This document shows positions 1 to 64,000 of a stretch of 64,000 bases of DNA, one piece after another (position 1 is the first letter of the stretch; each line of letters starts with the position of its first letter). The notes under the pieces were generated by a model. That model made no database searches and was not told the DNA's origin. It saw nothing but the letters and a program-made list of their open reading frames with translations. The translations under genes and the position numbers were made by a program. This DNA is from Acidobacteriota bacterium (GTDB taxonomy: Bacteria; Acidobacteriota; Vicinamibacteria; Vicinamibacterales; JAKQTR01), in NCBI GenBank assembly GCA_026393755.1, contig JAPKZO010000028.1, positions 1 to 64,000 of the forward strand. Reading direction: 5' to 3'.

Positions 1-142
1 ATACGCACAATATAGGGCTACCAACCCGATCTGTCAAGCCATATTTAGTGACTACATTATGCGCCCACAAAACCTACGGAAAGATACAGGTTTCGGCCAG
101 AAAGTATGCAATCAGTTACTGTCGACAGCGCGGAACTTCAGG
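1..142. other. Window edge, no gene recognised
   Basis: This stretch lies downstream of the minus-strand receptor that ends at 143. I see no convincing gene and no hairpin followed by a T-run that would act as its terminator. The open frame starting at 59 is antisense to the receptor and is treated as a shadow. Confidence 0.5.
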
Positions 143-2998
143 CTAGAGACCAATCCGCATGCCGAGGCGAAGGATGCGGGGATTCATGATCTCGAGGACT
201 TGGCCGAACCCGGTGACCCCGCTCAGGCGATAGTCGTACTGGCTGCCCAGCACGGTGCCGGCATTGACCAGATTGAAAACGTCGAGGTCGATGTTGACGC
301 TGACCTTCTGGATCTTGAACTCTTTGCCGATGCGAGCATCGATCGATGTGACGGTCGGAAGACGGTTCGCCCCGACGTCTTTCAGCAGCAGCACCGACTT
401 GCTGCTGCTGAAGTAATCGCCCGTGGCCGTCACGCTGCTCCGGAACCAGGGCCGGCTGAAGCCCTGGCGCATCACCATATTGAATCCGGCGTGAATGCCC
501 CATCGCGCCTGATAGAGGCCGTTGGCAACCCATTGGTACCTCGGGAGGATCTGGTAAATACCGCTCTTGCCCGAGCCAGCCGACGCGGTCACCACCAGAC
601 CGCCATTGACCAGCGGCTCGCCCGGCGATGGAGTCGGATCACCAATCGCAGTCGCCGGGTCGTCAAAGTACTCGCGATGGTCGTTGGTCGAGAACCCCAC
701 GCGCGCCATCCACCTGTTGGACAGACGCTTTGTGGCGCTTGCCTCGAAGCCCAGGTACCTCTGGTGGTACCCGTCACGGCGCGTGTATTCCACACCACCG
801 GTCTGGGCCGACACCGGGACGTTTGCGGCCAGCACCGAGTAATAGGGCACGCTGAACCTGGAGCCGTCGGGCAGCGGCCCGCCAGTGAGCGTCCCGGCCA
901 GAGTGTATGCCGGCGACCTGAGGCCGATGTAGGGCGTCCAGTTGAAGTTGGTGAACCGGCGATAGGTGAACGACGCGCTGATGCCGACGTTGCTGAACAG
1001 TGTGCGATCGATGCCGGCGACAAATTCGTCAATCGTCGGCACCCCATAACTCCCGAGCTGGTTGCGCGCCATCAGCGTGGCGGGATCGAAGCCGCCCCAG
1101 CCGGCCAGAGACGAGGTGTCGATTTCGCCAGGGTCGGCGACGCCGTTACGATTCAAATCGACGGCACGAAAGGCGATGTATCGATCCTGTACCGGCGAAA
1201 TCACGCTCGACGTGCCGTTCCCCAGCTGCGAAGCGAACCGCGCGAAGCTGGCCCGGAGCTGCATCCTGCGCTCGTCGTCGAGCGCATAGGTGATGCCCAG
1301 GCGTGGGGAAAATGAATTCCATGTGATCGCGTCAGCAACGGCCGGCGCGGTGATCGCGGGCAGCCACCTCTCGAAGCCTGGGACTGCGGGCTCGCTCGTT
1401 TGAAGCGTGCCATCCGCCTGGTGATCGTAGCGCAGGCCCACCATGATGGTTGCCCGCCGGGACGTGACGGTGTCGCCAATCCAACCGGAGATGTACTTTG
1501 CGCGGGCGTTCGAGGCAAACGGGCTCTCAACGGTAACGAAGATGTCCGGGTAGCCGTTGTAGTACGACACGATGGACTTGCCGTTGCTGCTCGACACCTC
1601 CGACGTCGTTTCGGCCGTGGCCCGGCGCCAGGACACGCCGAACTTCAGCTCGTGGCTGCCGCGGAAATAACTGCCCTCCGCCATCATTACCTGCTGCGGC
1701 CGGTTGGTGTGGTAATCCCATGAGGAACCGTGCCAGACACCGCTGTCGTCGTAGTAGACGTCCCTGTTCATGCCGCCCTGAGGCACGAGGTCGAACCTGC
1801 TGGGCATGTGCGAGCCGCGCACAGTCAGGAACAGGTCGCTGTTCACGACGACATTCACCTCGCCCTTGTAGAAATTGCTCGGACCGGTCTGGTTGACGGT
1901 CGTCTCGGGCGGACGCGTGGCGCTCGCGTTGCGCCCGAACGCCTGCTTGTCGCCGTGGAACCACAAGAAGCTGGCGCGGACGTTCCCGGTCGCCTGTCCC
2001 GGAATCTTCGTCGCCCAGTTCGTGAGCGACGTATCGTCCGGGGTCTGCCTGATGGTCAGCGTGTCCACGTCGGTCCGGCCCATCGACCCCCACATCCACA
2101 GCCTGTCCCTGACAATCGGGAAGCCGGATTCGAAACCAGTGTCCAGGTACTTCTTGATCCGGTTGCCATTGCCGTCCGGACTTCCAAGCGCAGTGGCCAG
2201 CACGGCGGGCATGTTGTTGCCCTGCATCGACTGGCTTTCGTAGTAGATGCGGGCCGATCCACGCGGCGTATTGCTGCCGGATCTCAGAATGAAGTTCAAC
2301 GCGACTCCACCCGTCGCGCTCGACATGTCGCTCCCCCCCGTCGTGACATTCATCTCCTGGAACATGTCGAAGTCGTAGTAGGTCGGCGTCGATCCGGTGG
2401 CTGCCATGTCGGTGATCGGGATGCCGTCGAGGTTCCACGTGTTGTCGCCGCTGGGTGCGCCCTTCGCCTGATACGCGGACTGCTGGCCTGATTCCGACCC
2501 CCCGACATTGACGCGATCCACGATGACCCCTGGCACGGTCTGCAGGACAATCCACGGATCACGCGCCAGCGGAATATTCTGGAGCTCATCGAGCGTCACG
2601 CTGGTCGAGGTCGCAATCTTGTTCCTGTCAATCACAAGAGTCCTAGCCGCCACCTCGACCTTCTCCCTGAGGCCGCCGATCGCGAGGGCCGCCTTGAGCT
2701 GGACGTTGCCTCCAGCTGCGACCGACACTGACGCATTGACGTAGTCGGCGAACCCGGACAGCGAGGCCGTGATCTGATACGTGCCCGGAGCGAGGCTCAG
2801 GAACCGGGCGGCGCCATCGGGGCCCGTCACCCTGGTGTCGTGCTGCGGCCCCGTCACTTCGACCAGCACACCGGACAGAACTGCTCCCGTGCCATCGACT
2901 GCCGTGATTTCGATGCGGCCGGTCGATACCTGTGCGGCGGCCGGAATCCCGACGGAGAGGGTCAGAAGCGCGATCATCGAGAGTTGGTTAAACTTCAT
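143..2998 (-). CDS. TonB-dependent receptor, carboxypeptidase-regulatory (Oar-like) type
   Basis: This is a 951-residue outer-membrane receptor. Residues 1-22 look like a signal peptide ending AAA-Q. Residues about 25-110 form a carboxypeptidase-regulatory-like beta-sandwich (GRIEITAVDGTGAVLSG). A plug domain follows at about 125-235, with the motifs LARDPWIVLQTVPGV, NLDGIPITDM and GGVALNFILRSG. The remainder is a beta-barrel ending in a strand with terminal Leu (RLGMRIGL). It resembles the receptor at 22110-25163 in the plug (same DPWIVL, NLDG-DITDM and YYDFD blocks), so the two are probable paralogues. Family knowledge: such proteins import large substrates (oligosaccharides, peptides, siderophores) using TonB energy; the ligand cannot be read here. 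Its 79-bp upstream gap carries a partial copy of the dispersed repeat. The ribosome site is modest (GGGCGGGA, 8 nt before ATG). Confidence 0.88.
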   Translation of the reverse strand: MKFNQLSMIALLTLSVGIPAAAQVSTGRIEITAVDGTGAVLSGVLVEVTGPQHDTRVTGPDGAARFLSLAPGTYQITASLSGFADYVNASVSVAAGGNVQLKAALAIGGLREKVEVAARTLVIDRNKIATSTSVTLDELQNIPLARDPWIVLQTVPGVIVDRVNVGGSESGQQSAYQAKGAPSGDNTWNLDGIPITDMAATGSTPTYYDFDMFQEMNVTTGGSDMSSATGGVALNFILRSGSNTPRGSARIYYESQSMQGNNMPAVLATALGSPDGNGNRIKKYLDTGFESGFPIVRDRLWMWGSMGRTDVDTLTIRQTPDDTSLTNWATKIPGQATGNVRASFLWFHGDKQAFGRNASATRPPETTVNQTGPSNFYKGEVNVVVNSDLFLTVRGSHMPSRFDLVPQGGMNRDVYYDDSGVWHGSSWDYHTNRPQQVMMAEGSYFRGSHELKFGVSWRRATAETTSEVSSSNGKSIVSYYNGYPDIFVTVESPFASNARAKYISGWIGDTVTSRRATIMVGLRYDHQADGTLQTSEPAVPGFERWLPAITAPAVADAITWNSFSPRLGITYALDDERRMQLRASFARFASQLGNGTSSVISPVQDRYIAFRAVDLNRNGVADPGEIDTSSLAGWGGFDPATLMARNQLGSYGVPTIDEFVAGIDRTLFSNVGISASFTYRRFTNFNWTPYIGLRSPAYTLAGTLTGGPLPDGSRFSVPYYSVLAANVPVSAQTGGVEYTRRDGYHQRYLGFEASATKRLSNRWMARVGFSTNDHREYFDDPATAIGDPTPSPGEPLVNGGLVVTASAGSGKSGIYQILPRYQWVANGLYQARWGIHAGFNMVMRQGFSRPWFRSSVTATGDYFSSSKSVLLLKDVGANRLPTVTSIDARIGKEFKIQKVSVNIDLDVFNLVNAGTVLGSQYDYRLSGVTGFGQVLEIMNPRILRLGMRIGL

Positions 2999-3021
2999 AA
3001 TGGCGTTCCCGCCCTTCCCTT

Positions 3022-3063
3022 CTTGGTTCGAGGGGCCGCTCCGGAAGCCGCCCTCCCGCCGGC
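3022..3063 (-). repeat. Structured dispersed repeat, copy E (left end only)
   Basis: This fragment carries the family's left end, read on the minus strand as GCGGCCCCTCGAACCAAG, preceded by an arm of the GGCGGGAGGGCGGCTTCC type. The core and the partner arm are absent, so it cannot form the full terminal stem. It lies in the short gap between the serine hydrolase/NamZ gene and the receptor start at 2998, so it is probably within the receptor leader. Confidence 0.6.
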
Positions 3064-3077
3064 ATCAAGGCTCCCTG

Positions 3078-5534
3078 TCACCTATACAGTAAGTACTTCG
3101 CGCGCAGGATCCGCCACTGCGCCTCGGCCCGCGCCCAGGTGTTTGCGATATCGGCCGGGTCGTCACCCAGCCGGATGCGCTTTGCTGTGTCCGCCCCGAA
3201 TAGCCGCGCCACGCCGTCCAGGTTGAACTGAGTCGGATGCAGGCGGAACAGCGCCGACGCCACTTCGACGCCCACGCGCACCGGCCGCAGCTTGCTCCGA
3301 TCGGTCACGGTGATGAACACGCCCTGGCAGAGCTCGTTCGCGAACTTGCTCGAGACAGGCGTGAACGTCATCGGGTAGAACCGCACGCCCGGCAGGTTGC
3401 GCTTGTTCAGCTCCGCCGCCAGCCGCATGCCGTCAATCCACGGCGCCCCCACCCGCTCGAACGGCGTGTCGGTTCCGCGCCCGACCGACAGGTTCGATGC
3501 CTCGATCGCGCCGATGCCGGTGTAGAGGCTGGCCGCCACCATGTCGCGCATGTTGGGTGACGGGTTCACCCACATCAGGCCCGTGTCGTCAAACCAGTCG
3601 TCCCGGTTCCAGTACTTCATCTCGACGACGGTCAGCGCCGCGCCAATCTTGTTCTCAGCATTAAACAGCTTCGCCAGCTCGCCGAGTGTCATCCCATGCC
3701 GGATGGGCATCGGGAAGTAGGCAGTGAATCCCAGCTCGGCCGGATCGAGTGACGGCCCTTCTATCTGGACGCCGGTGATCGGGTTCGGCCGGTCGAGCAC
3801 GACGACGGCGATCTTGCGCTTGGCCGCCTCTTCCATCACATAGGCCAGCGTGGTCGTGTAGGTATAGAAGCGTGCCCCGATGTCCTGCAGGTCGATGACG
3901 ATGGTGTCGAGGCCTTTAAGCATCTCGTCGGTCGGCCTCATTGTCGAGCCGTACAGTGAGTAGATGGGCAGGCCTGTCTTCTCGTCGGTCGAGGAATCGA
4001 CCTTCGCGTCGAGAATGCCTCGGATGCCATGCTCGGGGCTGAAGAGCGCAACCAGTTGCACGCCCTTCGCGGAGGCGAGGAGATCGATCGTGGCCTGGCC
4101 GTCCCGGGAGCGGCCCGTGTGGTTGGTGACCAGGCCCACGCGCTTGCCCTGCAGCAGTCTGAACGCGTCGGCGCGCAGCACGTCGAGGCCGTTCCGTGTC
4201 CGTCCCTCCGTCTCGTCGCCGCGTCGCGCAGCCGTACCCGAGGCGCCGAAGTCCGTGCCGGTCCATTGCTGCTGCCTGAGCGCGGCGGCATCCGGCACCC
4301 CACGCAAGGAGGACGCGACGATGGTCGCGACGCGTGCGCGCAGTGGCGTCACGTCACCCTTCCCGTCTGGATGCACGCGGTTCGAGAGCAGCACGACGTA
4401 GGCCCGCGTCAGCGGATCGATCCAGATCGAGGTACCCGTGAACCCGGTGTGGCCGAACGATCCGATCGGCAGCAGCTCGCCCCGATTCGACGAGTAGCTC
4501 GTGTCGATATCCCATCCGAGGCCGCGCATGCTCGGCATTCCTGCCGGTGACGCCGGTGTCGTCATCTTCGCGACGGTGAGCGGAGACAGGATGCGCGTCG
4601 TTCCCAGCGATCCTCCATCAAGCAGCATCCGGCAGAAACGCGACAGATCGTCCGCCGTGCTGAACAGTCCCGCGTGGCCTGCGACGCCGCCCATCCGCCG
4701 CGCGGTCGGGTCGTGCACGATACCGCGCAGCATCACCTGTCCAGGACCGCTGCACGGCCATCCGAACGGCACGCACATCTCGGTGGGCGCGATGCGCGGG
4801 CGAAGCGCCTCGGGGGGGTTGAACATCGTGTCGTTCATGCGCAGCGGCTTGAAGACTCGATCGCGCGAGAACTGATCGACGCGCTGGCCACTGACGCGCG
4901 CCACGACTTCGGCCAGCACGAAGAAGTTGATGTCGCTGTAGACGAACCGCTCGCCGGGCGCCGAGGTCGGCACCTCGTCGCAGGCGCGCGCGATTGCCGT
5001 CTCGTAGCTCGTCCACGAGTCGTCGCTCAGATCGAGGTCGGGGCGCAGTCCCGAGTAGTGCGTCAGAAGATGGCGGATGGTGATCTGATTCTTGCCGTGC
5101 CGGCCAAAATCGGGGATGAAGGTCGCCACACGGTCGTTCAGGCGGATGCGGCCTTCCTCGACGAGGATCATGATGCTGGTGGTGGTAGCGATCACCTTGG
5201 TCAGCGATGCCATGTCGAAGATGGTGTCGAGTGTCATCCGCTCGGGTTGCGGAACCAGGGCCCGCATCCCGTAGGCCTTCAGGTACACGACTTCCGACCC
5301 GCGGCCGACCAGCAGCACGGCTCCTGGCAGTTGCTTGTCCGCAATGGCCCGCTCGATGACCTTGTCGACCGTCGAAAGGCGCGCCATGTCGAACGCGACC
5401 GACCTCGGAGGCGTCACAGCCGGGCGGGAGGCCATGGTTGCGGGTTGGGCCTGCGGCGACTGCGCCATCGAGCCAGTGGTCATCGTCGCCAGCATCACCG
5501 CCATCACCAGCATCCGCGCGTTGCGTCTTCGCAC
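3078..5534 (-). CDS. Secreted serine hydrolase (beta-lactamase class C fold) fused to NamZ/DUF1343 domain
   Basis: This is a two-domain exported protein of about 818 residues. I chose the GTG at 5534 because AGGGAG lies 6 nt upstream and a signal peptide follows at once (MLVMAVMLATMTTGSMAQ); the frame is open further upstream but without a ribosome site. The N-terminal half is a penicillin-binding-protein/beta-lactamase-like serine hydrolase with SxxK in DMASLTKV (Ser about 110, Lys 113) and the Tyr-Ser-Asp motif in FVYSDINFF. From about residue 455 it matches DUF1343/NamZ, with VGLVTNHTG, FSPEHGIRG, DLQDIGARFYTY, DRPNPI and NPSPNMRD. NamZ is known as an exo-beta-N-acetylmuramidase in peptidoglycan recycling. 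The fusion suggests a periplasmic enzyme attacking peptidoglycan fragments at peptide and sugar. The active substrates are inferred. Confidence 0.88.
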   Translation of the reverse strand: MRRRNARMLVMAVMLATMTTGSMAQSPQAQPATMASRPAVTPPRSVAFDMARLSTVDKVIERAIADKQLPGAVLLVGRGSEVVYLKAYGMRALVPQPERMTLDTIFDMASLTKVIATTTSIMILVEEGRIRLNDRVATFIPDFGRHGKNQITIRHLLTHYSGLRPDLDLSDDSWTSYETAIARACDEVPTSAPGERFVYSDINFFVLAEVVARVSGQRVDQFSRDRVFKPLRMNDTMFNPPEALRPRIAPTEMCVPFGWPCSGPGQVMLRGIVHDPTARRMGGVAGHAGLFSTADDLSRFCRMLLDGGSLGTTRILSPLTVAKMTTPASPAGMPSMRGLGWDIDTSYSSNRGELLPIGSFGHTGFTGTSIWIDPLTRAYVVLLSNRVHPDGKGDVTPLRARVATIVASSLRGVPDAAALRQQQWTGTDFGASGTAARRGDETEGRTRNGLDVLRADAFRLLQGKRVGLVTNHTGRSRDGQATIDLLASAKGVQLVALFSPEHGIRGILDAKVDSSTDEKTGLPIYSLYGSTMRPTDEMLKGLDTIVIDLQDIGARFYTYTTTLAYVMEEAAKRKIAVVVLDRPNPITGVQIEGPSLDPAELGFTAYFPMPIRHGMTLGELAKLFNAENKIGAALTVVEMKYWNRDDWFDDTGLMWVNPSPNMRDMVAASLYTGIGAIEASNLSVGRGTDTPFERVGAPWIDGMRLAAELNKRNLPGVRFYPMTFTPVSSKFANELCQGVFITVTDRSKLRPVRVGVEVASALFRLHPTQFNLDGVARLFGADTAKRIRLGDDPADIANTWARAEAQWRILRAKYLLYR

Positions 5535-5626
5535 GATAGCCTCCCTGGCGGCAGAGTCCCGCTGGTACGCCGCCACCGCCATAGCATACTCGCGGAAGCT
5601 CCGCCCTGGAGCGCCGAGGGCCGTAG

Positions 5627-5646
5627 GGGCACGGCATGCCGTGCCC
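5627..5646. repeat. GTAGGGGC-type palindrome, copy 1
   Basis: This is a perfect 20-bp palindrome, GGGCACGGCATGCCGTGCCC, preceded by CCGTAG. It is one of five related palindromes in the window (others at 19338, 46835, 62399 and 62450). They share the outer GGGC-GCCC arms and the one-sided GTAG flank, while the central bases differ and stay self-complementary. Confidence 0.7.
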
Positions 5647-5666
5647 GTTGGTTGGGTCGCGCCAGA

Positions 5667-5687
5667 CAATCACTCCGGGAGTGATTG
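5667..5687. promoter_or_regulatory. Perfect 10-bp inverted repeat, possible operator
   Basis: CAATCACTCC and GGAGTGATTG flank a single central G. The element lies between the receptor terminator (5697-5727) and the start of the serine hydrolase/NamZ gene (5534), about 130 bp upstream of that start. It could be an operator for that gene or a second hairpin behind the terminator. No T-run follows it. Confidence 0.4.
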
Positions 5688-5696
5688 CTTTCCTCC

Positions 5697-5727
5697 AAAA
5701 AAAACGGGGGAGCCACCTGGCTCCCCC
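5697..5727 (-). terminator. Rho-independent terminator of the 8941-5774 receptor gene
   Basis: Read on the minus strand, a perfect 10-bp stem (GGGGGAGCCA with TGGCTCCCCC, 2-nt loop) is followed one base later by eight T residues. It begins 46 bp after the receptor stop codon. Confidence 0.9.
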
Positions 5728-5773
5728 ATTGAGAATCGAGGCACCGCGTGGCGCCCCGCGGACGATGAGTCTG

Positions 5774-8700
5774 CTAGAAGTTGAACTGCAGGCTCACGTG
5801 CCAGTAGCGGCCCAGAGAATCGTACGTGTTGTAGAAACCCGCCCCGTAGTCGTTCGGAGACATGCCAGGCGCGAGCGGGGGTTCCTTGTCGAGAATGTTG
5901 TTGACACCAACAACGATCTGGTAGTTCTTCAACAACTTGTAGTTGATCCCGAGGTCAAAGTAGTGGCGGGCCGAGATCGTGTAGATGTCGTTGGCCTTCA
6001 ACAACGCGACGTTGCCGGGATCTCCGATAGCCGGATTGGGGCTGCCATCATCATTGGTAACGCCACCGATCATGCGCCAGCCGAGAGAGAACGTCGTGTG
6101 GAAATTCGTCTCCCACGACAAGCGGGCGAGATGTCTCCACTTGGGGGTCGGAATACCGCACTGGTTGCCAAAGTAACCCACGCAGTCATAGGCATAGAGC
6201 CCGGTGTCAACCTTTTGATGCATCAGGTAGGTGCCAATGAGGTTGAGGTTGACCGAGCCGGCGCTGCCAAGGCTCTTGGCGTAGGCGGCAGTTACGTCGA
6301 CGCCCTGTGAGCTGAGCTTGCCGACGTTCTGATTGGTGGTGATGGTGTAGGCGTCATTTGTCATCCACAGCGTACCCAGCCTGTCACGGTGAATCAGGCC
6401 GCACAGGAACGTATTGCCCGTCGTTGCGCACTGGTTCTGGATGTCGTCGGCCCCAAGGCTGCCGATGGTGCTGTCGATCTTGACGTTGTAGTAATCGAGC
6501 GCGGCCGTGAAGCCCGGGAACGCCTTCGGGGTGATCACCAGTCCGCCGGTAAAGGTGTCGGCTTTCTCGGGAGTGAGGTTCGGGTTACCTCCACCGAGGG
6601 TGTTGTACTGGCCAGCGGGGTTCTCGGAGACCGTGCCGTACTGGGCAGCGGTCATGCCAGTCCGTTGACACTCCGCCAGAGATGCTGTCGGGTGCGTGCC
6701 CGCACAGACGTCCTGAGAGCCATTGAGACCGAGCCCCTGCGGAGTGAACAACTCCACGACGTTAGGCGAGCGAGTCGCGCGGTTGAAACCCGCGCGGAGC
6801 TTCAGGTCGACGACTGGCGCCCAGGATGCCTGCGCCTTGTAAGTGGAGTGTCTGCCTGTGCTGCTGTAGTCAGAGAGGCGGTAGCCAAGTTCCAGGCTGA
6901 GGTCCTTGAATCCGCTGGCGTTCTGAACGATGGGAACGAGCGCCTCGGTGAAGAACTCCTTCACGTCGTACTTACCTTCGACAGGTAGCGTAGGACCGCC
7001 CGAACCGGCACCGAGGGCATTCCTGAAGGCCAGGTCGGGATTGACAAACAGATATTCCTGCCGATACTCGCCGGCAAGAGCGAGCTTGATGCCCTCAGAG
7101 GCGGTTGGGAAAACCATGCCGTAAGGCTTGAGATCCGCCGTGAGCTTCCCGCTCACAACCCGTGTCCTCGTGCCGGAATTCAACAACTCGGGCAGCGAGA
7201 GGTAATCCAGCGCCGCCTGAGTCACGCCACCCACCTTGAAGATATTCCACGGAGCACAACCGGTATTGCCAGAACGGCAAACCCAGCTGCTCGGGACGCC
7301 CGGCGTGCCGTCGACGATCAACGCATCCTGGATGTTCTGGTAGTTGAGGTCGTTGGCGTACCCTTGCGGGGAGTGCACCTCAGCCTGCAGGGCGTAGGCG
7401 TTGTAACTCCACACGTTGTTGAGATCGCCCTTAAGACCGAAGGAGTACCGGAGAGAGGTGTGACTCAACTGACTGACCCGGCCGCCACCCTCGACGTTGC
7501 GCCTGTAGATGTAGACGTTCGCCATGTCGGTCGGCCCATAACCCATATCCGTGCACAGGGTCTTCCGCTGCTGGGCGCTCAGCATCGGGTTGTCGCAGTT
7601 GAGCAGTCCCGTGTTGCCGAAGTCTCCTGAGGGCGCGATCTGCGCGTCCGTGTAGTCGTCCATGAACATGACGTCAAGATAGGCTTGAATCTTCTTGTTC
7701 CACTCGTAGTTCAGGAAACCACCACCGGCCCACCTCTTGTCTGGACGCTGCATGAAGTTGGCGGGCGCGTAGTTGTACACGTCCGCTCCCGTGCGGAGCC
7801 TGAGCTGATCGCCGCCAGGGGAATTCACATCCAGCACGTAGTTCTTGCCGACACTGAAGTCCGCGTTATACACGGAGAAACGGCCTGCTGGCCACGTGGC
7901 TGAACCGCCACAGGTCGGGCCAGTCATGGTCATGCCCCCGAGGACGGAACAGTTGGTGTAGTCGCGCCGGTCCTTCGTGATGGCGTCGTTGGTGCGGTAG
8001 TCGAGGTAGATCGACGCATGCCCCTTACGATCGGCGAACTTGCCGCCGAGCGCCACGTTGAAGTCGGACGGCGCGTTGTCCCAGACATTCCCCTTCAGGA
8101 TGGGGAACCCCTTGGCCGCGTTGATCTTCTCGGCAAGTGCGTTGCGGTTGTTGTGCTGATAGCCGCTGAACTGAACACCGCCCCTGACGCCTTCGAAGTC
8201 CGTGTCCAGGACGAAGTTGACAACGCCAGCGACGGCGTCGGCTCCGTAGACTGAAGATGCCCCACCTGTGAGGACGTCGACCCGCTTCACGAGCGCGGAC
8301 GGAATGAAGTTCAGGTCGGGAGCGGTCGCGAACGCGTCACCACTGGCCATCCGGCGACCGTCGATCAGAACCAGCGTGCGCTGTGTGCCGAGGTAGCGCA
8401 AGTCCACGGTCGCTGTGCCGGACGCGCCGTTCGAGACCGAGGAGTTCTGCGCGGCGAACACCTGTGGCAAGCTGGCGAGGAGGTCTTCGACTCGCGCCAT
8501 CCCCCGATACGTGAGCTCTTCGATGTCCAACGTGGTTACCGGGCTCATCGCTTCCAGCGACGGACGCGGAATCAGCGAACCGGTCACCTGGATCTGCTCG
8601 GTCTGGCCGCCGATCTGGAGCTTCGTTTCCTGTGTGAGAGCCTGGCCGGCCGCGACGGCCACTTTGCTCGCCTGCTTGCTGAATCCCGCCAAATCGAAGC

Positions 8701-8941
8701 TCAGTTCATACGAACCTGCCGTCACGTCGGTGAACGTGTAGCGGCCTGCTGAGTCGGTCACGGTCGAGCGGACCGCGCCCGCCAGGCCCTCAGCCTTGAG
8801 CGTAACCGTCACGCCGGGCAACACCGCACCAGTCGCGTCGCTGACTGTCCCGGTGACGCGGCCGGTCCCGGTCTGGGCTGCGCCTGCCAGCGGCAGCGCC
8901 AGAACCATAAGAGCAACCATCACCCATGCCAATCTCTTCAT
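5774..8941 (-). CDS. TonB-dependent receptor with N-terminal carboxypeptidase-regulatory domain
   Basis: This is a 1055-residue outer-membrane receptor. The start at 8941 is supported by AGGGAGG 5 nt upstream and by an ideal signal peptide (MKRLAWVMVALMVLALPLAG, then AAQ). A carboxypeptidase-regulatory-like domain covers about 25-105. A classical plug follows with TLVLIDGRRM and RVDVLTGGASSVYGADAVAG, and the barrel ends SLQFNF with the usual terminal Phe. The plug is closer to canonical siderophore/oligomer receptors than to the Oar-like receptors at 143, 22110 and 31329. A TPR protein with the same kind of beta-sandwich sits directly upstream. A terminator follows at 5697-5727. A sigma-54-like element lies 70 bp upstream of the start. 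The ligand is unknown. Confidence 0.9.
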   Translation of the reverse strand: MKRLAWVMVALMVLALPLAGAAQTGTGRVTGTVSDATGAVLPGVTVTLKAEGLAGAVRSTVTDSAGRYTFTDVTAGSYELSFDLAGFSKQASKVAVAAGQALTQETKLQIGGQTEQIQVTGSLIPRPSLEAMSPVTTLDIEELTYRGMARVEDLLASLPQVFAAQNSSVSNGASGTATVDLRYLGTQRTLVLIDGRRMASGDAFATAPDLNFIPSALVKRVDVLTGGASSVYGADAVAGVVNFVLDTDFEGVRGGVQFSGYQHNNRNALAEKINAAKGFPILKGNVWDNAPSDFNVALGGKFADRKGHASIYLDYRTNDAITKDRRDYTNCSVLGGMTMTGPTCGGSATWPAGRFSVYNADFSVGKNYVLDVNSPGGDQLRLRTGADVYNYAPANFMQRPDKRWAGGGFLNYEWNKKIQAYLDVMFMDDYTDAQIAPSGDFGNTGLLNCDNPMLSAQQRKTLCTDMGYGPTDMANVYIYRRNVEGGGRVSQLSHTSLRYSFGLKGDLNNVWSYNAYALQAEVHSPQGYANDLNYQNIQDALIVDGTPGVPSSWVCRSGNTGCAPWNIFKVGGVTQAALDYLSLPELLNSGTRTRVVSGKLTADLKPYGMVFPTASEGIKLALAGEYRQEYLFVNPDLAFRNALGAGSGGPTLPVEGKYDVKEFFTEALVPIVQNASGFKDLSLELGYRLSDYSSTGRHSTYKAQASWAPVVDLKLRAGFNRATRSPNVVELFTPQGLGLNGSQDVCAGTHPTASLAECQRTGMTAAQYGTVSENPAGQYNTLGGGNPNLTPEKADTFTGGLVITPKAFPGFTAALDYYNVKIDSTIGSLGADDIQNQCATTGNTFLCGLIHRDRLGTLWMTNDAYTITTNQNVGKLSSQGVDVTAAYAKSLGSAGSVNLNLIGTYLMHQKVDTGLYAYDCVGYFGNQCGIPTPKWRHLARLSWETNFHTTFSLGWRMIGGVTNDDGSPNPAIGDPGNVALLKANDIYTISARHYFDLGINYKLLKNYQIVVGVNNILDKEPPLAPGMSPNDYGAGFYNTYDSLGRYWHVSLQFNF

Positions 8942-9010
8942 CGTATCCTCCCTGGTGACGCCCCTCGGCGGCGCCCCGAAAAAACGCAAGACCCGAATGG
9001 AAGTCTGGTT

Positions 9011-9026
9011 TGCACACGCCATGCCA
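9011..9026 (-). promoter_or_regulatory. Sigma-54-like (-24/-12) promoter candidate
   Basis: On the minus strand the sequence reads TGGCATGGCGTGTGCA, matching TGGCACG-N4-TTGCA at 10 of 12 fixed positions, with the invariant GG and GC at correct N10 spacing. It is 70 bp upstream of the receptor start at 8941. GC-rich DNA yields chance matches, so this is tentative. Confidence 0.35.
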
Positions 9027-9199
9027 GAATCAGGCGGTCGCCGAGCATTGACAATTTCTGACAAGTCTATACTTATAAATCATTTACAGGCTAGCAGATC
9101 AACGTTGACGTGTCTGCCAAGATCCGAAATCTAGATCATTGGATCCCCGACGTCCATCAGATCCAAAGAATTAGATTTACAGCCAGATCTCCTCGTTTA

Positions 9200-10459
9200 T
9201 CACTTGATCAGTTGCTTCAGCATCTCCCTCGCGGTCTTGGCCTCCGCGCTGTTGGGTGCGAGAGCCACGACGCGTTCAAGGTGGCTCCGCGCCTCGGCGG
9301 TGTCGCCCTCGTTCACGTACGCCATCGCCAGATAGTAGTGAGCCAGCGGTTGGCTCGGATCGACCTGGAGAACCTTGAGGAACCGCTCCTTGGTTTTGAC
9401 CTTGTCATTGGCATCATAGGCTTCAAACGCCAGCTTCAGGAGCCCGTTGGTGGCGACCGCGGGCTCCACCGCAGACAGACCCACGAGCGCCTCGACGAGC
9501 CTGTCATTGTCCCCCAGCGCCAAACATGCGTTGTACCGAAGTCGTATTGCGTTCTGGTTCTTCGGATCCACCTTCAGGACGGCCTCCGCAGCGGTCGCCG
9601 CCTCTGCATTGCGGCCGATCTTGAAACCCGCCGTGGCGAGTCCGAGCTGTGAGGCCTGGAGGTTCGGGTCGACGTTGAGGGCTTCCTGAAATTTCGCGAA
9701 CGCGCCCGCGTTGTCGCCAGCCTTTACCAGGGCCACGGCCTCGTTGTGGATCTTTTTCGCTTCTTCGGCCCGGCGACCAACCTTCTCCAGATCTTTCAGT
9801 GCCGCTGCCGCCTTGGTGTCATCTTTGAGGTTGCGGTAGGCTTGCCACCGCGACGTCAGGACCGCCTCGTCCACAGAGCCGAGGGCCATCGCCTTCTCGG
9901 CTGCAGCCGCCGCCTCCTGGTTATGCCCCGTCTGCACTTGGATCGCGCTCAGCGCCACCCATCCTCGGAGCAGACTGGGGTCGTGCCCGACAGCCTCCGT
10001 GAATTTCGCCTCAGCCGTCGGATAATCCTTGGCTTTGAGCGCTGTGACGCCGGCGTTGAACGCCAGGATCGCGGGCTCCGAAGTCGAAACAGGGGGCAGG
10101 TCGCCCGTTGACGGCGCGCTTCCCGGGCTCATCGTCCATTCATGATTCTCGGTGCCATCCAGATGCCACTCCTGTTGCGCATCAAGGGACTGGTAGCCGA
10201 CCTTGTCGAATCGATACCGGTAGGTCACGTCGATGTCATGGAAGTCCAGGATGAAGATGCCCTTCTTATCAGTTGTCCGGACTTCCCTGAAGCTCGGAAC
10301 CTGTGGTGAGGTGGCTGTCACGGTGACCCCAGGAATGGGCTTGCCCTCAGGGTCGATGACCTTGCCGATGAGCCTCCCCTTCTGTCCGGCGAAGGCGAGC
10401 CCAGGGATTGCAAAGACCAGAATGAGCAGCCACGCGAGTGTGCGTTGGTTCGTAGGCAT
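9200..10459 (-). CDS. Exported TPR protein with carboxypeptidase-regulatory-like domain
   Basis: This protein has 419 residues from the ATG at 10459. A signal peptide (LAWLLILVFAIPGLAFAG) ends near residue 25. A carboxypeptidase-regulatory-like domain (GRLIGKVIDPEGKPIPGVTV) extends to about residue 105. The rest, from about residue 135, is a run of tetratricopeptide repeats, recognisable in A-x-F-x-E-A-L-x-x-D-P-x-x-x-x-A patterns such as AFAKFQEALNVDPNLQASQL. TPR arrays bind other proteins; no catalytic motif is seen. The gene is the probable first gene before the receptor at 8941, with 258 bp between them. A shared role at the outer membrane, such as loading or scaffolding, is inference. 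It is divergent from the peptidase gene at 10615. Confidence 0.82.
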   Translation of the reverse strand: MPTNQRTLAWLLILVFAIPGLAFAGQKGRLIGKVIDPEGKPIPGVTVTATSPQVPSFREVRTTDKKGIFILDFHDIDVTYRYRFDKVGYQSLDAQQEWHLDGTENHEWTMSPGSAPSTGDLPPVSTSEPAILAFNAGVTALKAKDYPTAEAKFTEAVGHDPSLLRGWVALSAIQVQTGHNQEAAAAAEKAMALGSVDEAVLTSRWQAYRNLKDDTKAAAALKDLEKVGRRAEEAKKIHNEAVALVKAGDNAGAFAKFQEALNVDPNLQASQLGLATAGFKIGRNAEAATAAEAVLKVDPKNQNAIRLRYNACLALGDNDRLVEALVGLSAVEPAVATNGLLKLAFEAYDANDKVKTKERFLKVLQVDPSQPLAHYYLAMAYVNEGDTAEARSHLERVVALAPNSAEAKTAREMLKQLIK

Positions 10460-10614
10460 AGTCGTTATCTCTTCTCCAACCCGATGACGGATGTATGAAT
10501 CATCAGAACATTCCCCGCCACTGGAAATGATCGTACCCAAGGCGGGGCACTGTCAAGGCCATGCGGCACCGGCAACCGACTTCGCCGTGTGGTACCATTT
10601 GGACGGAATCATCC

Positions 10615-11691
10615 ATGAAGACACTTGGCTCCTTCCGGCTGTGGACATGCGCCGCGCTGCTGTGCGTTTTTCTCCCGTCCGGAACCGAGGCACAGATGCA
10701 GAACCGATTCGACGATCGCGGCCTCACGGCTGTCCCGGGAATCACGGTCGGCCATCACACCCTCGCGGAACGTCCGACCGGGTGCACGGTGGTGCTGACG
10801 GGCGCGGGCGCGGTGGCTGGGGTCGACGTCCGTGGAGCGGCGCCTGGCACGCGCGAAACCGATCTGCTCAATCCACTGAATCTGGTCGACCAGGTGCATG
10901 CCATTGTGCTGGCCGGCGGGAGCGCCTTCGGCCTCGATGCCGCGTCGGGCGTGATGCGGTACCTCGACGAGCGCAAAATCGGGTATCCGACGCACTACGG
11001 CGTGGTGCCGATTGTGCCGGCCGCCATCCTGTTCGATCTCGGGGTGGGTGATCCGCGCGTGCGTCCGGGAGCCGACTGCGGCTACGCGGCGGCCAAGGCT
11101 GCGACTGACGGCCCCGTTCCGCAAGGCAACGTCGGCGCGGGCGCGGGCGCGACGGTGGGCAAACTGCTCGGCATGGATCGTGCGATGAAGGGCGGGATCG
11201 GAAGCGCGGCGATTACGCTTCCGGGGGGCCTCACGGTCGCGGCGCTTGTCGCCGTCAATGCCTTGGGCGACATCATCGATCCGTCGACGGGCCGCGTGGT
11301 GGCTGGCGTGCGAACGCCCGATGGGCGCGGACTGGCCGACGCGCGCGTCCTGATTCGCTCCGGTGCTACCCAGACGAATCCGGTCGGGGAGAACTCTTCG
11401 ATCGGCGTCGTCGCGACCAACGCACGGCTGACCAAGGTGCAGGCAACGAAGGTGGCGCAGATGGCGCACGACGGGCTCGCCCGGGCCATTGCGCCGGTGC
11501 ACTCGATGAACGACGGAGATACGCTGTTCGCGCTGGCGACCGGCCGATGGATCGGGACAGCCGACGTGAACATCATCGGGGCGCTGGCTGCCGACGTCGT
11601 GGCCGAAGCCGTGCTGAACGCCGTGCGACAGGCGAGCGGCCTTCCTGGCCTTCCCGCGGTCCGCGATCTCGCCGCCGTCACCGGGCGGTAG
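10615..11691 (+). CDS. Exported P1/DmpA-family (S58) self-cleaving peptidase
   Basis: This is a 358-residue N-terminal-nucleophile hydrolase of the L-aminopeptidase/D-esterase DmpA, NylC and P1 family. The start at 10615 gives a signal peptide (MKTLGSFRLWTCAALLCVFL, then PSGTEAQ); upstream GGACGGA is a weak ribosome site. The family blocks are GLTAVPGITVGHHT, IVLAGGSAFGLDAASG, VGAGAGATVGK and GENSSIGVVATNA. By analogy with DmpA and NylC, autoproteolysis should occur at Asn260-Ser261, freeing Ser261 as the catalytic nucleophile; many relatives have Thr here. The product would be a periplasmic aminopeptidase or amidase for small peptides. It ends 2 bp before a sodium:solute symporter, which may take up the released product. 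Confidence 0.88.
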   Translation: MKTLGSFRLWTCAALLCVFLPSGTEAQMQNRFDDRGLTAVPGITVGHHTLAERPTGCTVVLTGAGAVAGVDVRGAAPGTRETDLLNPLNLVDQVHAIVLAGGSAFGLDAASGVMRYLDERKIGYPTHYGVVPIVPAAILFDLGVGDPRVRPGADCGYAAAKAATDGPVPQGNVGAGAGATVGKLLGMDRAMKGGIGSAAITLPGGLTVAALVAVNALGDIIDPSTGRVVAGVRTPDGRGLADARVLIRSGATQTNPVGENSSIGVVATNARLTKVQATKVAQMAHDGLARAIAPVHSMNDGDTLFALATGRWIGTADVNIIGALAADVVAEAVLNAVRQASGLPGLPAVRDLAAVTGR

Positions 11692-11693
11692 CG

Positions 11694-13094
11694 TTGAACC
11701 TCCATCTGGTCCTGCTCATCTGTTACTCGGCCGCTCTGCTTAGCGTCGGCCTGGCCGTCAGCCGGCGCGTCCGCAGCGCCAGCAGTTTCTTTGTCGCCAA
11801 TAGATCGCTCGGCGCAGGGCTGCTGTTCGCGACGGTCCTTGCCGCCAACATCGGAGCCGGTTCGACGGTGGGCGCCACGGGGCTCGCGTACCGCGACGGG
11901 TTGAGCGCGTGGTGGTGGAACGGGTCGGCGGGCATCGGATCGCTGGTGCTGGCGTTCTGGATCGGTCCGCGCGTGTGGCGCCAGGCCACACAAAACGGAT
12001 TTCTCACGACGGGCGATCTGATCGAACACCACTTCGGCAGGTCGGTGCGTGGCCTGGTATCGGGCATGCTCTGGTTCGCCACGCTGTCAATTCTCGCCGG
12101 GCAGTTGATTGGCATCGCCTGGATCCTCAATGTCGTGGCCGGCACACCCAAGTGGGTCGGCTGCCTGATCGGCGGCGGGTTGCTGACGACGTATTTCGCC
12201 GCAGGCGGATTGCTGGGTGCGGTGTGGGTGAATGTCGTGCAGTTGACGGTCAAACTGGCTGGCTTTGCACTCGCGCTGCCGTTCGTGATCTCGAATGCCG
12301 GCGGTCTCGACCGGCTTCTGCACGCAGTGCCCGCTGCGACGCCGGATGCCGCGAGTTATGGGATGTTCTGGCACGGCACCACGTCGATTGGGTTTGTCGT
12401 GTTGATGGTCCCGGCGTTTATCAGCTCTCCGGGGCTGCTGCAGAAGATCTACGGCGCGAGATCCGGCCGGGCCGTCCGCATAGGAATCGGCCTGAACGCG
12501 ATCATGTTGATGCTGTTCGGGTTCGTGCCGGCGCTGCTGGGCATGGCGGCCCGGCTCCACCATCCCGGGATTGCGCAGGAACTCGCGCTGCCGACGCTGC
12601 TCGTCAGTAACCTGCCCGTCGGCGTCGGCGGCCTGCTGCTGGCCGCGATCTTTTCTGCCGAAGTGAGCGCGGCCGACGCGGTACTGTTCATGCTGTCGAC
12701 CTCACTGTCGCAGGATCTCTACCGCCGCTTCATCAATCCATCAGCCCGCGACAGCCAGGTGCTCGGCGTGGCGCGCCTGGCGGCGGTCGCCGGCGGCGGG
12801 CTCGGCATCATCGTCGCCATCGCGACGCCGACCATTGTGGGCGCGCTCAGCTTCTTCTACGCCATGCTCGGCGCGACCGTGCTCGTACCGGTGCTGGTCG
12901 CGACCCACGCGCATGTCGATCGCCGGCGCGAAGTGCTCGCGTCGATTCTCGCGGGGGCCGCGGCGGTCGTCGCCGTCCAGGTGTCGGGGATCAGCGGCGC
13001 GGGCTCTCTCTGGACGCCGGCGACGCTGGGTGTGCTGTCGGCCGGAGTCACCTACCTGCTGGGCGTGGCCATCACGAAGATCGCGCATAGGTGA
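11694..13094 (+). CDS. Sodium:solute symporter (SSS) family transporter
   Basis: This inner-membrane transporter of about 466 residues has some 13 hydrophobic helices. The frame is open far upstream, but that part overlaps the peptidase gene. The TTG at 11694 is the sensible start because it directly precedes the first helix (NLHLVLLICYSAALLSVGLAV), 2 bp after the peptidase stop. SSS features are the helix-1 segment, the SFFVANRSLGAG and NIGAGSTVGATGLAYRDGL region, and the PAFISSPGLLQKIYGA segment. The family couples sodium entry to uptake of sugars, amino acids or organic acids. Tight coupling to the peptidase suggests an amino acid or small peptide, which is inference. It is distantly related to the SSS gene at 37917. 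Confidence 0.85.
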   Translation: MNLHLVLLICYSAALLSVGLAVSRRVRSASSFFVANRSLGAGLLFATVLAANIGAGSTVGATGLAYRDGLSAWWWNGSAGIGSLVLAFWIGPRVWRQATQNGFLTTGDLIEHHFGRSVRGLVSGMLWFATLSILAGQLIGIAWILNVVAGTPKWVGCLIGGGLLTTYFAAGGLLGAVWVNVVQLTVKLAGFALALPFVISNAGGLDRLLHAVPAATPDAASYGMFWHGTTSIGFVVLMVPAFISSPGLLQKIYGARSGRAVRIGIGLNAIMLMLFGFVPALLGMAARLHHPGIAQELALPTLLVSNLPVGVGGLLLAAIFSAEVSAADAVLFMLSTSLSQDLYRRFINPSARDSQVLGVARLAAVAGGGLGIIVAIATPTIVGALSFFYAMLGATVLVPVLVATHAHVDRRREVLASILAGAAAVVAVQVSGISGAGSLWTPATLGVLSAGVTYLLGVAITKIAHR

Positions 13095-13149
13095 CGCGGC
13101 GACTCGTTCCGCGTCCCCACAAGCTAGACCTGCGGTCAACTGGGGAACA

Positions 13150-13334
13150 GGTGCCGTGGCGCTTTGCGAAGCGGCCCCTCGAACCAAGCCGATCAGCGTC
13201 AGTTCGCAAAACGGACCGTGAGGGCCAAGACGGGCTGCGCGAAGAGCGCAAACGTAAGACCGGCGACGAGTCCCGGCAAGGTTCGTTTTGCCGGCTTGTG
13301 TGAGCGGGGACGCGGAGCGAAGCGCCACGGCACC
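13150..13334 (+). repeat. Structured dispersed repeat, copy A (complete)
   Basis: The terminal arms 13150-13167 and 13317-13334 pair at 17 of 18 positions (GGTGCCGTGGCGCTTTGC against GCGAAGCGCCACGGCACC). Inside, GCGGCCCCTC near the left arm can partly pair with GAGCGGGGACGC near the right arm. GCAAAACG pairs with CGTTTTGC, and TGCGC-GAAGA-GCGCA forms an internal hairpin. The core is shared with copies B and C, while the arm sequence is peculiar to this copy. Confidence 0.8.
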
Positions 13335-13342
13335 GTAGCCCC

Positions 13343-13404
13343 GGTAAAGCATGTTTTGCCGGTTTGTGTGAGCGGGGACGCGGAGGAAATCGCCCTCCCG
13401 CGCG
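13343..13404 (+). repeat. Structured dispersed repeat, remnant A2 (right half)
   Basis: This copy has only the family's right end (TTTTGCCGGTTTGTGTGAGC, then GGGGACGCGGA) followed by a right arm GGAAATCGCCCTCCCGCGC. No partner left arm is nearby. It lies 9 bp after copy A in the same orientation, so the two form a partial tandem. Confidence 0.7.
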
Positions 13405-13421
13405 CTGCCAGTTCGACCCGC

Positions 13422-13451
13422 TTGACAAGATCGGCGGGAGGGATCCAGACT
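13422..13451 (+). promoter_or_regulatory. Sigma-70-like promoter of the beta-oxidation operon
   Basis: A perfect -35 hexamer TTGACA (13422-13427) is followed after 18 bp by CAGACT (13446-13451), a weak -10. The operator palindrome begins at the end of the -10, so a bound repressor would block the polymerase. Confidence 0.5.
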
Positions 13452-13468
13452 GAATGAACAGTCATTCA
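13451..13468. promoter_or_regulatory. FadR-type operator palindrome
   Basis: The element TGAATGAACAGTCATTCA consists of perfect 7-bp arms with a 4-bp spacer. The arms are those of the operator known for the Bacillus subtilis TetR-family FadR (TGAATGA, 4 bp, TCATTCA). It ends 16 bp before the TetR gene start and overlaps the presumed -10, consistent with autoregulated repression relieved by long-chain acyl-CoA. The acyl-CoA response is inferred from the Bacillus protein. Confidence 0.75.
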
Positions 13469-13484
13469 TTGTCTCGGGTCCCTG

Positions 13485-14267
13485 ATGTCCACTGCCCTTT
13501 CTGCCCTTGCCGTCCGCACCGGCGACACGTCGAGGCCCGCGGCCCGGCCGTCTGCCGCAAAGACAGACAAGCACGACGCCATCCTCCGCGCCGCCACCCG
13601 CGTGTTTGCACGCCACGGGTTCTTCAACGCCCAGGTCGCCGACGTCGCCCGCGAGGCGGGCGTGGCCGCCGGCACGGTGTACCTCTACTTCCGGAGCAAG
13701 GACGACCTGCTCGCGTCGATCTTCGAGCGCACCATGCGCACCGCCATCGACGAGGGCCGGGCAGCGCTCTCCGGCGTCACCGATCCGCTCGCGCGGCTGA
13801 CCGCCATCGCCCGGCTCCACCTCGACCGGCTGGGCCGCGACCGCGACCTGGCCATCGTCTTCCAGGTGGAACTGCGCCAGTCCATCAAGCACATGGAGCG
13901 CTTCTCGTCGACGCTGCTGCGCGAGTACCTCGGCATCATCCGCGGCGTCATCGCCGACGGACAGTCGGCCGGCGTCTTCCGGCAGGATGTCAAAGCGACC
14001 ACCGTCGCTAAGATTCTCTTCGGCGCCCTCGACGAAATGGCGACCAACTGGATCTTGAGCCGGCGCCGCTATGCGCTCACGGCCGATGCCAACGAGGTCG
14101 TTGATCTGCTGGTCGGCGGGCTTCGCCGGCCAGCGCCAGACCAATCGGCCGCGGCGATCCCGCTTTCGGCCGCCGACAGCCGGACGGCCAGACACGAGCG
14201 CCGACGGTCGAAACCGGAACGGAGTCGGGGCTCCGGCTCCACGAAGCGAAGGAGTCCTTCATCATGA
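13485..14267 (+). CDS. TetR/AcrR regulator, probable FadR-like repressor of fatty acid degradation
   Basis: This is a 260-residue DNA-binding regulator. The helix-turn-helix lies at about residues 45-75 (VADVAREAGVAAGTVYLYFR), preceded by a disordered Ala/Pro-rich leader and followed by a helical ligand domain. The extreme C-terminus is an Arg/Ser-rich tail (TARHERRRSKPERSRGSGST) that TetR proteins usually lack. It is the first gene of a beta-oxidation operon and its own promoter carries a palindrome matching the Bacillus FadR box, so it most likely represses this operon and is released by acyl-CoA. It overlaps the next gene by ATGA (stop ending 14267, start at 14264), indicating translational coupling. 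The alternative is a general TetR regulator with another effector. Confidence 0.88.
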   Translation: MSTALSALAVRTGDTSRPAARPSAAKTDKHDAILRAATRVFARHGFFNAQVADVAREAGVAAGTVYLYFRSKDDLLASIFERTMRTAIDEGRAALSGVTDPLARLTAIARLHLDRLGRDRDLAIVFQVELRQSIKHMERFSSTLLREYLGIIRGVIADGQSAGVFRQDVKATTVAKILFGALDEMATNWILSRRRYALTADANEVVDLLVGGLRRPAPDQSAAAIPLSAADSRTARHERRRSKPERSRGSGSTKRRSPSS

Positions 14268-16555
14268 TCCGAACGGTTGGCATCGTCGGCGCGGGCACGA
14301 TGGGCGCGCAGATCGGGGCGCTGTTCGCCAGCATCGGCGTGGATGTCTGGTTGCTCGACCTCACGCCTCAGCTGTCCAAAGAGAGCGTTGAGCGGGTGCG
14401 AAAGATGAAACCGGATCCGTTCTACACGGCGGATGCCGCATCACGCATCCGGACGGGCGGCTTCGAGCAGCAGTTCGATGTGCTCGCTGATTGCGACTGG
14501 ATCATCGAGGCTGTCGTCGAACGCGCGGAGATCAAGCGGCCGCTGCTTGAACGCATCGACAAGATCCGGCGCCCCGGCACGATCGTATCCACCAACACGT
14601 CCGGCCTGTCGGTGGCGGCGTTGGCCGAAGGCCGGTCGGAGGATTTCCGACGGCACTGGCTTGGCACACACTTCTTCAATCCGCCACGCTATCTGCGCCT
14701 GCTCGAGATCATCCCGACGCCGGCGACCGATCCCGACGTGCTGGCGCGCGTGCGGGCGTACGCCGACCTCCGGCTCGGCAAGGGCGTGGTGGTGGCGAAG
14801 GACACCCCCAACTTCATAGCGAACCACATTGGCATCCACGGCGTGTTCCGCGTGCTCGACGTGCTGGCAACGGGCCGCTACACGATTGAAGAGATCGACG
14901 CGATGTCGGGCCCGGCGATCGGCCGGCCGAAGAGCGCGACGTTCCGCACGCTCGACATCGCTGGCATCGACGTGTTCGCCCACGTCGCCCGAACGCTGGC
15001 CGACACAGTGACCGACCCCGATGCGCGGCGCGCGTTCGAGCCGCCGGCGCTCGTCCAGGAACTCCTCAAGCGGGGATGGATTGGCGAGAAGGCCGGGCAG
15101 GGCTTCTACAAGCGCGTCAAGGGGCCCGGTGGCCAGTCCCAGATCCTCGTGCTCGATCCGTCGACGCTGGATTATCGGCCGTCGCAGCATGTGTCGCTGC
15201 CCGCGCTCGAGGCGGCGCGCGCTATCGAGGATCCGGGAGAGCGGCTGCGAACACTGTTCCTGGGCAAGGACCGCGTGGGCGAGTTCATGCGGTCGACGCT
15301 TGGCCCTTCCCTCTTGTATGCGGCGCAGGTTGCTCCGGATATTGCCCATGGCATCGACGATGTGGATCGGGCAATGCGATGGGGATTCGGGTGGGACACC
15401 GGGCCGTTTGAGATCTTCGACCAGATTGGCGTTCGAGTTGTGCTCGATGCCGTTCCTCACGGCGATGTTGTACCCGACCTGGTGAAGCAGGTTCTTGACA
15501 CCGGCCGCGACAGGTTCCGCGACGGCGCGCTCCCGCCTGCCGGTGCAGGCCTCGAGATCATGAGGTCCGCCAGGGAGCAGTCGCGGATCGTCAAGCAGAA
15601 CGCGGGCGCCAGCCTGATCGATCTTGGCGACGGGGTGCTGGCCGTTGAGTTCCACTCAAAGATGAACGCGATCGGCGGAGACGCCATTGAAATGCTCCAC
15701 GCGGGCACCCAGGAAGCGGCGAATAACTTCCGCGCGCTGGTGGTGGGCAACGAGTCGGTCAACTTCTCTGCCGGCGCAAATCTGATGTTGGTGCTGCTGG
15801 AGGCGCAGGAGGGCAACTGGGACGAGATCGACATGATGGTACGTGCGTTCCAGGGCGCAACGCAGGCGCTCAAGTACGCGGACGTGCCGGTCATCGTCGC
15901 GCCCGTCGGACTCGCCATTGGCGGGGGATGCGAACTCGTGCTGCACGGAGATCGGGTACAAGCCGCGGCCGAGACGTATCTGGGACTGGTCGAAGTGGGC
16001 GTGGGCCTGATCCCGGCTGGCGGGGGCACCAAGGAGATGCTCATCCGTTGCCTCGAGTCGCGACCTCCAGGTGCGCAGGTGGACCTGCTGCCGTACGTGC
16101 AGCGCGCATTCGAGACGATCGCGTTCGGCAAGGTCGCCACCAGCGGCCCCGATGCGAAGCGGTTGGGCTACCTGCGTCCGACCGACGCCATCACGATGAA
16201 TCGCGACCGGCTGATTGCCGATGCGAAAGCGCGGGCGCTCGCCCGCGTCGCCGAAGGCTATCAGCCGCCGGCAAGACCAACGGCCATCCCGGTGGGTGGC
16301 GAGAACATGCTGGCCACGTTGTCGCTTGGCGTCCACCTGGCTCGTCGGGGCGACCGCATCAGCGATCACGATGCGCTGATCGGAAGGAAGCTCGCATGGA
16401 TTCTGTCGGGCGGTTCGCTGCCGCACGCCACGACTGTGTCTGAGCAGTACGTGCTGGAGCTCGAACGTGAAGCGTTTATCAGCCTGTGCGGCGAGCCGAA
16501 GACGCTGGAGCGGATCGGCTACACGTTGAAGACAGGGAAGACGCTACGGAATTAG
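14264..16555 (+). CDS. fadN: FadN-like 3-hydroxyacyl-CoA dehydrogenase / enoyl-CoA hydratase
   Basis: This bifunctional beta-oxidation enzyme has 763 residues. Residues 1-185 are the NAD-binding part of 3-hydroxyacyl-CoA dehydrogenase (VGIVGAGTMGAQIG). Then come the dehydrogenase C-terminal helices, with the catalytic region HFFNPPRYLRLLEIIPT at about 135-155. An enoyl-CoA hydratase (crotonase) domain occupies about 440-640, with an oxyanion-hole-type FSAGANL and GLVEVGVGLIPAGGGTKE carrying the expected Glu. This order (dehydrogenase first, hydratase last) is that of Bacillus FadN, the reverse of E. coli FadB. It performs the hydration and second oxidation of each cycle, feeding the thiolase at 18100. 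It is the second gene of the operon, overlapping the regulator by 4 bp. Confidence 0.93.
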   Translation: MIRTVGIVGAGTMGAQIGALFASIGVDVWLLDLTPQLSKESVERVRKMKPDPFYTADAASRIRTGGFEQQFDVLADCDWIIEAVVERAEIKRPLLERIDKIRRPGTIVSTNTSGLSVAALAEGRSEDFRRHWLGTHFFNPPRYLRLLEIIPTPATDPDVLARVRAYADLRLGKGVVVAKDTPNFIANHIGIHGVFRVLDVLATGRYTIEEIDAMSGPAIGRPKSATFRTLDIAGIDVFAHVARTLADTVTDPDARRAFEPPALVQELLKRGWIGEKAGQGFYKRVKGPGGQSQILVLDPSTLDYRPSQHVSLPALEAARAIEDPGERLRTLFLGKDRVGEFMRSTLGPSLLYAAQVAPDIAHGIDDVDRAMRWGFGWDTGPFEIFDQIGVRVVLDAVPHGDVVPDLVKQVLDTGRDRFRDGALPPAGAGLEIMRSAREQSRIVKQNAGASLIDLGDGVLAVEFHSKMNAIGGDAIEMLHAGTQEAANNFRALVVGNESVNFSAGANLMLVLLEAQEGNWDEIDMMVRAFQGATQALKYADVPVIVAPVGLAIGGGCELVLHGDRVQAAAETYLGLVEVGVGLIPAGGGTKEMLIRCLESRPPGAQVDLLPYVQRAFETIAFGKVATSGPDAKRLGYLRPTDAITMNRDRLIADAKARALARVAEGYQPPARPTAIPVGGENMLATLSLGVHLARRGDRISDHDALIGRKLAWILSGGSLPHATTVSEQYVLELEREAFISLCGEPKTLERIGYTLKTGKTLRN

Positions 16556-16565
16556 GCGTCAGGCG

Positions 16566-17381
16566 ATGGGCGCGAGGAACGTGAAGAACATGCTCGATAT
16601 CGGTACCGGTCCGCCGCTCGTGCTCCTTCCTGGCATCCAGGGACGCTGGGAGTGGATTGCGCCGACCGCGCATGCGTTGGCCCGGACATTTCGCGTGCTG
16701 ACCTTCTCTCTGCCAGGCGAACACGGCAGCGGCTGTCCGCACGACCCGAGCCTGGGATTCGAGCTGTTCCTGCGGCAGGTGGACGACGTGCTCGACCGCG
16801 CAGGGGCGGACTCCGCGGTGATCTGCGGCGTATCGTTCGGCGGCCTGGTGGCCACGGCGTACGCGGCCAGCCGGCCGGGCCGCGTCCGCGCGCTGGTGCT
16901 CGCTTCGGTTCCTGGTCCCCGGTGGAAGCCTGACCTGAGAACGCAGCGTTACGTGAATGCGCCTCGGGCATCGGTTCCCGCTTTTGTCGCGCGTGCGGCA
17001 GGCCGCCTCTATCCAGAGGTTGCGGCGGCGCAGCCGGCATGGGGTCCGCGGTTCTCGTTTCTCGCCGGCCATCTCGGCCGAATCCTCGCTGCCCCGATGT
17101 CTCCGCGAAGGATGGCGGACCGGATCGTCCTCGCGAGCGAAGTAGATTTTGTTGGCGTGTGCCGGCGCATCACGGCACCGACGCTGGTGGTGTCGGGCGA
17201 ACCCGAACTGGATCGCGTGGTGCCGGTCGACGGCATGAAGGAGTACCTCGAGCTGATCGCCGGCGCGCGGATGACGACGTTGGCGCGCACGGGCCACATC
17301 GGGATGGTGACGCAGGCGGGTGCGTTCGCGGACGTGGTCAATGCGTTCTGTGCGCATCAGGAGCAGGAGGTTGTCGCGTGA
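16566..17381 (+). CDS. Alpha/beta hydrolase
   Basis: This 271-residue alpha/beta-hydrolase-fold enzyme has the nucleophile elbow GVSFGG at about residue 95, preceded by the oxyanion strand PLVLLPGIQGRW. An acid is likely in VSGEPELDRVV and the His in ARTGHIGM near residue 248. It starts 10 bp after fadN, and its stop overlaps the GTG start of the next hydrolase (GTGA). Inside the fad operon it could be an acyl-CoA thioesterase or an esterase releasing fatty acids for the cycle; the exact substrate cannot be told. A second in-frame ATG at 16590 is an alternative start. Confidence 0.75.
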   Translation: MGARNVKNMLDIGTGPPLVLLPGIQGRWEWIAPTAHALARTFRVLTFSLPGEHGSGCPHDPSLGFELFLRQVDDVLDRAGADSAVICGVSFGGLVATAYAASRPGRVRALVLASVPGPRWKPDLRTQRYVNAPRASVPAFVARAAGRLYPEVAAAQPAWGPRFSFLAGHLGRILAAPMSPRRMADRIVLASEVDFVGVCRRITAPTLVVSGEPELDRVVPVDGMKEYLELIAGARMTTLARTGHIGMVTQAGAFADVVNAFCAHQEQEVVA

Positions 17382-18070
17382 GCGCCGAGTTCAATGGCCC
17401 GGCGGGCCGCCTCGAGGCGCTGCTCGACGAGCCGGCGTGGGGTTGCCATATCGGACCCGTGCGGTTGGCGGACGGCAGCGGACCGGCGGCCGACACCGGC
17501 GTGGATAGTCCGCCCCGCGTCGCGGTCGTGCTGGCGCATCCGCTCCCCACTGGCGGCGGCACGATGCACAACAAGGTGGTGTACCAGGTCGCCAAGTCGT
17601 TGTGCCGCACGCGGGCGGCCGTGCTGCGCTTCAACTTCCGGGGTGTCGGCACCAGCGAGGGGATGTTCACCGACGGCCCGGGCGAGATGGCCGACTTTCG
17701 CGCCGCTCTCGACATGGTTGCCGCGCGGTATCCCGGAGTCGAGATCTGGGCGGCCGGCTTCTCGTTCGGCGCGTGGATCGCGATGACGGTCGGCGCCACC
17801 GACGATCGTGTTTCCACCGTGATCGGCATCGCTCCGCCAATAGGCCGCTATGACTTCTCGGCCGTGACCAACAGTCTGAAGCCGAAGTTTCTCATCCAGG
17901 GAAACCGCGATGAACTGTGCCCGTACAGGGAGACGACGAAGTTCTACGCACAGCTGCCGGATCCCAAGGAGCTGGTGGTAGTTGACGGTGCTGATCATCT
18001 GTTTGACGGCAAGACGTTTGAACTCGGAGAAGCCGTCGAGGACCTGCTTGGTGACTATGGGGTCAGGTGA
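17378..18070 (+). CDS. Alpha/beta hydrolase (dienelactone-hydrolase-like)
   Basis: This is a 230-residue enzyme. The GTG start at 17378 is chosen because AGGAGG (17365-17370) lies 7 nt upstream and the codon overlaps the preceding stop. The nucleophile is in AAGFSFGAW, the acid in GNRDELCP and the His in GADHLFDG. The N-terminal VVLAHPLPTGGGTMHNKV and LRFNFRGVGTSEG match the short cytosolic alpha/beta hydrolases often annotated as OsmC-linked or dienelactone-like. It is the fourth gene of the fad operon. Its last codons and stop (Gly-Val-Arg, TGA) lie inside a GGGGTCAG hairpin repeat, so the original C-terminus may have been replaced by the repeat. Confidence 0.75.
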   Translation: MSAEFNGPAGRLEALLDEPAWGCHIGPVRLADGSGPAADTGVDSPPRVAVVLAHPLPTGGGTMHNKVVYQVAKSLCRTRAAVLRFNFRGVGTSEGMFTDGPGEMADFRAALDMVAARYPGVEIWAAGFSFGAWIAMTVGATDDRVSTVIGIAPPIGRYDFSAVTNSLKPKFLIQGNRDELCPYRETTKFYAQLPDPKELVVVDGADHLFDGKTFELGEAVEDLLGDYGVR

Positions 18071-18087
18071 CTTTTGGATCTGACCCC
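18059..18087. repeat. GGGGTCAG hairpin repeat across a gene end
   Basis: GGGGTCAG (18059-18066) and CTGACCCC (18080-18087) form a perfect 8-bp inverted repeat with a 13-bp loop. The left arm encodes the last codons of the upstream hydrolase and its stop. The right arm is followed immediately by the thiolase ribosome site AAGGAG (18088-18093), so the hairpin could affect coupling between the two genes. Confidence 0.7.
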
Positions 18088-18099
18088 AAGGAGAGGCTC

Positions 18100-19281
18100 A
18101 TGCGAGAAGCAGTCATCGTTTCCGCGGCGCGCACCGCTATGGGGAGGGCTCCTAAAGGCGCGCTTCACACCGTGCGCCCCGACGAACTGGCGGCCACCGC
18201 CATCATCGCGGCCTTGCGCCGCGCGCCGAACCTCGATCCGGCCCTGATTGATGACGTGATCCTCGGCTGCGCGATGCCGGAGGCGGAACAAGGCCTGAAT
18301 GTGGCGCGCATCAGCAGCCTGCGCGCGGGCATCCCCGTGTCGGCCTCGGCGGTCACGGTCAACCGGTTCTGCGCGTCGGGCCTCCAGGCGATCGCGTACG
18401 CCGCGGAACGCATCATCGGCGGCGGTGCGGACGTCATCGTGGCGGGAGGCACCGAGAGCATGAGCCTCGTGCCCATGGGCGGCAACAAGGTGTCTCCCAA
18501 CCCGGCGCTGGTCGACACGTATCCAGACGCGTATCTGAGCACGGGGCTGGTCGCCGAGAACCACGCGCGCGAATGCGGGCTGACGCGCGAGGAGCAGGAC
18601 GCGTTTGCGCTTCGCAGCCACCAGCGCGCGATCGCGGCCATCGACGCAGGCCGGTTCCGCGACGAGATCGCGCCGGTTCGCGTCATGCTGGTCGAACCGT
18701 CCGCTGACGGCGCGGCGCCCACGGCGCGCGAATTCGTGTTCGACGTGGACGAGGGGCCGCGGCGTGACACCTCGATGGAGGCGCTGGCGAAGCTCAAACC
18801 GGCGTTTCACGCCAAGGGCACGGTGACGGCCGGCAATTCCTCCCAGATGAGCGATGGCGGGGCCGCGCTCGTCGTGATGTCGCGCGAGAAGGCTGACGCG
18901 ATGGGCCTGACACCGCTCGCCCGGTTCGTCGGCTACGCGACAGCTGGCGTCGAACCGGAACGCTTTGGCGTGGGCCCGGTGCCGGCGATCAGGAAACTCC
19001 TCGCGCGCACGGGGTTGCGTCTGGAGGACATCGACCTGGTGGAGCTCAACGAGGCGTTTGCCTCGCAAATGCTGGCGTGCCTGCGCGAGCTGCCGATTGA
19101 CCCCGATCGCCTCAACGTGAACGGAGGCGCAGTGGCGCTCGGCCATCCGCTCGGATGCACAGGCGCGAAATTGACGACGTCGCTCATCTACGAGATGCAC
19201 CGGCGTGGATCGCGTTACGGCATGGTGTCGATGTGCGTCGGCGGTGGAATGGGCGCGGCGGGGATTTTCGAAAGGATCTGA
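18100..19281 (+). CDS. fadA: Acetyl-CoA C-acyltransferase (3-ketoacyl-CoA thiolase)
   Basis: This is a 393-residue thiolase, the usual family length. The start at 18100 has AAGGAG 6 nt upstream. The acyl-accepting Cys is Cys91 in [10 protein letters not shown]. The C-terminal active-site elements are GHPLGCTGA and the second Cys in [13 protein letters not shown]. It cleaves 3-ketoacyl-CoA with CoA, the last step of beta-oxidation. It follows the FadN-like and hydrolase genes and precedes acyl-CoA dehydrogenase, giving the same N-A-E gene order as the Bacillus fadNAE operon apart from the two inserted hydrolases. Confidence 0.95.
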
Positions 19282-19301
19282 CGCACTGGGGAACAGGAGC
19301 A

Positions 19302-19330
19302 AGAAGCAAGAAGTAAGAAGTAAGAATGAA
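19302..19330. repeat. 7-bp purine tandem repeat (GAAGNAA)
   Basis: Four consecutive heptamers read GAAGCAA, GAAGTAA, GAAGTAA and GAATGAA. A related set, partly inverted, is at 42530-42592. The repeat lies between the thiolase and acyl-CoA dehydrogenase genes, just before a GTAGGGGC palindrome. Confidence 0.6.
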
Positions 19331-19337
19331 AGCGTAG

Positions 19338-19357
19338 GGGCGCGACATGTCGCGCCC
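19338..19357. repeat. GTAGGGGC-type palindrome, copy 2
   Basis: GGGCGCGACATGTCGCGCCC is a perfect 20-bp palindrome with the family's upstream CGTAG. It lies inside the fad operon, 22 bp before the acyl-CoA dehydrogenase start. A hairpin here could set relative expression or protect the 3' part of the message. Confidence 0.7.
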
Positions 19358-19379
19358 GGTCAGAAATCAAGGAGTCCGT

Positions 19380-21167
19380 ATGACCGTAGAGACACCATCG
19401 TTGGCAACAAAGGGTGGCGGGTGGCTGCTGGCGACCACGGAGCCGTCGGTCATCTTCACTCCAGACCGGTTCACCGAAGAGCACAAGCTCATCGCGCAGA
19501 CGGCCGACGAGTTCATGTCGACTGAGGTGCTGCCGAACATCGATCGGCTCGAGCAGAAGGACTGGGCCTTCGCGAGGCAGTTACTCCGGCAGTGCGGAGA
19601 ACTGGGCCTGCTCGGCGCCGACACGCCGGAGGCCTACGGCGGAGTCCACCTCGACAAGGTCTCGTCACTCATCCTGAGCGAGCGCCTGGCCATCAGCGCC
19701 TCATTCGCCACCAGTTACGGCGCGCAGGTCAACCTGTCGCTGCACGCGATCCTGCTCTTCGGCACCGAGGCGCAGAAGCAGAAGTACGTGCCGCGGCTGG
19801 TGACGGCGGAGATCATCGGCGCGTACGGCCTGTCCGAGTCTGGCGCCGGGTCCGACGCGCTTGCGGCCAAGACGCGAGCGATGCGTCAGGCCGACGGCAG
19901 CTACGTCATCACCGGCGAAAAAATGTGGATTTCGAACGGCGGGTTCGCGGACCTCTACATCATCTTCGCCAAAGTGGACGGCGAGCACTTCACCGCGTTC
20001 ATTGTGGAGCGGGCGACCCCTGGCGTTTCGAGCGGCAAGGAAGAACACAAGATGGGGCTGCTCGGTTCCTCGACCACATCTGTGCTGTTGCAGGATGTGC
20101 ATGTGCCGGCCGAAAACGTGCTGGGTGAAGTCGGCAAGGGCCATCGCGTGGCCTTCAACGTGCTGAACTTCGGCCGCCTCAAGCTCGGCTTCATGTGCGC
20201 CGGAGGGAGCGTCGCGGTCATCGGCGAATCGGCCCGGTATGCTGCCGCCCGGCAGCAGTTCGGTCACCCGATCGCCACGTTCGGCGCCATCAAGTACAAG
20301 ATCGGCGAGATGAGCGCGCGTACATATGCGCTCGAGAGCATGCTGTACCGGACCGCCGGCCTGCTCGACGCGGCGATTACCCAACGTCAGACGTCCCGAG
20401 AGGACATGACGGCCGTGCTGGCAGCCGGCGAGGAATACGCCGTCGAAGCCTCAATCGCCAAAGTCGCCGGCAGCGAGGTGGCCGATTTCGTCCTCGATGA
20501 GAACATCCAGATCCACGGCGGCAACGGATTCGTCAAGGACTACCCGGCCGAGCGCCATTTCCGCGATGCCCGGGTGAACCGGATCTTCGAGGGCACCAAC
20601 GAGATCAACCGGTTGCTCATTCCCGGGATCCTGATGCGCCGCGCGCTCAAGGGCGATCTGCCCATTATCCAGGCGGCGAAGAAGCTGCAGGACGAGTTGA
20701 TGGGCCCGCCGCAGATGGGCGCCAGGACGACGGGAGGTGTGCTCGGTGATGAACTGCAGACGATTGCGAGCCTCAAGAAAGTCGCTCTCGCCGTGATGGG
20801 CGTCGGGATGCTCAGGCACGCCGGGAAGCTCGCCGACGAGCAGGAGGTGATGATGTCGATCGCCGACATCCTCATCGACACGTATCAGGCCGAAAGCGCT
20901 GTGCTGCGGGCGATCGCCGCCGCCGCGCGATCGCTGCCGAGGGCGGCGCTGCAGCAGGATGCCGCACAGGTGTTCGTCAACGATGCCGCCGCGCGCGTGG
21001 ACTTCAACGCGAAACAGGCGCTCGCCGCGCTCGCCGACGGCGACATGCTCCGCACTCACCTGGCCGCGCTGCGGCGCTTGTTGAAGCCGGCACCAGTGAA
21101 TACGATTGCTTCGAGGCGCCGGATCGCAGACGCAACCGTCGCCAAGGGGGGATACTTGTTCAGATAG
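19380..21167 (+). CDS. fadE: Acyl-CoA dehydrogenase (FadE-like, long form)
   Basis: This is a 595-residue FAD-dependent acyl-CoA dehydrogenase. The start at 19380 has AGGAG 5 nt upstream. The sequence follows the family order: N-terminal helical domain, beta domain with YGLSESGAGSDALA and ITGEKMWISNGG, then a C-terminal helical domain with the ENIQIHGGNGFVKDYPAERHFRDARVNRIFEGTNE region. The catalytic base is expected at the Glu of FEGTNEINR. The C-terminal extension of about 200 residues is as in the long Bacillus FadE type (594 residues). It catalyses the first oxidation of beta-oxidation; electrons would pass to an electron transfer flavoprotein, which is not encoded in this window. Confidence 0.94.
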   Translation: MTVETPSLATKGGGWLLATTEPSVIFTPDRFTEEHKLIAQTADEFMSTEVLPNIDRLEQKDWAFARQLLRQCGELGLLGADTPEAYGGVHLDKVSSLILSERLAISASFATSYGAQVNLSLHAILLFGTEAQKQKYVPRLVTAEIIGAYGLSESGAGSDALAAKTRAMRQADGSYVITGEKMWISNGGFADLYIIFAKVDGEHFTAFIVERATPGVSSGKEEHKMGLLGSSTTSVLLQDVHVPAENVLGEVGKGHRVAFNVLNFGRLKLGFMCAGGSVAVIGESARYAAARQQFGHPIATFGAIKYKIGEMSARTYALESMLYRTAGLLDAAITQRQTSREDMTAVLAAGEEYAVEASIAKVAGSEVADFVLDENIQIHGGNGFVKDYPAERHFRDARVNRIFEGTNEINRLLIPGILMRRALKGDLPIIQAAKKLQDELMGPPQMGARTTGGVLGDELQTIASLKKVALAVMGVGMLRHAGKLADEQEVMMSIADILIDTYQAESAVLRAIAAAARSLPRAALQQDAAQVFVNDAAARVDFNAKQALAALADGDMLRTHLAALRRLLKPAPVNTIASRRRIADATVAKGGYLFR

Positions 21168-21170
21168 GGA

Positions 21171-21845
21171 TTGGGGATTCGGGGGCTGGGATTGAGGATT
21201 CGGGCTTCGGACCGCGGGCTTCGGACTGCGGGATTCGCTATCTGTCTGCTCGTCCTGCTCGCCACCGTGGGTGCGTGTGGCGGTAGACCTGTCGATCCGG
21301 ACGCGGACTACATCAGGACGCTGCAGGCCGAACGGGCCCGGAAAGACGCGGCCTTCCTGTCGGCAGAGAACTCCCCGATTCCCGCCAACGCCCGTGCAAC
21401 CTATCTCCCGCTCAAGTACTTCGCTCCGGACCCCGCGTACGCCGTGCCTGCATCGTTCGCGCCCGCGCTGGTGCGCACACCGGTCACGATGCCGACCTCA
21501 ACCGGGAAACTTCGCGATATGGAACAGGTGGGGTCGCTGGAGTTTACGCTCGCCGGCCGCGCGCTTTCGCTGGCCGCGTTTGTCGAGGCCGGCACGCCGC
21601 CCGATCGGTTGTTCATCCCTTTCAGCGACCTGACCAGCGGAACCGAGACCTACTCCGCCGGCCGTTACCTGGAGATCGACCTCAGCAAGACCGGCATCTA
21701 CATCGTCGACTTCAACCGGGCGTTCAATCCGTACTGCTACTACAACCACGAGTACGACTGCCCGTACCCGCCGAAGCAGAACCGGCTGCCGATCCCGATT
21801 CACGCCGGAGAGAAGATGGCGCAATCGGCGATTCCCGCACGCTGA
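21171..21845 (+). CDS. DUF1684 family lipoprotein
   Basis: This is a short exported protein. The DUF1684 signature is clear: DRLFIPFSDLTSGTETYSAG, RYLEIDL, then DFNRAFNPYCYYN and NRLPIPIHAGEK. The signal region FAICLLVLLATVGACGG has a lipobox-like Cys near residue 36, so it is probably lipid-anchored. The start is uncertain: TTG at 21171 and TTG at 21192 are both possible, and the N-terminal codons fall in a repetitive GGGATT/CGGGCTTCGGAC tract. It follows acyl-CoA dehydrogenase by 3 bp and is probably the last gene of the operon. The function of DUF1684 is not established. Confidence 0.8.
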   Translation: MGIRGLGLRIRASDRGLRTAGFAICLLVLLATVGACGGRPVDPDADYIRTLQAERARKDAAFLSAENSPIPANARATYLPLKYFAPDPAYAVPASFAPALVRTPVTMPTSTGKLRDMEQVGSLEFTLAGRALSLAAFVEAGTPPDRLFIPFSDLTSGTETYSAGRYLEIDLSKTGIYIVDFNRAFNPYCYYNHEYDCPYPPKQNRLPIPIHAGEKMAQSAIPAR

Positions 21846-21944
21846 TCCGGTTTTTTGGATCGTGCCGCTTTGATTCTCCGGATCTTTGATGTGGAAAGTC
21901 TCGTGCTTTCGCCAAAAATGGCCTGCTTTCCCTACTTGCGCCGG

Positions 21945-21960
21945 TGGCACAAGAATGGCT
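21945..21960 (+). promoter_or_regulatory. Sigma-54-like (-24/-12) promoter candidate
   Basis: TGGCACAAGAATGGCT matches TGGCACG-N4-TTGCW at 10 of 12 fixed positions, with GG and GC at N10 spacing. It lies 149 bp before the receptor start at 22110, in a 264-bp gap that shows no obvious sigma-70 promoter. A companion is at 9011-9026 before another receptor. Confidence 0.4.
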
Positions 21961-22109
21961 AGCGGTCAGATGGGTTTCTCTCACAACCGCTGCCCACGCC
22001 TTCAGTAGACCTTCCTATGGACGCTGGTACGGGCAGCCTCGGCGGCGGCGCGGCAGCTTTCTGCCTTTTGCGGCACGCCCTCAGTGGTCCAGTTCAGGAG
22101 GATGCAAGG

Positions 22110-25100
22110 ATGAAGACTCGACTACTCGTACTGCTGACGGTGCTGGCGCTGGTCGGAAGCGTTGGCGCTGCCATCGCGCAGGACACAGGCAGCATCTACG
22201 GCAAGGTGACCGATGCCAGCGGCGCCACGATGCCCGGCGTGACGGTCACGCTCACCGGCACCGTCCTGCTGCAGCCGCAAACGGCCATCACGACAGAGAC
22301 TGGCACGTTCCAGTTTCCGCGTCTCGCCATCGGCCTCTACACGGTCAAGTTTGATCTCGCCGGCTTCAAGACGATTGTGAAGCAGGGCGTCCGCGTTGAG
22401 ATCGGCCTGAACGCGCAGGTCAACGAGACGCTCGCGATCTCGACAGTGCAGGAAACCGTCACCGTCAGCGGCGAAGTACCGCTGGTCGACCTCAAGGACA
22501 CGTCGAAGACGAGCCGCTTCACGCAGGAATCCCTGCAGAGCATCCCGTCGGCGCGCGACCCGTGGGTCATTCTCGAACAGTCGGCGGGCATCGTGATGGA
22601 TCGCCAGAACATCGGCGGCAACGCATCTGGCCAGCAGTCGAACTTCGTCGCCCGCGGCGCGTCTACGACGCAGCAGAAGTGGAACCTCGACGGGGTCGAC
22701 ATCACTGACATGTCGGCGACGGGCGGCTCTCCGGTCTACTACGACTTCGACGCCTTCGAAGAGATGCAGATTTCGACTGGCGGCGCCGACGTGACGATGC
22801 AGACGCCGGGAGTCGGCATCAACCTGGTGACCAAGAGTGGCACAGACAAGTTCCGGGGCTCCGGGCGATACTACGTGACGAGCCAGCGCTTCGAGTCGGT
22901 CAATATCACCGACGCGCTGCGTACCCAGGGCGCGACGTCCGGCAACCCAATCCAGGACATCCGGGACTACGGCATCGAGGTCGGCGGCCCGATCAAGAAG
23001 GGCCGGGCGTGGATCTGGGCCAGCTACGGCGTCCAGAACGTCAAGGTCGGGGTCAACGGTTTCTATCAGCCCTCCACCGCCTGCGCGGCGGTCAAGGCGG
23101 CGCCGCTCACCTTCAAGATCAAGGAGGTCTGGGACTGCCTGAACACGGACCTCACGGAACTCAAGACCTTCAACACGAAGGCCGCGTTCCAGATCACGCG
23201 CAACAACCAGTTTTCGTTCTTCATGAACGCCGCCGGAAAGATCCGCAACGCGCGCGGCGCCGACGACCTGCACCCGATCGAGACGACGAGCCGCCAGATG
23301 GGCGTCGACAATCCGGCCCTCGGTTCGGGCTGGTGGAAGACGGGCGTGCCAAAGACCTACAAGTGGAGCGACCGCCAGATCTTCAGCGATCGCTTCATGA
23401 TGGAGATTCAGTACGCGCACGTCGGCAACAACTTCGTGCTCGACTTCCACGAACCGGACCTCTCCGACGTGCAGCCGAGTCTCGATACGACGACCAGCAT
23501 GAACGGGCGCTCCTCATCGCGGAGCATCTACGTGCGACCGACCGACAGCATCGACGTGACAGGCAACTACTTCCTGACGAGCTTCCTCGGCGGCGACAAC
23601 GCCATCAAGTTCGGGTTCAAGTACCGCAACGACATCGCCCATTCCGAGGGGCACACTGGCGGCAACGCAATCGCGCGTTTTCACGATGTCCTGGTCAACG
23701 GGAGCCTCACGCCAGTCGCGTATGAAGGCCAGATCACCCGCGACTCGGTCACCGAGTACGGGCTGCACAACCGCAGCTTCTACTTGTCGGACGGCTACAC
23801 GCGCAGGAAGCTGACGGTGAACGTGGGCTTCCGGTACGACTACCAGACCGACTTCGCCAACGGGTCGACCGTTCCGGGGTCGCCGTTCTATGGAAAGACG
23901 ACCGGGCTCTTCAACGCCGACGGGACGTACGCGGGCCCTGGTGCGACGTTCCCTCAGTTGCCCTCGGTCACCTTCGCGGGCGCCCAGGCCGGCGTGGCCT
24001 ACAAGACATGGTCGCCGCGCGTCGGCCTCACCTACGACCTGTTGGGCAGCGGACGCAGCGTCGTCAAGGCGAGCTTCGCCCACTATGTCGGCCAACTCGG
24101 TACCGGAAGCCTCTCAGGCACGTACAATCCGGTGTCCAGCGCCTACGTGAGATACCCCTGGCACGACCTCAACGGCGACGGTTTCATCCAGGCCAATGAG
24201 ATCGACATCAGCGCGGCGGCGCCGCTGGCGTCATCGAGCGGGTACAACTACCTCAACCCGGCGCAGCTCACGACCACCGGCAAGATCGACCCGAACCTGA
24301 CCGACGAGAAGACCAACGAGTTCATCGCGAGCTTCGACCAGCAGATCGGGAACCAGTTTGCGGTGAGCGCGAGCTACATCTACCGGAAGTACACAAACTT
24401 CTCGTGGTCGCCCCTCGACAACTGGAGCTCGGCGAACTATGTCGCCGCCCAGTACACGCCCCCCGCAGCCAATTGCCCGGTGGCGGGTGCGTTGTGCAAC
24501 CAGATTACCTACTATCAGCGGACCAGCCAGCCCGGTACCGCCTACACGCTGACCAACCAGCCGGGCTACTACCGGACGTACAGCGGGTTGGAAGTCTCCG
24601 TCCGGAAGCGGATGTCGAACCGATGGATGGCGAATGCCAGCTTCTCGTACAGCAATACGCCGCAGCACTACCCCGCGGGGTCGTACCAGGATCCGACCAA
24701 CATCGCGAACCTCGACGGCGGGCAGTACGCGCCGCAGACGAGCGGCAGCGGCCTTGACAATGTGTTCCTGAACTCGGCGTGGCTCCTCCGCGCGTCCGGC
24801 TCGTACACGCTGCCGCTGGGCGAAGTGAACATCGCGGGTTTCTACAATGCCCGCGGCGGCTACCCGTTCCCGCAGACCGTTCAGACGCCGACCCGTCCAT
24901 TCAGCGGGGGTCAGGCCGACGTCTACGTCTTTCAGTACGGCAGTGCCAGGCTGCCGAACTACCAGGCGATGGACTTCCGCGTCGATCGGCCGTTCACGGT
25001 CGGCCATCATGTCAAGATGTCGCCAAGCGTGGACATCTTCAACCTGTTCAACACGGCCACGGTGCAGTCGCGCCGCACCAGGCAGAATTCGACCATCGCG

Positions 25101-25163
25101 AACAACATCAGCTCGATCGTGGCGCCGCGGGTGGCGCGGTTCGGCGTGCGCGTGACGTGGTAA
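22110..25163 (+). CDS. TonB-dependent receptor, carboxypeptidase-regulatory (Oar-like) type
   Basis: This is a 1017-residue outer-membrane receptor. The start at 22110 is set by AGGAGG 8 nt upstream and a signal peptide (TRLLVLLTVLALVGSVGAA, then IAQ). A carboxypeptidase-regulatory-like domain follows (GSIYGKVTDASGATMPGVTV, about 27-110). The plug holds SARDPWVILEQSAGIVMDRQ, NLDGVDITDMSATGG and GVGINLVTKSGTDKFRGSG. The C-terminal barrel ends RFGVRVTW, with Trp as terminal aromatic. It shares many blocks with the receptor at 143-2998. It stands alone with a sigma-54-like element upstream and a strong terminator downstream. The substrate is unknown; this type is often involved in polymer or peptide uptake. 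Confidence 0.92.
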   Translation: MKTRLLVLLTVLALVGSVGAAIAQDTGSIYGKVTDASGATMPGVTVTLTGTVLLQPQTAITTETGTFQFPRLAIGLYTVKFDLAGFKTIVKQGVRVEIGLNAQVNETLAISTVQETVTVSGEVPLVDLKDTSKTSRFTQESLQSIPSARDPWVILEQSAGIVMDRQNIGGNASGQQSNFVARGASTTQQKWNLDGVDITDMSATGGSPVYYDFDAFEEMQISTGGADVTMQTPGVGINLVTKSGTDKFRGSGRYYVTSQRFESVNITDALRTQGATSGNPIQDIRDYGIEVGGPIKKGRAWIWASYGVQNVKVGVNGFYQPSTACAAVKAAPLTFKIKEVWDCLNTDLTELKTFNTKAAFQITRNNQFSFFMNAAGKIRNARGADDLHPIETTSRQMGVDNPALGSGWWKTGVPKTYKWSDRQIFSDRFMMEIQYAHVGNNFVLDFHEPDLSDVQPSLDTTTSMNGRSSSRSIYVRPTDSIDVTGNYFLTSFLGGDNAIKFGFKYRNDIAHSEGHTGGNAIARFHDVLVNGSLTPVAYEGQITRDSVTEYGLHNRSFYLSDGYTRRKLTVNVGFRYDYQTDFANGSTVPGSPFYGKTTGLFNADGTYAGPGATFPQLPSVTFAGAQAGVAYKTWSPRVGLTYDLLGSGRSVVKASFAHYVGQLGTGSLSGTYNPVSSAYVRYPWHDLNGDGFIQANEIDISAAAPLASSSGYNYLNPAQLTTTGKIDPNLTDEKTNEFIASFDQQIGNQFAVSASYIYRKYTNFSWSPLDNWSSANYVAAQYTPPAANCPVAGALCNQITYYQRTSQPGTAYTLTNQPGYYRTYSGLEVSVRKRMSNRWMANASFSYSNTPQHYPAGSYQDPTNIANLDGGQYAPQTSGSGLDNVFLNSAWLLRASGSYTLPLGEVNIAGFYNARGGYPFPQTVQTPTRPFSGGQADVYVFQYGSARLPNYQAMDFRVDRPFTVGHHVKMSPSVDIFNLFNTATVQSRRTRQNSTIANNISSIVAPRVARFGVRVTW

Positions 25164-25175
25164 GAGTCAGGGTCT

Positions 25176-25210
25176 GGGGGCGGGTCCGACGTCGGGCCCG
25201 CCCCCTTTTT
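25176..25210 (+). terminator. Rho-independent terminator
   Basis: A GC-only outer stem GGGGGCGGG / CCCGCCCCC extends inward around GACGTC and is followed by five T residues and CTTT. It starts 12 bp after the receptor stop and works only in the plus direction. Confidence 0.93.
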
Positions 25211-25253
25211 CTTTGTACGCCGCTGGCCCACCGAAGGGGAAGGCGGCTACTGA

Positions 25254-26636
25254 CTACGGCGCGGAGGTCCTGGTTTCCGCGATCTCCTGATACAGGAACG
25301 CCGACGCCAGGATTCCATTGAAGAAGTTGTCGAGGTTGAACTTCTCGTTGGGCGCGTGCAGATTGTCGTCGGGCAGGCCGAAACCGAACAGCACGACCGG
25401 AGCGTTCAGTTCTTCCTGGAAGTTCGAGACGATCGGGATCGATCCGCCTTCGCGCGTAAAGACCGGCCGCTTGCCGAACCCCTTTTCGATCGCGCGCCCG
25501 GCGGCTTGCACGTAAATGTTGTCGAAATCCGTCATCCACGGCTTCCCGCCGTGCAGGTTCGTCACCTTCACGGTGACGGTCTTCGGCGTGATCTTTTTGA
25601 CGTAGGCCTCGAAGAGCGCGGCGATCTTGTCGGGATTCTGGTTCGGCACGAGCCGCATGCTCACCTTCGCCATCGCGGTAGCGGCGATGACGGTCTTGCT
25701 CCCTTCGCCGGTCCAGCCCGCAAGCAGTCCGTTCACGTCGAGTGTTGGCCTCGCCCAGATGCGTTCCAGCACACTGTAGCCTCGCTCGCCTGCGAGCCTG
25801 GGGGCGGCGATGTGCTTTCTGAAGCCGACTTCGTTGAATGGCAGGCGCTTGAACTCGGCGCGCTCTTCCTCGCGCAGCGGCAGCACCTCATCGTAGAACC
25901 CCGGAATCTTGATGTTCCCGCTCTTGTCCTTGAGGCGCGCAATGACATGAGCGAGCACGTTTGCCGGATTGGCCACGGCCCCGCCGTACGAGCCGGAGTG
26001 CATATCCTGGCTGGTGCCGCGCAAGTCGATCTGCATGTACGCGAGGCCACGCAAGCCGTAGCAGATCGACGGCACGCCACGATCGAACATCTCGGTGTCG
26101 GAAATCAGGACCATGTCGCAGGCGAGCGCCGCCTTGTTGTCCCGCACGTACGGCGCCAGATTGACGCTGCCGACTTCCTCTTCCCCTTCGAGGATGACCT
26201 TGAAGTTGACGGGCAGCCGGCCGCCCTTGCCGATGTGTGCCTCGATCGCCTTGAGATGGATGAACACCTGCCCCTTGTCGTCGCAGGCGCCCCGCGCATA
26301 AATCTCGCCGTCCCGAACGGTGGCCTCAAACGGCGGCGATTTCCACAGATCGATCGGATCCACCGGCTGCACGTCGTAGTGCCCGTAGAGGAGCACGGTC
26401 GGCGCGCCATCAGCATGCAGCCAGTCTCCGTACACGATGGGATGCCCGGCCGTTTCGACGATGTGGACATGATCGAGGCCGATGCGGGTCATTTCGGCCG
26501 CGCTCCACTCGGCGGCCCGTCTCACGTCCCCGGCGTGCTCCGGCAGGGCACTGATGCTGGGAATCGCAAGATACTGCTTGAGTTCCTCGACGTACCGATC
26601 ACGACTTGACTGGATGAAGTCGACGATGTTGTTCAT
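25254..26636 (-). CDS. M20 family metallopeptidase (dipeptidase)
   Basis: This is a zinc peptidase of 460 residues. The start at 26636 follows GGGGGA by 8 nt. Metal-binding motifs are LLYGHYDVQPVDP (His and Asp), IYARGACDDKGQ (bridging Asp and catalytic region) and ILEGEEEVGS (general-base Glu pair). The dimerisation lid follows, and the C-terminal FTREGGSIPIV and FGLPDDNLHAPNEKF blocks are typical of the ArgE/DapE/CPG2-like dipeptidases. It probably hydrolyses dipeptides or N-acyl amino acids in the cytoplasm. It lies 32 bp downstream of a TetR gene on the same strand and may be its target, though nothing in the sequence proves it. Confidence 0.9.
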   Translation of the reverse strand: MNNIVDFIQSSRDRYVEELKQYLAIPSISALPEHAGDVRRAAEWSAAEMTRIGLDHVHIVETAGHPIVYGDWLHADGAPTVLLYGHYDVQPVDPIDLWKSPPFEATVRDGEIYARGACDDKGQVFIHLKAIEAHIGKGGRLPVNFKVILEGEEEVGSVNLAPYVRDNKAALACDMVLISDTEMFDRGVPSICYGLRGLAYMQIDLRGTSQDMHSGSYGGAVANPANVLAHVIARLKDKSGNIKIPGFYDEVLPLREEERAEFKRLPFNEVGFRKHIAAPRLAGERGYSVLERIWARPTLDVNGLLAGWTGEGSKTVIAATAMAKVSMRLVPNQNPDKIAALFEAYVKKITPKTVTVKVTNLHGGKPWMTDFDNIYVQAAGRAIEKGFGKRPVFTREGGSIPIVSNFQEELNAPVVLFGFGLPDDNLHAPNEKFNLDNFFNGILASAFLYQEIAETRTSAP

Positions 26637-26668
26637 GGAACCAATCCCCCGGGAGCAGCTATCAATTC

Positions 26669-27289
26669 TCAAGCCTTCGTCTGAAGCAGGCCGTTCCGCA
26701 TGATGTCCGACATCTCGCGGACGATCTGGCCGGTATTCTTGCCGTAGAGATCCGGCACGCCAAAGACCAGTTCGACTGCGAAGTGCTGCAGGTAGGTCCG
26801 GAACACGAACATGATCGCCTCGGCAGGCGGAATGTCGCGGCGCAGCTTTCCTTCAATCCGGATCTGGTCCCGGTGGCCCTCCACGAATCGTCCAAACAGG
26901 CTGGCCATCTCCGAGTAGAACTTCCGGATGTGGCTGCCCTCGAATTCGACGACGTCCACGTAGATCAGCCGGACGTAGGGCCGGTACTTGGCAATGCTCT
27001 CCTGGGCCGCGTGGCCGAGGGCTTCCAGGTTCTCCGGAAAGGTCCCCTCGGTCAGAGCGCGGGTCACGGGAAAGTCCGGCGTCTCGACCACCCGCCAGAA
27101 CACATCGAGCAGTTCCCGGAAGATGGTCTCCTTGTCCTCGAAGTGATGGTAGACGTTGCCGATCGACACCAGGGCTTTCCGGGCCACGTCTCGCATGGAT
27201 GTCGCGCGATAGCCCTGCGTCGCAAACAGCGCGAGCGCCGCGTCAAGAATGGCGGCGCGGCTTCGCTGTGTGCGTTCTTCCTGGTTCAT
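26669..27289 (-). CDS. TetR/AcrR family regulator (paralogue 2)
   Basis: This is a 206-residue repressor. The start MNQEERTQRSR at 27289 parallels that of its neighbour. The helix-turn-helix is at about 27-48 (MRDVARKALVSIGNVYHHFE). The ligand domain shares long blocks with the TetR gene at 27468, including GSHIRKFYSEMA, the FPENLE block and FAVE-VFGV, so the two arose by duplication. Many TetR proteins with this fold control lipid metabolism in the same neighbourhood; the upstream genes are a KAS III-like protein, FabG-like reductase and thiolase. The inducer is unknown. Confidence 0.88.
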   Translation of the reverse strand: MNQEERTQRSRAAILDAALALFATQGYRATSMRDVARKALVSIGNVYHHFEDKETIFRELLDVFWRVVETPDFPVTRALTEGTFPENLEALGHAAQESIAKYRPYVRLIYVDVVEFEGSHIRKFYSEMASLFGRFVEGHRDQIRIEGKLRRDIPPAEAIMFVFRTYLQHFAVELVFGVPDLYGKNTGQIVREMSDIMRNGLLQTKA

Positions 27290-27467
27290 GGCTTTGGCTT
27301 GGCCGCCTTTCGCCCGAAGCCCGCGAAGGGCCAGTCTCGTCGCACGTCCGGCCCGGTGCGTTCCAGCGGACCCCGTCCCGATCGCGCCATGATACACCCG
27401 CAAAGCGGCAGACCGGGATTGTGGGCGGGGGGACGAAGGCGACGCAGGCGTCCTGCGTGAAGCGGCC

Positions 27468-28094
27468 TCAGTCACCAGACGCAGGCTTGAGCATGCCGTG
27501 GCGCAGGATGTGGGCGATCTCTTTCACGACTTCTTCGCTGCTCTTGCCGAAGTGATCGTGCACGCCAAACACGAATTCCACGGCGAAGTACTGAAGAAAA
27601 GTCCGAAACGCCAGCATGACGGCCGAAGCGGCTTTGATCTCCGGCCTGAGCTTTCCCTCGAGCTTGAGCTCATCCCTGTGGGCCACCACGAAACGTTCAA
27701 AACGCCCGGCCATTTCCGAGTAGAACTTCCGGATGTGGCTGCCTCCGAACTCGACGACATCGACGTAGATCAGGGCGACATAGGGGCGATAGTGCTCCAC
27801 GCTTGCGCGCGCCGCGAGGCCGATCTCCTCGAGATTCTCGGGAAAGCTCCCGGTCGTGAGAGCCTTGTTGGGCGGAAAGTCGGGGTCATCGATCGCGCGC
27901 CAGTAGGTATCGAGGAGTTCGCGGAAGATCGCCTCCTTTTCCTTGAACTGATGGTAGACGCTGCCGGTCGACACACCGGCCCGCTGCGCGATCTCGCGGG
28001 TCGTGGTGGCGCGATACCCCTGGTGAGAAAACAGCGCGAGCGCCGCCTCCAGGATCTGGGCGCGGCTCCGTTCCGATCGTTCCTCCTGGTTCAT
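27468..28094 (-). CDS. TetR/AcrR family regulator (paralogue 1)
   Basis: This 208-residue repressor is a tandem paralogue of the protein at 26669. The helix-turn-helix is TTREIAQRAGVSTGSVYHQF at about residues 30-49. The ligand domain carries FPENLEEIG, YRPYVALIYVDVVEF and GGSHIRKFYSEMAGRFERF. It starts 21 bp after the thiolase-like gene and so probably belongs to the lipid operon running from 31156. Two diverged copies kept side by side suggest either heterodimers or different inducers acting on similar operators; this is inference. Confidence 0.88.
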   Translation of the reverse strand: MNQEERSERSRAQILEAALALFSHQGYRATTTREIAQRAGVSTGSVYHQFKEKEAIFRELLDTYWRAIDDPDFPPNKALTTGSFPENLEEIGLAARASVEHYRPYVALIYVDVVEFGGSHIRKFYSEMAGRFERFVVAHRDELKLEGKLRPEIKAASAVMLAFRTFLQYFAVEFVFGVHDHFGKSSEEVVKEIAHILRHGMLKPASGD

Positions 28095-28115
28095 CAGATC
28101 CCCGTGTCAGCCCAT

Positions 28116-29324
28116 CTACGACGCCGGCTTCAGCACCGTGCACACCGAGGCGCAAATCGGGCCACCGATGTTGAATGTGGCGGCCGCCTTCGCGTTCTTC
28201 ACCTGCAGCGCGGGCGGCACCTTGCCGAGCAACTGCCAGGCGGACCAGCCGATCATGGCGATGCCGGTGGCACCGACCGGGTGGCCCTTGGCGATGAGTC
28301 CGCCCGACGTGTTGATGCCGCACTCACCGTCCACGTTGGCGCGGCCGTCAACCCAGTACTTCGCGCCCTGGCCGTAGGCGGCCTTGCCGATGACTTCGGT
28401 GCCGATGGCGCCCATGACGGTGAAGCAATCGTGGACCTCGGCGACATTGACGTCGCCCGGTGAGACGCCGGCCATCTTGTACGCCTTGTTCATCGCGCCA
28501 AGCGCTCCACCCGGGCGCAGCACGTCTCGGCCCGCACGCAGCAACGAGTCTGTGGCTTGCGCGTAGCCCGCAATCTGCACGCAGTCGGCTTTGGCTACGC
28601 CGAGCCGCTTCAGTCCTTCCTCGGTCGCAATGATGAGTGCCGCGTAACCGTCGGTCATCTGGGAGCAGTCATACGTCTTGAGGGGGAGACCATCGACGAT
28701 GTACCGATTGATGCCCTCGATCGTCATGGCCTGTTCGAGCGTGACAGTCGCCTTCTGCATCTGAGCATAGGGATTCTTGTTGCCGTTGGCGTATTCGGCG
28801 ACGGCAATCTGCGCCAAGTCGGCCTCTGTCGCGCCGTGCGTCTTCATGTACTCGGCCATCACCTCGGCAAAGATGTGGGGAAAGACGAAGACCTTGCCGG
28901 CCCGCTCGTCCGGGTGCGAGAACACGCCCAGGGCCGCGCCGATCAGCTTGCCGTCCGCCTTGCCTTCGGGGTCGCGCATCTTCTCGTAGCCGACCGCGAT
29001 TCCGACCTCGCCCATCCCGAGCAACAACTTGTAGACCACCGACAGCACAGCCTGGCCGCCCGAAGCGCACGCGTTCTCGACCGATTCAATCGGCTTGCCC
29101 TCGAGCCCGGGCACCGAGGCCATCAGGCCGGCGAGCAGCCCTTGCTGATTGAGCGTGAAATGGCACGCGGCTCCAATCGATCCGACGTCTATCTGCGACG
29201 GATCGATCTTGATCTGCTGGCAGACCTCGGTCACCGCGTTCGTGACGATTGCGGGCACCGTCATGCCCATCAGCTTGCCGAACTTCGACTGGTGATACGC
29301 GGCAATATAGACCGGCTTGTTCAT
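28116..29324 (-). CDS. Thiolase-family protein (SCP2/acetyl-CoA acetyltransferase-like)
   Basis: This 402-residue thiolase-fold enzyme starts at 29324, with GAGG 6 nt upstream. The nucleophile Cys is in SVENACASGGQA near residue 85. The C-terminal half has VAEVHDCFTVMGAIGTEVIG and AKGHPVGATGIAMIG, the pattern of the SCP2-thiolase and archaeal-type acetyl-CoA acetyltransferase group rather than FadA. Members of that group often pair with a DUF35 OB-fold protein, which is not seen here. It lies directly downstream of a FabG-like reductase and a KAS III-like protein, suggesting chain extension or cleavage of an unusual acyl chain. Confidence 0.85.
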   Translation of the reverse strand: MNKPVYIAAYHQSKFGKLMGMTVPAIVTNAVTEVCQQIKIDPSQIDVGSIGAACHFTLNQQGLLAGLMASVPGLEGKPIESVENACASGGQAVLSVVYKLLLGMGEVGIAVGYEKMRDPEGKADGKLIGAALGVFSHPDERAGKVFVFPHIFAEVMAEYMKTHGATEADLAQIAVAEYANGNKNPYAQMQKATVTLEQAMTIEGINRYIVDGLPLKTYDCSQMTDGYAALIIATEEGLKRLGVAKADCVQIAGYAQATDSLLRAGRDVLRPGGALGAMNKAYKMAGVSPGDVNVAEVHDCFTVMGAIGTEVIGKAAYGQGAKYWVDGRANVDGECGINTSGGLIAKGHPVGATGIAMIGWSAWQLLGKVPPALQVKNAKAAATFNIGGPICASVCTVLKPAS

Positions 29325-29372
29325 ATGACACCTCATCCTGGCTGGCGCCGGGGAGCCTGCAGCGTGCGCCTG

Positions 29373-30158
29373 TTACGTCCCGATGACGATTCCGCCATCG
29401 ACCGAGATGACGGTCCCCGTCACGAACGAGGCGGCGTCCGAGGCCAGCCAGACGTAGGCGTTGGCGATGTCCTCGGGCCGGCCCATCCGGCCGAGCGGGG
29501 TTCTGGCAATCATACCTTCCAGCACCTTTTCGGGCATCGCCTTCAGGATCTCGGTGGCGACGAACCCCGGGGCGACGGCGTTGACGCGGATCTTGTGACG
29601 TCCAAGCTCCCGGGCCCACGTCCGGGTCATCCCGACGAGCCCCGCCTTGGTGGCGACGTAGTTGGTCTGGCCGAAGTTGCCGTAAAGGCCCACGACGGAG
29701 GAGGCGTTCAGGATCGCGCCGCCGCCTGCTCTAATCATGTGAGGCACCACCGCACGCGTGCACAGGAACGGCCCTCGAAGGTTCACGTCGATCACCTGGT
29801 CGAAGCTCTCGTCGGTCATCATCCCGACCTGGGCGCCGTCCTTCCACTTGATCAACAGCGCATCACGCACGATGCCGGCGTTGTTGACGAGGACATCGAC
29901 GCGGCCCCATTTCGCCACCGTCGCTGCCACGGCCTCCGCGACACTCGCCGGGCTGGCGACGTCCACCTTCTGGAACACCGCGTCGCCGCCAGCCGCCGAG
30001 AGCGAGGAGACGATCTCGCCAGCCTTCGCGTCCGAGACATCCCATGCCGCCACACGGCACGTCTCCTTCGCGAAACCCACGGCCGTGGCGTATCCAATGC
30101 CGGCCGCCGCGCCCGTGACGATGACCACCTTGCCTGCAAGACCGGTTTCGAGACTCAT
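29373..30158 (-). CDS. fabG: Short-chain dehydrogenase, FabG-like 3-oxoacyl reductase
   Basis: This is a 261-residue Rossmann-fold reductase. The start at 30158 lies 2 bp after the KAS III-like stop, with GAGG 8 nt upstream. The cofactor loop is VIVTGAAAGIGYAT, followed by VLVNNAGIVRDALL. The catalytic Ser-Tyr-Lys are in ILNASSVVGLYGNFGQTNYVATK, and PGFVATEI and GMIARTPLGRMG complete the FabG pattern. It would reduce a 3-oxoacyl thioester to the 3-hydroxy form with NAD(P)H. Placed between a ketoacyl-synthase-like gene and a thiolase-like gene, it likely acts on their product. It is probably not the housekeeping FabG, since acpP and fabD are absent. Confidence 0.88.
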   Translation of the reverse strand: MSLETGLAGKVVIVTGAAAGIGYATAVGFAKETCRVAAWDVSDAKAGEIVSSLSAAGGDAVFQKVDVASPASVAEAVAATVAKWGRVDVLVNNAGIVRDALLIKWKDGAQVGMMTDESFDQVIDVNLRGPFLCTRAVVPHMIRAGGGAILNASSVVGLYGNFGQTNYVATKAGLVGMTRTWARELGRHKIRVNAVAPGFVATEILKAMPEKVLEGMIARTPLGRMGRPEDIANAYVWLASDAASFVTGTVISVDGGIVIGT

Positions 30159-30160
30159 GT

Positions 30161-31156
<996 letters not shown>

Positions 31157-31267
31157 GAATGATCTCCGGAGACACCCGGCCGTTCCGATGAAAGGACGCG
31201 TGGCACCGCCCGTTCCGCCGGGACCAGGTGGGGTGGTGCGCATCGAGGGGCGAGGCTCGCGTGCTGA

Positions 31268-31298
31268 CAGGTCCGGGGACCGAACGTCCCCGAACCTG
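31268..31298. repeat. Inverted repeat between the KAS III-like gene and a receptor
   Basis: CAGGTCCGGGGAC (31268-31280) and GTCCCCGAACCTG (31286-31298) pair at 12 of 13 positions with a 5-nt loop. It lies 31 bp downstream of the receptor stop (31329, minus strand). There is no T-run, so it is a processing or attenuation hairpin at most, or another dispersed palindrome. Confidence 0.6.
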
Positions 31299-31328
31299 CC
31301 CCACGACGAACGATTGAGCGGTCCTGCG

Positions 31329-34121
31329 CTAGAACCTGATCCGCAGGCCCAGCTGCGCCTCGCGGCTTGGCAGCGTCGCCAGGTACTTCCCGAAGTTCGG
31401 GTTGGGTGTCAGCGCTGTCGTCGGCGCCGATGGCGTCGGCCCAGCCAGATTCTGGTTGCCCTGGATGAAGTTGACGTCGTAGTTTGTCCGATTAAGCAGG
31501 TTGAACACCTCGGCGATGAACTCCGCGCTCACACGGCTCCCGAGCGGCAGCCGGTGCGTCAGGCGAAGGTCGAACGACATGTAGTTCGGGCCGTTCTGGC
31601 TGAATCGTGCCGTGCCTGTCGGGCGATCCGAGTTGCGGCCGTCGCCGTTGGCGTCGTAGCCCAGGCGGAGATTCCACGGCTGGCCGGAGCCGTAGCTGAA
31701 GATCGGAGCGACGGTGAATCGCATGGGCAGCCGAATGACGGCGGACGTCACGAAGCGGTACCGCTCGTCACCGCGCGACCGGCCCCATTCGGCCTCCATG
31801 TTCGCGGGATCGTTCGGATAATCGGTGAGCGCCGGGCTGAAGTCGTCTTCGATGTTCTTCTTGTCCGCCACGGTAAACGAGGCGCTGACCAGGTGGCCGC
31901 CCTTGATGTTCCCGCTCAGGCTCATGACGAACGCCTTGTAGGTGGAGTGGCCCTTGTTCGTGTAGGTGTCGATGAAGTTGCGAGTCGCGTCCAGCCGGCC
32001 GCCGGCCACGCCATTGCCGCGCCAGTTCTGATCCTGGAGCACGATCTCGTCGTCACCCTTCACGTAGACGCCCTCGAAGTCGGCCGTCAAACCCGTCTTG
32101 CCGAGGCGAGCTGCGTAGCCCACCGTCGCCTGCGTGGCCCACGGGCTCACCAACTTGTTGTCCAAATGCGTGGCGTCGTACGCCAGCGCCAGCCCCGTGG
32201 TCTGCGGATTGGCCGGATCCAGCGCGAGGGTCGGATAGCCGAGCAGGGCGCCGTTGAGACGCTGCTGCGTGATCCACCCGGTGTAACTATTGCGCTGCAA
32301 CTCGGAGTGCGCCGGTACCAGGAGGAACCGGCCGGTGAAGAGGCCGACACCGCCGCGCAGGACGTGGCTGCCCGTGCCCGTCAGATCCCACGACAGGCCG
32401 ACGCGCGGCTGGACGTTGTTGGTGTCGCGTCCACGAGCCGTCGTCATGGCGGGACTCGTGAAGTTCGGGTTGTTGCCGTTGGTATCGAGGTCGTACCGCA
32501 CGCCGGCGCTGATCGTGACCCTCGATGACGGCTTGATATCATCCTGGATGAAGACCGAGATCAAGTTCGTGGAAATCGTCGACTCGCTGGTGCCCTTGCC
32601 GTAGACGTAGAGGTACGGGAACAACCTTGTGTCGTTCAGGTAGATCATCCACCCCTTCGGATACACCGGGAAGTTCCACGTGTCCTTCACGTGCTGGACG
32701 CCGCCGCCGATCTTCATGTCCTGGGCAAAACGGCCGCTGCCGATCCGCGTGTAGAACGTGTCTCGCACTTCGAAGAGCCTCGCCGTGTCGTTCTGGTCGC
32801 CGACGTAGTTGGCGCCGATCGAGTAGGTGTTGCCCAAGGTGAACGACTCGGCCATCGAGGTGGAATTGTTCGGCTCGACGAACTTCCGCTGGCCAACCTG
32901 GACCGCGATCTGGTTGAGCGACGAGTGGCTTAGCGTCCACGCGTGCGAAAGGGTCAGGTTCCAGTTGTCGCGATTGAGCGCCATGCCGTTCGACACGTCC
33001 GACAGGCCGCCGACGCGGAAGTTGTCCTGACGCGACCGTTCGTACATGAACTTCGCGCGGACGTTCTGGTCGTCAGACATCCGGTGGTCGAGGCCGACGT
33101 ACGCCAGCGACTGCTTGATTGGTACCGTGACGTCGTGCGCGAGCGAAGCGTAGGTGGTGCCTTGCGGGCGGACCAGCGCGATGTTGTCTTCGTTCACCTG
33201 TTCGAACGAGCCGAAGAAGTGGGTCCTGTTCTGGACCACCGGACCGCCGAGCGTGAATCCGAACTGCTGGCGCGAGTACGGGTTCTTCGACTGCTCGAGC
33301 TCGCCCTTGCTGCGCAGCGAGTCGTCGCGGAAGAAACCAAAGCCCGATCCGTGCAGAACGTTGGTGCCCGACTTGGTCACAATCGACAGCGCGCCGCCGG
33401 CCGAGCCGCCGATCTCGGTGTCGAACCGGTTCGTGATGACGCGGAACTCGCTGATCGCATCCTGGCTGAATCGCGCCCGGGCCAGGCCCAGCGTCTGGTC
33501 CGTAAAATCGACGCCATCCACCAGGATCGTTGACTGGCTCGCGTTGCCGCCTGCGCCCAGCACGGGCTGGTTCGTGACGAACCGGAATCCGCCGCGCTCA
33601 CGTTGCACGCCGGGAGCCAGGAACGCCAACTGCTGGAAGTCGCGGTTGGGTACCGGCAACGCTTCGATCTGTTCGGGAACGATGTTGGTCGAGGAGTCGG
33701 TCTTGAAGACGTCGACCAGCGGCGCCTCCGCCGTCACGGTTACCGTCTCGGCCACCTTCGCGACCTTGAGGGTCGTCGTCAACCGTGCGGTCTGGCCCAC
33801 GCGAAGCGTGACGTTTTCTTCGTTGACCGTGGCAAAGCCGGAGAGTTCGGCCTTGACCGAATACACGCCAGGCTGAAGGGCGATGAACCGGACGGTGCCA
33901 CTCGCATCCGTGACGCCGGTCCGTGTGAAGCCCGTATCGGGCCGGAGCACAGTGACGGTCACACCAGGCAGCACGGCTTGCGATTGGTCCTGGGCAATGA
34001 CCTCGATAGTGGCGTCGGCAATCTGTGCGCGGGCGGGTGCCGGCGCCAGACCAACGATCGCGGCAATCAGTGCGGCGGTCAACAGGCCGCCAGCCGGAAT
34101 GCGCATCCAGTTCCTCTCCAT
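31329..34121 (-). CDS. TonB-dependent receptor, carboxypeptidase-regulatory (Oar-like) type
   Basis: This is a 930-residue outer-membrane receptor. The start at 34121 has GGGGGAGG a few nt upstream. The signal peptide is GLLTAALIAAIVGLAPAPAR, then AQ. A carboxypeptidase-regulatory-like domain follows (ATIEVIAQDQSQAVLPGVTV, about 35-125). The plug carries PVPNRDFQQLAFLAPGVQRE, ILVDGVDFTDQTLG and GGSAGGALSIVTKSGTNVLHG. The barrel ends LGLRIRF with terminal Phe. This is the DUF-like Oar/Cna type common in Acidobacteriota and Myxococcus. It is divergently arranged with a hydrolase / acyl-CoA ligase operon; the two share a 255-bp control region with a strong inverted repeat, suggesting joint regulation. 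A lipid or ester ligand would fit but is inference. Confidence 0.92.
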   Translation of the reverse strand: MERNWMRIPAGGLLTAALIAAIVGLAPAPARAQIADATIEVIAQDQSQAVLPGVTVTVLRPDTGFTRTGVTDASGTVRFIALQPGVYSVKAELSGFATVNEENVTLRVGQTARLTTTLKVAKVAETVTVTAEAPLVDVFKTDSSTNIVPEQIEALPVPNRDFQQLAFLAPGVQRERGGFRFVTNQPVLGAGGNASQSTILVDGVDFTDQTLGLARARFSQDAISEFRVITNRFDTEIGGSAGGALSIVTKSGTNVLHGSGFGFFRDDSLRSKGELEQSKNPYSRQQFGFTLGGPVVQNRTHFFGSFEQVNEDNIALVRPQGTTYASLAHDVTVPIKQSLAYVGLDHRMSDDQNVRAKFMYERSRQDNFRVGGLSDVSNGMALNRDNWNLTLSHAWTLSHSSLNQIAVQVGQRKFVEPNNSTSMAESFTLGNTYSIGANYVGDQNDTARLFEVRDTFYTRIGSGRFAQDMKIGGGVQHVKDTWNFPVYPKGWMIYLNDTRLFPYLYVYGKGTSESTISTNLISVFIQDDIKPSSRVTISAGVRYDLDTNGNNPNFTSPAMTTARGRDTNNVQPRVGLSWDLTGTGSHVLRGGVGLFTGRFLLVPAHSELQRNSYTGWITQQRLNGALLGYPTLALDPANPQTTGLALAYDATHLDNKLVSPWATQATVGYAARLGKTGLTADFEGVYVKGDDEIVLQDQNWRGNGVAGGRLDATRNFIDTYTNKGHSTYKAFVMSLSGNIKGGHLVSASFTVADKKNIEDDFSPALTDYPNDPANMEAEWGRSRGDERYRFVTSAVIRLPMRFTVAPIFSYGSGQPWNLRLGYDANGDGRNSDRPTGTARFSQNGPNYMSFDLRLTHRLPLGSRVSAEFIAEVFNLLNRTNYDVNFIQGNQNLAGPTPSAPTTALTPNPNFGKYLATLPSREAQLGLRIRF

Positions 34122-34250
34122 GTCTTCCTCCCCCGGGCGGCCGACGTCCGCGGCGCGCCCAACCGAACCTACTGGTGTCCGAAATCTGAAGCTGACATCT
34201 CGCTAGAGCCCAGTTTTTCGGAGGACAACAACCTTGGCCTCTGAGATAGC

Positions 34251-34281
34251 CAAAACATATCGGGCGGTTGATATGTTTTCG
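34251..34281. promoter_or_regulatory. Inverted-repeat operator in a divergent promoter region
   Basis: AAAACATATC (34252-34261) and GATATGTTTT (34270-34279) are perfect 10-bp arms with an 8-bp spacer. The site overlaps the -35 element of the plus-strand promoter and lies 130 bp upstream of the receptor start on the other strand. Its AT-rich composition stands out from the surrounding GC-rich DNA. The dimeric regulator that would bind is unknown; no regulator gene is adjacent. Confidence 0.65.
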
Positions 34282-34295
34282 GCCTCGCATACAAT
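34268..34295 (+). promoter_or_regulatory. Sigma-70-type promoter for the hydrolase/acyl-CoA ligase operon
   Basis: TTGATA (34268-34273) and TACAAT (34290-34295) are separated by 16 bp; each matches the consensus at 5 of 6 positions. The -35 hexamer sits in the right arm of the inverted repeat, so binding there should repress the operon starting at 34377. Confidence 0.65.
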
Positions 34296-34376
34296 ACCGA
34301 GGGTAACCGGTGCTGGTCAAGTGCCAATATGGCGATCGGCTGGAGAGGTCGGCAGGAAGCTCCCGGGGAGGCACGT

Positions 34377-35351
34377 ATGACGGTTGGAACCAAGGTCGGC
34401 GTCTCGGCAGGTGTCCTGGTCGTGCTGGTCCTGATGACAGCGGCCGGCTATGTCTACAAACGTCCACTGAGTGTCTACGCGTGGTTCAACCGGCGGCTGT
34501 TGAAAGACGCCGGGCTCACCGAGTCCACGGTAGCCGCCAGCGTGGGCCCTCAGACGTACTGGAGTGGAGGCCGGGGCCAGACACTGGTCCTGCTGCATGG
34601 TGCCGGCGACCACGCCGGGACGTGGTCGCACGTGGCAGAGAAGCTGGGCGGCCGCTATCGCCTCGTGATTCCCGATCTCGCGGGTCACGCGGCGAGCGCT
34701 CCTGCAGAAGGGCCGCTGTCGGTCAGCCAGGTGCTCGCCGGATTCGAAGCGGTGATGAACCAGATATCGCACGATCCGGTCATCATCGTCGGCAACTCGC
34801 TTGGCGCGTGGATCGCGCTTCTGTACGCGCGAGAGCACCCGGATCGAGTGGCCCGACTGGTACTGGTCGACGGGGGCGCTCTCAGGGGCGATCGCCAGGA
34901 CCTGAGTCTGATGCCCAGGTCACGCGAGGAGGCCGTCGCGCTCATGAGCCAGTTGCGAGATCCCGGCTCGGATCCGATTCCCGGCTACGTACTCGATGAT
35001 GTGGTCCGCGAAGCGAACGTTGGCCCCATCGCGCGCATGGCGCAGACCGCCTCGGAGATGGATCGGTTCCTCCTTGAAGGCAAGCTGCACGAGATCGCCG
35101 CGCCAGTCGACTTGCTCTGGGGCGAATCGGACAAACTGCTGCCGCTCGCATACGCACGGCGGATGATGGCCGATCTCCCCGCCTCGCGTCTGACCACGCT
35201 GCCGGCCTGCGGCCACGTGCCGCACGTGGAGTGCCCGTCGCGCTTCGACGCAGCCCTTTCCGACATCCTGCAATCGGCGCCGCCCTCGCGCCGGGTCGAA
35301 GGCCCCGGCACCGTGGCTGGCGCCGCCGCGCAGGGCCCCGGACGGAGGTAG
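34377..35351 (+). CDS. Membrane-anchored alpha/beta hydrolase
   Basis: This is a 324-residue enzyme. The start at 34377 has GGGGAGG 5 nt upstream. A hydrophobic segment at about residues 8-26 (VSAGVLVVLVLMTAAGYVY) is an uncleaved anchor or signal. The oxyanion strand is LVLLHGAGDHAGTW, the nucleophile Ser is in VGNSLGAW, the acid in WGESDKLLP and the His in ACGHVPHVE. It is the first gene of an operon with an acyl-CoA ligase and another hydrolase, so a role in releasing fatty acids from esters outside or at the membrane, for activation by the ligase, is plausible. The C-terminal 25 residues are a disordered Pro/Gly/Ala-rich tail. Confidence 0.82.
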   Translation: MTVGTKVGVSAGVLVVLVLMTAAGYVYKRPLSVYAWFNRRLLKDAGLTESTVAASVGPQTYWSGGRGQTLVLLHGAGDHAGTWSHVAEKLGGRYRLVIPDLAGHAASAPAEGPLSVSQVLAGFEAVMNQISHDPVIIVGNSLGAWIALLYAREHPDRVARLVLVDGGALRGDRQDLSLMPRSREEAVALMSQLRDPGSDPIPGYVLDDVVREANVGPIARMAQTASEMDRFLLEGKLHEIAAPVDLLWGESDKLLPLAYARRMMADLPASRLTTLPACGHVPHVECPSRFDAALSDILQSAPPSRRVEGPGTVAGAAAQGPGRR

Positions 35352-35353
35352 CC

Positions 35354-36907
35354 ATGCGCCACGCGGATCTGCTCGGTGAGCGCGCACGGCTGACACCTGA
35401 GAAGGTCGCGCTTGTCTGCGTCCCACAAGGCACGAGGCATACCTACCGCGAGCTCGACGACCGCGCCGCGTGCATGGCGTCCATGTGGATCGACGTCTGC
35501 GGGTTGCTGCCGGGAGATCGGGTTGGCCTGCTGGCCCACAACCGCATCGAGTTCCTCGACGCGTTCTTCGCGACGGCAAAGTCGGGCATCATCCTCGTGC
35601 CGCTCGGCACCCGGCTCACCGCGCACGAACTGGCACACATTGCCCGCGATGCCGGGCTTCGAGCGGTTCTCTATGACGGGGCATTCGGCGACACGGTGCG
35701 GACGCTTCGTGCCATGGTGGACATCGAGCGCTGGATCGCTCTCGATGAACCGGCGACCAGTGGCGACCAGCGACTGCCCGAACTGATTCCCGTTGCCGCG
35801 ACCCGGTTGAGCCGCCCGGTGCCAGAAGATATCTGCTGCCTCCTCTACACCAGCGGCACGACAGGCCAGCCCAAGGGCGTGATGGTGCCGCACCGGATGA
35901 TCGTCTGGAACGGTTACAACACGGTGGTTGGCTGGCAGCTGCGGGAAGAAGACGTGAGCCCGATCTTCACGCCGCTCTACCACGCGGGCGGCCTGGGGGC
36001 CTTCCTCGTGCCGATCTTCACGATTGGCGGAACGATCGTGCTCCACGCGGGGTTTGATCCTGTGGAGATCTGGCAGACGATCGCGCGCGAGCGCTGCACG
36101 GTCGTCCTGGGCGTGCCCACCATCTACAAGCTGCTGATGGAGTCGCCCGAGTTCGTGCGAACAGATCTGTCGAGCGTGCGGGCATTGATGAGCGGAGGCG
36201 CACCGCTGCCGCTTTACATCATCGAGGCGTATCAGCGCCGCGGCGTCGTGTTCAAACAGGGGTACGGCCTGACGGAGGTCGGTGTGAATTGTTTCGCGAT
36301 GACCATCGAGGAGTCGGTCAGAAAGAAGGGTTCGATCGGCAAGCCGCTCATGTTCACAGAAGCGAGACTGGCTGGCAAAGACGGATGCGACGTCCCGATC
36401 GACGACGTCGGCGAGTTGTGGCTGCGCGGTCCGCACGTCTGTAAAGGCTATTGGCGTAATCCTGACGCCACGTCGGCCGCGCTCGATGGTGACGGGTGGT
36501 TTCGCACCGGCGACCTGGCACGCCGCGATGCCGATGGGTTCTTCTTCATCGCCGGGCGCCAGAAGGACATGTTGATCTCGGGCGGCGTCAACATCTATCC
36601 CGCCGAGATCGAAGGTGCGCTCCTGCTTCATCCTGCCGTGAAGGATGCCGCCGTGGTGGGTATTCCGGACGAGACCTGGGGCGAGATAGGCGCGGCCATC
36701 GTCGTGCCCAGGCAACCGGGTGGCACGACCGGCGATGAGCTCGCGGCGTTTCTTGAAGGCCGACTGGCGAAATACAAGATCCCGCGGCGGTGGGTGTTAG
36801 TTGATGCCCTGCCGCGCACGCCGTACGGAAAGCTGGTGAAGGGCTCGTTGCGAGATCTCGTGCTGGCCTCTCCGGGTTCGGACGCCGACGCCGGAAGAAG
36901 ATTATGA
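35354..36907 (+). CDS. Acyl-CoA synthetase (AMP-binding, long- or medium-chain type)
   Basis: This 517-residue adenylate-forming ligase starts at 35354 with GGAGG 5 nt upstream, 2 bp after the hydrolase stop. The phosphate-binding loop is LLYTSGTTGQPKGV (about 163-176), the adenine-binding motif GYGLTEVG, the hinge WFRTGDLARRDADGFFFIAGRQKD, then ISGGVNIYPAEIE. The catalytic Lys is near the C-terminus in PRTPYGKLVKG. It activates a carboxylic acid to acyl-AMP and then acyl-CoA. With flanking hydrolases it forms a likely ester-hydrolysis and fatty-acid-activation unit that could feed the beta-oxidation operon at 13.4-21.8 kb. Confidence 0.92.
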   Translation: MRHADLLGERARLTPEKVALVCVPQGTRHTYRELDDRAACMASMWIDVCGLLPGDRVGLLAHNRIEFLDAFFATAKSGIILVPLGTRLTAHELAHIARDAGLRAVLYDGAFGDTVRTLRAMVDIERWIALDEPATSGDQRLPELIPVAATRLSRPVPEDICCLLYTSGTTGQPKGVMVPHRMIVWNGYNTVVGWQLREEDVSPIFTPLYHAGGLGAFLVPIFTIGGTIVLHAGFDPVEIWQTIARERCTVVLGVPTIYKLLMESPEFVRTDLSSVRALMSGGAPLPLYIIEAYQRRGVVFKQGYGLTEVGVNCFAMTIEESVRKKGSIGKPLMFTEARLAGKDGCDVPIDDVGELWLRGPHVCKGYWRNPDATSAALDGDGWFRTGDLARRDADGFFFIAGRQKDMLISGGVNIYPAEIEGALLLHPAVKDAAVVGIPDETWGEIGAAIVVPRQPGGTTGDELAAFLEGRLAKYKIPRRWVLVDALPRTPYGKLVKGSLRDLVLASPGSDADAGRRL

Positions 36908-37701
36908 GCCAGCCACTCGCCCGCCGTGTGGACGGATCCGGCGATCCCGTCCTGCTGCTGAACGGCGGCATGATGACGATCAGCAACTGGAACAATGCCA
37001 CGAAGAGCCTGCAGACCCGCTGGCGAGTCGTTCGCTGCGATTTCCGGGGACAACTGCTGAGCCCAGGGCCACCGCTCCACACGGATCTTTCGGGTCACGT
37101 TGTTGACGTTGTGGCATTGCTGAACGCATTGGATGTCGCCCGGGCGCACATCATCGGTACGTCCTTCGGCGCCGAGGTTGGACTGCTGTTGGCGGCCAGC
37201 CATCCCGATCGCGTGGCCTCGCTGGTCGCGGCGACGGCGACCGACTGGAGCACGCCCGAGATGATGGCTGGTTCCCGAGCGCTGGTCGAGGCGTGCCACG
37301 AGGCGACGAGGGGAGGGAATCGCTTCGCGTTCTACGACCTGCTGCTGCCGTCGACCTACTCGCCAGCCTTCCTCGACGCCAACGCCGCATGGCTTGCCGC
37401 CAGGCGTGAACACGTGGCCGCTCTTCCCGACTCCTGGTTCGATGGCACGGCCAGCATCGTCGGCGCGATGGTGGGTCTCGACCTGCGCCCGCGTCTTCGG
37501 GACATCGTGTGCCCGACGCTTGTGATCATCGCCGAACACGACGGCGTCATGCCGCTCGATCGGTCCCGGGCGATTGTCGCCGGCATCGCGGGAGCCGAAG
37601 AGGCATTTGTGAGCGGCAGCGGCCACGCACTGGTCGTCGAACAGCTAGAGGTGTTCCTGCGCTTGTGCGAGGGGTTCCTGGCTGGACTGCCGAACTTGTA
37701 G
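36904..37701 (+). CDS. Alpha/beta hydrolase
   Basis: This 265-residue cytosolic alpha/beta hydrolase overlaps the ligase stop by ATGA, so it is translationally coupled. The nucleophile is in IIGTSFGAEVG, the acid in IAEHDGVMP and the His in SGSGHALVVEQ. The segment DPVLLLNGGMMTISNW replaces the usual HGxG oxyanion strand with NGGM, as in the 3-oxoadipate-enol-lactonase/MhpC-like branch. The substrate is not identifiable; by position it is an esterase, lactonase or thioesterase of the operon started at 34377. Confidence 0.8.
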   Translation: MSQPLARRVDGSGDPVLLLNGGMMTISNWNNATKSLQTRWRVVRCDFRGQLLSPGPPLHTDLSGHVVDVVALLNALDVARAHIIGTSFGAEVGLLLAASHPDRVASLVAATATDWSTPEMMAGSRALVEACHEATRGGNRFAFYDLLLPSTYSPAFLDANAAWLAARREHVAALPDSWFDGTASIVGAMVGLDLRPRLRDIVCPTLVIIAEHDGVMPLDRSRAIVAGIAGAEEAFVSGSGHALVVEQLEVFLRLCEGFLAGLPNL

Positions 37702-37757
37702 ACTCGCCGTACCAGACACCTTCTACGGGTTTCATCTCATCGAGTGAAGCAAGCTCT

Positions 37758-37863
37758 CGTCACCCCGGCGCAAGCCGGGGCCCCCAACGCGGCAACCGCG
37801 TTGGGGTGGTATACGGGGTCCAGAGAGGTACAGGGCTGGATTCCGGCGTACGCCGGAATGACG
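37758..37863. repeat. GTCACCCCGG dispersed repeat, copy 1
   Basis: This is a compound repeat of hairpins: CCCCGGCGCAAGCCGGGG, then CAACGCGG-CAA-CCGCGTTG, then ATTCCGGCGTACGCCGGAAT at the far end. It shares most of its first 70 bp with 45252-45320. It lies between convergent genes (37701 plus, 37917 minus), where the hairpins could act as a bidirectional terminator. Confidence 0.7.
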
Positions 37864-37916
37864 AAATCAAAGGCATCGTTCTGACGCCGATTGCCGGCGT
37901 CAACACCATGAGCGGC

Positions 37917-39362
37917 TCAGGTGGATCGCAGCCGCCCGACCAGACTCCCGACACCGATTACGACCCACCCGACGGCGATTCCAGCCGTCGCGAGAAACGC
38001 CGGGTTATTGTGCAGTGTCGTCAACTTCAGCAGCGCCACCGCCACATACGTCACGACGACGGCCACGACTGCAGCCGACACGAGGCTGCGGCCGACACGC
38101 GGCAGGAACATCCCGCAGCCGAGCGGGAGGAACGACGCCGAGAAGAGGAGGTAGACCCCGTACTGCGCGAAGATGGCCACCGTGCCGCCAGTCGGATGCG
38201 AGATCTGCCAGATGGCAAGCAGGACTGTCGTGACAGCCACCATCGCGAGGCCGGCCCGGCCAGCGCGCAGCGCGGCGCGGTCTGTGCCGCCCCGCACGAA
38301 GAGCGGGTAGAAATCCGCCGAAAACGTGGCGGACAGCGCCAGCAGAATCCCTTCGAGGGTCGAGAGGCCGGCGCACAGCAACCCAATCGTGATCAGCACT
38401 TGCACGCCCGCTGGAAAACTGCTCGCGATCCACGTCGAGATCACGCGATCGATCGCCACGGGTTGCGTCAGCGCGAAGCGCGCCCAGATGCCGGTGACCA
38501 GCACGCCGGTGAACAGCAACCCGACGCCAATCGCGGTGGCGAGGTACTTTCGCACTTCCCTGTCGTCACGCAGGTAGAGGGCTTTGCTGATGATGTGCGG
38601 CTGGCAGACGATAGCGAGGCCAATGACGAAGTTGCAGACGACGACCTCGAACAGGTTGCGGAAATAGAGCGACGCCGGGTTGGTCGCCAGCACGAGATTC
38701 GGATCGATGGCCGCCAGTCTCTCGGTGATGCCTCCGCCCGCTCCAAGCAGGGGCCATCCGGCGCCGATCAGGAGCGCCGCCACGACGACCATCACCGACG
38801 CCTGCACGGCGTTGGTCCACGCGTGTCCCGTGGCGCCGCCCATCATCACTCCCAGGACGACGATGGTCATCAAGGCGGCAGCAACGGCTTCGGGAGGCGC
38901 CACCAGCAGACGCGACAGCACGAGCGACAGGGCAACGACGATGAGCGTCGCGAACGTGATCAGGCCGAGCGACAGCACCGCGAAGCCGGTGCGTAGCGGC
39001 GTCGACTCGTAACGCGTCCCGATCCACTGAGGCACGGTGACGGCCCGCACGCGGGCGCCATGGGTCCGGAACCGGCGCGAGAAGAACGCGAGCCCCAGCG
39101 TAATCCCCATCGCGGCGCAGAACCCGTAGCCCAGCAGCGCCGAGTACCCGTACGCGTACACGAGGCCGGGGTTCACGACGAACGTCGCGACGCTCGTGAG
39201 TTGTGCCGCGAGCGAAAGTCCAACCACCACGGCGGGGATGTCCCTGTTGCCCACCGCGTAAGTCGCGACGGAACTCGTGCGGCGCGAACTCCGGTAGGCG
39301 AGCGCACTGGTCAGGAGAAAGTACGCGACGACGGCGGTCCAACCCAGGGCAATCGTGCTCAT
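37917..39362 (-). CDS. Sodium:solute symporter (SSS) family transporter
   Basis: This inner-membrane transporter of 481 residues has about 13 hydrophobic segments. It begins MSTIALGWTAVVAYFLLTSA. The sodium-site region is AAQLTSVATFVVNPGLVYAYG, and the core includes HIISKALYLRDDREV and LLCAGLSTLEGILLALSATF. It overlaps the thioesterase stop by ATGA and is the last gene of a four-gene run (thyX-like, MFS, thioesterase, SSS). The substrate is probably a carboxylate, amino acid or sugar; sequence alone does not decide. Confidence 0.85.
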   Translation of the reverse strand: MSTIALGWTAVVAYFLLTSALAYRSSRRTSSVATYAVGNRDIPAVVVGLSLAAQLTSVATFVVNPGLVYAYGYSALLGYGFCAAMGITLGLAFFSRRFRTHGARVRAVTVPQWIGTRYESTPLRTGFAVLSLGLITFATLIVVALSLVLSRLLVAPPEAVAAALMTIVVLGVMMGGATGHAWTNAVQASVMVVVAALLIGAGWPLLGAGGGITERLAAIDPNLVLATNPASLYFRNLFEVVVCNFVIGLAIVCQPHIISKALYLRDDREVRKYLATAIGVGLLFTGVLVTGIWARFALTQPVAIDRVISTWIASSFPAGVQVLITIGLLCAGLSTLEGILLALSATFSADFYPLFVRGGTDRAALRAGRAGLAMVAVTTVLLAIWQISHPTGGTVAIFAQYGVYLLFSASFLPLGCGMFLPRVGRSLVSAAVVAVVVTYVAVALLKLTTLHNNPAFLATAGIAVGWVVIGVGSLVGRLRST

Positions 39363-39769
39363 CCCGCCAATCCCTCATACGCGAGCACCCGGTCCTTGAA
39401 TTCCTGAAGGACGGGGACCGGCTTCCCGGCCGCGTAATCGTACATCACCTGCACGGTGCGGGCGATTGCGATCACGCTCCCGTGCTGGTTGAGCAGTTCG
39501 TATTCAAACACGAAGCTGGTCCTTCCAAAGCTGGTGATCCCGAGACGCACGCTCAGCACGTCGCCCTGCTCTGCCGGCGCCTTGTAGTCGACCTCGATGC
39601 GGGCCATGATGAACTTGATGTCGCCCCAGCCGCGGCCCCCGCACACATCGCGCCAGTAGGCGAAGCGCGCGACCTCCAGGTAGGTCAGATACACCGCGTT
39701 ATTGGCATGGCCCATCGGGTCGCAGTCGCGGAACCGGACTTCCACCGGGCAGCTGTACTTGAACGCCAT
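39359..39769 (-). CDS. Acyl-CoA thioesterase (4-hydroxybenzoyl-CoA thioesterase-like hotdog)
   Basis: This is a 136-residue hotdog-fold protein. The catalytic Asp is in the N-terminal motif EVRFRDCDPMGHANNAVY (Asp17), followed by the long helix LTYLEVARFAYWRDV. This is the 4HBT/YbgC type, which hydrolyses short or aromatic acyl-CoA esters. It starts by a TGATG overlap with the MFS transporter and ends in an ATGA overlap with the SSS symporter, so it is translated within a tight cluster. Its link to transport genes is unexplained; it may recycle CoA from an imported acid. Confidence 0.88.
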   Translation of the reverse strand: MAFKYSCPVEVRFRDCDPMGHANNAVYLTYLEVARFAYWRDVCGGRGWGDIKFIMARIEVDYKAPAEQGDVLSVRLGITSFGRTSFVFEYELLNQHGSVIAIARTVQVMYDYAAGKPVPVLQEFKDRVLAYEGLAG

Positions 39770-40980
39770 CAATGACTCCCCCTCATCGGGCCTGGCGTCA
39801 CCGGAGCGCCCGACGACCTGTCGGTGCGCGTTCGCCAGAGCGAGACGATGCTGATCAGGCAGGCAACGGCGATCATCGCGGCGGAACTGATGTACGGCAC
39901 CGCGATGCCGAGGTTGTCGAACGCGAATCCTGCCCACAGCGGGCCGACAATCCGGGCGAGACTGCCGAGTGACTGAGTCAGGCCGAGAACACCGCCCTGA
40001 TCCTCCGCGGCCGAGCACTGCGAGATCAGCGACATGAGCGACGGGTTGTTGAAACCCATCCCCATAGACAGCACGGCCAGCGTCACCATGAGAACGGCGA
40101 CGGTCGATGACGCCGGGATCATCAACAGGCCTATCGACACGACCCCAAGCGAGATGGGCACGATGTGGTGCTCGCCGATGAGCTTGACCGTACGCCCGAC
40201 GAGAACGCCCTGCACGAGGACGAGGATCACGCCGACGAACGCGAACAGATAGCCGATCGTCGACGCGTGAAACGCAAACGTCCGCTCGGCGAACAGGGCG
40301 AACGTGGTCTCGAAGCCGGAGAACGCGCCCACGGCCAGAAAGCTCACGAGCAGCAGCAGCGGCAGATGCGGACGGGTCACCGCCTGGCGAAGCGCGTCGA
40401 GCCGCCCGACGCGCACTCTGGCCCGGTGCTCGGGTTTCAGCGTCTCGGGCAGGAGGAACCAGGCGGCGGTGAAATTGGCGAGCGAAAGCGCCGACGCGAA
40501 CAACGCCGGCGTCGCGTAGCCCCACCGGCTCAGGAATCCGCCGATCGCCGGCCCGAAGATAAACCCCAGCCCGAACGCCGCGCCGATCATTCCCATCCCC
40601 TTCGCCCTGTTCTCTGGCGTCGTCACATCGGCGACCACGGCCTGGGCCGTCGGGATGTTGGCTCCGGCAATCCCGGCGAAGATGCGCGCGGTGAACAGGA
40701 GCGCCAGGGAGCTGGCGAGACCGAAGGCCAGGTACGAGAGAAACGACCCGAATAAGCCCATCAGGATGATGGGCCGCCGGCCGATTCGATCCGACCATCG
40801 CCCCCAGAGTGGCGCGAAGATGAACTGCATAGCCGAAAACGAGGTGGCGAGCATCGCGATGGTGAACGCGTTGGCTCCGAACGTTTCCGCGTAGAACGGC
40901 AGGAGCGGGATGATGATCCCGAAACCCAGCAGGTCGATGAAGACCGTCACGAACACGACGATCAGGGGGGAGGCCTTCAC
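39769..40980 (-). CDS. MFS transporter, TetA-like drug:H+ antiporter group
   Basis: This is a 403-residue inner-membrane protein with 12 expected helices. The GTG at 40980 overlaps the preceding stop (GTGA) and directly precedes helix 1 (VVFVTVFIDLLGFGIIIPLL). The loop 2-3 motif A is GRWSDRIGRRP. The antiporter motif region is GAAFGLGFIFGPAIGGFLS in helix 5. Both are as in the DHA1 group that includes TetA. It probably exports a hydrophobic compound. Being coupled to a ThyX-like gene and a thioesterase does not reveal the substrate, and drug resistance should not be assumed. Confidence 0.88.
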   Translation of the reverse strand: MKASPLIVVFVTVFIDLLGFGIIIPLLPFYAETFGANAFTIAMLATSFSAMQFIFAPLWGRWSDRIGRRPIILMGLFGSFLSYLAFGLASSLALLFTARIFAGIAGANIPTAQAVVADVTTPENRAKGMGMIGAAFGLGFIFGPAIGGFLSRWGYATPALFASALSLANFTAAWFLLPETLKPEHRARVRVGRLDALRQAVTRPHLPLLLLVSFLAVGAFSGFETTFALFAERTFAFHASTIGYLFAFVGVILVLVQGVLVGRTVKLIGEHHIVPISLGVVSIGLLMIPASSTVAVLMVTLAVLSMGMGFNNPSLMSLISQCSAAEDQGGVLGLTQSLGSLARIVGPLWAGFAFDNLGIAVPYISSAAMIAVACLISIVSLWRTRTDRSSGAPVTPGPMRGSH

Positions 40981-42512
40981 AGGCGCCGCTCGACGTTCGG
41001 GAAGTTGAGCCACACGGAAACGCCGCAGAAATGCCGGCCCTCGGTGCAGCGCGGCGCGATCAGGCCGTTGCGGACGACGCAGGGCGGGCCGATGTGACGC
41101 GCGAGCCTCGGGTGCTTCGCGCGCACCTGATCGAGCTCGTCCATCGACGCCTTGTAGATCTCCTCCGGGGCGTTGACGCACGTCCGCTGCGTCCACTTGT
41201 GCCCAAGCGCGCTGAGCGGGCCCGTTTCGATCGTGCGTACGGCCAGCGCGTTGGGAAGCACGCAGACGGCGAACTCCAGGGGTACGCCGAGATCGAGCAG
41301 GCGGCGGCTCGAGGCCCAGGCGGCTTGCATCGACTCCTGGAACCGCGCGGTGGCGGCGGGGTTGCTTGCGACAAGCCCGGGCGTGATGAAGTCCGGCGTC
41401 CGGGCCGTCGCAAACGTCAGCAGGGGGCGCGACGCCGGCACGCAGCGGTGCCGTTGGTCCTGCGAGTCTGCGGTATGGCTGATGCGCCTGGCGAACGTGT
41501 AGCTGACGTGATGGAGCGCGCGCATCAGCGGCGAGTGGTGCGACACGTCGAGCGTGTCCAGCAGGTAGCGGTTGCGCGCTGGATTCAACACCCGGTCGAT
41601 CGCCTCACCGTCCGACATCTCGTCGGAGGCGAGCCCGAAGGTGGCCCGCACCGCATCCGCCACGAGCGCTTCCGCGTCATCGGACGCGTCGATCAACCTG
41701 GACACCCGGCCGCCCAGCTTCGCGTCGAACTCCCTCGCGAACCGATCCGAGCCGGCAACCGGCCTGGGAAATGCCGTCTCTGGCGCAGCGTCGCGGCCAA
41801 GCGGCTCGCGTCCGGCGCGCTCGAAGAACAGCGGGTCGTGCCGGCTCACCAGATCCACCATGGCGCCAATGACCTGCCGGGCTTCGAAGGGCGTGTCGCC
41901 GACATTCATCATCCGACGCAGGCGATACAGCGTGATGCCGGACACCGTGTGGACCATCGACGTGAAGGCGGCAATCGGGACCACGTAGCGCGCCACTTCG
42001 ATGGCTTTTTTCCCGGCTTCTCGCTCGATACCGGCCAGGCGCGGCGCCGACGCGTGGGGCGTTACGTGCCGCAGCTGTTTCAAAATGGCGAACGCGTCCG
42101 GCTTCAACAGCGCCGACAGGGTCGCGTAGTCGTCCCACGCCCGCAGAATGGCCTGTTCGTAAACGGCGCGCGCTTCACCATCGAGCGGTGGCACGAAGGC
42201 ACGGGGCTCGTTCAACCTGACGTAGCGCTGGCTCGATTGCTCGGAGTTGTAGAACGGATGCGCGTGCAGGAAACTCCACACGAACTGCCGCGAGATGTTC
42301 TCGAGGCCGAACTCGAAGTGCGCGTGCTGATAGACCGTGTGATGGCCGGCGTCGAAGGTGAGCGCCCCGATCGTCTCGCGCTGCGCGTCTGTGATCTCGC
42401 CAATCCCGACGACTCGGGGCGAGTAGCACGTCCGCGCGGCCGCAATCGCCCCGTCAAAGGGGGCCGGCGGCGCATTGCGCAGCGTGACGAGGGGGGGAGA
42501 GGTTTGTAGCAC
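40977..42512 (-). CDS. thyX: Double-domain ThyX-like flavin-dependent thymidylate synthase
   Basis: This 511-residue protein is about twice the usual ThyX length (about 220-250). The N-terminal half holds FDAGHHTVYQHAHFEFGLENIS, FLHAHPFYNSEQSSQRYV and AGKKAIEVARYVVPIAAFTS. The C-terminal half repeats the pattern with VSHHSPLMRALHHVSYTF, SHTADSQDQRHRCVP and LEFAVCVLPNALAVRTIETG. ThyX makes dTMP from dUMP using FAD, NADPH and methylenetetrahydrofolate, with a conserved RHRxxSxNxxSxR motif; both copies here are altered versions. The single chain may form a pseudo-dimer of the natural tetramer. No thyA is in the window. It lies 64 bp downstream of def. Confidence 0.82.
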   Translation of the reverse strand: MLQTSPPLVTLRNAPPAPFDGAIAAARTCYSPRVVGIGEITDAQRETIGALTFDAGHHTVYQHAHFEFGLENISRQFVWSFLHAHPFYNSEQSSQRYVRLNEPRAFVPPLDGEARAVYEQAILRAWDDYATLSALLKPDAFAILKQLRHVTPHASAPRLAGIEREAGKKAIEVARYVVPIAAFTSMVHTVSGITLYRLRRMMNVGDTPFEARQVIGAMVDLVSRHDPLFFERAGREPLGRDAAPETAFPRPVAGSDRFAREFDAKLGGRVSRLIDASDDAEALVADAVRATFGLASDEMSDGEAIDRVLNPARNRYLLDTLDVSHHSPLMRALHHVSYTFARRISHTADSQDQRHRCVPASRPLLTFATARTPDFITPGLVASNPAATARFQESMQAAWASSRRLLDLGVPLEFAVCVLPNALAVRTIETGPLSALGHKWTQRTCVNAPEEIYKASMDELDQVRAKHPRLARHIGPPCVVRNGLIAPRCTEGRHFCGVSVWLNFPNVERRL

Positions 42513-42529
42513 GGTGCTTGTCAGTAGTC

Positions 42530-42592
42530 AGAAGCAAGAAGGAAGAAGCAATACTTCGTGATTCTTACTTCTATTCTCATTCCTGCTTCGAG
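42530..42592. repeat. 7-bp purine repeat in inverted arrangement, overlapping the def stop
   Basis: GAAGCAA, GAAGGAA and GAAGCAA (42530-42550) face an inverted set (ATTCTTACTTCTATTCTCAT, then TCCTGCTTC), forming an imperfect hairpin. It is related to the tandem heptamers at 19302. The inverted part encodes the end of the deformylase (Ser-Lys-Gln-Glu) and its stop codon at 42577-42579. Confidence 0.6.
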
Positions 42593-43143
42593 TGGTACCG
42601 CACGTACTCCTCGATGAAGCTGAGGCTCTGGAGCGTCTTCATCCGATCCAGAAACAGCACGCCGTCGAGGTGGTCGGCTTCGTGCTGCATGACGCGGGCC
42701 ACGTAACCAGTGGCCTCGATCTCGAGGCGCTGTCCCTCCCGGTTGAACGCACGCATCTTGATGTCGCGGTGCCGCTGCACCCGGCCCCGCAGGTCCGGGA
42801 TGCTGAGGCATCCTTCCCAGTCTTCAACCATGCGGCGGCCGACCGGGGTGATTTCGGGGTTGATGATGACGATGACGTCTGATGTGGAAGCCGGGCGCCG
42901 CTCCGCTCTCTCCGCGCCCTCTTCGTCTTCCTCATTGTCAGCATCCACCCGGGCCACGAAGATCCGGAGATCCTCGCGCACCTGCGGCGCGGCGAGCCCG
43001 ACGCCGTTGTACTCGATCATCGTTTCGATCATGTCGTCGATCAGGCGCTGGATCGCGACGCCGGCGATCTCCGACTGGGGCACGGGCTTGGTTGTCTTGC
43101 GGAGGACCGGGTGACCCATCCGCGCAACCTTCAGGATAGACAT
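42577..43143 (-). CDS. def: Peptide deformylase
   Basis: This 188-residue metalloenzyme removes the formyl group from the initiator Met of new proteins. All three motifs are present: GVGLAAPQ (about 48-55), EGCLSIP (metal Cys) and QHEADHLDG (metal His pair and catalytic Glu). An acidic insert with DADNEEDEEGAERAERR at about 67-84 is not usual. The C-terminus ends Ser-Lys-Gln-Glu inside a purine repeat. A TATAAT (43157 to 43152 on the minus strand) ends 8 nt before the ATG, so the transcript may have almost no leader; AGGA 4 nt before the ATG could still serve ribosomes. Confidence 0.95.
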   Translation of the reverse strand: MSILKVARMGHPVLRKTTKPVPQSEIAGVAIQRLIDDMIETMIEYNGVGLAAPQVREDLRIFVARVDADNEEDEEGAERAERRPASTSDVIVIINPEITPVGRRMVEDWEGCLSIPDLRGRVQRHRDIKMRAFNREGQRLEIEATGYVARVMQHEADHLDGVLFLDRMKTLQSLSFIEEYVRYHSKQE

Positions 43144-43237
43144 GAATCCTGATTATACGGGGCAGGTGCGGCTTGACGCCAGGCGGCTACAGTTGAGAGC
43201 CGCTTCGGCCGATACCGTGCAGAAGGGGTGGAGAATC

Positions 43238-43774
43238 ATGATCGGATGCAATCTGAGCGCCAAGAGCCGACTAATGAAGAACTGGATTGGCGCGGCACTG
43301 TTCGTCGCAGCTGCCGGCCTGTCGGCTTCGGGATGCGGGGCCTCGTCTACCTTGACACCAACGTCTCCGAGCCCGACCAGCGGCACCCAGCCCGGTGGGT
43401 CCCAGACGATGGGATCGTTGTCGGCTGGAACGTGGGCTTCGTCTGCGGGCGGCGCGTTTCCAGGAAGCTTCAACCTGAATCCGGGTACGTGCGGGAACTT
43501 CAGGTGGTCCGTCACTTCACTGACGCCGGTCAGCGCGGCCGGCACATTCGGGGCGGACTGCGGCGGAGGTCTCTCACTGGCTGGCAACGCGACGGCCTCG
43601 CTCGATGGCGCGGGGGTCGTCTGGGGTGCAGCCGGCAATGTGACGGGCAGCCTCACGTGCACGTTCGCCGTGACCGGAACGGCAGCGCTCGAAGACGGCG
43701 GAGTCCGGGTGAACTACCACGCGACCGTCTGCGGCGTGTCCATCTCGGGTTCGGAGTTACTCAAGAAGAGGTAG
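43238..43774 (+). CDS. Small lipoprotein, function unknown
   Basis: This is a 178-residue exported protein. The start at 43238 has GGAG 4 nt upstream; the frame is open further up but without a site. The signal peptide (MKNWIGAALFVAAAGLSAS, then GC) has a lipobox with Cys33. A Ser/Thr/Pro/Gly linker (TLTPTSPSPTSGTQPGGSQ) precedes a Gly/Ala-rich beta domain with Cys residues in GTCGNF, ADCGGG, LTCTF and TVCGV that could form two disulfides. I recognise no family. It is convergent with the aldolase-like gene, with 6 bp between stops. Confidence 0.75.
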   Translation: MIGCNLSAKSRLMKNWIGAALFVAAAGLSASGCGASSTLTPTSPSPTSGTQPGGSQTMGSLSAGTWASSAGGAFPGSFNLNPGTCGNFRWSVTSLTPVSAAGTFGADCGGGLSLAGNATASLDGAGVVWGAAGNVTGSLTCTFAVTGTAALEDGGVRVNYHATVCGVSISGSELLKKR

Positions 43775-43780
43775 TGGGCG

Positions 43781-45214
43781 CTAATCGGCCAGCCCCTCCG
43801 CTTTTCGCTCGGACGCGGTGATCGTGCCGCCGGCGGCCCGGACTTCGGCGGCGCGATCGAACGCGACCGGCGCCGGCTTGACGAACTTCTTCACCACATC
43901 TGCGGTGCCGTTCACGCGCAACTGCGTCATCAGGAATGCAAACCGCTGCTCGAGCGACGCGCCGATGGCGGCCCTGATGCCCTCCGGCAGGCTCCACAGC
44001 TGCCGCTTGAACGGCCCGATCGCCTTCTTGCGCGACTTGTAGAGAAACTGTTCTTCGGTGTCCTTCGGCTTGCGCTCTTCCTGGGCGTGCTCGCGAACCC
44101 ACGCGTACATTTCGGCCTTGAGCGATGCCGGCAGCGACGGGTGCTCATAGACCATGTTCTGGAAGTCGGTGGCCAGATGGACTTCGCATGCGCCTGCGTC
44201 GGGGAACTCGTGGAAGGCGTCCGGCGGCAGCGTCGACGCGCCGTGCTGGACGGCACCCGCCATCCCGAATTCCTTGCGGGCCAACTCGGAAAGCTCACGC
44301 AGCGTGTTCAGATCGATCTTGACGTCCATCCGCACGCTGCCGTCCGGCGCGACGAACCCGCCGTGGGCCGTGCCGGTCTGGATGCTGATCTTGCTGATGC
44401 CGGCCAGGCTGCCGCGCATCTTGTCGTATCCAGCCATGAACGCGCGCAGTTCGTGCACATCCGAATTCTTGCCGCCGACCTCTCCAATTTCCCCGCCGAT
44501 CGAGATCGTGACGCCCTTGGGCTCGAGCCCCCTGACGAGCCGCGTGAAGGAGGCCGCCTGCTCGCAGTTCACGTGCTGCTGCCCGGCGAGCGTGGGCTGG
44601 TCCAGATCGACCAGCGTCGAGGTGTCGATGTCGATATTGAAGAACCCGGCGGCGATTTCCTCCCGGATCAGGTCCCGAAGCGCCGCCAGTTCCTTCTCGC
44701 GCTCCGGGCCCGCGAACTTCTTCGCGTTCACCTGGACGTGATCGCCCTGGATGAAGAGCGGGCCGATGAAGCCCTCGCGCAGCGCCGCGGCCAGCAGAAT
44801 GGCCGAGTACTCGTGGGGGCGCTGCTCGGTGTAGCCGACCTCGGAGCGCGCAATCTCGAGGATGAATGCCCCGACCTTCAGATTGATGGCCGCACGGAAC
44901 ACGGCGCGTGCGGTGTCGTAGGTCATCGCGCGGAGGTTCATCGCGGGAACAGTGAACCCTTTCGCGTCCCCTCGTCCAACCGCCACATACAGGTCGTGGA
45001 TCGACGCGGGCACAAGCCCCATGTGTGCCCCGATGCCGCGGATGATCCACCGCGCGGTCCCCTTGATCTCCGGGGACGCTCCGAATGCGGCCGTCCAGGC
45101 CAGCCGGTCGATGACCGCCGGCGGAACCTCGCCAACAACCTGGACCGTTTCGCCGGAAACAACACAGGCCGGCTTCAACCCATCAATTATCCGGGCGACA
45201 GATTCGAACTCCAT
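43781..45214 (-). CDS. Class II fructose-bisphosphate aldolase-like protein
   Basis: This 477-residue enzyme is longer than ordinary class II aldolases (about 285-360), with an N-terminal extension of about 85 residues and a long helical C-terminus. The zinc-aldolase landmarks are GFTVPAMNLRAM, FIQGDHVQVNAKKF (metal His), GGEIGEVGGKNS, TGTAHGG, GAVQHGASTLP (metal His) and HLATDFQNMVYEHP. It cleaves or forms a ketose bisphosphate with a bound metal; the exact sugar is not certain, since tagatose-, sulfo- and other aldolases share the fold. It stands between a lipoprotein and thiI, with a GTCACCCCGG repeat upstream. Confidence 0.82.
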   Translation of the reverse strand: MEFESVARIIDGLKPACVVSGETVQVVGEVPPAVIDRLAWTAAFGASPEIKGTARWIIRGIGAHMGLVPASIHDLYVAVGRGDAKGFTVPAMNLRAMTYDTARAVFRAAINLKVGAFILEIARSEVGYTEQRPHEYSAILLAAALREGFIGPLFIQGDHVQVNAKKFAGPEREKELAALRDLIREEIAAGFFNIDIDTSTLVDLDQPTLAGQQHVNCEQAASFTRLVRGLEPKGVTISIGGEIGEVGGKNSDVHELRAFMAGYDKMRGSLAGISKISIQTGTAHGGFVAPDGSVRMDVKIDLNTLRELSELARKEFGMAGAVQHGASTLPPDAFHEFPDAGACEVHLATDFQNMVYEHPSLPASLKAEMYAWVREHAQEERKPKDTEEQFLYKSRKKAIGPFKRQLWSLPEGIRAAIGASLEQRFAFLMTQLRVNGTADVVKKFVKPAPVAFDRAAEVRAAGGTITASERKAEGLAD

Positions 45215-45251
45215 GGATTCACCTGTCAGAAGATAAATGAAGCAGGTTTCT

Positions 45252-45320
45252 CGTCACCCCGGCGGTATCCGGGGCCCCCGATGCGGCAGCCGCGTTGGGG
45301 TGGCATCCGGGGTCCAGCCG
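45252..45320. repeat. GTCACCCCGG dispersed repeat, copy 2 (shorter)
   Basis: It corresponds to the first 70 bp of the copy at 37758, including GCGGCAGCCGCGTTGGGGTGG-type hairpin arms and the closing CGGGGTCCAG. The distal ATTCCGGCGTACGCCGGAAT hairpin is missing. It lies in the 148-bp gap upstream of the aldolase-like gene. Confidence 0.65.
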
Positions 45321-45362
45321 TGAATTCCAGCTCTCGCGAGAATAACGGGCTCGGTGCACGTT

Positions 45363-46559
45363 CTATCTTAGCGGATCAGGTTCGGCGCCTGGCAGGCGCT
45401 CCGGAAACTCGAAGCTCTCTGTCACCGTGGCCTCGATGGCGGAGGCGACCATGTCCTGAACCGGCAGTCGAGCCTCTACCGCATCGACCTGCCAGCCGCG
45501 CGCGTGGGTCTCGGGGCTGCGCGGCGTGAACAACTGGCAGCAGTCCTGGTCGGGCACGATTGAGATCTCGTAGGTCCCGATGCGCTGGGCCTCGACGATG
45601 ATCTCTTCCTTGTCCATGCCAACGAGCGGTCTCAGAATCGGCATCTGGGTCGCCGCCGCAATCACGGTGAGATTCTCGAGGGTCTGCGACGCCACCTGTC
45701 CGATGACTTCGCCGGTGACCAGTGCCCTGGCGCGAGTGTCCCGCGCAAGCCGCTCGGCGATGCGCAGCATCATGCGCCGGTAGATCACGACTCGAAGCGG
45801 GGGCGGCACGCTCAGCACAATCTGCCGCTGCAACTCGCCGAACGGCACGAGCTTCAGCGTGGTCTTCATCTGGTACCGCGTCAGAATCTCGACGATCTCA
45901 CGCACCTTCTCCTGCGATGCGCGCGTGACGAACGGATAACTGTGAAAGTGGATGGGCACAACCGTGCACCCGCGCTTCATCAGCCGCCAGGCCGCGACCG
46001 GGGAATCGATCCCGCCCGACAACAGGCAGGCTACGCGCCCGCTGACGCCGGTCGGCATGCCGCCGGCGCCCTTCTGTTTTCCCCACGAGTAGAACGCCTG
46101 ACTCGACAGCAGTTCGACGTTGACTGACAGCTCCGGGCGGTCGAGCTTCACCTTCCACCCGAGCGCTTCGACAATACGCCCGCCGATCTCGCGTTCGACT
46201 TCCGGAGAGGTCATCGGAAAGCGCTTGTCGCCGCGCTTCGCGTTGACCCGGAACGTCACCGGCGGGTGGCCCTCCAAATCGGCCAGGATCGCCTGGCAGA
46301 GGACCTCGAAATCGAGGGCGACCCGTCCGGCCTTCGAGAAATTCGCGATGCCGAAGACGTGGTGAAGCCGCTCCTCGACGCGCTGGTACTCTGCCAACGG
46401 TCCGAGCACGATCTCGATCCGGCCCATGAGCGCCCGCACGTCCTGCACGCCGATGTCGGCTGTCTGCCTGCGCAGGTTCCGGACGAGCTTCGCGATGAAG
46501 TAGGGCCGGTTGCGCCCCTTCAGCGCGATCTCCTGGTAGTGAACGATGATCGAGTTCAT
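45363..46559 (-). CDS. thiI: tRNA 4-thiouridine synthase ThiI (without rhodanese domain)
   Basis: This is a 398-residue protein starting MNSIIVHYQEIALKGRNR at 46559; the frame runs further upstream only through a repeat. The order is a ferredoxin-like NFLD region, a THUMP domain (about 60-165), then an adenylating PP-loop domain with LLSGGIDSPVAAW. A conserved Cys pair lies in DQDCCQLFTPR. It activates U8 of tRNA for thiolation. The rhodanese domain of E. coli ThiI is absent, as in many bacteria, so sulfur would come from a dedicated cysteine desulfurase. No thiamine genes adjoin it. Confidence 0.93.
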   Translation of the reverse strand: MNSIIVHYQEIALKGRNRPYFIAKLVRNLRRQTADIGVQDVRALMGRIEIVLGPLAEYQRVEERLHHVFGIANFSKAGRVALDFEVLCQAILADLEGHPPVTFRVNAKRGDKRFPMTSPEVEREIGGRIVEALGWKVKLDRPELSVNVELLSSQAFYSWGKQKGAGGMPTGVSGRVACLLSGGIDSPVAAWRLMKRGCTVVPIHFHSYPFVTRASQEKVREIVEILTRYQMKTTLKLVPFGELQRQIVLSVPPPLRVVIYRRMMLRIAERLARDTRARALVTGEVIGQVASQTLENLTVIAAATQMPILRPLVGMDKEEIIVEAQRIGTYEISIVPDQDCCQLFTPRSPETHARGWQVDAVEARLPVQDMVASAIEATVTESFEFPERLPGAEPDPLR

Positions 46560-46587
46560 GTGTGTTTCTTGCTCGCTGCCCCGGATA

Positions 46588-46795
46588 CGCGGGAGCACGG
46601 TTCCTACGTGTCCCCGCTCACACAAACCGGCAAAACGTGCCTTGCCGGGACGGGTCGCCGACCTGACGGTTGCGCTACTCGCGCGGCCTGTCTTGGCCCT
46701 CACGGCGCGTTTTGCAGACTCACGCCCTTCGACTTTGCTCAGGGCTTCGCTGTCGGCTTGGTTCGAGGGGACACTTCGGAAACCGTCCTCCCGCG
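46588..46795 (-). repeat. Structured dispersed repeat, copy C (complete, with insertion)
   Basis: The arms 46588-46604 (CGCGGGAGCACGGTTCC) and 46778-46795 pair except for one mismatch and one extra base. The core matches copies A and B in reverse orientation. It carries an extra 25-bp segment (CCCTTCGACTTTGCTCAGGG) not found in A or B. It lies in the 283-bp gap between hpnE and thiI. Its inner GCAAAACG/CGTTTTGC pairing is intact. Confidence 0.8.
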
Positions 46796-46834
46796 CCACG
46801 GGCGCCGTGCGTCTGGTGATCGACCGTCCCGTAG

Positions 46835-46854
46835 GGGCGCAATTAATTGCGCCC
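46835..46854. repeat. GTAGGGGC-type palindrome, copy 3, containing the hpnE stop
   Basis: GGGCGCAATTAATTGCGCCC is a perfect palindrome with the GTAG flank on its left. The hpnE reading frame on the minus strand enters it and terminates at its central TAA, so the last residues Gly-Arg-Asn come from the repeat. Confidence 0.75.
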
Positions 46855-48198
46855 GATCAGCTTCGCCGCAACGTGTCCGCTCGCGGCGGCGCTCTCAATG
46901 GTACCCGGCAAACCCGTGTCGGTCCAATCGCCCGCCAGGAGGAATCCGGCGAGCCCGGTCTCCGCGCCGGGGCGGCGCGGCTGGCCTGGCGCGAGCGAGA
47001 ATGTGGCGCGCCGTTCCCGCACGACGGTCGCATGCTTCAGCGTCGCGCCGCGTGCGGCCGGCACCCCGTCCCGCAGTTCTGCGACGGCCAGCGCTACCAC
47101 CTCGTGATTGCCGCGCGACACGATCTCGGACGCGCCGCTCGAGACCAACGACAACCGGCTCGCGGCCTCGCCGACGATCAGGCGCGTCGCGAAGATCCAC
47201 TGCATCGCCCGCCCGGGCAATCCGACGAAGGGGGTATCGAGCACGCGTCGATCGAACCAGAGATTCACGGTCACGATCGGATACGCTCCCATCCGGCCGG
47301 CGCATGCGACGACATCCGCAAGTTCCGGCGGCGGCGAGTCGAACAGATTGGCGAGTGCGAACCACGGCACGGCCGACACGACGGCACCAGCGCGATGCTC
47401 CTCTCCGCTCCGGACGCGCACACCCATCGCTCGCCCGCCCTCAACGATCACGGTCGCGAGGGCGTTTGTGTGCACAGCCCCGCCTCTCGATTCGACGTAC
47501 TGCCGGGCGGGCGCGGCATACGTCTCGACCAGCGACCGCGCGGGGAACCCGAGCGCGGAGGCCTGTCGGTCGCTGCCGAACATCTCCGCGAGTACTCTTG
47601 CGAACGGCGGCGCCGCGGCTTCGTCGGCGGGCTGATTGAGCGCGGCCAGCGCCAGCGGCTCCCACAACATCTCGCGGAGGCGGGGGCGCTGTCCATGGCG
47701 GACAAGCCAGTTCTCGACGGTCTCTTCCGGTGACGCCGCGATCCTGCCTGGGCGGCCGCGCAGTTGCTGCTGCGCCCGCCTGACGACGGGCGCCATCCTG
47801 AGCGCCGACAGCCGATCGGCCCACGACAACGCGTTCCAAGCCAGCAAACCGGCAAGCAAGTGAAACGGCGCCGGCAATGCGGGGCACTTCAGAGTCGTCC
47901 GCACGCCGGCCGGGTCGACCAACGGCACTTCCAGCGACGGCTGCAGGCGGACAGCTGATTCGGCCCCGATTCGCTTGAGAAAGGCAAACGACTCGCGATA
48001 GCACCCGAGGAGGATGTGCTGGCCGTTGTCGACGATTTCGTCCGTGGCGGGATCACGGTGCGAAGACGCCCGGCCGCCGAGGACGGGGCGCGCTTCGACA
48101 ACCAGCACGCGGGCACCCTGATCGGTGAGCGCCGCGGCGGCGCTGAGCCCTGCCACGCCGCCGCCGATGACAATCACGTCGAACGCGTGGCCGTTCAT
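46843..48198 (-). CDS. hpnE: Squalene-associated FAD-dependent desaturase HpnE
   Basis: This 451-residue flavoprotein overlaps the hpnD stop by ATGA. The N-terminal dinucleotide site is DVIVIGGGVAGLSAAAAL, with ARPVLGGRASS just after. The C-terminal FAD motif is GFLLAGDWTDTGLPGTIESA. In the HpnCDE route, HpnE reduces hydroxysqualene to squalene. The neighbours supply the earlier steps: HpnD makes presqualene diphosphate and HpnC converts it to hydroxysqualene. The stop codon lies in the centre of a palindromic repeat. Confidence 0.93.
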   Translation of the reverse strand: MNGHAFDVIVIGGGVAGLSAAAALTDQGARVLVVEARPVLGGRASSHRDPATDEIVDNGQHILLGCYRESFAFLKRIGAESAVRLQPSLEVPLVDPAGVRTTLKCPALPAPFHLLAGLLAWNALSWADRLSALRMAPVVRRAQQQLRGRPGRIAASPEETVENWLVRHGQRPRLREMLWEPLALAALNQPADEAAAPPFARVLAEMFGSDRQASALGFPARSLVETYAAPARQYVESRGGAVHTNALATVIVEGGRAMGVRVRSGEEHRAGAVVSAVPWFALANLFDSPPPELADVVACAGRMGAYPIVTVNLWFDRRVLDTPFVGLPGRAMQWIFATRLIVGEAASRLSLVSSGASEIVSRGNHEVVALAVAELRDGVPAARGATLKHATVVRERRATFSLAPGQPRRPGAETGLAGFLLAGDWTDTGLPGTIESAAASGHVAAKLIGRN

Positions 48199-49070
48199 TT
48201 CGGGTGTGAGCCGGCGAGGGAGCGTTCGACGGGCATGCCCAGCATCGACTGTGTCCACACCGTGGCGGCAATCAGAGCCTTGCGCCCGCGCGTGGCGCGA
48301 AGGGGCGCGCCAAACACGGCGTACCCGCTGCGCTCGATCCGCCGCAGGAGATCAAAGTAGATAGCGCCCATGATGCGCGCGGCCACAAGACGCCGGGCGT
48401 CAATCGGGGGAAGCGCGCGAGCGGCGTGCCGGTAGTACTCGCGCGTCCGTTCTGCCTCGAACACCAGAAGATTCCGTACCGGCTCGGATACGACGCCGGC
48501 GCGCAACGCGTCCTCAGTCACGCCGAACCGGACCAGATCCTCCTGCGGCAGGTAGAGCCTGCCGACACCCAGGTCCTTTCCGACATCTCTCAGGATGTTG
48601 GTCAACTGGAGCGCCACGCCGAGGTTGAGCGCGTATTCCCGGCAGCGGGCATCTTTGTAGCCGAAGATCTCGATGCATATCAGGCCGACGGCCGACGCTA
48701 CGCGGTGGCAGTATTGACGGAGATCGTCGAAGGTCGCATACCTGCGCTCGTCGAGGTCCATTTCCACACCGTCGATCACGTCTTCGAACGCCCTGCGCGG
48801 CAGGTTGAACACATGGACGTGCGGCCTGAGATTCAGCGCGACGGTCGAGTCGACCGGCCCGCCCTCGAACAACGCCGCGAGTTCGCGACGCCACTTTGCG
48901 AGCTCCGCCGCCGCTGCTGCTCTGGCCGCCGCCCGGTCAGCCATTCCCGCTTTCTCATCGACTGCATCGTCTACGGCCCTACAGAAGTCCCACACCGCGA
49001 CGATCGCGCGTCGCTGGTCGGACGGCAGCACGACGAACGAGTAGTAGAAGCTGGTGTCGCGACGGGCCAT
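48195..49070 (-). CDS. hpnD: Presqualene diphosphate synthase HpnD
   Basis: This 291-residue isoprenoid synthase is of the squalene/phytoene synthase fold. The first Asp-rich motif is DFCRAVDDAVDE (about 28-39) and the second is LTNILRDVGKDLGVGRLYLP. It condenses two farnesyl diphosphates to presqualene diphosphate. It lies between hpnC (9-bp gap) and hpnE (ATGA overlap), which supports this over a carotenoid role. No squalene-hopene cyclase gene is in the window, so the end product (hopanoids or squalene itself) is not proven. Confidence 0.92.
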   Translation of the reverse strand: MARRDTSFYYSFVVLPSDQRRAIVAVWDFCRAVDDAVDEKAGMADRAAARAAAAAELAKWRRELAALFEGGPVDSTVALNLRPHVHVFNLPRRAFEDVIDGVEMDLDERRYATFDDLRQYCHRVASAVGLICIEIFGYKDARCREYALNLGVALQLTNILRDVGKDLGVGRLYLPQEDLVRFGVTEDALRAGVVSEPVRNLLVFEAERTREYYRHAARALPPIDARRLVAARIMGAIYFDLLRRIERSGYAVFGAPLRATRGRKALIAATVWTQSMLGMPVERSLAGSHPK

Positions 49071-49079
49071 GAGATCGAC

Positions 49080-49973
49080 TCAGTTTTCTGCCAACCCGGC
49101 CGGGTGTGACGCGCGCCACACGAGTGCGCCCCACGCGAGTGCTGGAATGTCCCCGACGCCGAGCGCGGGCCGATTCGCAAACACATCGAAGCCGTCACGT
49201 TCGAGCGCATCCAGAATGCGGCGGCCGCCGAGCCAGGTCATCCGGAGCTCGAAGCGGAGACGGCCAGAAACGCCGTCGCAGACGCAGCGGCCCTGGTCGA
49301 ACAGCGCCCGTGTCCGGCCGGCCATCAGCGACAGGACACTGCGCCAGTTGGCGGTGAGACACCGCCTCTCGAGATCTTCGGTGCGCGCGCCCAACGCGCG
49401 CATGTCGGAAAGCGGCACATACAGTCGACCCTTCTGCCAGTCGCGTTCGAAGTCCTGCCAGAAGTTGGTGAGCTGCAACGCCGTGCAGACCGCATCCGAC
49501 GCCTGATCGAGGTCCACGCTGGCGGAACCGGCAACACGGAGGACCAGTCTCCCAACCGGGTTGGCCGACCGCCGGCAGTAGTCGAGCACCTCCGGCCAGG
49601 ACTCATAGCGGGTCGTCGTGACGTCCTGCCGGAAGGCGCTCAGCAGGTCTTCGAACAAATCAACGGGCAGCGCGCGCTCGCGAATCGTGTTGGCGAGCGC
49701 CACGAAGATCGCATCAGCGTCCGGAACACCTTCGACGAGTCCCGGGGCAGGGCCTGACTTGAGCCGCAGGAGCCACTCATCGAGACGCGCGAGACGCATG
49801 TCCGCCGAGAGCGTACCTTCGTCGGCGAAGTCGTCGGCCGTGCGCGCGAAGGCGTAGATGGCCGCAATGTGCGGGCGCATCCGGCGCGGCAGCAGGTACG
49901 ATGCCACTGGGAAGTTCTCGTAATGCGTCCGGGCGAGGCGCTGGCAAGCCGCATAGGCCTCGCCGACGTTCAC
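49080..49973 (-). CDS. hpnC: Hydroxysqualene synthase HpnC
   Basis: This 297-residue paralogue of HpnD starts at GTG 49973, overlapping the adenosyltransferase stop (GTGA); a second GTG at 49976 is equally possible. The first Asp-rich motif is AFARTADDFADEG and the second is LTNFWQDFERDWQKGRLYVP, typical of HpnC. ENFPVASYLLP near the N-terminus is the usual HpnC opening. It turns presqualene diphosphate into hydroxysqualene. It is the first of the three squalene genes in transcription order. Confidence 0.93.
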   Translation of the reverse strand: MNVGEAYAACQRLARTHYENFPVASYLLPRRMRPHIAAIYAFARTADDFADEGTLSADMRLARLDEWLLRLKSGPAPGLVEGVPDADAIFVALANTIRERALPVDLFEDLLSAFRQDVTTTRYESWPEVLDYCRRSANPVGRLVLRVAGSASVDLDQASDAVCTALQLTNFWQDFERDWQKGRLYVPLSDMRALGARTEDLERRCLTANWRSVLSLMAGRTRALFDQGRCVCDGVSGRLRFELRMTWLGGRRILDALERDGFDVFANRPALGVGDIPALAWGALVWRASHPAGLAEN

Positions 49974-50503
49974 CACTCGACCTCGGGCACGCCCGCCCGG
50001 GCGTTGGTGACCCGGGCCATGACAAAGAACAGATCGGAGAGACGATTGGCGTAGGCCAGCAGCAGCGGTTCCACGGCGCCGAGCGCGACGATGCGGCGTT
50101 CGGCGCGGCGAAAGACGGTTCGCGCTACGTGAAGCGCAGCGCCGGGCGCCGCCCCCCCGGGAAGAATGAAGCGGCGGAGCGGCGTGAGTTCTCCTTCGAG
50201 TCGGTCGATCCACCCCTCGAGCCGAACCACGTCCTGTTGTCCGAGTGCGGTCCGTTCGGGATGCGTCGCAATCTTCCCGGCTGGATCCGCCAGCCGGGAT
50301 CCGAGCGCGAACAGGTCCCGCTGGACCTGCACCAGCATGTCGTCGAGGTCGCGATCGAGGCTTAGAGCCCTGACCAGACCGAGCACCGCGTTGGCCTCGT
50401 CGACCTCGCCACAAGCGTCCACCCGCGGGTCGGACTTCGCGATCCTGGCGCCGTCAACCAGGTTCGTGGTGCCCGCGTCGCCGGTTCGAGTGTAGATCTT
50501 CAT
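49970..50503 (-). CDS. Cob(I)alamin adenosyltransferase, PduO type
   Basis: This is a 177-residue ATP:cobalamin adenosyltransferase. The N-terminal ATP site is KIYTRTGDAGTTNLVDG, followed by DACGEVDEANAVLG and, later, ILPGGAAPGAALHVARTVFRRAERR, the PduO signature. It makes adenosylcobalamin for B12 enzymes. It is joined to hpnC by a GTGA overlap, which has no obvious metabolic logic. A TATAAT (50518 to 50513 on the minus strand) ends 9 nt before the ATG, and I see no ribosome site, so it may be translated from a leaderless message. Confidence 0.92.
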   Translation of the reverse strand: MKIYTRTGDAGTTNLVDGARIAKSDPRVDACGEVDEANAVLGLVRALSLDRDLDDMLVQVQRDLFALGSRLADPAGKIATHPERTALGQQDVVRLEGWIDRLEGELTPLRRFILPGGAAPGAALHVARTVFRRAERRIVALGAVEPLLLAYANRLSDLFFVMARVTNARAGVPEVEW

Positions 50504-50585
50504 GCCGATTGGATTATAAGGGTGATGAACCGGTTTCAGAACCCGTTCTCGCAACCGCTTTCTCCCGCGCGGCTGCGGCGAGCCA

Positions 50586-51359
50586 ATGTCTCGGGACGGG
50601 TCGCTCGCGCAGGTTCTGAAGCCGTCCCCAATGATGGCCAAACCAACCACGCCCCCGTCGCGCCTCCAGGCCTCCCGGTTGCCCGGCCCCGCCCTGAGGC
50701 AGAAGTTCAGGCGCAGACTGCTGCACTGGTACGACCGTAACGGCCGCGACCTGCCGTGGCGGCAGACCGATGATCCGTACCACATACTGGTATCGGAGGT
50801 GATGCTCCAGCAGACGCAGGTCGATCGCGTGCTGCCGAAGTTCGCGGAGTGGCTCGAGAAGTACCCGTCGTTTGGCGCCCTGGCTGCGACCCCTGAGGAC
50901 GAGGTGGTCAAGACGTGGTACCCGTTGGGTTACAACATCAGGCCCCGCCGTCTGCACGCGATCGCGTGTGAGGCGGTCGCGAACTACGGCGGTGAGCTGC
51001 CGTCGGACTCGGCGACGCTGCTGTCGTTCAAGGGCATTGGTCCGTATACGGCCGGAGCCGTGCGGAGCTTCGCATTCAAACAGCGGGCTGCGATTCTCGA
51101 TACCAATGTCGCACGGGTCCTGTTCCGGATCTTTGTGGGCCGCGGCGACTTCACAACACACCGGGTAAAGAAACATCTTTGGCTGCTCGCTGACATCACG
51201 ATGCCGTACAAGCGCGTCTTTGATTTCAACCAGGGCATGATGGATTTTGGCGCGATGGTGTGCACTGCACGCAAGCCGAAGTGTGGAATGTGCACGATGT
51301 CGTCGATCTGCCGCTCGTACCCCTTCCGCCCGACCCGGGCAGTGCGCGTGCGAGAATGA
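50586..51359 (+). CDS. mutY: A/G-specific adenine glycosylase MutY, short form
   Basis: This is a 257-residue DNA repair glycosylase. The catalytic Glu is in LVSEVMLQQTQVD (Glu71). The helix-hairpin-helix region is FKGIGPYTAGAVRSFAF, with the catalytic Asp in LDTNVARV. The iron-sulfur ligands are C-x6-C-x2-C-x5-C in VCTARKPKCGMCTMSSIC. The C-terminal NUDIX-like domain of E. coli MutY (350 residues), which recognises 8-oxoG, is missing. The very next gene is a separate NUDIX protein, overlapping by ATGA. The start could be 50586 or the ATG at 50631. Confidence 0.9.
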   Translation: MSRDGSLAQVLKPSPMMAKPTTPPSRLQASRLPGPALRQKFRRRLLHWYDRNGRDLPWRQTDDPYHILVSEVMLQQTQVDRVLPKFAEWLEKYPSFGALAATPEDEVVKTWYPLGYNIRPRRLHAIACEAVANYGGELPSDSATLLSFKGIGPYTAGAVRSFAFKQRAAILDTNVARVLFRIFVGRGDFTTHRVKKHLWLLADITMPYKRVFDFNQGMMDFGAMVCTARKPKCGMCTMSSICRSYPFRPTRAVRVRE

Positions 51360-51823
51360 GACTGGCACGAGAAAAGGGGCCAGGCCCCTTTTCGTGGGCG
51401 CATGACCATATGGCACAGATGAGACCACGCGATCGGCGACACGTCGTCGTGACGGCTGCAGTTATCGAGCGGGACGGGGCGTTCCTGATGGCGCGCCGGC
51501 TCGACGGCACCCATCTGGCCGGGCACTGGGAGTTCCCTGGCGGCAAGCGCCAGCCGGGCGAGACACTCGAGGCCTGCCTGATCAGGGAGATCAAGGAAGA
51601 ACTCGACGCTGAGATCGACGTGGGTGTCGAAATCCTCGCCACTACTCACGAGTATCCCGAGCGCGTCGTCGAACTGCGTTTCTTCCGGTGCGAGTTGAAG
51701 AGCGACCCGCGGCCGGTCCTCGGCCAGGCGCTGCGCTGGGTGCCGCGCGCGGATCTTTGCAGTTTCCCGCTTCCCCCTGCCGACAACGAACTGGTGCGTA
51801 GACTGATCGCCCGGGAGATCTGA
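51356..51823 (+). CDS. NUDIX hydrolase, MutT-like (8-oxo-dGTP diphosphatase candidate)
   Basis: This protein has 155 residues from the ATG overlapping the mutY stop, or about 137 from the ATG at 51410. The NUDIX box is GGKRQPGETLEACLIREIKE followed by ELDAEI, with Asp where the motif usually has Gly near its end. WEFPGG and VVVTAAVIERDGAFLMARR are typical of MutT. The first residues of the long form (GPGPFSW) are encoded by a perfect hairpin repeat, which favours the later start. It could clean 8-oxo-dGTP from the pool, matching the neighbouring MutY in the GO repair system. Confidence 0.85.
   Translation: MRLAREKGPGPFSWAHDHMAQMRPRDRRHVVVTAAVIERDGAFLMARRLDGTHLAGHWEFPGGKRQPGETLEACLIREIKEELDAEIDVGVEILATTHEYPERVVELRFFRCELKSDPRPVLGQALRWVPRADLCSFPLPPADNELVRRLIAREI
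51371..51393. repeat. Perfect hairpin between mutY and the NUDIX gene
   Basis: GAAAAGGGGCC and GGCCCCTTTTC flank a single A. It lies 12 bp after the mutY stop, in frame with the extended NUDIX gene. With no T-run beyond the arm it is a weak terminator at best; it could hide or replace the start region of the NUDIX gene. Confidence 0.7.
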
Positions 51824-51828
51824 ATAGC

Positions 51829-52008
51829 GGGATGGCCTCTCTCTCCGCGTCCCCGCTCACACAAGCCGGCAAAGCGCACCTTACCGGACTCGTCGCCGAC
51901 CTGACGTGTGCGCTCTTCGCGCAGCCCGTCCTGGCCGTCACGGTGCGTTTTGCGAACTCACGCTGATCGGCTTGGTTCGAGGGGCCGCTTCGAGAGAAAG
52001 GCCATCCC
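51829..52008 (-). repeat. Structured dispersed repeat, copy B (complete)
   Basis: The arms 51829-51845 (GGGATGGCCTCTCTCTC) and 51992-52008 (GAGAGAAAGGCCATCCC) pair at 16 of 17 positions. The core is the closest to copy A, in reverse orientation, with the same TGCGC-GAAGA-GCGCA hairpin. It fills the gap between the convergent NUDIX and YgfZ-like genes, starting 5 bp after one stop and ending 4 bp before the other. Confidence 0.82.
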
Positions 52009-52012
52009 ACCT

Positions 52013-53050
52013 TCAGCCGTGGGCAACGAACGGCAGCGCGGTGACGGTCGCTGATAGCGTCGCGCCGGCGTGCGCGACGGTGAGGCGGCTGCCCGGGGCA
52101 ATGTGGTCCCGGTGGACGTATCCGAGTGCGATTGGTCTTCCGAGCGCCGGAGAGTACGCGGCGCTGGTCACATGGCCAACGTCTTTCCCGTTCGCCTGCA
52201 GCGTGTCACCGCGTGATGGTTCAGCATCGCCGTCGATGGCGAGGCCGACCAGTCTTCTGACGATCCGCCCCTGCCCGCGGTCACGAATGCGGACGATGAC
52301 CTCCTGGCCGGGGTAGCAGCCCTTCGTCGAACTGATGGCCTGGGCTTCGATGCCCGCTTCGAGCGGAATCGTATCGTCGGTCATGTCGACCAGGAACGCG
52401 GGCGTCCCGCTTTCGATGCGAAGTGTCTCAACGACCTCGGCATCCGGCACGATCGCGCCAGCCGCGGCGATTGCCGCGGCCAGTGCGGGCAGGCGATTCG
52501 GCGGTGCGAGAATCAGGAAACCGGGCATGCCGAATTCGTCGACGCGGGCCAGGACGCCCATTTCGTCGTCGAGGCCGATTCGCTGATTGTGATACGCGGG
52601 CCAGTTCGACAGTTCGTCGAGAAGCGCCGCCGGCCCGTTCCGAAGTCGGTCACCCAGTGCGTGTTCGATCACCGCCGCGGCCATGGGCCCCTGAACGCTT
52701 ACGCATCCAAGCGGATCGGTCAGATCTCCCACTTGCACGTCTTCGCTGAAGATCACCTGCTCGAGCAAGGCGATGAATGCGTCCTTGACGGCGCGCGGCA
52801 CCTCCAGCAGTGTCGCGTCCCCCAGCTCGAAGACGCGCATGTCGGTCACCATCCGGCCAAGCGGAGTCAGCATCGCAGCGTAACAGCCCGCGCCCGGGCC
52901 AAGCGCCAGAACGTCGTTTGTCAGAAGAGCCTGCAGAAACGACTTCCGGTCGCCTCCCCGGACGAAGATGCGTCCGCGGTGATGCCGATCGATGAGGGCC
53001 GCGCCCCTGCGGATGTTCGTGTACTGGCGTATCTGATCGGGTGAAAGCAT
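52013..53050 (-). CDS. ygfZ: YgfZ/GcvT-like folate-binding protein (Fe-S cluster maintenance)
   Basis: This is a 345-residue protein of the aminomethyltransferase fold. The YgfZ signature KGCYPGQEVIVR is present at about 245-256, with the Cys that separates this family from true GcvT. The N-terminal FLQALLTNDVLALGPGAGCYAAML and LTPLGRMVTDMRVF are also typical. YgfZ uses folate to support assembly or repair of some iron-sulfur enzymes. No glycine cleavage genes are nearby, which agrees with YgfZ. The start at 53050 lies close to the divergent hydrolase start at 53104, so the two promoters must overlap. Confidence 0.88.
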   Translation of the reverse strand: MLSPDQIRQYTNIRRGAALIDRHHRGRIFVRGGDRKSFLQALLTNDVLALGPGAGCYAAMLTPLGRMVTDMRVFELGDATLLEVPRAVKDAFIALLEQVIFSEDVQVGDLTDPLGCVSVQGPMAAAVIEHALGDRLRNGPAALLDELSNWPAYHNQRIGLDDEMGVLARVDEFGMPGFLILAPPNRLPALAAAIAAAGAIVPDAEVVETLRIESGTPAFLVDMTDDTIPLEAGIEAQAISSTKGCYPGQEVIVRIRDRGQGRIVRRLVGLAIDGDAEPSRGDTLQANGKDVGHVTSAAYSPALGRPIALGYVHRDHIAPGSRLTVAHAGATLSATVTALPFVAHG

Positions 53051-53103
53051 GGTTCGCCGCGCGAGGCGTGGTCGCACTATTTGCTGATATGCTCAGTCTC
53101 GTT

Positions 53104-54798
53104 ATGGTTCGATTCCATTCTATCCTCGCCGCGATTTTCGTCCTAGGAACCGCGGCGCAGGCGCCGGCGCAGCCGCAACCCGCATCCACGCAGGCCCTGC
53201 CTGCCAGTTTCACCGTCTTCATGTCGGGTGGCGCGATAGGTTCCGAGCAGGTGACCGTTACCGCATCGCCAGAAGGATGGACCATCAGGGCCACGGGCCG
53301 GCTTGGTGCGCCGATCAGCCTGTCGACGTCCCGCTTCGAACTCCGGTACGACCGTGATTGGAAGCCGCTCTCCCTCGAAATTGACGCGGCGTTGCGCGGA
53401 CAGCCGCGAATGCTCCGAACGGCGTTCGCGAACGGGAAGGCCACCAGCAGCATCATCCAGGCCGGTCAGGAATCCCAGAAGACCGACGACGTGGCCATCG
53501 ACACGATGGTGCTGCCGAACATGTTCTTCGGGGCCTTCGAAGCACTCGCCCTGCGGCTGGCGGCGGTCAGTCCCGGAGGCCAGCTCAAAGCCTACGTCGC
53601 GCCTGAGGCTGAAATTGCGATCCGCCTCGACACCATCAGTGACGAACGCATCCAGACGGCGTCGCGGATGATCGTCGCAAAGCGGTATGACATCACGTTG
53701 ATCAATCCCAAGGGGACCGTGGCGGCCGAGGTGTGGGCGGACGAAGGCAGCAGGCTGGTTCGTTTCCGCGTGCCGGCCCAGGGACTCGATGTGGCCCGCG
53801 ATGATGTCGCGGCAGTCTCGTCGCGGGTCGAGCGGATGGCACGACCGACGGACGAACAAACGCGCATCCAGGCCAGCGGTTTCACGCTTGCCGCCACTGT
53901 CTCCAAGCCGGCCGCGGCAGGAACCGGAGCGGCCATCCGGTTGCCGGCGGTGGTCCTTGTGCCGGGGTCCGGCCCGGCCGATCGCGACGAGACCGTCTCT
54001 GGTGTGTCGATCTTCGCGCAGTTGGCCAACGCGATCGCCGACGCGGGCTTCCTGGTGATTCGTTACGACAAGCGCGGGATCGGACAAAGCGGCGGCCGAG
54101 ACGAGTCGGCGACGTTGGTGGACTACTCAGACGATGTGCGCGCGGTCGTGAGGTACCTGACGAAGCGCAAAGACGTGGATCCGAAACGCGTCACACTCGT
54201 TGGCCACAGCGAGGGTGGACTGGTCAGCATGCTGGCGGCATCCGAGGAAAGGAAGAATGTCGCGGCGCTCGCGCTCATCGCAACACCCGGCACAACCGGC
54301 GCGGATCTTGTGCTCGAGCAGCAGCGTCACCTGCTGGGCGGAATGAACCTGTCCGACGAGGAGAAGCAACGGAGGATGGGTCTGCAGAAGCAGATCCATG
54401 CGGCGGTCGTTACCGGCAATGGGTGGGAAGCCATCCCGCCCCCGTACAGGCGACAGGCCGACACGCCGTGGTTCAAGAGCTTCCTCACGTTCGACCCCGC
54501 CAGGATCATGCGCAAGGTGCCACAGCCGATCCTCATCGTCCAGGCCGATCGCGATCGGGAGGTGATGGCTCGCCACGGTCAACTGCTGGCCGGCATGGCG
54601 AAAGCACGCAAGAACAACCCGGTCTCGGAGCTTTCGGTGGTGGAAGGCGCCAATCACCTGCTGGTGCCGGCCGCGACCGGGGAGATGGACGAGTACGCGT
54701 CGCTGCGGGACCGCGCTGTCAGCCCCGGGCTGATTGCCGCGCTGGTCGGCTGGCTGAAGGACACGCTTCATGTGGATATTGCGCGCCCTGGGCGTTGA
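53104..54798 (+). CDS. Exported alpha/beta hydrolase with N-terminal beta domain
   Basis: This is a 564-residue protein. The start at 53104 gives a signal peptide (SILAAIFVLGTAAQAPAQ); no good ribosome site is visible, and ATG 53089 is an alternative. Residues about 30-240 are a beta-rich region of unknown family that includes FMSGGAIGSEQVTV and FELRYDRDWKPL. The hydrolase domain follows: LPAVVLVPGSGPADRDE, the strand FLVIRYDKRGIGQSGG, the nucleophile in LVGHSEGGLV, the acid in VQADRDREV and the His in EGANHLLVP. This C-terminal arrangement is like exported acyl-esterases and prolyl-peptidase relatives. The substrate is unknown. Its end overlaps the FHA gene by 29 bp. Confidence 0.82.
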   Translation: MVRFHSILAAIFVLGTAAQAPAQPQPASTQALPASFTVFMSGGAIGSEQVTVTASPEGWTIRATGRLGAPISLSTSRFELRYDRDWKPLSLEIDAALRGQPRMLRTAFANGKATSSIIQAGQESQKTDDVAIDTMVLPNMFFGAFEALALRLAAVSPGGQLKAYVAPEAEIAIRLDTISDERIQTASRMIVAKRYDITLINPKGTVAAEVWADEGSRLVRFRVPAQGLDVARDDVAAVSSRVERMARPTDEQTRIQASGFTLAATVSKPAAAGTGAAIRLPAVVLVPGSGPADRDETVSGVSIFAQLANAIADAGFLVIRYDKRGIGQSGGRDESATLVDYSDDVRAVVRYLTKRKDVDPKRVTLVGHSEGGLVSMLAASEERKNVAALALIATPGTTGADLVLEQQRHLLGGMNLSDEEKQRRMGLQKQIHAAVVTGNGWEAIPPPYRRQADTPWFKSFLTFDPARIMRKVPQPILIVQADRDREVMARHGQLLAGMAKARKNNPVSELSVVEGANHLLVPAATGEMDEYASLRDRAVSPGLIAALVGWLKDTLHVDIARPGR

Positions 54799-55084
54799 AC
54801 CTGAGAATGCCCTGACGTTCCGGCTGATGCCGGGTCACGTCAAGACGGCCGGCCGCTCGTCGCGGTCGGACTTCATCATCGATGCGCCGCTGGTGTCGAG
54901 GTTGCACTGCCGGTTCACGGTGTCGCCGGAGGGCATCGTCGAGCTGCAGGATCTCGACAGCACGAATGGCACGTGGGTCAATGGAGACCGGGTGCAGCGA
55001 GCCACGCTCGCGGAAGGGGCGGTGTTGACGATCGGGCGCGCCGAGTTGATGCTCGAGCGCGACGATCGGGGCCATCACTCCTGA
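54770..55084 (+). CDS. FHA domain protein
   Basis: This small 104-residue protein consists only of a forkhead-associated domain, which binds phosphothreonine peptides. The signature is KTAGRSSRSDFIID, PLVSRLHCRF and LQDLDSTNGTWVNGDRV, with the Ser and Asn that contact the phosphate. The reading frame starts 29 bp inside the upstream hydrolase gene and its last 10 bp overlap the end of the convergent MBL gene. A Ser/Thr kinase-like gene lies 2 kb away, but that protein lacks catalytic residues, so the source of phosphopeptides must be elsewhere. Confidence 0.85.
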   Translation: MWILRALGVEPENALTFRLMPGHVKTAGRSSRSDFIIDAPLVSRLHCRFTVSPEGIVELQDLDSTNGTWVNGDRVQRATLAEGAVLTIGRAELMLERDDRGHHS

Positions 55085-55716
55085 AGAAACGGGTTGTTGC
55101 GCCTTTCCTCGCCGATCGTCGTCTGCGGCCCGTGCCCCGGGTAGACGACGGCGTCATCCCCGAGGGCAAACAGCACCGTCCGAATCGAATTGATCAGCGT
55201 GTCGGCGTCGCCGCCTGTCAGATCGGTCCGGCCGATCGATCCCGCAAATAGTGAGTCGCCGACGAACACGTCGCGGCCGTTGGTGCCGGCGGGGCCGACC
55301 TGCAGGGCCACGCCGCCCGGGCTGTGGCCGGGCGTATGGTGCACGCGCACCTCGTACCTGCCAAATGCGAGCGGCACGCCGGCCTGATAGAAGAAATCCG
55401 GCTTCGGCGGCGGCTCGACCGTGTAGCCGAACATCAGCCCCTGCTGCACGGCAAGATCGTAGAGAAAGAGGTCGTCGTGATGAAGCCCGATGGGGGCGCC
55501 GGTGGCCCGCTTCATCCTGGCGACGCCGCTCACGTGATCCATATGGGCGTGCGTCAGCAGGATGTAATCGACGGTCAGGCGGCCGCGTTCAATGAGGTCG
55601 ACGAGCTCCTGCGCCTCGTCTCCAGGGTCGATGACGATGGCCTTGCGAGTGGTCTCGCAGCCAAGCAGGAAGCCGTTCTTGAAGAAGGGAGCAGCGGCGC
55701 GGGTCTCGAAGAGCAT
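55075..55716 (-). CDS. Metallo-beta-lactamase fold hydrolase, glyoxalase II-like
   Basis: This is a 213-residue dinuclear-metal hydrolase. The metal motif THAHMDH is at 55-61, and further ligands lie in VHHTPGHSPGG (His), FVGDSLFAGSIGRTD (Asp) and VVYPGHGPQT (His). The short length and these motifs fit the glyoxalase II/YcbL group, which hydrolyses thioesters such as S-lactoylglutathione or similar. The exact substrate is uncertain. It is divergent from the threonine dehydratase-like gene with only 33 bp between starts. Confidence 0.9.
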   Translation of the reverse strand: MLFETRAAAPFFKNGFLLGCETTRKAIVIDPGDEAQELVDLIERGRLTVDYILLTHAHMDHVSGVARMKRATGAPIGLHHDDLFLYDLAVQQGLMFGYTVEPPPKPDFFYQAGVPLAFGRYEVRVHHTPGHSPGGVALQVGPAGTNGRDVFVGDSLFAGSIGRTDLTGGDADTLINSIRTVLFALGDDAVVYPGHGPQTTIGEERRNNPFLQE

Positions 55717-55749
55717 GGAAACAGAATACAGGAGTTAGAATACTGACGC

Positions 55750-56724
55750 ATGAGGCTGACGCACGTCTTCGCAGCACGGCAGCGCATCGCTCCGTACATC
55801 AGGCACACGCCGCTGGTCCACTCACCGTGGCTCTCGTCGCAATCGGGCGCGACGGTCAGGTTGAAGCTCGAGTCGCTCCAGGTGACCAACTCGTTCAAGG
55901 CTCGCGGCGCGGTCAACGTCGCTGCCGCACGGCTCGAGCGCGAAGCCGGCGATGTCGGGCGATCGCGCTTCCTCGTGACCGCGTCGGCAGGCAATCACGG
56001 ACGGGCCATGGCCTACGCGTGCGAGCGTCTGGGGTTGCGGCTGGTGGTCTTCACGCCGAAGCACGCGCCGCGCGCCAAACTGGATCCGATTTCGGCGCAT
56101 GGCGCGGATCTGCGGGCGGTCGCGTCAAACTACGAAGAGGCTGAATTGCTGGCGAAGCAATTCGCGGCCGCCGAGCGGATCACGTACATCTCGCCGTACA
56201 GCCACCCGGACGTGATTGCCGGCGCGGCCACGATCGGGATCGAGATCCTCGAAGACTGGCCGGAGGTTGAGACGATTATGGCTCCTGTCGGAGGGGGCGG
56301 ATTGGTGAGCGGCATCGCCCTCGCCATCAAGGCCGCGTCAGCGCGCGTCCAGGTGATCGGCGTCGAAGCGGAGGCCTCCCCGGCCTTCTCCACCTCGCTC
56401 GCCGCGGGACGCATCACCGAGGTCACGGTGAAGCCGACAATTGCCGACGGGCTGGCCGGAAATATGGATCCCGACTCTGTCACCTTTGATCTGGTTCAAC
56501 GCTACGTCGATCGGGTCGTCGTCGCACCTGAGCGCGCGATCGAGGAAGCGGTGCGCGGGTTGATGACGCACGAACATCTCGTGGCGGAGGGAGCCGGGGC
56601 AGCCGCCGTGGCCGCGCTCGCCGAAGGTTTTCAGGTCACGGGACGGAAGGTCGCGGTGGTGCTGTCGGGAGCCAACATCGATTCGGCGAGGCTTGGCGCG
56701 CTGCTCATGGATCGCCTGGAGTAG
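55750..56724 (+). CDS. Threonine/serine dehydratase-like PLP enzyme
   Basis: This is a 324-residue fold-type II PLP enzyme. The Schiff-base Lys is Lys50 in LQVTNSFKARGA. The phosphate-binding loop is APVGGGGLVSGIA and the SAGNHGRAMAYA motif is present. At 324 residues it lacks the regulatory ACT domain of biosynthetic IlvA, so it resembles the catabolic threonine ammonia-lyase or serine racemase group. It converts Thr to 2-oxobutyrate or Ser to pyruvate. TAGAAT (55736-55741) ends 8 nt before the ATG, suggesting a very short leader; GGAG at about 13 nt upstream is poorly placed. Confidence 0.9.
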   Translation: MRLTHVFAARQRIAPYIRHTPLVHSPWLSSQSGATVRLKLESLQVTNSFKARGAVNVAAARLEREAGDVGRSRFLVTASAGNHGRAMAYACERLGLRLVVFTPKHAPRAKLDPISAHGADLRAVASNYEEAELLAKQFAAAERITYISPYSHPDVIAGAATIGIEILEDWPEVETIMAPVGGGGLVSGIALAIKAASARVQVIGVEAEASPAFSTSLAAGRITEVTVKPTIADGLAGNMDPDSVTFDLVQRYVDRVVVAPERAIEEAVRGLMTHEHLVAEGAGAAAVAALAEGFQVTGRKVAVVLSGANIDSARLGALLMDRLE

Positions 56725-56759
56725 CCGCCGTCCCTCCTCAGGCACGTCGGCCCGAGCCG

Positions 56760-59285
56760 CTATCGGACGGCTGATTGTTCCAGGAGCCCTTCGAGGAGTC
56801 TGGCCGCGTCATCCCGGGTGCGGGCGTAGCTGGCGTCGAGCGCCGCCACCGCGGCGATGACGCCGGGATTGGCGGTGACGTTGCGCCAGGGGAAGAGCTG
56901 CTGGTGGATTGCCGCACGCGGGCTCATGACGCCGTTGGTCGCGCCCCACATCCGCAACACCCGATCAGAGCCGGCCGCGCGCTCGATCCACGCCGCTGTC
57001 CGTGCGGCGTCATGAAGCGCCGCCGCGGTCATCGCGGCGCAGCGGGCCAATGGCGCGGGATCTTCAACCTTTCCAGCGTGTGTCAGGATTTGCTCTCCGA
57101 GTCTGCGGCCGTCGGTGCGGTCGGCGCCGGATCTCGGGATGCCGGCGAGCATCGCCCACGGGTCGCAGGCGGTGGGGTACAGCCGCGTAATGTTGATGAT
57201 GGCGGCGGCCGCATCGGCCGTGCGGCCGTCGAGCAGCAGTGAGGACGCAAGCATGAGCGCGGCCGGGGGCAGATCCGCTCCCGACCTTGCCGCCCCGCGA
57301 ACGGCCGCGTTCCCAGTCGGCGGGCGCGCAATCCGGACGCGGTCCCGCAGGGTGTCCCACCACGGCAATGAGGGTGCCAGCGCCTGACCTCGAGCTGCCT
57401 CCGTCAGGCCCTGTTCGAATTCACCCTGCGCGATGTAGCCGGTGGCGAGTTGATAGTGCGCCAGTGGCGATACCGGATCGAGCTCGACGACGCGCCTGGC
57501 GAACCTCATCGATCTGGCGGGATCGACATCTCTCAACAGGTCCGCAATCGCCGAGTACGCGGCGACGTACGATCGATCGATCTCGATCGCCCGGCGCAGT
57601 CGCGACAGCGCTTCGTGCAACGTTGGCGACGACAGGCCGAGGGCAAACTGGACCGATGCGGCATCCGGATCGGCCGTCGCGGCCTGCTCGGCGGCTTCGC
57701 GCATCTGGCTCGACACTTCCGCAAATCCGAGGCGCCCCTCGAACGCGGCACCGATCGACAACGCCTCGACCAGTCCGGTCTGCGCCTCGAACATCGAGGA
57801 GTCTGCCGCGATCGCGCCTTCGAACAGCTGGATGGCACGGCTGGCGTCCTGCGCGGCCAGCGCCTCGCGCGCCTGCAAGTAGGCGTCGAACGCTGCCGGG
57901 GCGACGATCCGGAGGGCGGCGCGATCGGTCGTGGACGTTTGAGCGAACGCGATGCCGAGGCGGCCGGAGATGTCCCTGACCATCCGCGTCTCGAGCGCGA
58001 TGATGTCGCCGGTCTCCGCGGTGTAGCTCCGATTCCAGATCGTCTCGCCGTCGGCCAGGTCAATCAGGCTGATGCTGACCTCCAGCCTCTTCCAGTCCGG
58101 ATCGGATGGCGAGATCACTCCGGTCAGCGCCACGCTCGCCTCCACGTCCCGGGCCACCGACTGAGGCGATCGGCCGGCAAATGCCCGAATCGACGATCGC
58201 CCGAGCGTGGTCACGCCCGTCGTCTGACCGAGACGCATCATCAGGTCTTCGGCCAGTCCGGGCCCGAAGTACGGCCGCGTGACCTCTCCGCCGCCGATGG
58301 TGAAGGGCAACGCCACCACGAGCGGGGTCGGCCGTGGCCCGAAGTGCCCGTGCCAGGTCTTCAGCAGAACGTTCTGCCAATGCCAGACCGCCAACGCCGC
58401 GCCAGCAACCAGGAAGAGACTCACCAGTCCCATTCGGACCCATCGTGCGCCCTGTCGCGGAGCTGGCTCGGCCGGCTCGGTGGCCGCATCGCGGGCCCGC
58501 ACCGCCTCAGACGTAGCACGCAGCGCGGCGGCCATTTCGGCGGCGCTCTGGTGCCGGTCGAAAGGGTCCCTGGCGAGCGCCTTGGCGACGATGGCGTCAA
58601 GGGAATGCGGCACCGCTGGGTTGGTCAGACTCGGCACCGTGCGGGGAGATTGCCCGAAACCGGGACCGGTGCCGCCTGGGTTCGACCCCACGAACGGCTC
58701 ACGTCCCGTGAGCATCTCGCAGATGACCGCACCGAACGCGAAGATGTCCGTCCGGTGGTCGACCGGCAGACCCTGGATCTGTTCTGGCGACAGATAGGCG
58801 ACCCCGGCGGTGTCCTGCGGCTGGCTTCGTTCGGCGAGGCCAAAATCCAGGACCTTCGCGCGGCCTTTCGACGTGACGCAGATGGACGTGGGAGTCAGTG
58901 CGCCGTGGATGAGGTTGCAGGCGTGTGCCTCTGCAAGCGCATCCGCCACCTGCACGGCGAGGTCCAGCGCGCGACGGACATTGAGCGCCCGGCCCGATTC
59001 CAGCGCCGACAGCGTCTCGCCCGCCACGAACTCGTACACCAGGTAGACGCGGCCCTCATGCTCGCCCACTTCGAACAGCGTGGCGATGTTGGAGTGGGAG
59101 AGCGCCGTGTACGGCCTGATGCTGTCGACCAGGCGCGTGCGATGCAGCGGGTCGGGAATGACATCGCCCAGCACGCGGACCGCCACGGTACGGCCGATTC
59201 GCGTATCGCGCGCCCGGTAGACGGTTCCTTGTCGACCGGTGCCGACGACAGCGAGAATGTCGTAGTGGCCGATTGCCTGACTCAT
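56760..59285 (-). CDS. Kinase-like protein (probable pseudokinase) with TolB-like and TPR regions
   Basis: This is an 841-residue membrane protein. Residues 7-260 have the Ser/Thr kinase fold: the Gly loop is VVGTGRQGTVYRA, and DFGLAE and AYLSPEQIQG are present. Key catalytic residues are replaced: the ATP-binding Lys of the VAVK motif is Arg37 (TVAVRVL), and the HRDLKPxN loop reads HGALTPTS (His127 to Ser134), so Asp, Lys and Asn are Ala129, Thr131 and Ser134. A transmembrane helix lies at about 285-302. Then comes a TolB/FlgO-like domain (PLVVALPFTIGGG, YFGPGLAEDLMMRL, about 318-440) and TPR-type helices to the end. It is 119 bp downstream of an ECF sigma factor and may sense or scaffold rather than phosphorylate. 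Confidence 0.85.
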   Translation of the reverse strand: MSQAIGHYDILAVVGTGRQGTVYRARDTRIGRTVAVRVLGDVIPDPLHRTRLVDSIRPYTALSHSNIATLFEVGEHEGRVYLVYEFVAGETLSALESGRALNVRRALDLAVQVADALAEAHACNLIHGALTPTSICVTSKGRAKVLDFGLAERSQPQDTAGVAYLSPEQIQGLPVDHRTDIFAFGAVICEMLTGREPFVGSNPGGTGPGFGQSPRTVPSLTNPAVPHSLDAIVAKALARDPFDRHQSAAEMAAALRATSEAVRARDAATEPAEPAPRQGARWVRMGLVSLFLVAGAALAVWHWQNVLLKTWHGHFGPRPTPLVVALPFTIGGGEVTRPYFGPGLAEDLMMRLGQTTGVTTLGRSSIRAFAGRSPQSVARDVEASVALTGVISPSDPDWKRLEVSISLIDLADGETIWNRSYTAETGDIIALETRMVRDISGRLGIAFAQTSTTDRAALRIVAPAAFDAYLQAREALAAQDASRAIQLFEGAIAADSSMFEAQTGLVEALSIGAAFEGRLGFAEVSSQMREAAEQAATADPDAASVQFALGLSSPTLHEALSRLRRAIEIDRSYVAAYSAIADLLRDVDPARSMRFARRVVELDPVSPLAHYQLATGYIAQGEFEQGLTEAARGQALAPSLPWWDTLRDRVRIARPPTGNAAVRGAARSGADLPPAALMLASSLLLDGRTADAAAAIINITRLYPTACDPWAMLAGIPRSGADRTDGRRLGEQILTHAGKVEDPAPLARCAAMTAAALHDAARTAAWIERAAGSDRVLRMWGATNGVMSPRAAIHQQLFPWRNVTANPGVIAAVAALDASYARTRDDAARLLEGLLEQSAVR

Positions 59286-59404
59286 GGATGGTCCGCAAGG
59301 TGGGCAATCCAGAAAAAGCCACCCGCGTTGGTCTCGAGAACGTTATCGACCGATCCAGGCAGTTGGATTAGCACCCGCCGCCGGCGAGGCAAGTGGACGC
59401 CGGA

Positions 59405-60055
59405 TCATGCCGCGGCTACGCCGGCCCGGATCGCCCGGTGCATCTCCAGGCCGCCCCGGAATTCGGTCAGGCGAGCCCGGAGAAACGCGCGGCCACGGTG
59501 GAGCCGCGACTTGAGGGTCTGTTCCTTGATGCCAAGCCTCGCGCTCGCCTCTTCGGTCGATAACCCCTGGATATCCCGCAGAATGACCGGCACGCGGTAA
59601 ATGCTGGGAAGTTCGGGCAACGCCCGCGCCAGCTTTCGGCGCATCTGGCCGCGCAGCAGCGCCTCATCGGCCATCCGCGACCAATCCGGGGTTTCGTGAC
59701 GAGCGTGGCCGCCGCGCTCTTCGACATCGGCCATCAGAGCGTGTTCAGGCACTTCGAAATGTGACGCGCTTCGCCGGGAGCGGAGTCTCGACATCGCGGC
59801 GTTGAACGTGATGCGGTAGATCCACGACGACAACGCGGCATCCCCGCGAAACGCATCAACGCGCCGGTACACTTTCATCAGCACGTCTTGCGCGATCTCC
59901 TCGGCATCTTCCGGGGTCTTGACGTAGCGCAGGGCCAGCTGCTTGATCCGCGACCGGTAAATGGTGTCGAGCTCATCGAGCGCCGATTCGTCGCGCCCAC
60001 GCATGCGCCTGACCAGCTCCGCATCCTTGACGTTTTGAGCAAGAACACTTGCCAT
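59405..60055 (-). CDS. RNA polymerase ECF-type sigma factor
   Basis: This is a 216-residue sigma-70 family protein. Region 2 is ALRYVKTPEDAEEIAQDVLM with VYRRVDAFRGDAALSSWIYR. Region 4 is ALPELPSIYRVPVILRDIQG, then LSTEEASARLGIKEQTLKSRLHRGR, which binds the -35 element. The start at 60055 has GGAGAAGG 5 nt upstream. A good sigma-70-type promoter lies about 85 bp before it. The downstream kinase-like protein is a likely partner, as ECF factors are often controlled by a membrane protein; no anti-sigma gene with a zinc-finger motif is present. Regulation through the kinase-like protein is inference. Confidence 0.93.
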   Translation of the reverse strand: MASVLAQNVKDAELVRRMRGRDESALDELDTIYRSRIKQLALRYVKTPEDAEEIAQDVLMKVYRRVDAFRGDAALSSWIYRITFNAAMSRLRSRRSASHFEVPEHALMADVEERGGHARHETPDWSRMADEALLRGQMRRKLARALPELPSIYRVPVILRDIQGLSTEEASARLGIKEQTLKSRLHRGRAFLRARLTEFRGGLEMHRAIRAGVAAA

Positions 60056-60140
60056 GACTACCTTCTCCAGCTACCCGGATCACGGAGCCCCCAACCGCAT
60101 TCCGGAATCGAAACCATACGTGTCTGATTGCGCCATGCCA

Positions 60141-60169
60141 ATTATCCCTGTTTATTCCGACTAATTCAA
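60141..60169 (-). promoter_or_regulatory. Sigma-70-type promoter of the ECF sigma gene
   Basis: On the minus strand, TTGAAT (60169 to 60164) and GATAAT (60146 to 60141) are separated by 17 bp. This is the best-spaced promoter in the window, in an AT-rich gap, and gives a leader of about 80 nt before the start at 60055. Confidence 0.7.
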
Positions 60170-60222
60170 TCGTGTTTTAACCGAGTCTTCAAATTATTGA
60201 TTGCAAACGACTTATGCTAGTG

Positions 60223-60885
60223 TCAGTTTGTGTTTGTGCGTTGAAAGACGTCGCAGAACGCCGCAATCAGGCGATCTTCCACTTCGTCAATCCGCAGGTC
60301 GCGCCCGGTGAGCCGCCCCAGCGAGGTCACACCCCGGTCGGAGATTCCGCACGGGACAATCAGCTTGAAGAAGTCGAGATCTGTATTCACGTTGAACGCA
60401 AAGCCGTGGCTGGTCACCCAGCGCTGGATGCGGACGCCAATCGCCCCGATCTTCTCGGCCCCGACCCATGCCCCGGTCAGCCCCTGGATTCGCCGGGCGG
60501 CGAATCCGTAGTCGCCTGTCACTCGAATCATCACCTCTTCAAGATCCCGCACGTAGCGATGGACGTCGCACCGGTCGGGCTTGAGGCTCAGAATCGGGTA
60601 GCCGACGATCTGGCCGGGACCGTGATAGGTCACGTCGCCGCCGCGGCCGGTCTCGTGGATCTCGACTCCCAGTTCGGCAAGCCGTCCGGGCGTAGCCAGC
60701 ACGTGCTGCCGGCTCTCCCCTGCCTTGACGCCGAACGTCAGCACGTGCGGATGCTGCAGCAGGAGCAGTTCGTCGCCGACGTCGCCGGCGATGCGCCTCG
60801 CGACCAGTGCCCGCTGAAGCTCGAGGCCTTCGGCGTAGGAGATCAGTCCCAGACGTCGGACGGTGAGCGGGCGGGTTGACGACAT
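60223..60885 (-). CDS. lipB: Octanoyl-ACP:protein N-octanoyltransferase LipB
   Basis: This 220-residue enzyme starts the making of lipoyl cofactor by moving octanoate from ACP to the lipoyl-domain Lys. The motifs are LLLQHPHVLTFGVKAG, TGRGGDVTYHGPGQIVGYPI, the Lys in VGAEKIGAIGVRI and the catalytic Cys in IVPCGISDRGVTSL. It lies downstream of genes for dihydrolipoyl dehydrogenase and a lipoyl-bearing E2, so the operon makes the enzyme and its cofactor together. LipA is not in the window. A short copy of the structured repeat sits just upstream of its start. Confidence 0.95.
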   Translation of the reverse strand: MSSTRPLTVRRLGLISYAEGLELQRALVARRIAGDVGDELLLLQHPHVLTFGVKAGESRQHVLATPGRLAELGVEIHETGRGGDVTYHGPGQIVGYPILSLKPDRCDVHRYVRDLEEVMIRVTGDYGFAARRIQGLTGAWVGAEKIGAIGVRIQRWVTSHGFAFNVNTDLDFFKLIVPCGISDRGVTSLGRLTGRDLRIDEVEDRLIAAFCDVFQRTNTN

Positions 60886-60899
60886 CGCTGATTGATGAC

Positions 60900-60985
60900 T
60901 GCCGGCGGGACGCCGGTTCCTCCGCGTCTCTGCCTGTTCCTTCCTGGTTCGAGGGGCCGCTCCGGAAACCGCCATCCCGCCGGCA
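60900..60985 (-). repeat. Structured dispersed repeat, copy D (core deleted)
   Basis: Long arms (60900-60920 and 60964-60985) pair with two mismatches and one bulge. Between them only the two conserved ends remain (CGAACCA and GAGACGCGGA on the minus strand), so most of the core is missing yet the arms still match. It lies between the E2 stop and the lipB start within one operon. Confidence 0.75.
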
Positions 60986-60995
60986 CCGTGTCGTG

Positions 60996-62369
60996 CTACA
61001 CAGCACTCGCCTCGAAATTCTCGAGCGCTCTCTTCACGTGCGACATGAACTCGTCGGCCACCGCGCCGTCGATAATGCGATGGTCGTACCCGAGCGAGAG
61101 GTACCCCCTGGTTCGGATCGCAATCATGTCGTCGATGACGGCAACGCGCTTCTCGATGTGGCCGACTCCCATAATGGCCACCTGCGGCTGGCTGATGATG
61201 GGCATGCCGAACTGGGCGCCGAACACGCCGGGGTTGGTGATCGTGAACGTCCCGCCTTGAACCTCTTCGGGCTTGAGCTGCTTGGCCCGCGCGCGAGACG
61301 CCAGATCCTGGATGGCCCGGCTCAGACCCAGCATGTTCTTCTCATCAGCCTTCTTGATGACGGGGACGATGAGGCCCCAATCAAGGGCGACGGCGATGCC
61401 CAGGTTGATCTCCTTCTTGTATACGATGGTGTCCCCGTCAACCGAACTGTTGACGATGGGCACCGCCTTGAGCGCGTCGACCGCCGCCTTCATCAGAAAC
61501 GACATAAAGGTGAGCTTGACGCCCTGTCGTTCGTAGTCGGCCTTGTTCGCCTCGCGGATCGTCGCGATCCTCGTGTAGTCGACCTCAAACACCGAGTGCA
61601 CGTGCGCGGAGGTTCGCTTGCTGAACACCATGTGCTCGGCGATCTTCCTGCGCATCACCGACATCGGGACGACTTCTACGCTGTCTCCCGCCTTGAATAC
61701 CGGAACATGAGTCGCCGCCTGCGCCGGAAGTGGCGCGCCCTGTGGCGCCGCCCCTCCTGTCGCCGGTCCCTTCTCGATGTGCGCGAGAATGTCCTGCTTG
61801 GTCACGCGGCCGCCGAGTCCGGTGCCGGACATCATCGAGATGTCGATGTGATGCTCGTCGGCAATCCTGCGGACAAGCGGGGACGACTTGATCCGCCGCA
61901 ACTGATCGCCAGACAGCCCGGAGCCACTCGGTGCCGTCGGCTGAACCGGGGGGACCGCCATCGCCGCCCCCACAGAGGGTGCCGAAGCGACAGGCGCCGA
62001 AACTTGGGCCGCAGTGACCGGCGGAGCGGCGGGCGCGGCAGTGGCGGGAGCGGGCGGCGGTGAAGCTGGCACTGCCGGCTGCAATGGCGACTCTATCGCC
62101 TTGGCGGGAACGGGAGCGGCCGCGGCGACCGCGCCAGCCTCGCCAATCACCGCAACGACGCTGTTCACCAGAACGGTCTCTCCCTCCTTGGCTCGTATCT
62201 CCAGCAGTACGCCGGCCGACGGGGAGGGGATTTCGGCATCGACCTTGTCGGTCGAAATTTCGAACAGCGGCTCGTCGCGATCGACGCGGTCGCCGACCTT
62301 CTTGATCCAGCGAACAATGGTCCCCTCAGCGATCGACTCGCCCATCTGCGGCATGACGACATCGGACAT
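60996..62369 (-). CDS. 2-oxoacid dehydrogenase E2 (dihydrolipoamide acyltransferase)
   Basis: This is a 457-residue core subunit. The start at 62369 has GAGG 6 nt upstream. The lipoyl domain covers residues 1-76, with the modified Lys42 in ISTDKVDAE. A long Ala/Pro linker follows. The E1/E3-binding domain is at about 158-195 (SSPLVRRIADEHHIDISMMS). The catalytic domain from about 222 ends with YDHRIIDGAVADEF, which carries the active His and Asp. The acyl group (acetyl, succinyl or branched-chain) cannot be fixed from the sequence, and the E1 genes are not in the window. It pairs with the E3 gene upstream and lipB downstream. Confidence 0.9.
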   Translation of the reverse strand: MSDVVMPQMGESIAEGTIVRWIKKVGDRVDRDEPLFEISTDKVDAEIPSPSAGVLLEIRAKEGETVLVNSVVAVIGEAGAVAAAAPVPAKAIESPLQPAVPASPPPAPATAAPAAPPVTAAQVSAPVASAPSVGAAMAVPPVQPTAPSGSGLSGDQLRRIKSSPLVRRIADEHHIDISMMSGTGLGGRVTKQDILAHIEKGPATGGAAPQGAPLPAQAATHVPVFKAGDSVEVVPMSVMRRKIAEHMVFSKRTSAHVHSVFEVDYTRIATIREANKADYERQGVKLTFMSFLMKAAVDALKAVPIVNSSVDGDTIVYKKEINLGIAVALDWGLIVPVIKKADEKNMLGLSRAIQDLASRARAKQLKPEEVQGGTFTITNPGVFGAQFGMPIISQPQVAIMGVGHIEKRVAVIDDMIAIRTRGYLSLGYDHRIIDGAVADEFMSHVKRALENFEASAV

Positions 62370-62398
62370 GAAGAACCTCGTTCGGATGTGTGATCGTC

Positions 62399-62418
62399 GG
62401 GCGCGATGAATCGCGCCC
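62399..62418. repeat. GTAGGGGC-type palindrome, copy 4 (inverted)
   Basis: GGGCGCGATGAATCGCGCCC has 9-bp arms and a 2-bp centre, with the CTACGG flank on its right, so it is inverted relative to copy 5 only 31 bp away. It lies 30 bp upstream of the E2 start. Confidence 0.7.
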
Positions 62419-62449
62419 CTACGGCCGATTGGCAGGTGCGGTCTCGTAG

Positions 62450-62469
62450 GGGCGCAATTCATTGCGCCC
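62450..62469. repeat. GTAGGGGC-type palindrome, copy 5
   Basis: GGGCGCAATTCATTGCGCCC has 9-bp arms and a 2-bp centre, with TCGTAG on its left. With copy 4 it forms an inverted pair in the 119-bp gap between lpd and the E2 gene, the usual paired layout of REP-type elements. Confidence 0.7.
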
Positions 62470-62488
62470 GCATCCCCAGTCTCCTCTA

Positions 62489-63904
62489 TCACCCATGTAT
62501 CGCCGCCCCGTGCGTTGCATGCGCGGCCTCGCCCACCGCCTCGGACATCGTCGGGTGCGCGTGAATCGTGCGAATCAGCTCCTCGACCGTGCTCTCGAGC
62601 CGAAGCGCCAGTGTGGCCTCGGCCACCAACTCGGTCGCCCGCGGGCCGATCATGTGCACGCCGAGCACTTCGTCGTACTTCTTGTCGGCCACGATCTTGA
62701 CGAGGCCGTCGGTCTCATTGGCGATGCGGGCGCGCGCCAGCACGCCAAACGGGAACGTCCCGATCCGAACGTCGTAGCCCCGCTCGACGGCCTGTTTCTC
62801 GGTGAGGCCGACGCTGCTGATCTCGGGATCGCAATACGTGCACTTGGGCACCTGGTCGTAATTGATCGCGTGGAAGGGTTTGCCTGCCAGCCGCTCGGCC
62901 AGCGCGATGCCCTCGGCCGTCGAGAGATGAGCGAGCTGCAGATGCCCGGGCGCGCCAAACGTAATGACATCACCGATCGCCGACACATCAGCGACGCTCG
63001 TCCGGAACTGTTCGTCGACACGCACGTAGCCTCTCTCGAGGGCGAGGCCGACCTGTTCGGCGCCGAGTCCGGCGGTGACAGGGCCGCGGCCGGTCGCCAC
63101 CAGCAGGTACTCCACCGACAGCGTCTGTGTCGAGCCGTCCGGCATCTTCATGTCGAGATCCACGCCATCCGCTCGTGCGCGGGCGGCGGTGACCGTGGTC
63201 GACGTGTGGAACTTGATGCCCTGCTTCTTGAACGCCTTCTCCAGCTCAATGGAAACGGTTTCGTCTTCGAGCGGCACCAGATGCGGCAGCAGCTCGACGA
63301 CCGTGACGTCGCTGCCGAACCGCTTGAAGACAGTGGCAAACTCGACCCCGATTGGACCGCTACCGAGCACGACAATCGACTTCGGCACCTCGCGCAGAAA
63401 GATGGCTTCGTCGCTTGTGATGATGCGCTTCCGGTCGAGCTCGATGCCCGGCACGCTGCGCGCGCTCGACCCCGTCGCGACGATGATCTGGGTTGCGGTG
63501 ACCAGCCGCGTTTCTCCGCCGGTGACCTCCACTTTGCCCGGGCCGGCCAGCCGGCCGCTGCCCTTGATCCAGTCGATCCCGTTCTTCTTGAACAGGAACT
63601 CGATGCCGCGCGTCAGGATCGTCACGATCTTGTCCTTCCGCACCTGCACCTGGTTCATGTCGATGCGGGGCGCGTCAGGTCCAATCACCAGGCCCCATTC
63701 CTTCGCACCCTGCGCGATCTTGAGCGCGTGCGCGTGCTCCAGGAGTGCCTTGGTCGGAATGCAGCCCCAATTCAGGCAGGTGCCACCGAGCGTCTTCTGG
63801 CGCTCGACGACCGCGACCTTGAGGCCGAGCTGCGCGGCGCGGATGGCCGCCGGATATCCTCCGGTGCCGGCGCCGACGATGATGACGTCGTACTGGTTGG
63901 CCAC
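62489..63904 (-). CDS. lpdA: Dihydrolipoyl dehydrogenase (E3)
   Basis: This is a 471-residue flavoprotein disulfide reductase. The start is GTG at 63904, with GGAG 9 nt upstream. The FAD site is DVIIVGAGTGGYPAAIRA. The redox-active pair is Cys43-Cys48 in GGTCLNWGCIPTK. The NAD site is IVVLGSGPIGVEFATVF and the C-terminal catalytic His-Glu is in IHAHPTMSEAVGEA. It reoxidises the dihydrolipoyl group of the E2 encoded next, making NADH. With E2 and lipB it forms one operon; the E1 genes presumably lie beyond the window edge. Confidence 0.95.
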   Translation of the reverse strand: MANQYDVIIVGAGTGGYPAAIRAAQLGLKVAVVERQKTLGGTCLNWGCIPTKALLEHAHALKIAQGAKEWGLVIGPDAPRIDMNQVQVRKDKIVTILTRGIEFLFKKNGIDWIKGSGRLAGPGKVEVTGGETRLVTATQIIVATGSSARSVPGIELDRKRIITSDEAIFLREVPKSIVVLGSGPIGVEFATVFKRFGSDVTVVELLPHLVPLEDETVSIELEKAFKKQGIKFHTSTTVTAARARADGVDLDMKMPDGSTQTLSVEYLLVATGRGPVTAGLGAEQVGLALERGYVRVDEQFRTSVADVSAIGDVITFGAPGHLQLAHLSTAEGIALAERLAGKPFHAINYDQVPKCTYCDPEISSVGLTEKQAVERGYDVRIGTFPFGVLARARIANETDGLVKIVADKKYDEVLGVHMIGPRATELVAEATLALRLESTVEELIRTIHAHPTMSEAVGEAAHATHGAAIHG

Positions 63905-64000
63905 GGGTGGCTGCTCCTGCGGTGGACCACGAGCCCCACGAACGACAACGTGTCGGACGCGGGCCTGGGCGTCACTGGAGACGGCTTCACAACCCTCCTG
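63905..64000. other. Window edge upstream of lpd
   Basis: These 96 bp hold only the lpd leader. No gene or promoter can be recognised with confidence; an upstream operon gene may begin beyond the edge. Confidence 0.4.

Follow-up and report, generated by a model that had tools for sequence, protein, structure and literature searches.

An intergenic element that recurs in the window (the whole 64-kb stretch of DNA analysed here) is probably a mobile, MITE-like hairpin whose fold is under selection. What its copies preserve is the fold and not the sequence, which changes in pairs, and the outer arms of the hairpin, its least conserved part, match each other within each copy. The original prediction had placed four copies, A to D, in the window, and all four were located there (Table 1), with the arm matches that it had described (17/18 in A, 16/17 in B, one mismatch plus one indel in C, and two mismatches plus one bulge in D). 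The family, whose overall span is 70-240 bp, comprises a long form of approximately 150-200 bp and a short form of 70-85 bp that lacks the entire apex. Copy D had been described as keeping only the two ends of the element, and it does consist of the arms and the basal stem only, but it is not a degenerate remnant, as at least five such short forms are present in the genome.

Table 1. Copies of the hairpin element in the 64-kb window, with the parts of copy A (positions are those of the window).
Feature	Position	Strand	Remarks
Copy A, long form, complete hairpin element	13150..13334	+	Covariance-model match 13154-13332, 200.6 bits
Copy A, left arm, GGTGCCGTGGCGCTTTGC	13150..13167	+	17/18 complementary to the right arm of A
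Copy A, core, with the invariant internal-loop sequences CCCCTCGAACC and GTGAGCGGGG	13171..13315	+	Invariant alignment columns
Copy A, right arm, GCGAAGCGCCACGGCACC	13317..13334	+	Pairs with the left arm of A
Copy A, equivalent of the congener's group II intron insertion site; A itself is intron-free	between 13290..13291	+	
A', right-half element duplicate adjoining A, with a different arm (F2 type)	~13337..13401	+	
Copy B (= L004), long form, lying between NUDIX and GcvT-like genes that converge on it	51829..52008	-	
Copy C, long form, its bulge containing an additional palindrome, CCCTTCGACTTTGCTCAGGG	46588..46795	-	
Copy D, short form, arms and basal stem only	60900..60985	-	Covariance-model match 60906-60977, 34 bits
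Short-form fragment, left arm and basal stem, right arm lost	~2996..3064	-	

The element is a single long hairpin in which both the arms and the apex are variable. The folding energy of copy A is -106 kcal/mol (z = -6.75), and a divergent copy from another genus of the family (L034) takes the same shape (z = -7.1). From the base upward, the variable arms are followed by a GAA/GGA internal loop and by a GCG.CCCC stem whose strands CCCCTCGAACC/GTGAGCGGGG are invariant, and the hairpin then continues through a GCCG stem and an asymmetric bulge to a GCAAAACG/CGTTTTGC stem and the variable apex; the internal-loop sequences CUCGAACC/GUGAGCGGGG fall within the predicted long stem. The inner pairings pointed out in the original prediction belong to this fold. 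When 26 copies were compared in a plain sequence alignment, double-sided changes were present in 22 of 52 pairs. Among 30 copies from many genera, whose alignment was fitted to the covariance model and leans toward structure for that reason, they were present in 44 of 51 pairs, with 93.8% of the cells paired (cells that, the copies being mutually related, count non-independent events). The covariation score of these 30 diverse copies was 0.614, as against 0.166 for shuffled and 0.06-0.09 for slid partners. Covariation, which it had been proposed to assess with a covariance model, is thus strong (44/51 pairs) and, together with the strand polarity described below, strongly supports the structured fold that had been suspected. 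Paired changes that keep a fold, and not a sequence, are not usual in 'junk' mobile DNA, and suggest a function of one strand in folded form.

Which strand folds can be read from the mismatches in the arms. If the fold mattered only as double-stranded DNA, G·T and A·C mismatches would be expected in equal numbers, because the composition of the right arm is the complement of that of the left. With the arms aligned by identity alone and no wobble bonus, the mismatches on the A strand comprised 84 G·T and 33 A·C (p = 2.7e-6), counts that are likewise non-independent owing to the relatedness of the copies; counted by copy, 36 against 12 lean toward a G·T excess (p = 0.0007). The G·T:A·C ratio was 17:12 in the own genome, 28:11 in the congener and 39:10 in the others, i.e., the excess is strongest outside the own genome. 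Therefore, the A strand is the folding molecule, as RNA or as single-stranded DNA. This polarity also bears on a DNA-level hairpin in which paired changes stem from template switching between the arms at replication (quasi-palindrome correction), with the fold itself unselected. Some arms are indeed near-identical, such as those of copy A (17/18) and L017 (21/21), while in relatives of the same arm type (L002 and L024) the left arm differs from the right, and loci with mosaic arms exist (e.g., L210), both of which would suit such a process. However, quasi-palindrome correction gives no strand preference, in conflict with the 84:33 excess of wobbles over complements, and the internal stems with invariant loops covary too. 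As a complete explanation, template switching is thus quite unlikely, and it probably contributes without explaining the whole.

Across 28 long copies, the pairing of each arm with its own partner scored 26.2 on average, versus 14.3 +/- 0.97 for pairing between copies, and none of 100,000 permutations reached the observed value, so that the match between left and right arm within each copy, which the original prediction had noticed in the window, is far beyond chance. Among dispersed copies, L003 and L004 (copy B) are identical at 142 of 144 core positions against just 7/16 and 8/16 in the arms (p = 4e-13), the arm agreement being no higher than chance; L014 and L021 likewise match at 143 of 145 positions of the core, their arms at 11/16 and 9/16. 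Over all pairs of copies, the similarity of left arms follows that of right arms (rho 0.68) more closely than core similarity follows that of the arms (0.17 and 0.32). The arms travel paired and are decoupled from the core. The arm types are present in both species, that of the window and its congener, and are therefore older than the species split. The simplest reading is that cores are swapped between copies and that the exchange stops where homology ends, in which case the decoupling of core and arms would reflect gene conversion. Hence, the recombination-generated element that had been considered at first survives as an added process, in which cores are exchanged among copies that keep different arms.

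Decoupled cores and arms travelling in pairs would also be expected if the core were itself the mobile unit and inserted into the centre of ready-made palindromes, the arms being its target. Such targets should then be found without a core, yet a pattern search retrieved no stand-alone arm palindromes in two genomes, and none of at least 13 bp resembling the arms occurs in the window. The arm types are, in addition, homologous and share an outer GGTGCCG-like end, and the ends recognised in other lineages (see below) lie outside the arms. We consider this origin of the arms very improbable, and retain the exchange of cores between copies with differing arm pairs.

In the window's own genome (4.43 Mb in 42 contigs; G000), a DNA search with copy A recovered 21 copies of the long form along with numerous partial ones, and the covariance model gave 27 matches there and 35 in the one congener (G001), a few of these 27 and 35 being reverse-strand or tandem duplicates of other matches. 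Of 162 genomes of the order, 20 gave matches to a first covariance model, and a second one, built from diverse copies, picked up the family in 18 of the 396 genomes of a phylum-wide sample, every one of them from the same order. Several genera have at least six copies each in that sample, six being as many as were scored, and many genera have sporadic single copies. The search of the core in related Acidobacteriota, which had been suggested at the outset, thus located a family that in the 396-genome sample is confined to one order. A pattern scan of a genome collection returned only two Acidobacteria/Acidobacteriota MAGs (G002 and G004) and three chance matches that do not fold as the element does, and the family was unmatched in plasmid collections, phage collections and viral contigs. 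In the reading favoured here, the family has long been resident in a single order of Acidobacteriota. The congener shows further variants of its own: at L146-L150, a second apex type (CGTTGCAGGCCAAAGG...CCGGCCGGAAACG) sits on the same basal stem, apices having been exchanged as modules, and L146 (C17:57821-58255) contains a tandem array, with a period of 73 bp, of several right halves and their arm. Positions 37758-37867 and 45252-45317 of the window hold another kind of dispersed repeat, CGTCACCCCGGCG...GGGGTCCAG, which is also present in the congener.

The copies examined in the own genome and in the congener are intergenic, as had been stated for those of the window, two of them being in nominal overlap (a few tens of bases) with a crudely called ORF. 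Relative to their neighbours, 21 copies lie in the same orientation, 16 in the opposite one, 9 between convergent and 4 between divergent genes, counts that rest on a purpose-built crude gene caller. The element has no coding capacity, the copies examined are flanked by ordinary housekeeping and regulatory genes without any common neighbour or partner gene, and no conserved promoter was found at the copies. Sites are gained and lost rapidly between the congeners, each of which carries tens of copies. The site of copy B has no element in the congener, and at two sites where both species have one, the orientation is opposite and the arms are different. No clean empty site with a target duplication was recovered in the congener, where the entire intergenic region differs.

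Two further explanations were weighed. The first is a dispersed family of trans-acting structured ncRNA genes with a function of their own, copied around the genome with mobility as a secondary matter. The order-wide covariation, the strand polarity and the invariant internal loops all accord with it, as do the sporadic single copies in many genera, but it would have to accommodate the rapid turnover of tens of copies between congeners, an orientation that is random with respect to neighbours (21 same, 16 opposite), the absence of a conserved promoter or neighbour, IS1380-type ends in several lineages, and short forms devoid of the whole apex; we regard it as unlikely. The second is a transcription terminator or mRNA-end element (a bidirectional hairpin with A-tract and U-tract) that the host keeps at gene ends. 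The layout of A-run, GC stem and T-run and the scarcity of copies between divergent genes (4/50) are as expected of a terminator. The U-run is short, however, and buried in a longer stem, most genes have no element, and the sites turn over rapidly between congeners, which leaves this role highly unlikely.

A mobile origin of the hairpin is most apparent outside the genus of the window. In four other families of the order (G005, G020, G006 and G016), inverted repeats that resemble CCCGGATTATTCATGAAT stand at a fixed distance from the hairpin. Most copies have them, with 1-5 mismatches, on one side or on both, whereas the best of 2000 random window stretches had 6 mismatches. This repeat also delimits two insertion sequences of G006, which have CTAG or TTAG outside them and transposases that match DDE_Tnp_1_4 (PF13701; E 1e-76 and 5e-124); on the basis of that Pfam family, we assign them to the IS1380 family. 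Four-base duplications accompany several hairpin copies, namely CTAG at L234, L171 and L248 and TTGG at L162:10293, and are imperfect or absent at others. Judged by these ends, the element in other families of the order is most likely an IS1380-type MITE. The MITE-like reading put forward originally is therefore supported in those families by their IS1380-type ends, some copies also having CTAG-like duplications. In the genus of the window such ends are absent: the single IS1380-family transposase of the own genome has different ends, and no target duplication was recognised in own-genus copies. PF13701 is present in G000, G001, G002 and G006, and gave no match in G004, G005, G009 and G020. 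In the window's genome, mobility would be deduced from the dispersal of the copies and from their presence or absence at given sites. G005 also harbours a second, unrelated MITE family of approximately 209 bp (e.g., L287-L293), which shares the IS1380-type ends and likewise has 4-bp duplications, and some hairpin copies of that genome are joined to pieces of it.

It had also been proposed that the arms are renewed on insertion, which the data do not support. The copies of G005, which have the clearest IS1380-type ends, all bear the same arms (own pairing 30.3, other pairing 30.2), and therefore arms are not renewed at each insertion. Likewise, the single copy that occupies the same place in both species (L017/L041, with flanks aligning over approximately 3.1 kb at 82%) keeps its arms, in which one pair has changed on both sides and two changes have produced wobble pairs.

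The hairpin has in turn served as a landing site for other sequences. Eight copies of the congener are interrupted by a group II intron at an identical base, TTTTG|CCGG, each of them splitting the assembly (at the starts of contigs C5, C8, C9, C14 and C20 and the ends of C33, C37 and C38), and these eight contig ends have a common intron start, TTTTG|GTGCGCCGTGAAG. The 3' side of the intron was found at another contig end, L320, where domain V (Rfam RF00029, 50.6 bits) is followed by AC|CCGGCTTGCGTGAGCGGGG. The shared start in eight copies and the RF00029-matching 3' side therefore identify the hairpin as a repeated target of a group II intron, used always in the sense of the A strand and at the same base; the stem ahead of the T-run at this site resembles group IIC targets. 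Additionally, a CCTTCGACTTCGCTCAGG-type palindromic repeat is nested inside the element at recurrent positions, mostly in the asymmetric bulge, as seen at 46722-46757 of the window and in L008, L015, L017, L018, L021, L045 and L046.

In the mechanism that we favour, non-autonomous MITE-like elements would move between intergenic sites, most likely mobilised in trans by an IS1380-family transposase where IS1380-type ends exist, such ends having presumably been lost or replaced in the window's genus. The A strand folds into one long hairpin whose internal loops are invariant and whose apex varies, and selection would hold the fold over the sequence, letting the arms drift and change in pairs. 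Dispersed copies would exchange cores by recombination (gene conversion) that stops where the arms differ, which would leave the same core between different arm pairs. The folding molecule may be RNA produced by read-through from neighbouring genes, and the folded A strand could benefit the element or its host, for example in transcript protection or processing or in recognition for transposition. A rather unlikely variant is that the element is primarily a mobile structured RNA. The invariant loops of its folded A-strand transcript would then be bound by a protein of the host or of a transposon and copies would be retained for the function of the RNA, IS1380 ends being only one of several vehicles that spread it through the order. 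Short palindromic elements of bacteria are commonly regarded as parasites that are defined by their sequence and have conserved termini. In this family variability is greatest at the ends, the fold persists order-wide and one strand is clearly the one that folds, which makes the survival of a mobile element on the basis of RNA shape testable. Core exchange and repeated landing of a group II intron further offer a natural system for the study of concerted evolution and intron spread.

Among known families, Rfam gave no match at the gathering score, nor at E <= 1 over six element loci, and no paper describing this family was found with the search terms used. The original prediction had allowed for unrelated arms in most other copies, for insignificant covariation or for a family already described; what was found is arms that match in nearly all copies, strong covariation and no Rfam match. 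Two types of system were compared and set aside. Retron msr-msd loci, with their a1/a2 arms, occur as single copies beside a reverse-transcriptase gene, whereas the element is multi-copy and the only reverse transcriptase of the genome lies on another contig, none flanking the copies examined; it is a retron-like protein of 317 aa (L195 1258-2211, contig C7), is encoded beside a 348-aa gene, and no other RVT_1 protein was found in the genome. As for integron attC sites, inspection of the alignment showed no paired core-site motif that stands out, and there are no cassette arrays. Among the closest known systems, REP/BIME sequences are dispersed intergenic palindromes and hot spots for other insertions (PMC1525189), a likeness shared by the element, and REPs are 20-40 bp long with GTAG/CGTC tags (PMC3733652). 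The elements here are of 70-200 bp with no such tag beside the stem, and the associated RAYT (Y1_Tnp, PF01797) had no match in the window's genome, being present in G001, G002 and G004.

The other close systems are IS1380-family MITEs and two described hairpin families. Hairpins of G005, G006, G016 and G020 resemble IS1380-family MITEs in lying inside CCCGGATTATTCATGAAT ends shared with the IS1380-family elements of G006, with CTAG/TTGG duplications at several copies, and differ from them in that the ends are absent from the window's genus and the interior holds a conserved fold with covariation in place of IS remnants. Correia/NEMIS elements of Neisseria are intergenic and non-autonomous, occur in 107- and 155-bp forms that differ by an internal segment, and form a long hairpin in transcripts (PMC2229807). 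Our element is similarly intergenic and non-autonomous, with long and short forms and a long hairpin, whereas Correia/NEMIS elements have conserved 24-bp terminal repeats with TA ends and the outer arms here are least conserved and match within a copy only; host order and sequence differ as well. ERIC/IRU sequences of enterobacteria are imperfect intergenic palindromes of 127 bp with internal insertions at fixed places, whose folded RNA affects the neighbouring mRNA in an orientation-dependent manner (PMC2229807). Compared by description, both are long intergenic hairpins with internal insertions at fixed places, but ERIC/IRU has a short conserved terminal repeat where our element has its least conserved part. 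To our knowledge, order-wide covariation or arm exchange has not been reported for ERIC/IRU. Collectively, these comparisons indicate a previously undescribed family that works like ERIC and Correia elements, which likewise form long hairpins and come in short and long versions, and that is set apart from both by ends that are its least conserved part.

Follow-up and report, generated by a model that had tools for sequence, protein, structure and literature searches.

What does a membrane protein do with a kinase fold that has lost most of its catalytic residues? The question is raised by a gene in the window (the whole stretch of 64,000 nucleotides that was analysed here), which encodes a protein with a kinase-fold domain, a membrane helix and tetratricopeptide repeats (TPRs), and which lies beside the gene for an ECF sigma factor (Table 1). 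Bacterial pseudokinases are described, in the available part of PMC12599244, as largely unexplored by experiment and mostly of unknown function, and a literature search of limited scope found no published pseudokinases of this locus and none from Acidobacteriota.

Table 1. Features of the pseudokinase locus, in window coordinates.
Feature	Position	Strand	Basis
Gene of the 841-aa pseudokinase (kinase fold in the cytoplasm, a single membrane helix, TPRs and a possible TolB-like region)	56760..59285	-	single ORF, ATG start
Kinase-fold domain, residues 5-265	58491..59273	-	Pfam; AlphaFold2; Foldseek best = PknB
Arg37 codon replacing the beta3 (VAIK) Lys	59175..59177	-	
HGALTPTS, residues 127-134, replacing HRDLKPxN	58884..58907	-	
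DFG kept, residues 147-149	58839..58847	-	
Membrane helix, ~residues 282-303	58377..58442	-	hydrophobicity
Possible TolB-like extracytoplasmic region, residues 316-455	57921..58340	-	weak CadC-model match; conserved in long orthologues
TPR region, residues 475-625	57411..57863	-	TPR_11; consensus TPR chains of PDB
ECF sigma factor gene without anti-sigma gene; part of lipB block, probably no partner	59405..60055	-	Sigma70_r2 + Sigma70_r4_2 (Pfam)
lipB-like gene, conserved neighbour upstream of sigma	60223..60975	-	LplA-B_cat; synteny
PLP-dependent dehydratase-like gene, downstream slot border	55750..56724	+	PALP; synteny
Metallo-beta-lactamase-fold hydrolase gene (named by sight), downstream slot border	55075..55716	-	synteny
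FHA-only protein, conserved in block	54770..55084	+	Pfam FHA 67.2 bits; synteny

Domain architecture and catalytic motifs

The kinase fold, membrane helix and TPRs that a first-pass annotation of this DNA had read from the sequence are all there: the Pfam Pkinase model matches at 101 bits (cut-off 31.7), the helix reaches 1.94 on the Kyte-Doolittle scale, and TPR_11 matches at 28.2 bits (cut-off 26.8). The label "TolB-like" for the region behind the helix stands as a possibility, with a weak match to a CadC model at residues 403-507 (E 0.0018) in its favour and no Pfam match found for the region. An AlphaFold2 model of residues 1-310, built on an alignment of 21 sequences (from which L017 and L039, and also L026, L035, L037, L038, L040 and L041, were left out), has a mean pLDDT of 88.4 and the two lobes of a Hanks-type kinase, and its top solved-structure matches in Foldseek are to PknB (query-normalised TM ~0.70-0.74); the C-terminal 536 residues, modelled from a single sequence, gave a pLDDT of 42.6 and are useless as a structure. 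With its fold, membrane helix and repeats, the protein belongs to the family of TPR-linked kinases.

Kinase chemistry is usually judged by four residues (beta3 Lys, HRD Asp, loop Asn and DFG Asp); of these the protein has the DFG Asp but not the other three, which makes it a pseudokinase by the sequence definition of the term (a kinase fold without at least one canonical catalytic residue). The annotation had described an intact Gly loop and DFG beside an Arg for the ATP-binding Lys and HGALTPTS for HRDLKPxN, and this is what the protein contains: the Gly loop is GTGRQG (residues 15-20), and SPE is kept as well (residues 166-168). The alpha-C Glu position, missed at that stage, is also changed. 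The pattern recurs in the window's own family (f1), whose six copies all carry Arg at the beta3 Lys, all lack the HRD Asp and all keep DFG, so that the changes in the window protein are not a matter of chance; the Arg for Lys in f1 would also fit high-GC drift. The APE Glu and the alpha-F Asp are retained in all six copies, and the Gly loop varies among them (for example, AAGSLG and GSGGHS). Since key catalytic residues are missing, standard phosphotransfer by the window protein is unlikely, in line with the earlier prediction that it would not phosphorylate by the usual route.

A conserved slot and its canonical occupants

Orthologues of the window protein were found at E <=1e-100 in 13 of the 162 genomes of the order (its own genome included), and at E 1e-90 in 5/5 own-family genomes. 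The first set of orthologues (10 genomes, 11 loci) has or shares parts of one block, ordered as Lpd, E2, LipB, sigma, other genes, kinase, PALP, MBL and FHA, and in many genomes of the order the pseudokinase gene has its slot between the lipB-linked sigma gene and the PALP/MBL/FHA genes. The order sigma-kinase-MBL is also present on L014 and L015, both Acidobacteriota contigs, the latter labelled gp6, which we take to mean subdivision 6 (Vicinamibacteria).

Fully canonical orthologues of the same architecture occupy the same slot in G039, G088 and G102, and a further canonical orthologue, in G110, adjoins the PALP/MBL/FHA genes, the kinase and sigma genes of that genome being on different contigs. 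The window's own genome also carries a canonical paralogue (C40) that aligns with residues 4-642 of the window protein. Canonical relatives both in the slot and in the same genome argue for the origin from an active TPR-linked kinase that had been proposed. The conservation of the altered residues, by contrast, holds within limits: they are altered in all own-family copies, and the outcome that the annotation had named as refuting, intact residues in orthologues, is seen in distant ones.

Besides the window, 99 sigma loci were examined (G087, with its sigma gene at a contig end, was left out). A kinase-fold ORF lies at most 7 kb downstream of sigma on the same strand in 53 of them; 24 have a bounded slot, with the downstream border gene present, in which no kinase fold was detected, although a very degenerate remnant could escape detection there; and in 22 the border gene was not found, mostly because of a contig end. 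The bounded slots without a detected fold, together with decayed-looking genes, suggest that part of the order can do without the slot function. Slot genes that are frame-split or partial, through decay or assembly errors, were seen in G048, G011, G161, G097 and G118 (L123, L162, L164, L087 and L110). Where no kinase fold was detected in the slot (for example, in G082 and G062), the block still has its FHA-only gene, which argues against a special tie to the kinase, and the FHA-only protein was rejected as a special partner on this ground.

Repeated loss of catalytic residues in the slot lineage

Slot sequences came to 55 rows, and the eight with fewer than 200 aligned residues were excluded from the trees, leaving 47; control domains of fewer than 200 residues were likewise excluded, and L181 and L192, being slot genes themselves, were removed from the controls. 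In these quick trees, many branches of which are weak, 46 of the 47 slot domains form one group, separate from the 38 control kinase domains of eight genomes, the position of G040 being unsure. Judged from these sequences, the slot is held by one orthologous lineage.

Within this lineage, all four catalytic residues are kept in 12 of the 47 rows, mainly in f5 (7 of the 12), the HRD Asp is absent in 21, and the DFG Asp is lost in 12. With the motif columns masked for these counts, the tree needs seven changes at the HRD Asp, 10-11 at the beta3 Lys and five at the DFG Asp, of which three, four and three, respectively, are forced by well-supported branches. The replacement motifs differ from family to family, with HGGLSPD in most f2 rows, HGD or HGN in three of the four f11 rows, and HGDLRP, HGDVRP or HADLRP in most f15 rows. 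Long slot proteins (~810-870 aa) are found in f1, in three f11 genomes and in four f5 genomes, and that of G036 has 657 aa; most of the others have ~276-360 aa and end soon after the helix, some of them cut by contig ends. A hydrophobic anchor behind the fold scores at least 1.6 in 44 of the 53 readable slot rows (two further rows were unreadable) and 1.44-1.59 in five more, the remaining four being fragments. That catalytic residues were lost several separate times, with fold and anchor kept, suggests a function that does without phosphorylation, and the best reading of the slot lineage is that catalysis would have become dispensable repeatedly while the fold and its membrane anchor were retained.

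Selection on the kinase fold

Constraint was estimated as dN/dS with a Nei-Gojobori script on few pairs. For the kinase domain it is 0.27 (window and G001) and 0.28 (G003a and G003b) in f1, 0.23 and 0.39 in f11 pairs (the latter from very close copies), 0.13 in f2 pairs with HGGLSP, and 0.18 and 0.15 in canonical pairs. The TPR part is tighter than the kinase part between the window and G001 (0.18 versus 0.27), the canonical pair G039-G110 shows the reverse (0.41 for the TPR part, 0.18 for the kinase), and G003a-G003b and the f11 pairs have similar or mixed values for the two parts. Mean identity is 0.565 (kinase) and 0.516 (TPR) in f1, and 0.793 and 0.496 in the canonical f5. This pattern of dN/dS and identity points to a reduced catalysis-related constraint on the kinase domain with much constraint left. 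With dN/dS well below 1, the fold and anchor are under purifying selection; that the f1 kinase domains exceed the canonical pairs would also fit partial relaxation.

A slowly decaying relic without function might be expected to show such higher values (0.27-0.28 in f1 against 0.15-0.18), as well as the split or partial slot genes and the bounded slots without a detected fold described above, but we consider this reading rather unlikely: the reading frame is open in each of the six f1 copies (one of which runs into a contig end), every part of the protein has a dN/dS far below 1, 92 of 269 positions are invariant over the six copies at an average kinase-domain identity of 56%, and one altered motif (HGGLSPD) is common to the f2 copies at a dN/dS of 0.13. 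It is also unlikely that the protein is an atypical but active enzyme, with phosphotransfer through other residues or a SelO/SidJ-like transfer. Nucleotide binding or unusual catalysis would be compatible with the DFG Asp and the GxGxxG loop of the window protein, which keeps the APE Glu and alpha-F Asp besides, and SelO too has HG at the HRD position according to the available part of PMC12599244; however, SelO retains its Lys (same source), whereas the window protein has its beta3 Lys, HRD Asp and loop Asn all altered, its Gly loop is variable in f1, and the DFG Asp itself has gone from related slot lineages.

The sigma factor neighbour

The sigma gene lies 119 bp upstream of the pseudokinase gene on the same strand, no terminator-like site was found in this region of the window, and no anti-sigma ORF adjoins the sigma gene, so that the first-pass annotation was right to describe an ECF sigma gene without an adjacent anti-sigma gene. 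An anti-sigma gene lost in the window alone was considered and rejected, since its absence is order-wide: ORFs with HxxxCxxC lie close downstream of sigma at four of the 99 loci and at none of the other 95, and only that of L161 (G014) resembles a zinc-finger anti-sigma factor.

The further suggestion that the pseudokinase may regulate this sigma factor is not supported by the comparison. The sigma gene occurs (E <=1e-45) in 100 of the 162 genomes, among them those of the 24 bounded slots without a detected kinase fold, and a gap of less than 200 bp between the two genes is confined to the window, G001 and G002. At the other occupied loci the kinase is at least 845 bp from sigma even when counted from the preceding stop, save at the contig end of G003a, where its start is ~1.5 kb away; the genes in between include an MFS gene on the opposite strand in G003 and G004, and dehydrogenase genes together with an MFS gene in G039, for example. 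The MFS gene adjoins the kinase in the f5 genome G039 also, and the sigma-kinase adjacency in f1 therefore probably arose through loss of the MFS gene. Region 2.2 of the window sigma factor reads EDAEEIAQD, and this acidic motif is kept across sigma rows as close variants of E-D-A-E-E..Q-D, the D and the Q-D being present in all 98 readable rows (one more was too short to align here). The usual neighbour of sigma is lipB wherever the upstream side is on the contig. Wide occurrence, rare close adjacency, the retained acidic motif and the lipB neighbour together assign the sigma factor to the lipB block; its closeness to the pseudokinase looks accidental, and the pseudokinase is probably not its regulator, which removes a tempting story based on adjacency.

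A known arrangement invites comparison nonetheless. In the ECF43 pairs (EcfK/PknS and EcfP/PknT), as in the window, an ECF gene lies beside a Hanks-type kinase-fold gene without an anti-sigma factor, but these sigma factors, the studied kinase-controlled kind, lack the acidity of region 2.2 and their kinase is active, as far as the available parts of the sources go (PMC8999054, PMC13147305), and the window appears to be the reverse on both counts, with no conserved adjacency to a kinase gene. Although the genes are adjacent on one strand in three genomes, most loci have no anti-sigma ORF close downstream of sigma, and a kinase-fold ORF follows within 7 kb at over half of them, regulation of the sigma factor by the pseudokinase, whether as an anti-sigma-like membrane tether or as the descendant of an ECF43-type pair, is thus very unlikely in view of the many sigma genes without a detected kinase, the intervening genes, the acidic motif and the lipB linkage.

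Some f11 genomes have, between sigma and the slot kinase, an apparent second ECF gene (identified by sight) accompanied by a zf-HC2 protein with a BNR/YCF48-like C-terminus, as on L050 (5441-6502, f11).

Comparison with known kinases and pseudokinases

In architecture, with the TolB-like region as a possible element, and in membrane helix the window protein matches the Acidobacteriota Hanks-type Ser/Thr kinases with TolB-like/TPR C-termini, and it differs from these TPR-linked kinases in lacking the beta3 Lys, HRD Asp and loop Asn. PknB, a PASTA kinase, is alike in its fold and is the top solved-structure match by both sequence and fold, but no PASTA repeats were found in the window protein, and its catalytic residues are missing. 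The pseudokinases ActPs1-3, GLW, CP1, DYD and DLHK likewise combine a kinase fold with changed motifs, and in some of them a membrane helix follows the fold; the published motif descriptions, in the part of PMC12599244 available, set the window protein's pattern apart from theirs. For the DYD family, the same source gives a model with bound ATP in which a beta3 Arg is salt-bridged to the DYD Asp. EssB/YukC, a cytoplasmic pseudokinase on a membrane protein that acts as a non-catalytic scaffold, illustrates that a bacterial membrane pseudokinase can serve in this way (PMC12599244, in part). Its motifs are all degraded, however, and it belongs to type VII secretion, no genes of which were seen beside the window gene; EssB/YukC is a functional analogue of what the window protein may be, and no relative of it by any test applied here. 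The text of PMC12599244 contains none of the terms Acidobacteri-, TPR, tetratricopeptide and TolB. The window protein adds a new variant to the known bacterial pseudokinases.

Proposed role

On balance we favour the hypothesis that the protein descends from an active kinase, has lost its catalytic residues, and now acts as a membrane-tethered, non-catalytic binding platform and not as a regulator of the sigma factor. In the conserved slot, the ancestor would most likely have been an active Hanks-type kinase whose periplasmic part was a TolB/TPR sensor; f1, and other families of the order independently of it, lost catalytic residues, with fold and membrane anchor kept by purifying selection. 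The missing residues, the orthology of the slot genes, the repeated changes, the retention of fold and anchor and the selection are seen in the sequences, and the non-catalytic platform role is inferred from them. In f1, the periplasmic TPR part may sense or bind something and so alter what the cytoplasmic fold holds. Kinase domains pair in PknB-type kinases, and the fold would most plausibly hold an active kinase of the same genome, by such pairing of kinase domains, or else a kinase substrate.

More tentatively, the slot protein may have had a non-catalytic, membrane-tethered role already while it was an active kinase, in which case catalysis, and often the whole periplasmic sensor, could be dropped repeatedly, giving anchored pseudokinases throughout the order whose conserved working part would be the bare membrane-anchored fold. 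One syntenic locus holds canonical, partly degenerate and fully degenerate orthologues, some of them with fold and anchor only, and this series makes a catalysis-free role of a kinase fold directly testable by orthologue swaps.

Other kinase-fold genes

Degeneracy is concentrated in the slot lineage: among 44 non-slot kinase genes with readable motifs from five genomes (G000, G001, G002, G024 and G039), manual reading found 35 canonical, one tandem with one degenerate domain and eight degenerate, in a comparison where the slot rows are mutually related and come partly from other genomes. This count omits the split genes L185 and L223 and includes L233 as read without its N-lobe; the initial control rows, from seven relatives, were best-scoring matches and hence biased towards canonical kinases, and four kinomes were later completed.

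In the f2 slot proteins L118, L124, L141, L146, L153 and L155, HGGLSPD is common, the DFG Asp is lost and TPRs are absent; with a dN/dS of ~0.13 in two pairs, the f2 proteins read as a stable anchored pseudokinase. Five of the eight degenerate non-slot kinases form one further conserved lineage, a second pseudokinase with HG[AS][LI]HPRD for HRDLKPxN and TGLG for xDFG, present once per kinome in five kinomes (L183, L219, L222, L232 and L235), that of the window's own genome among them (C24:12098-12817, L183:1453-3423). The L183 protein has a PEGA domain at its C-terminus, and the neighbouring gene is presumably a BshC. The same genome also has, at C7:19278-20798 (L182, L184), an open frame of 1404 aa that encodes two kinase-like domains, each of which has altered motifs.
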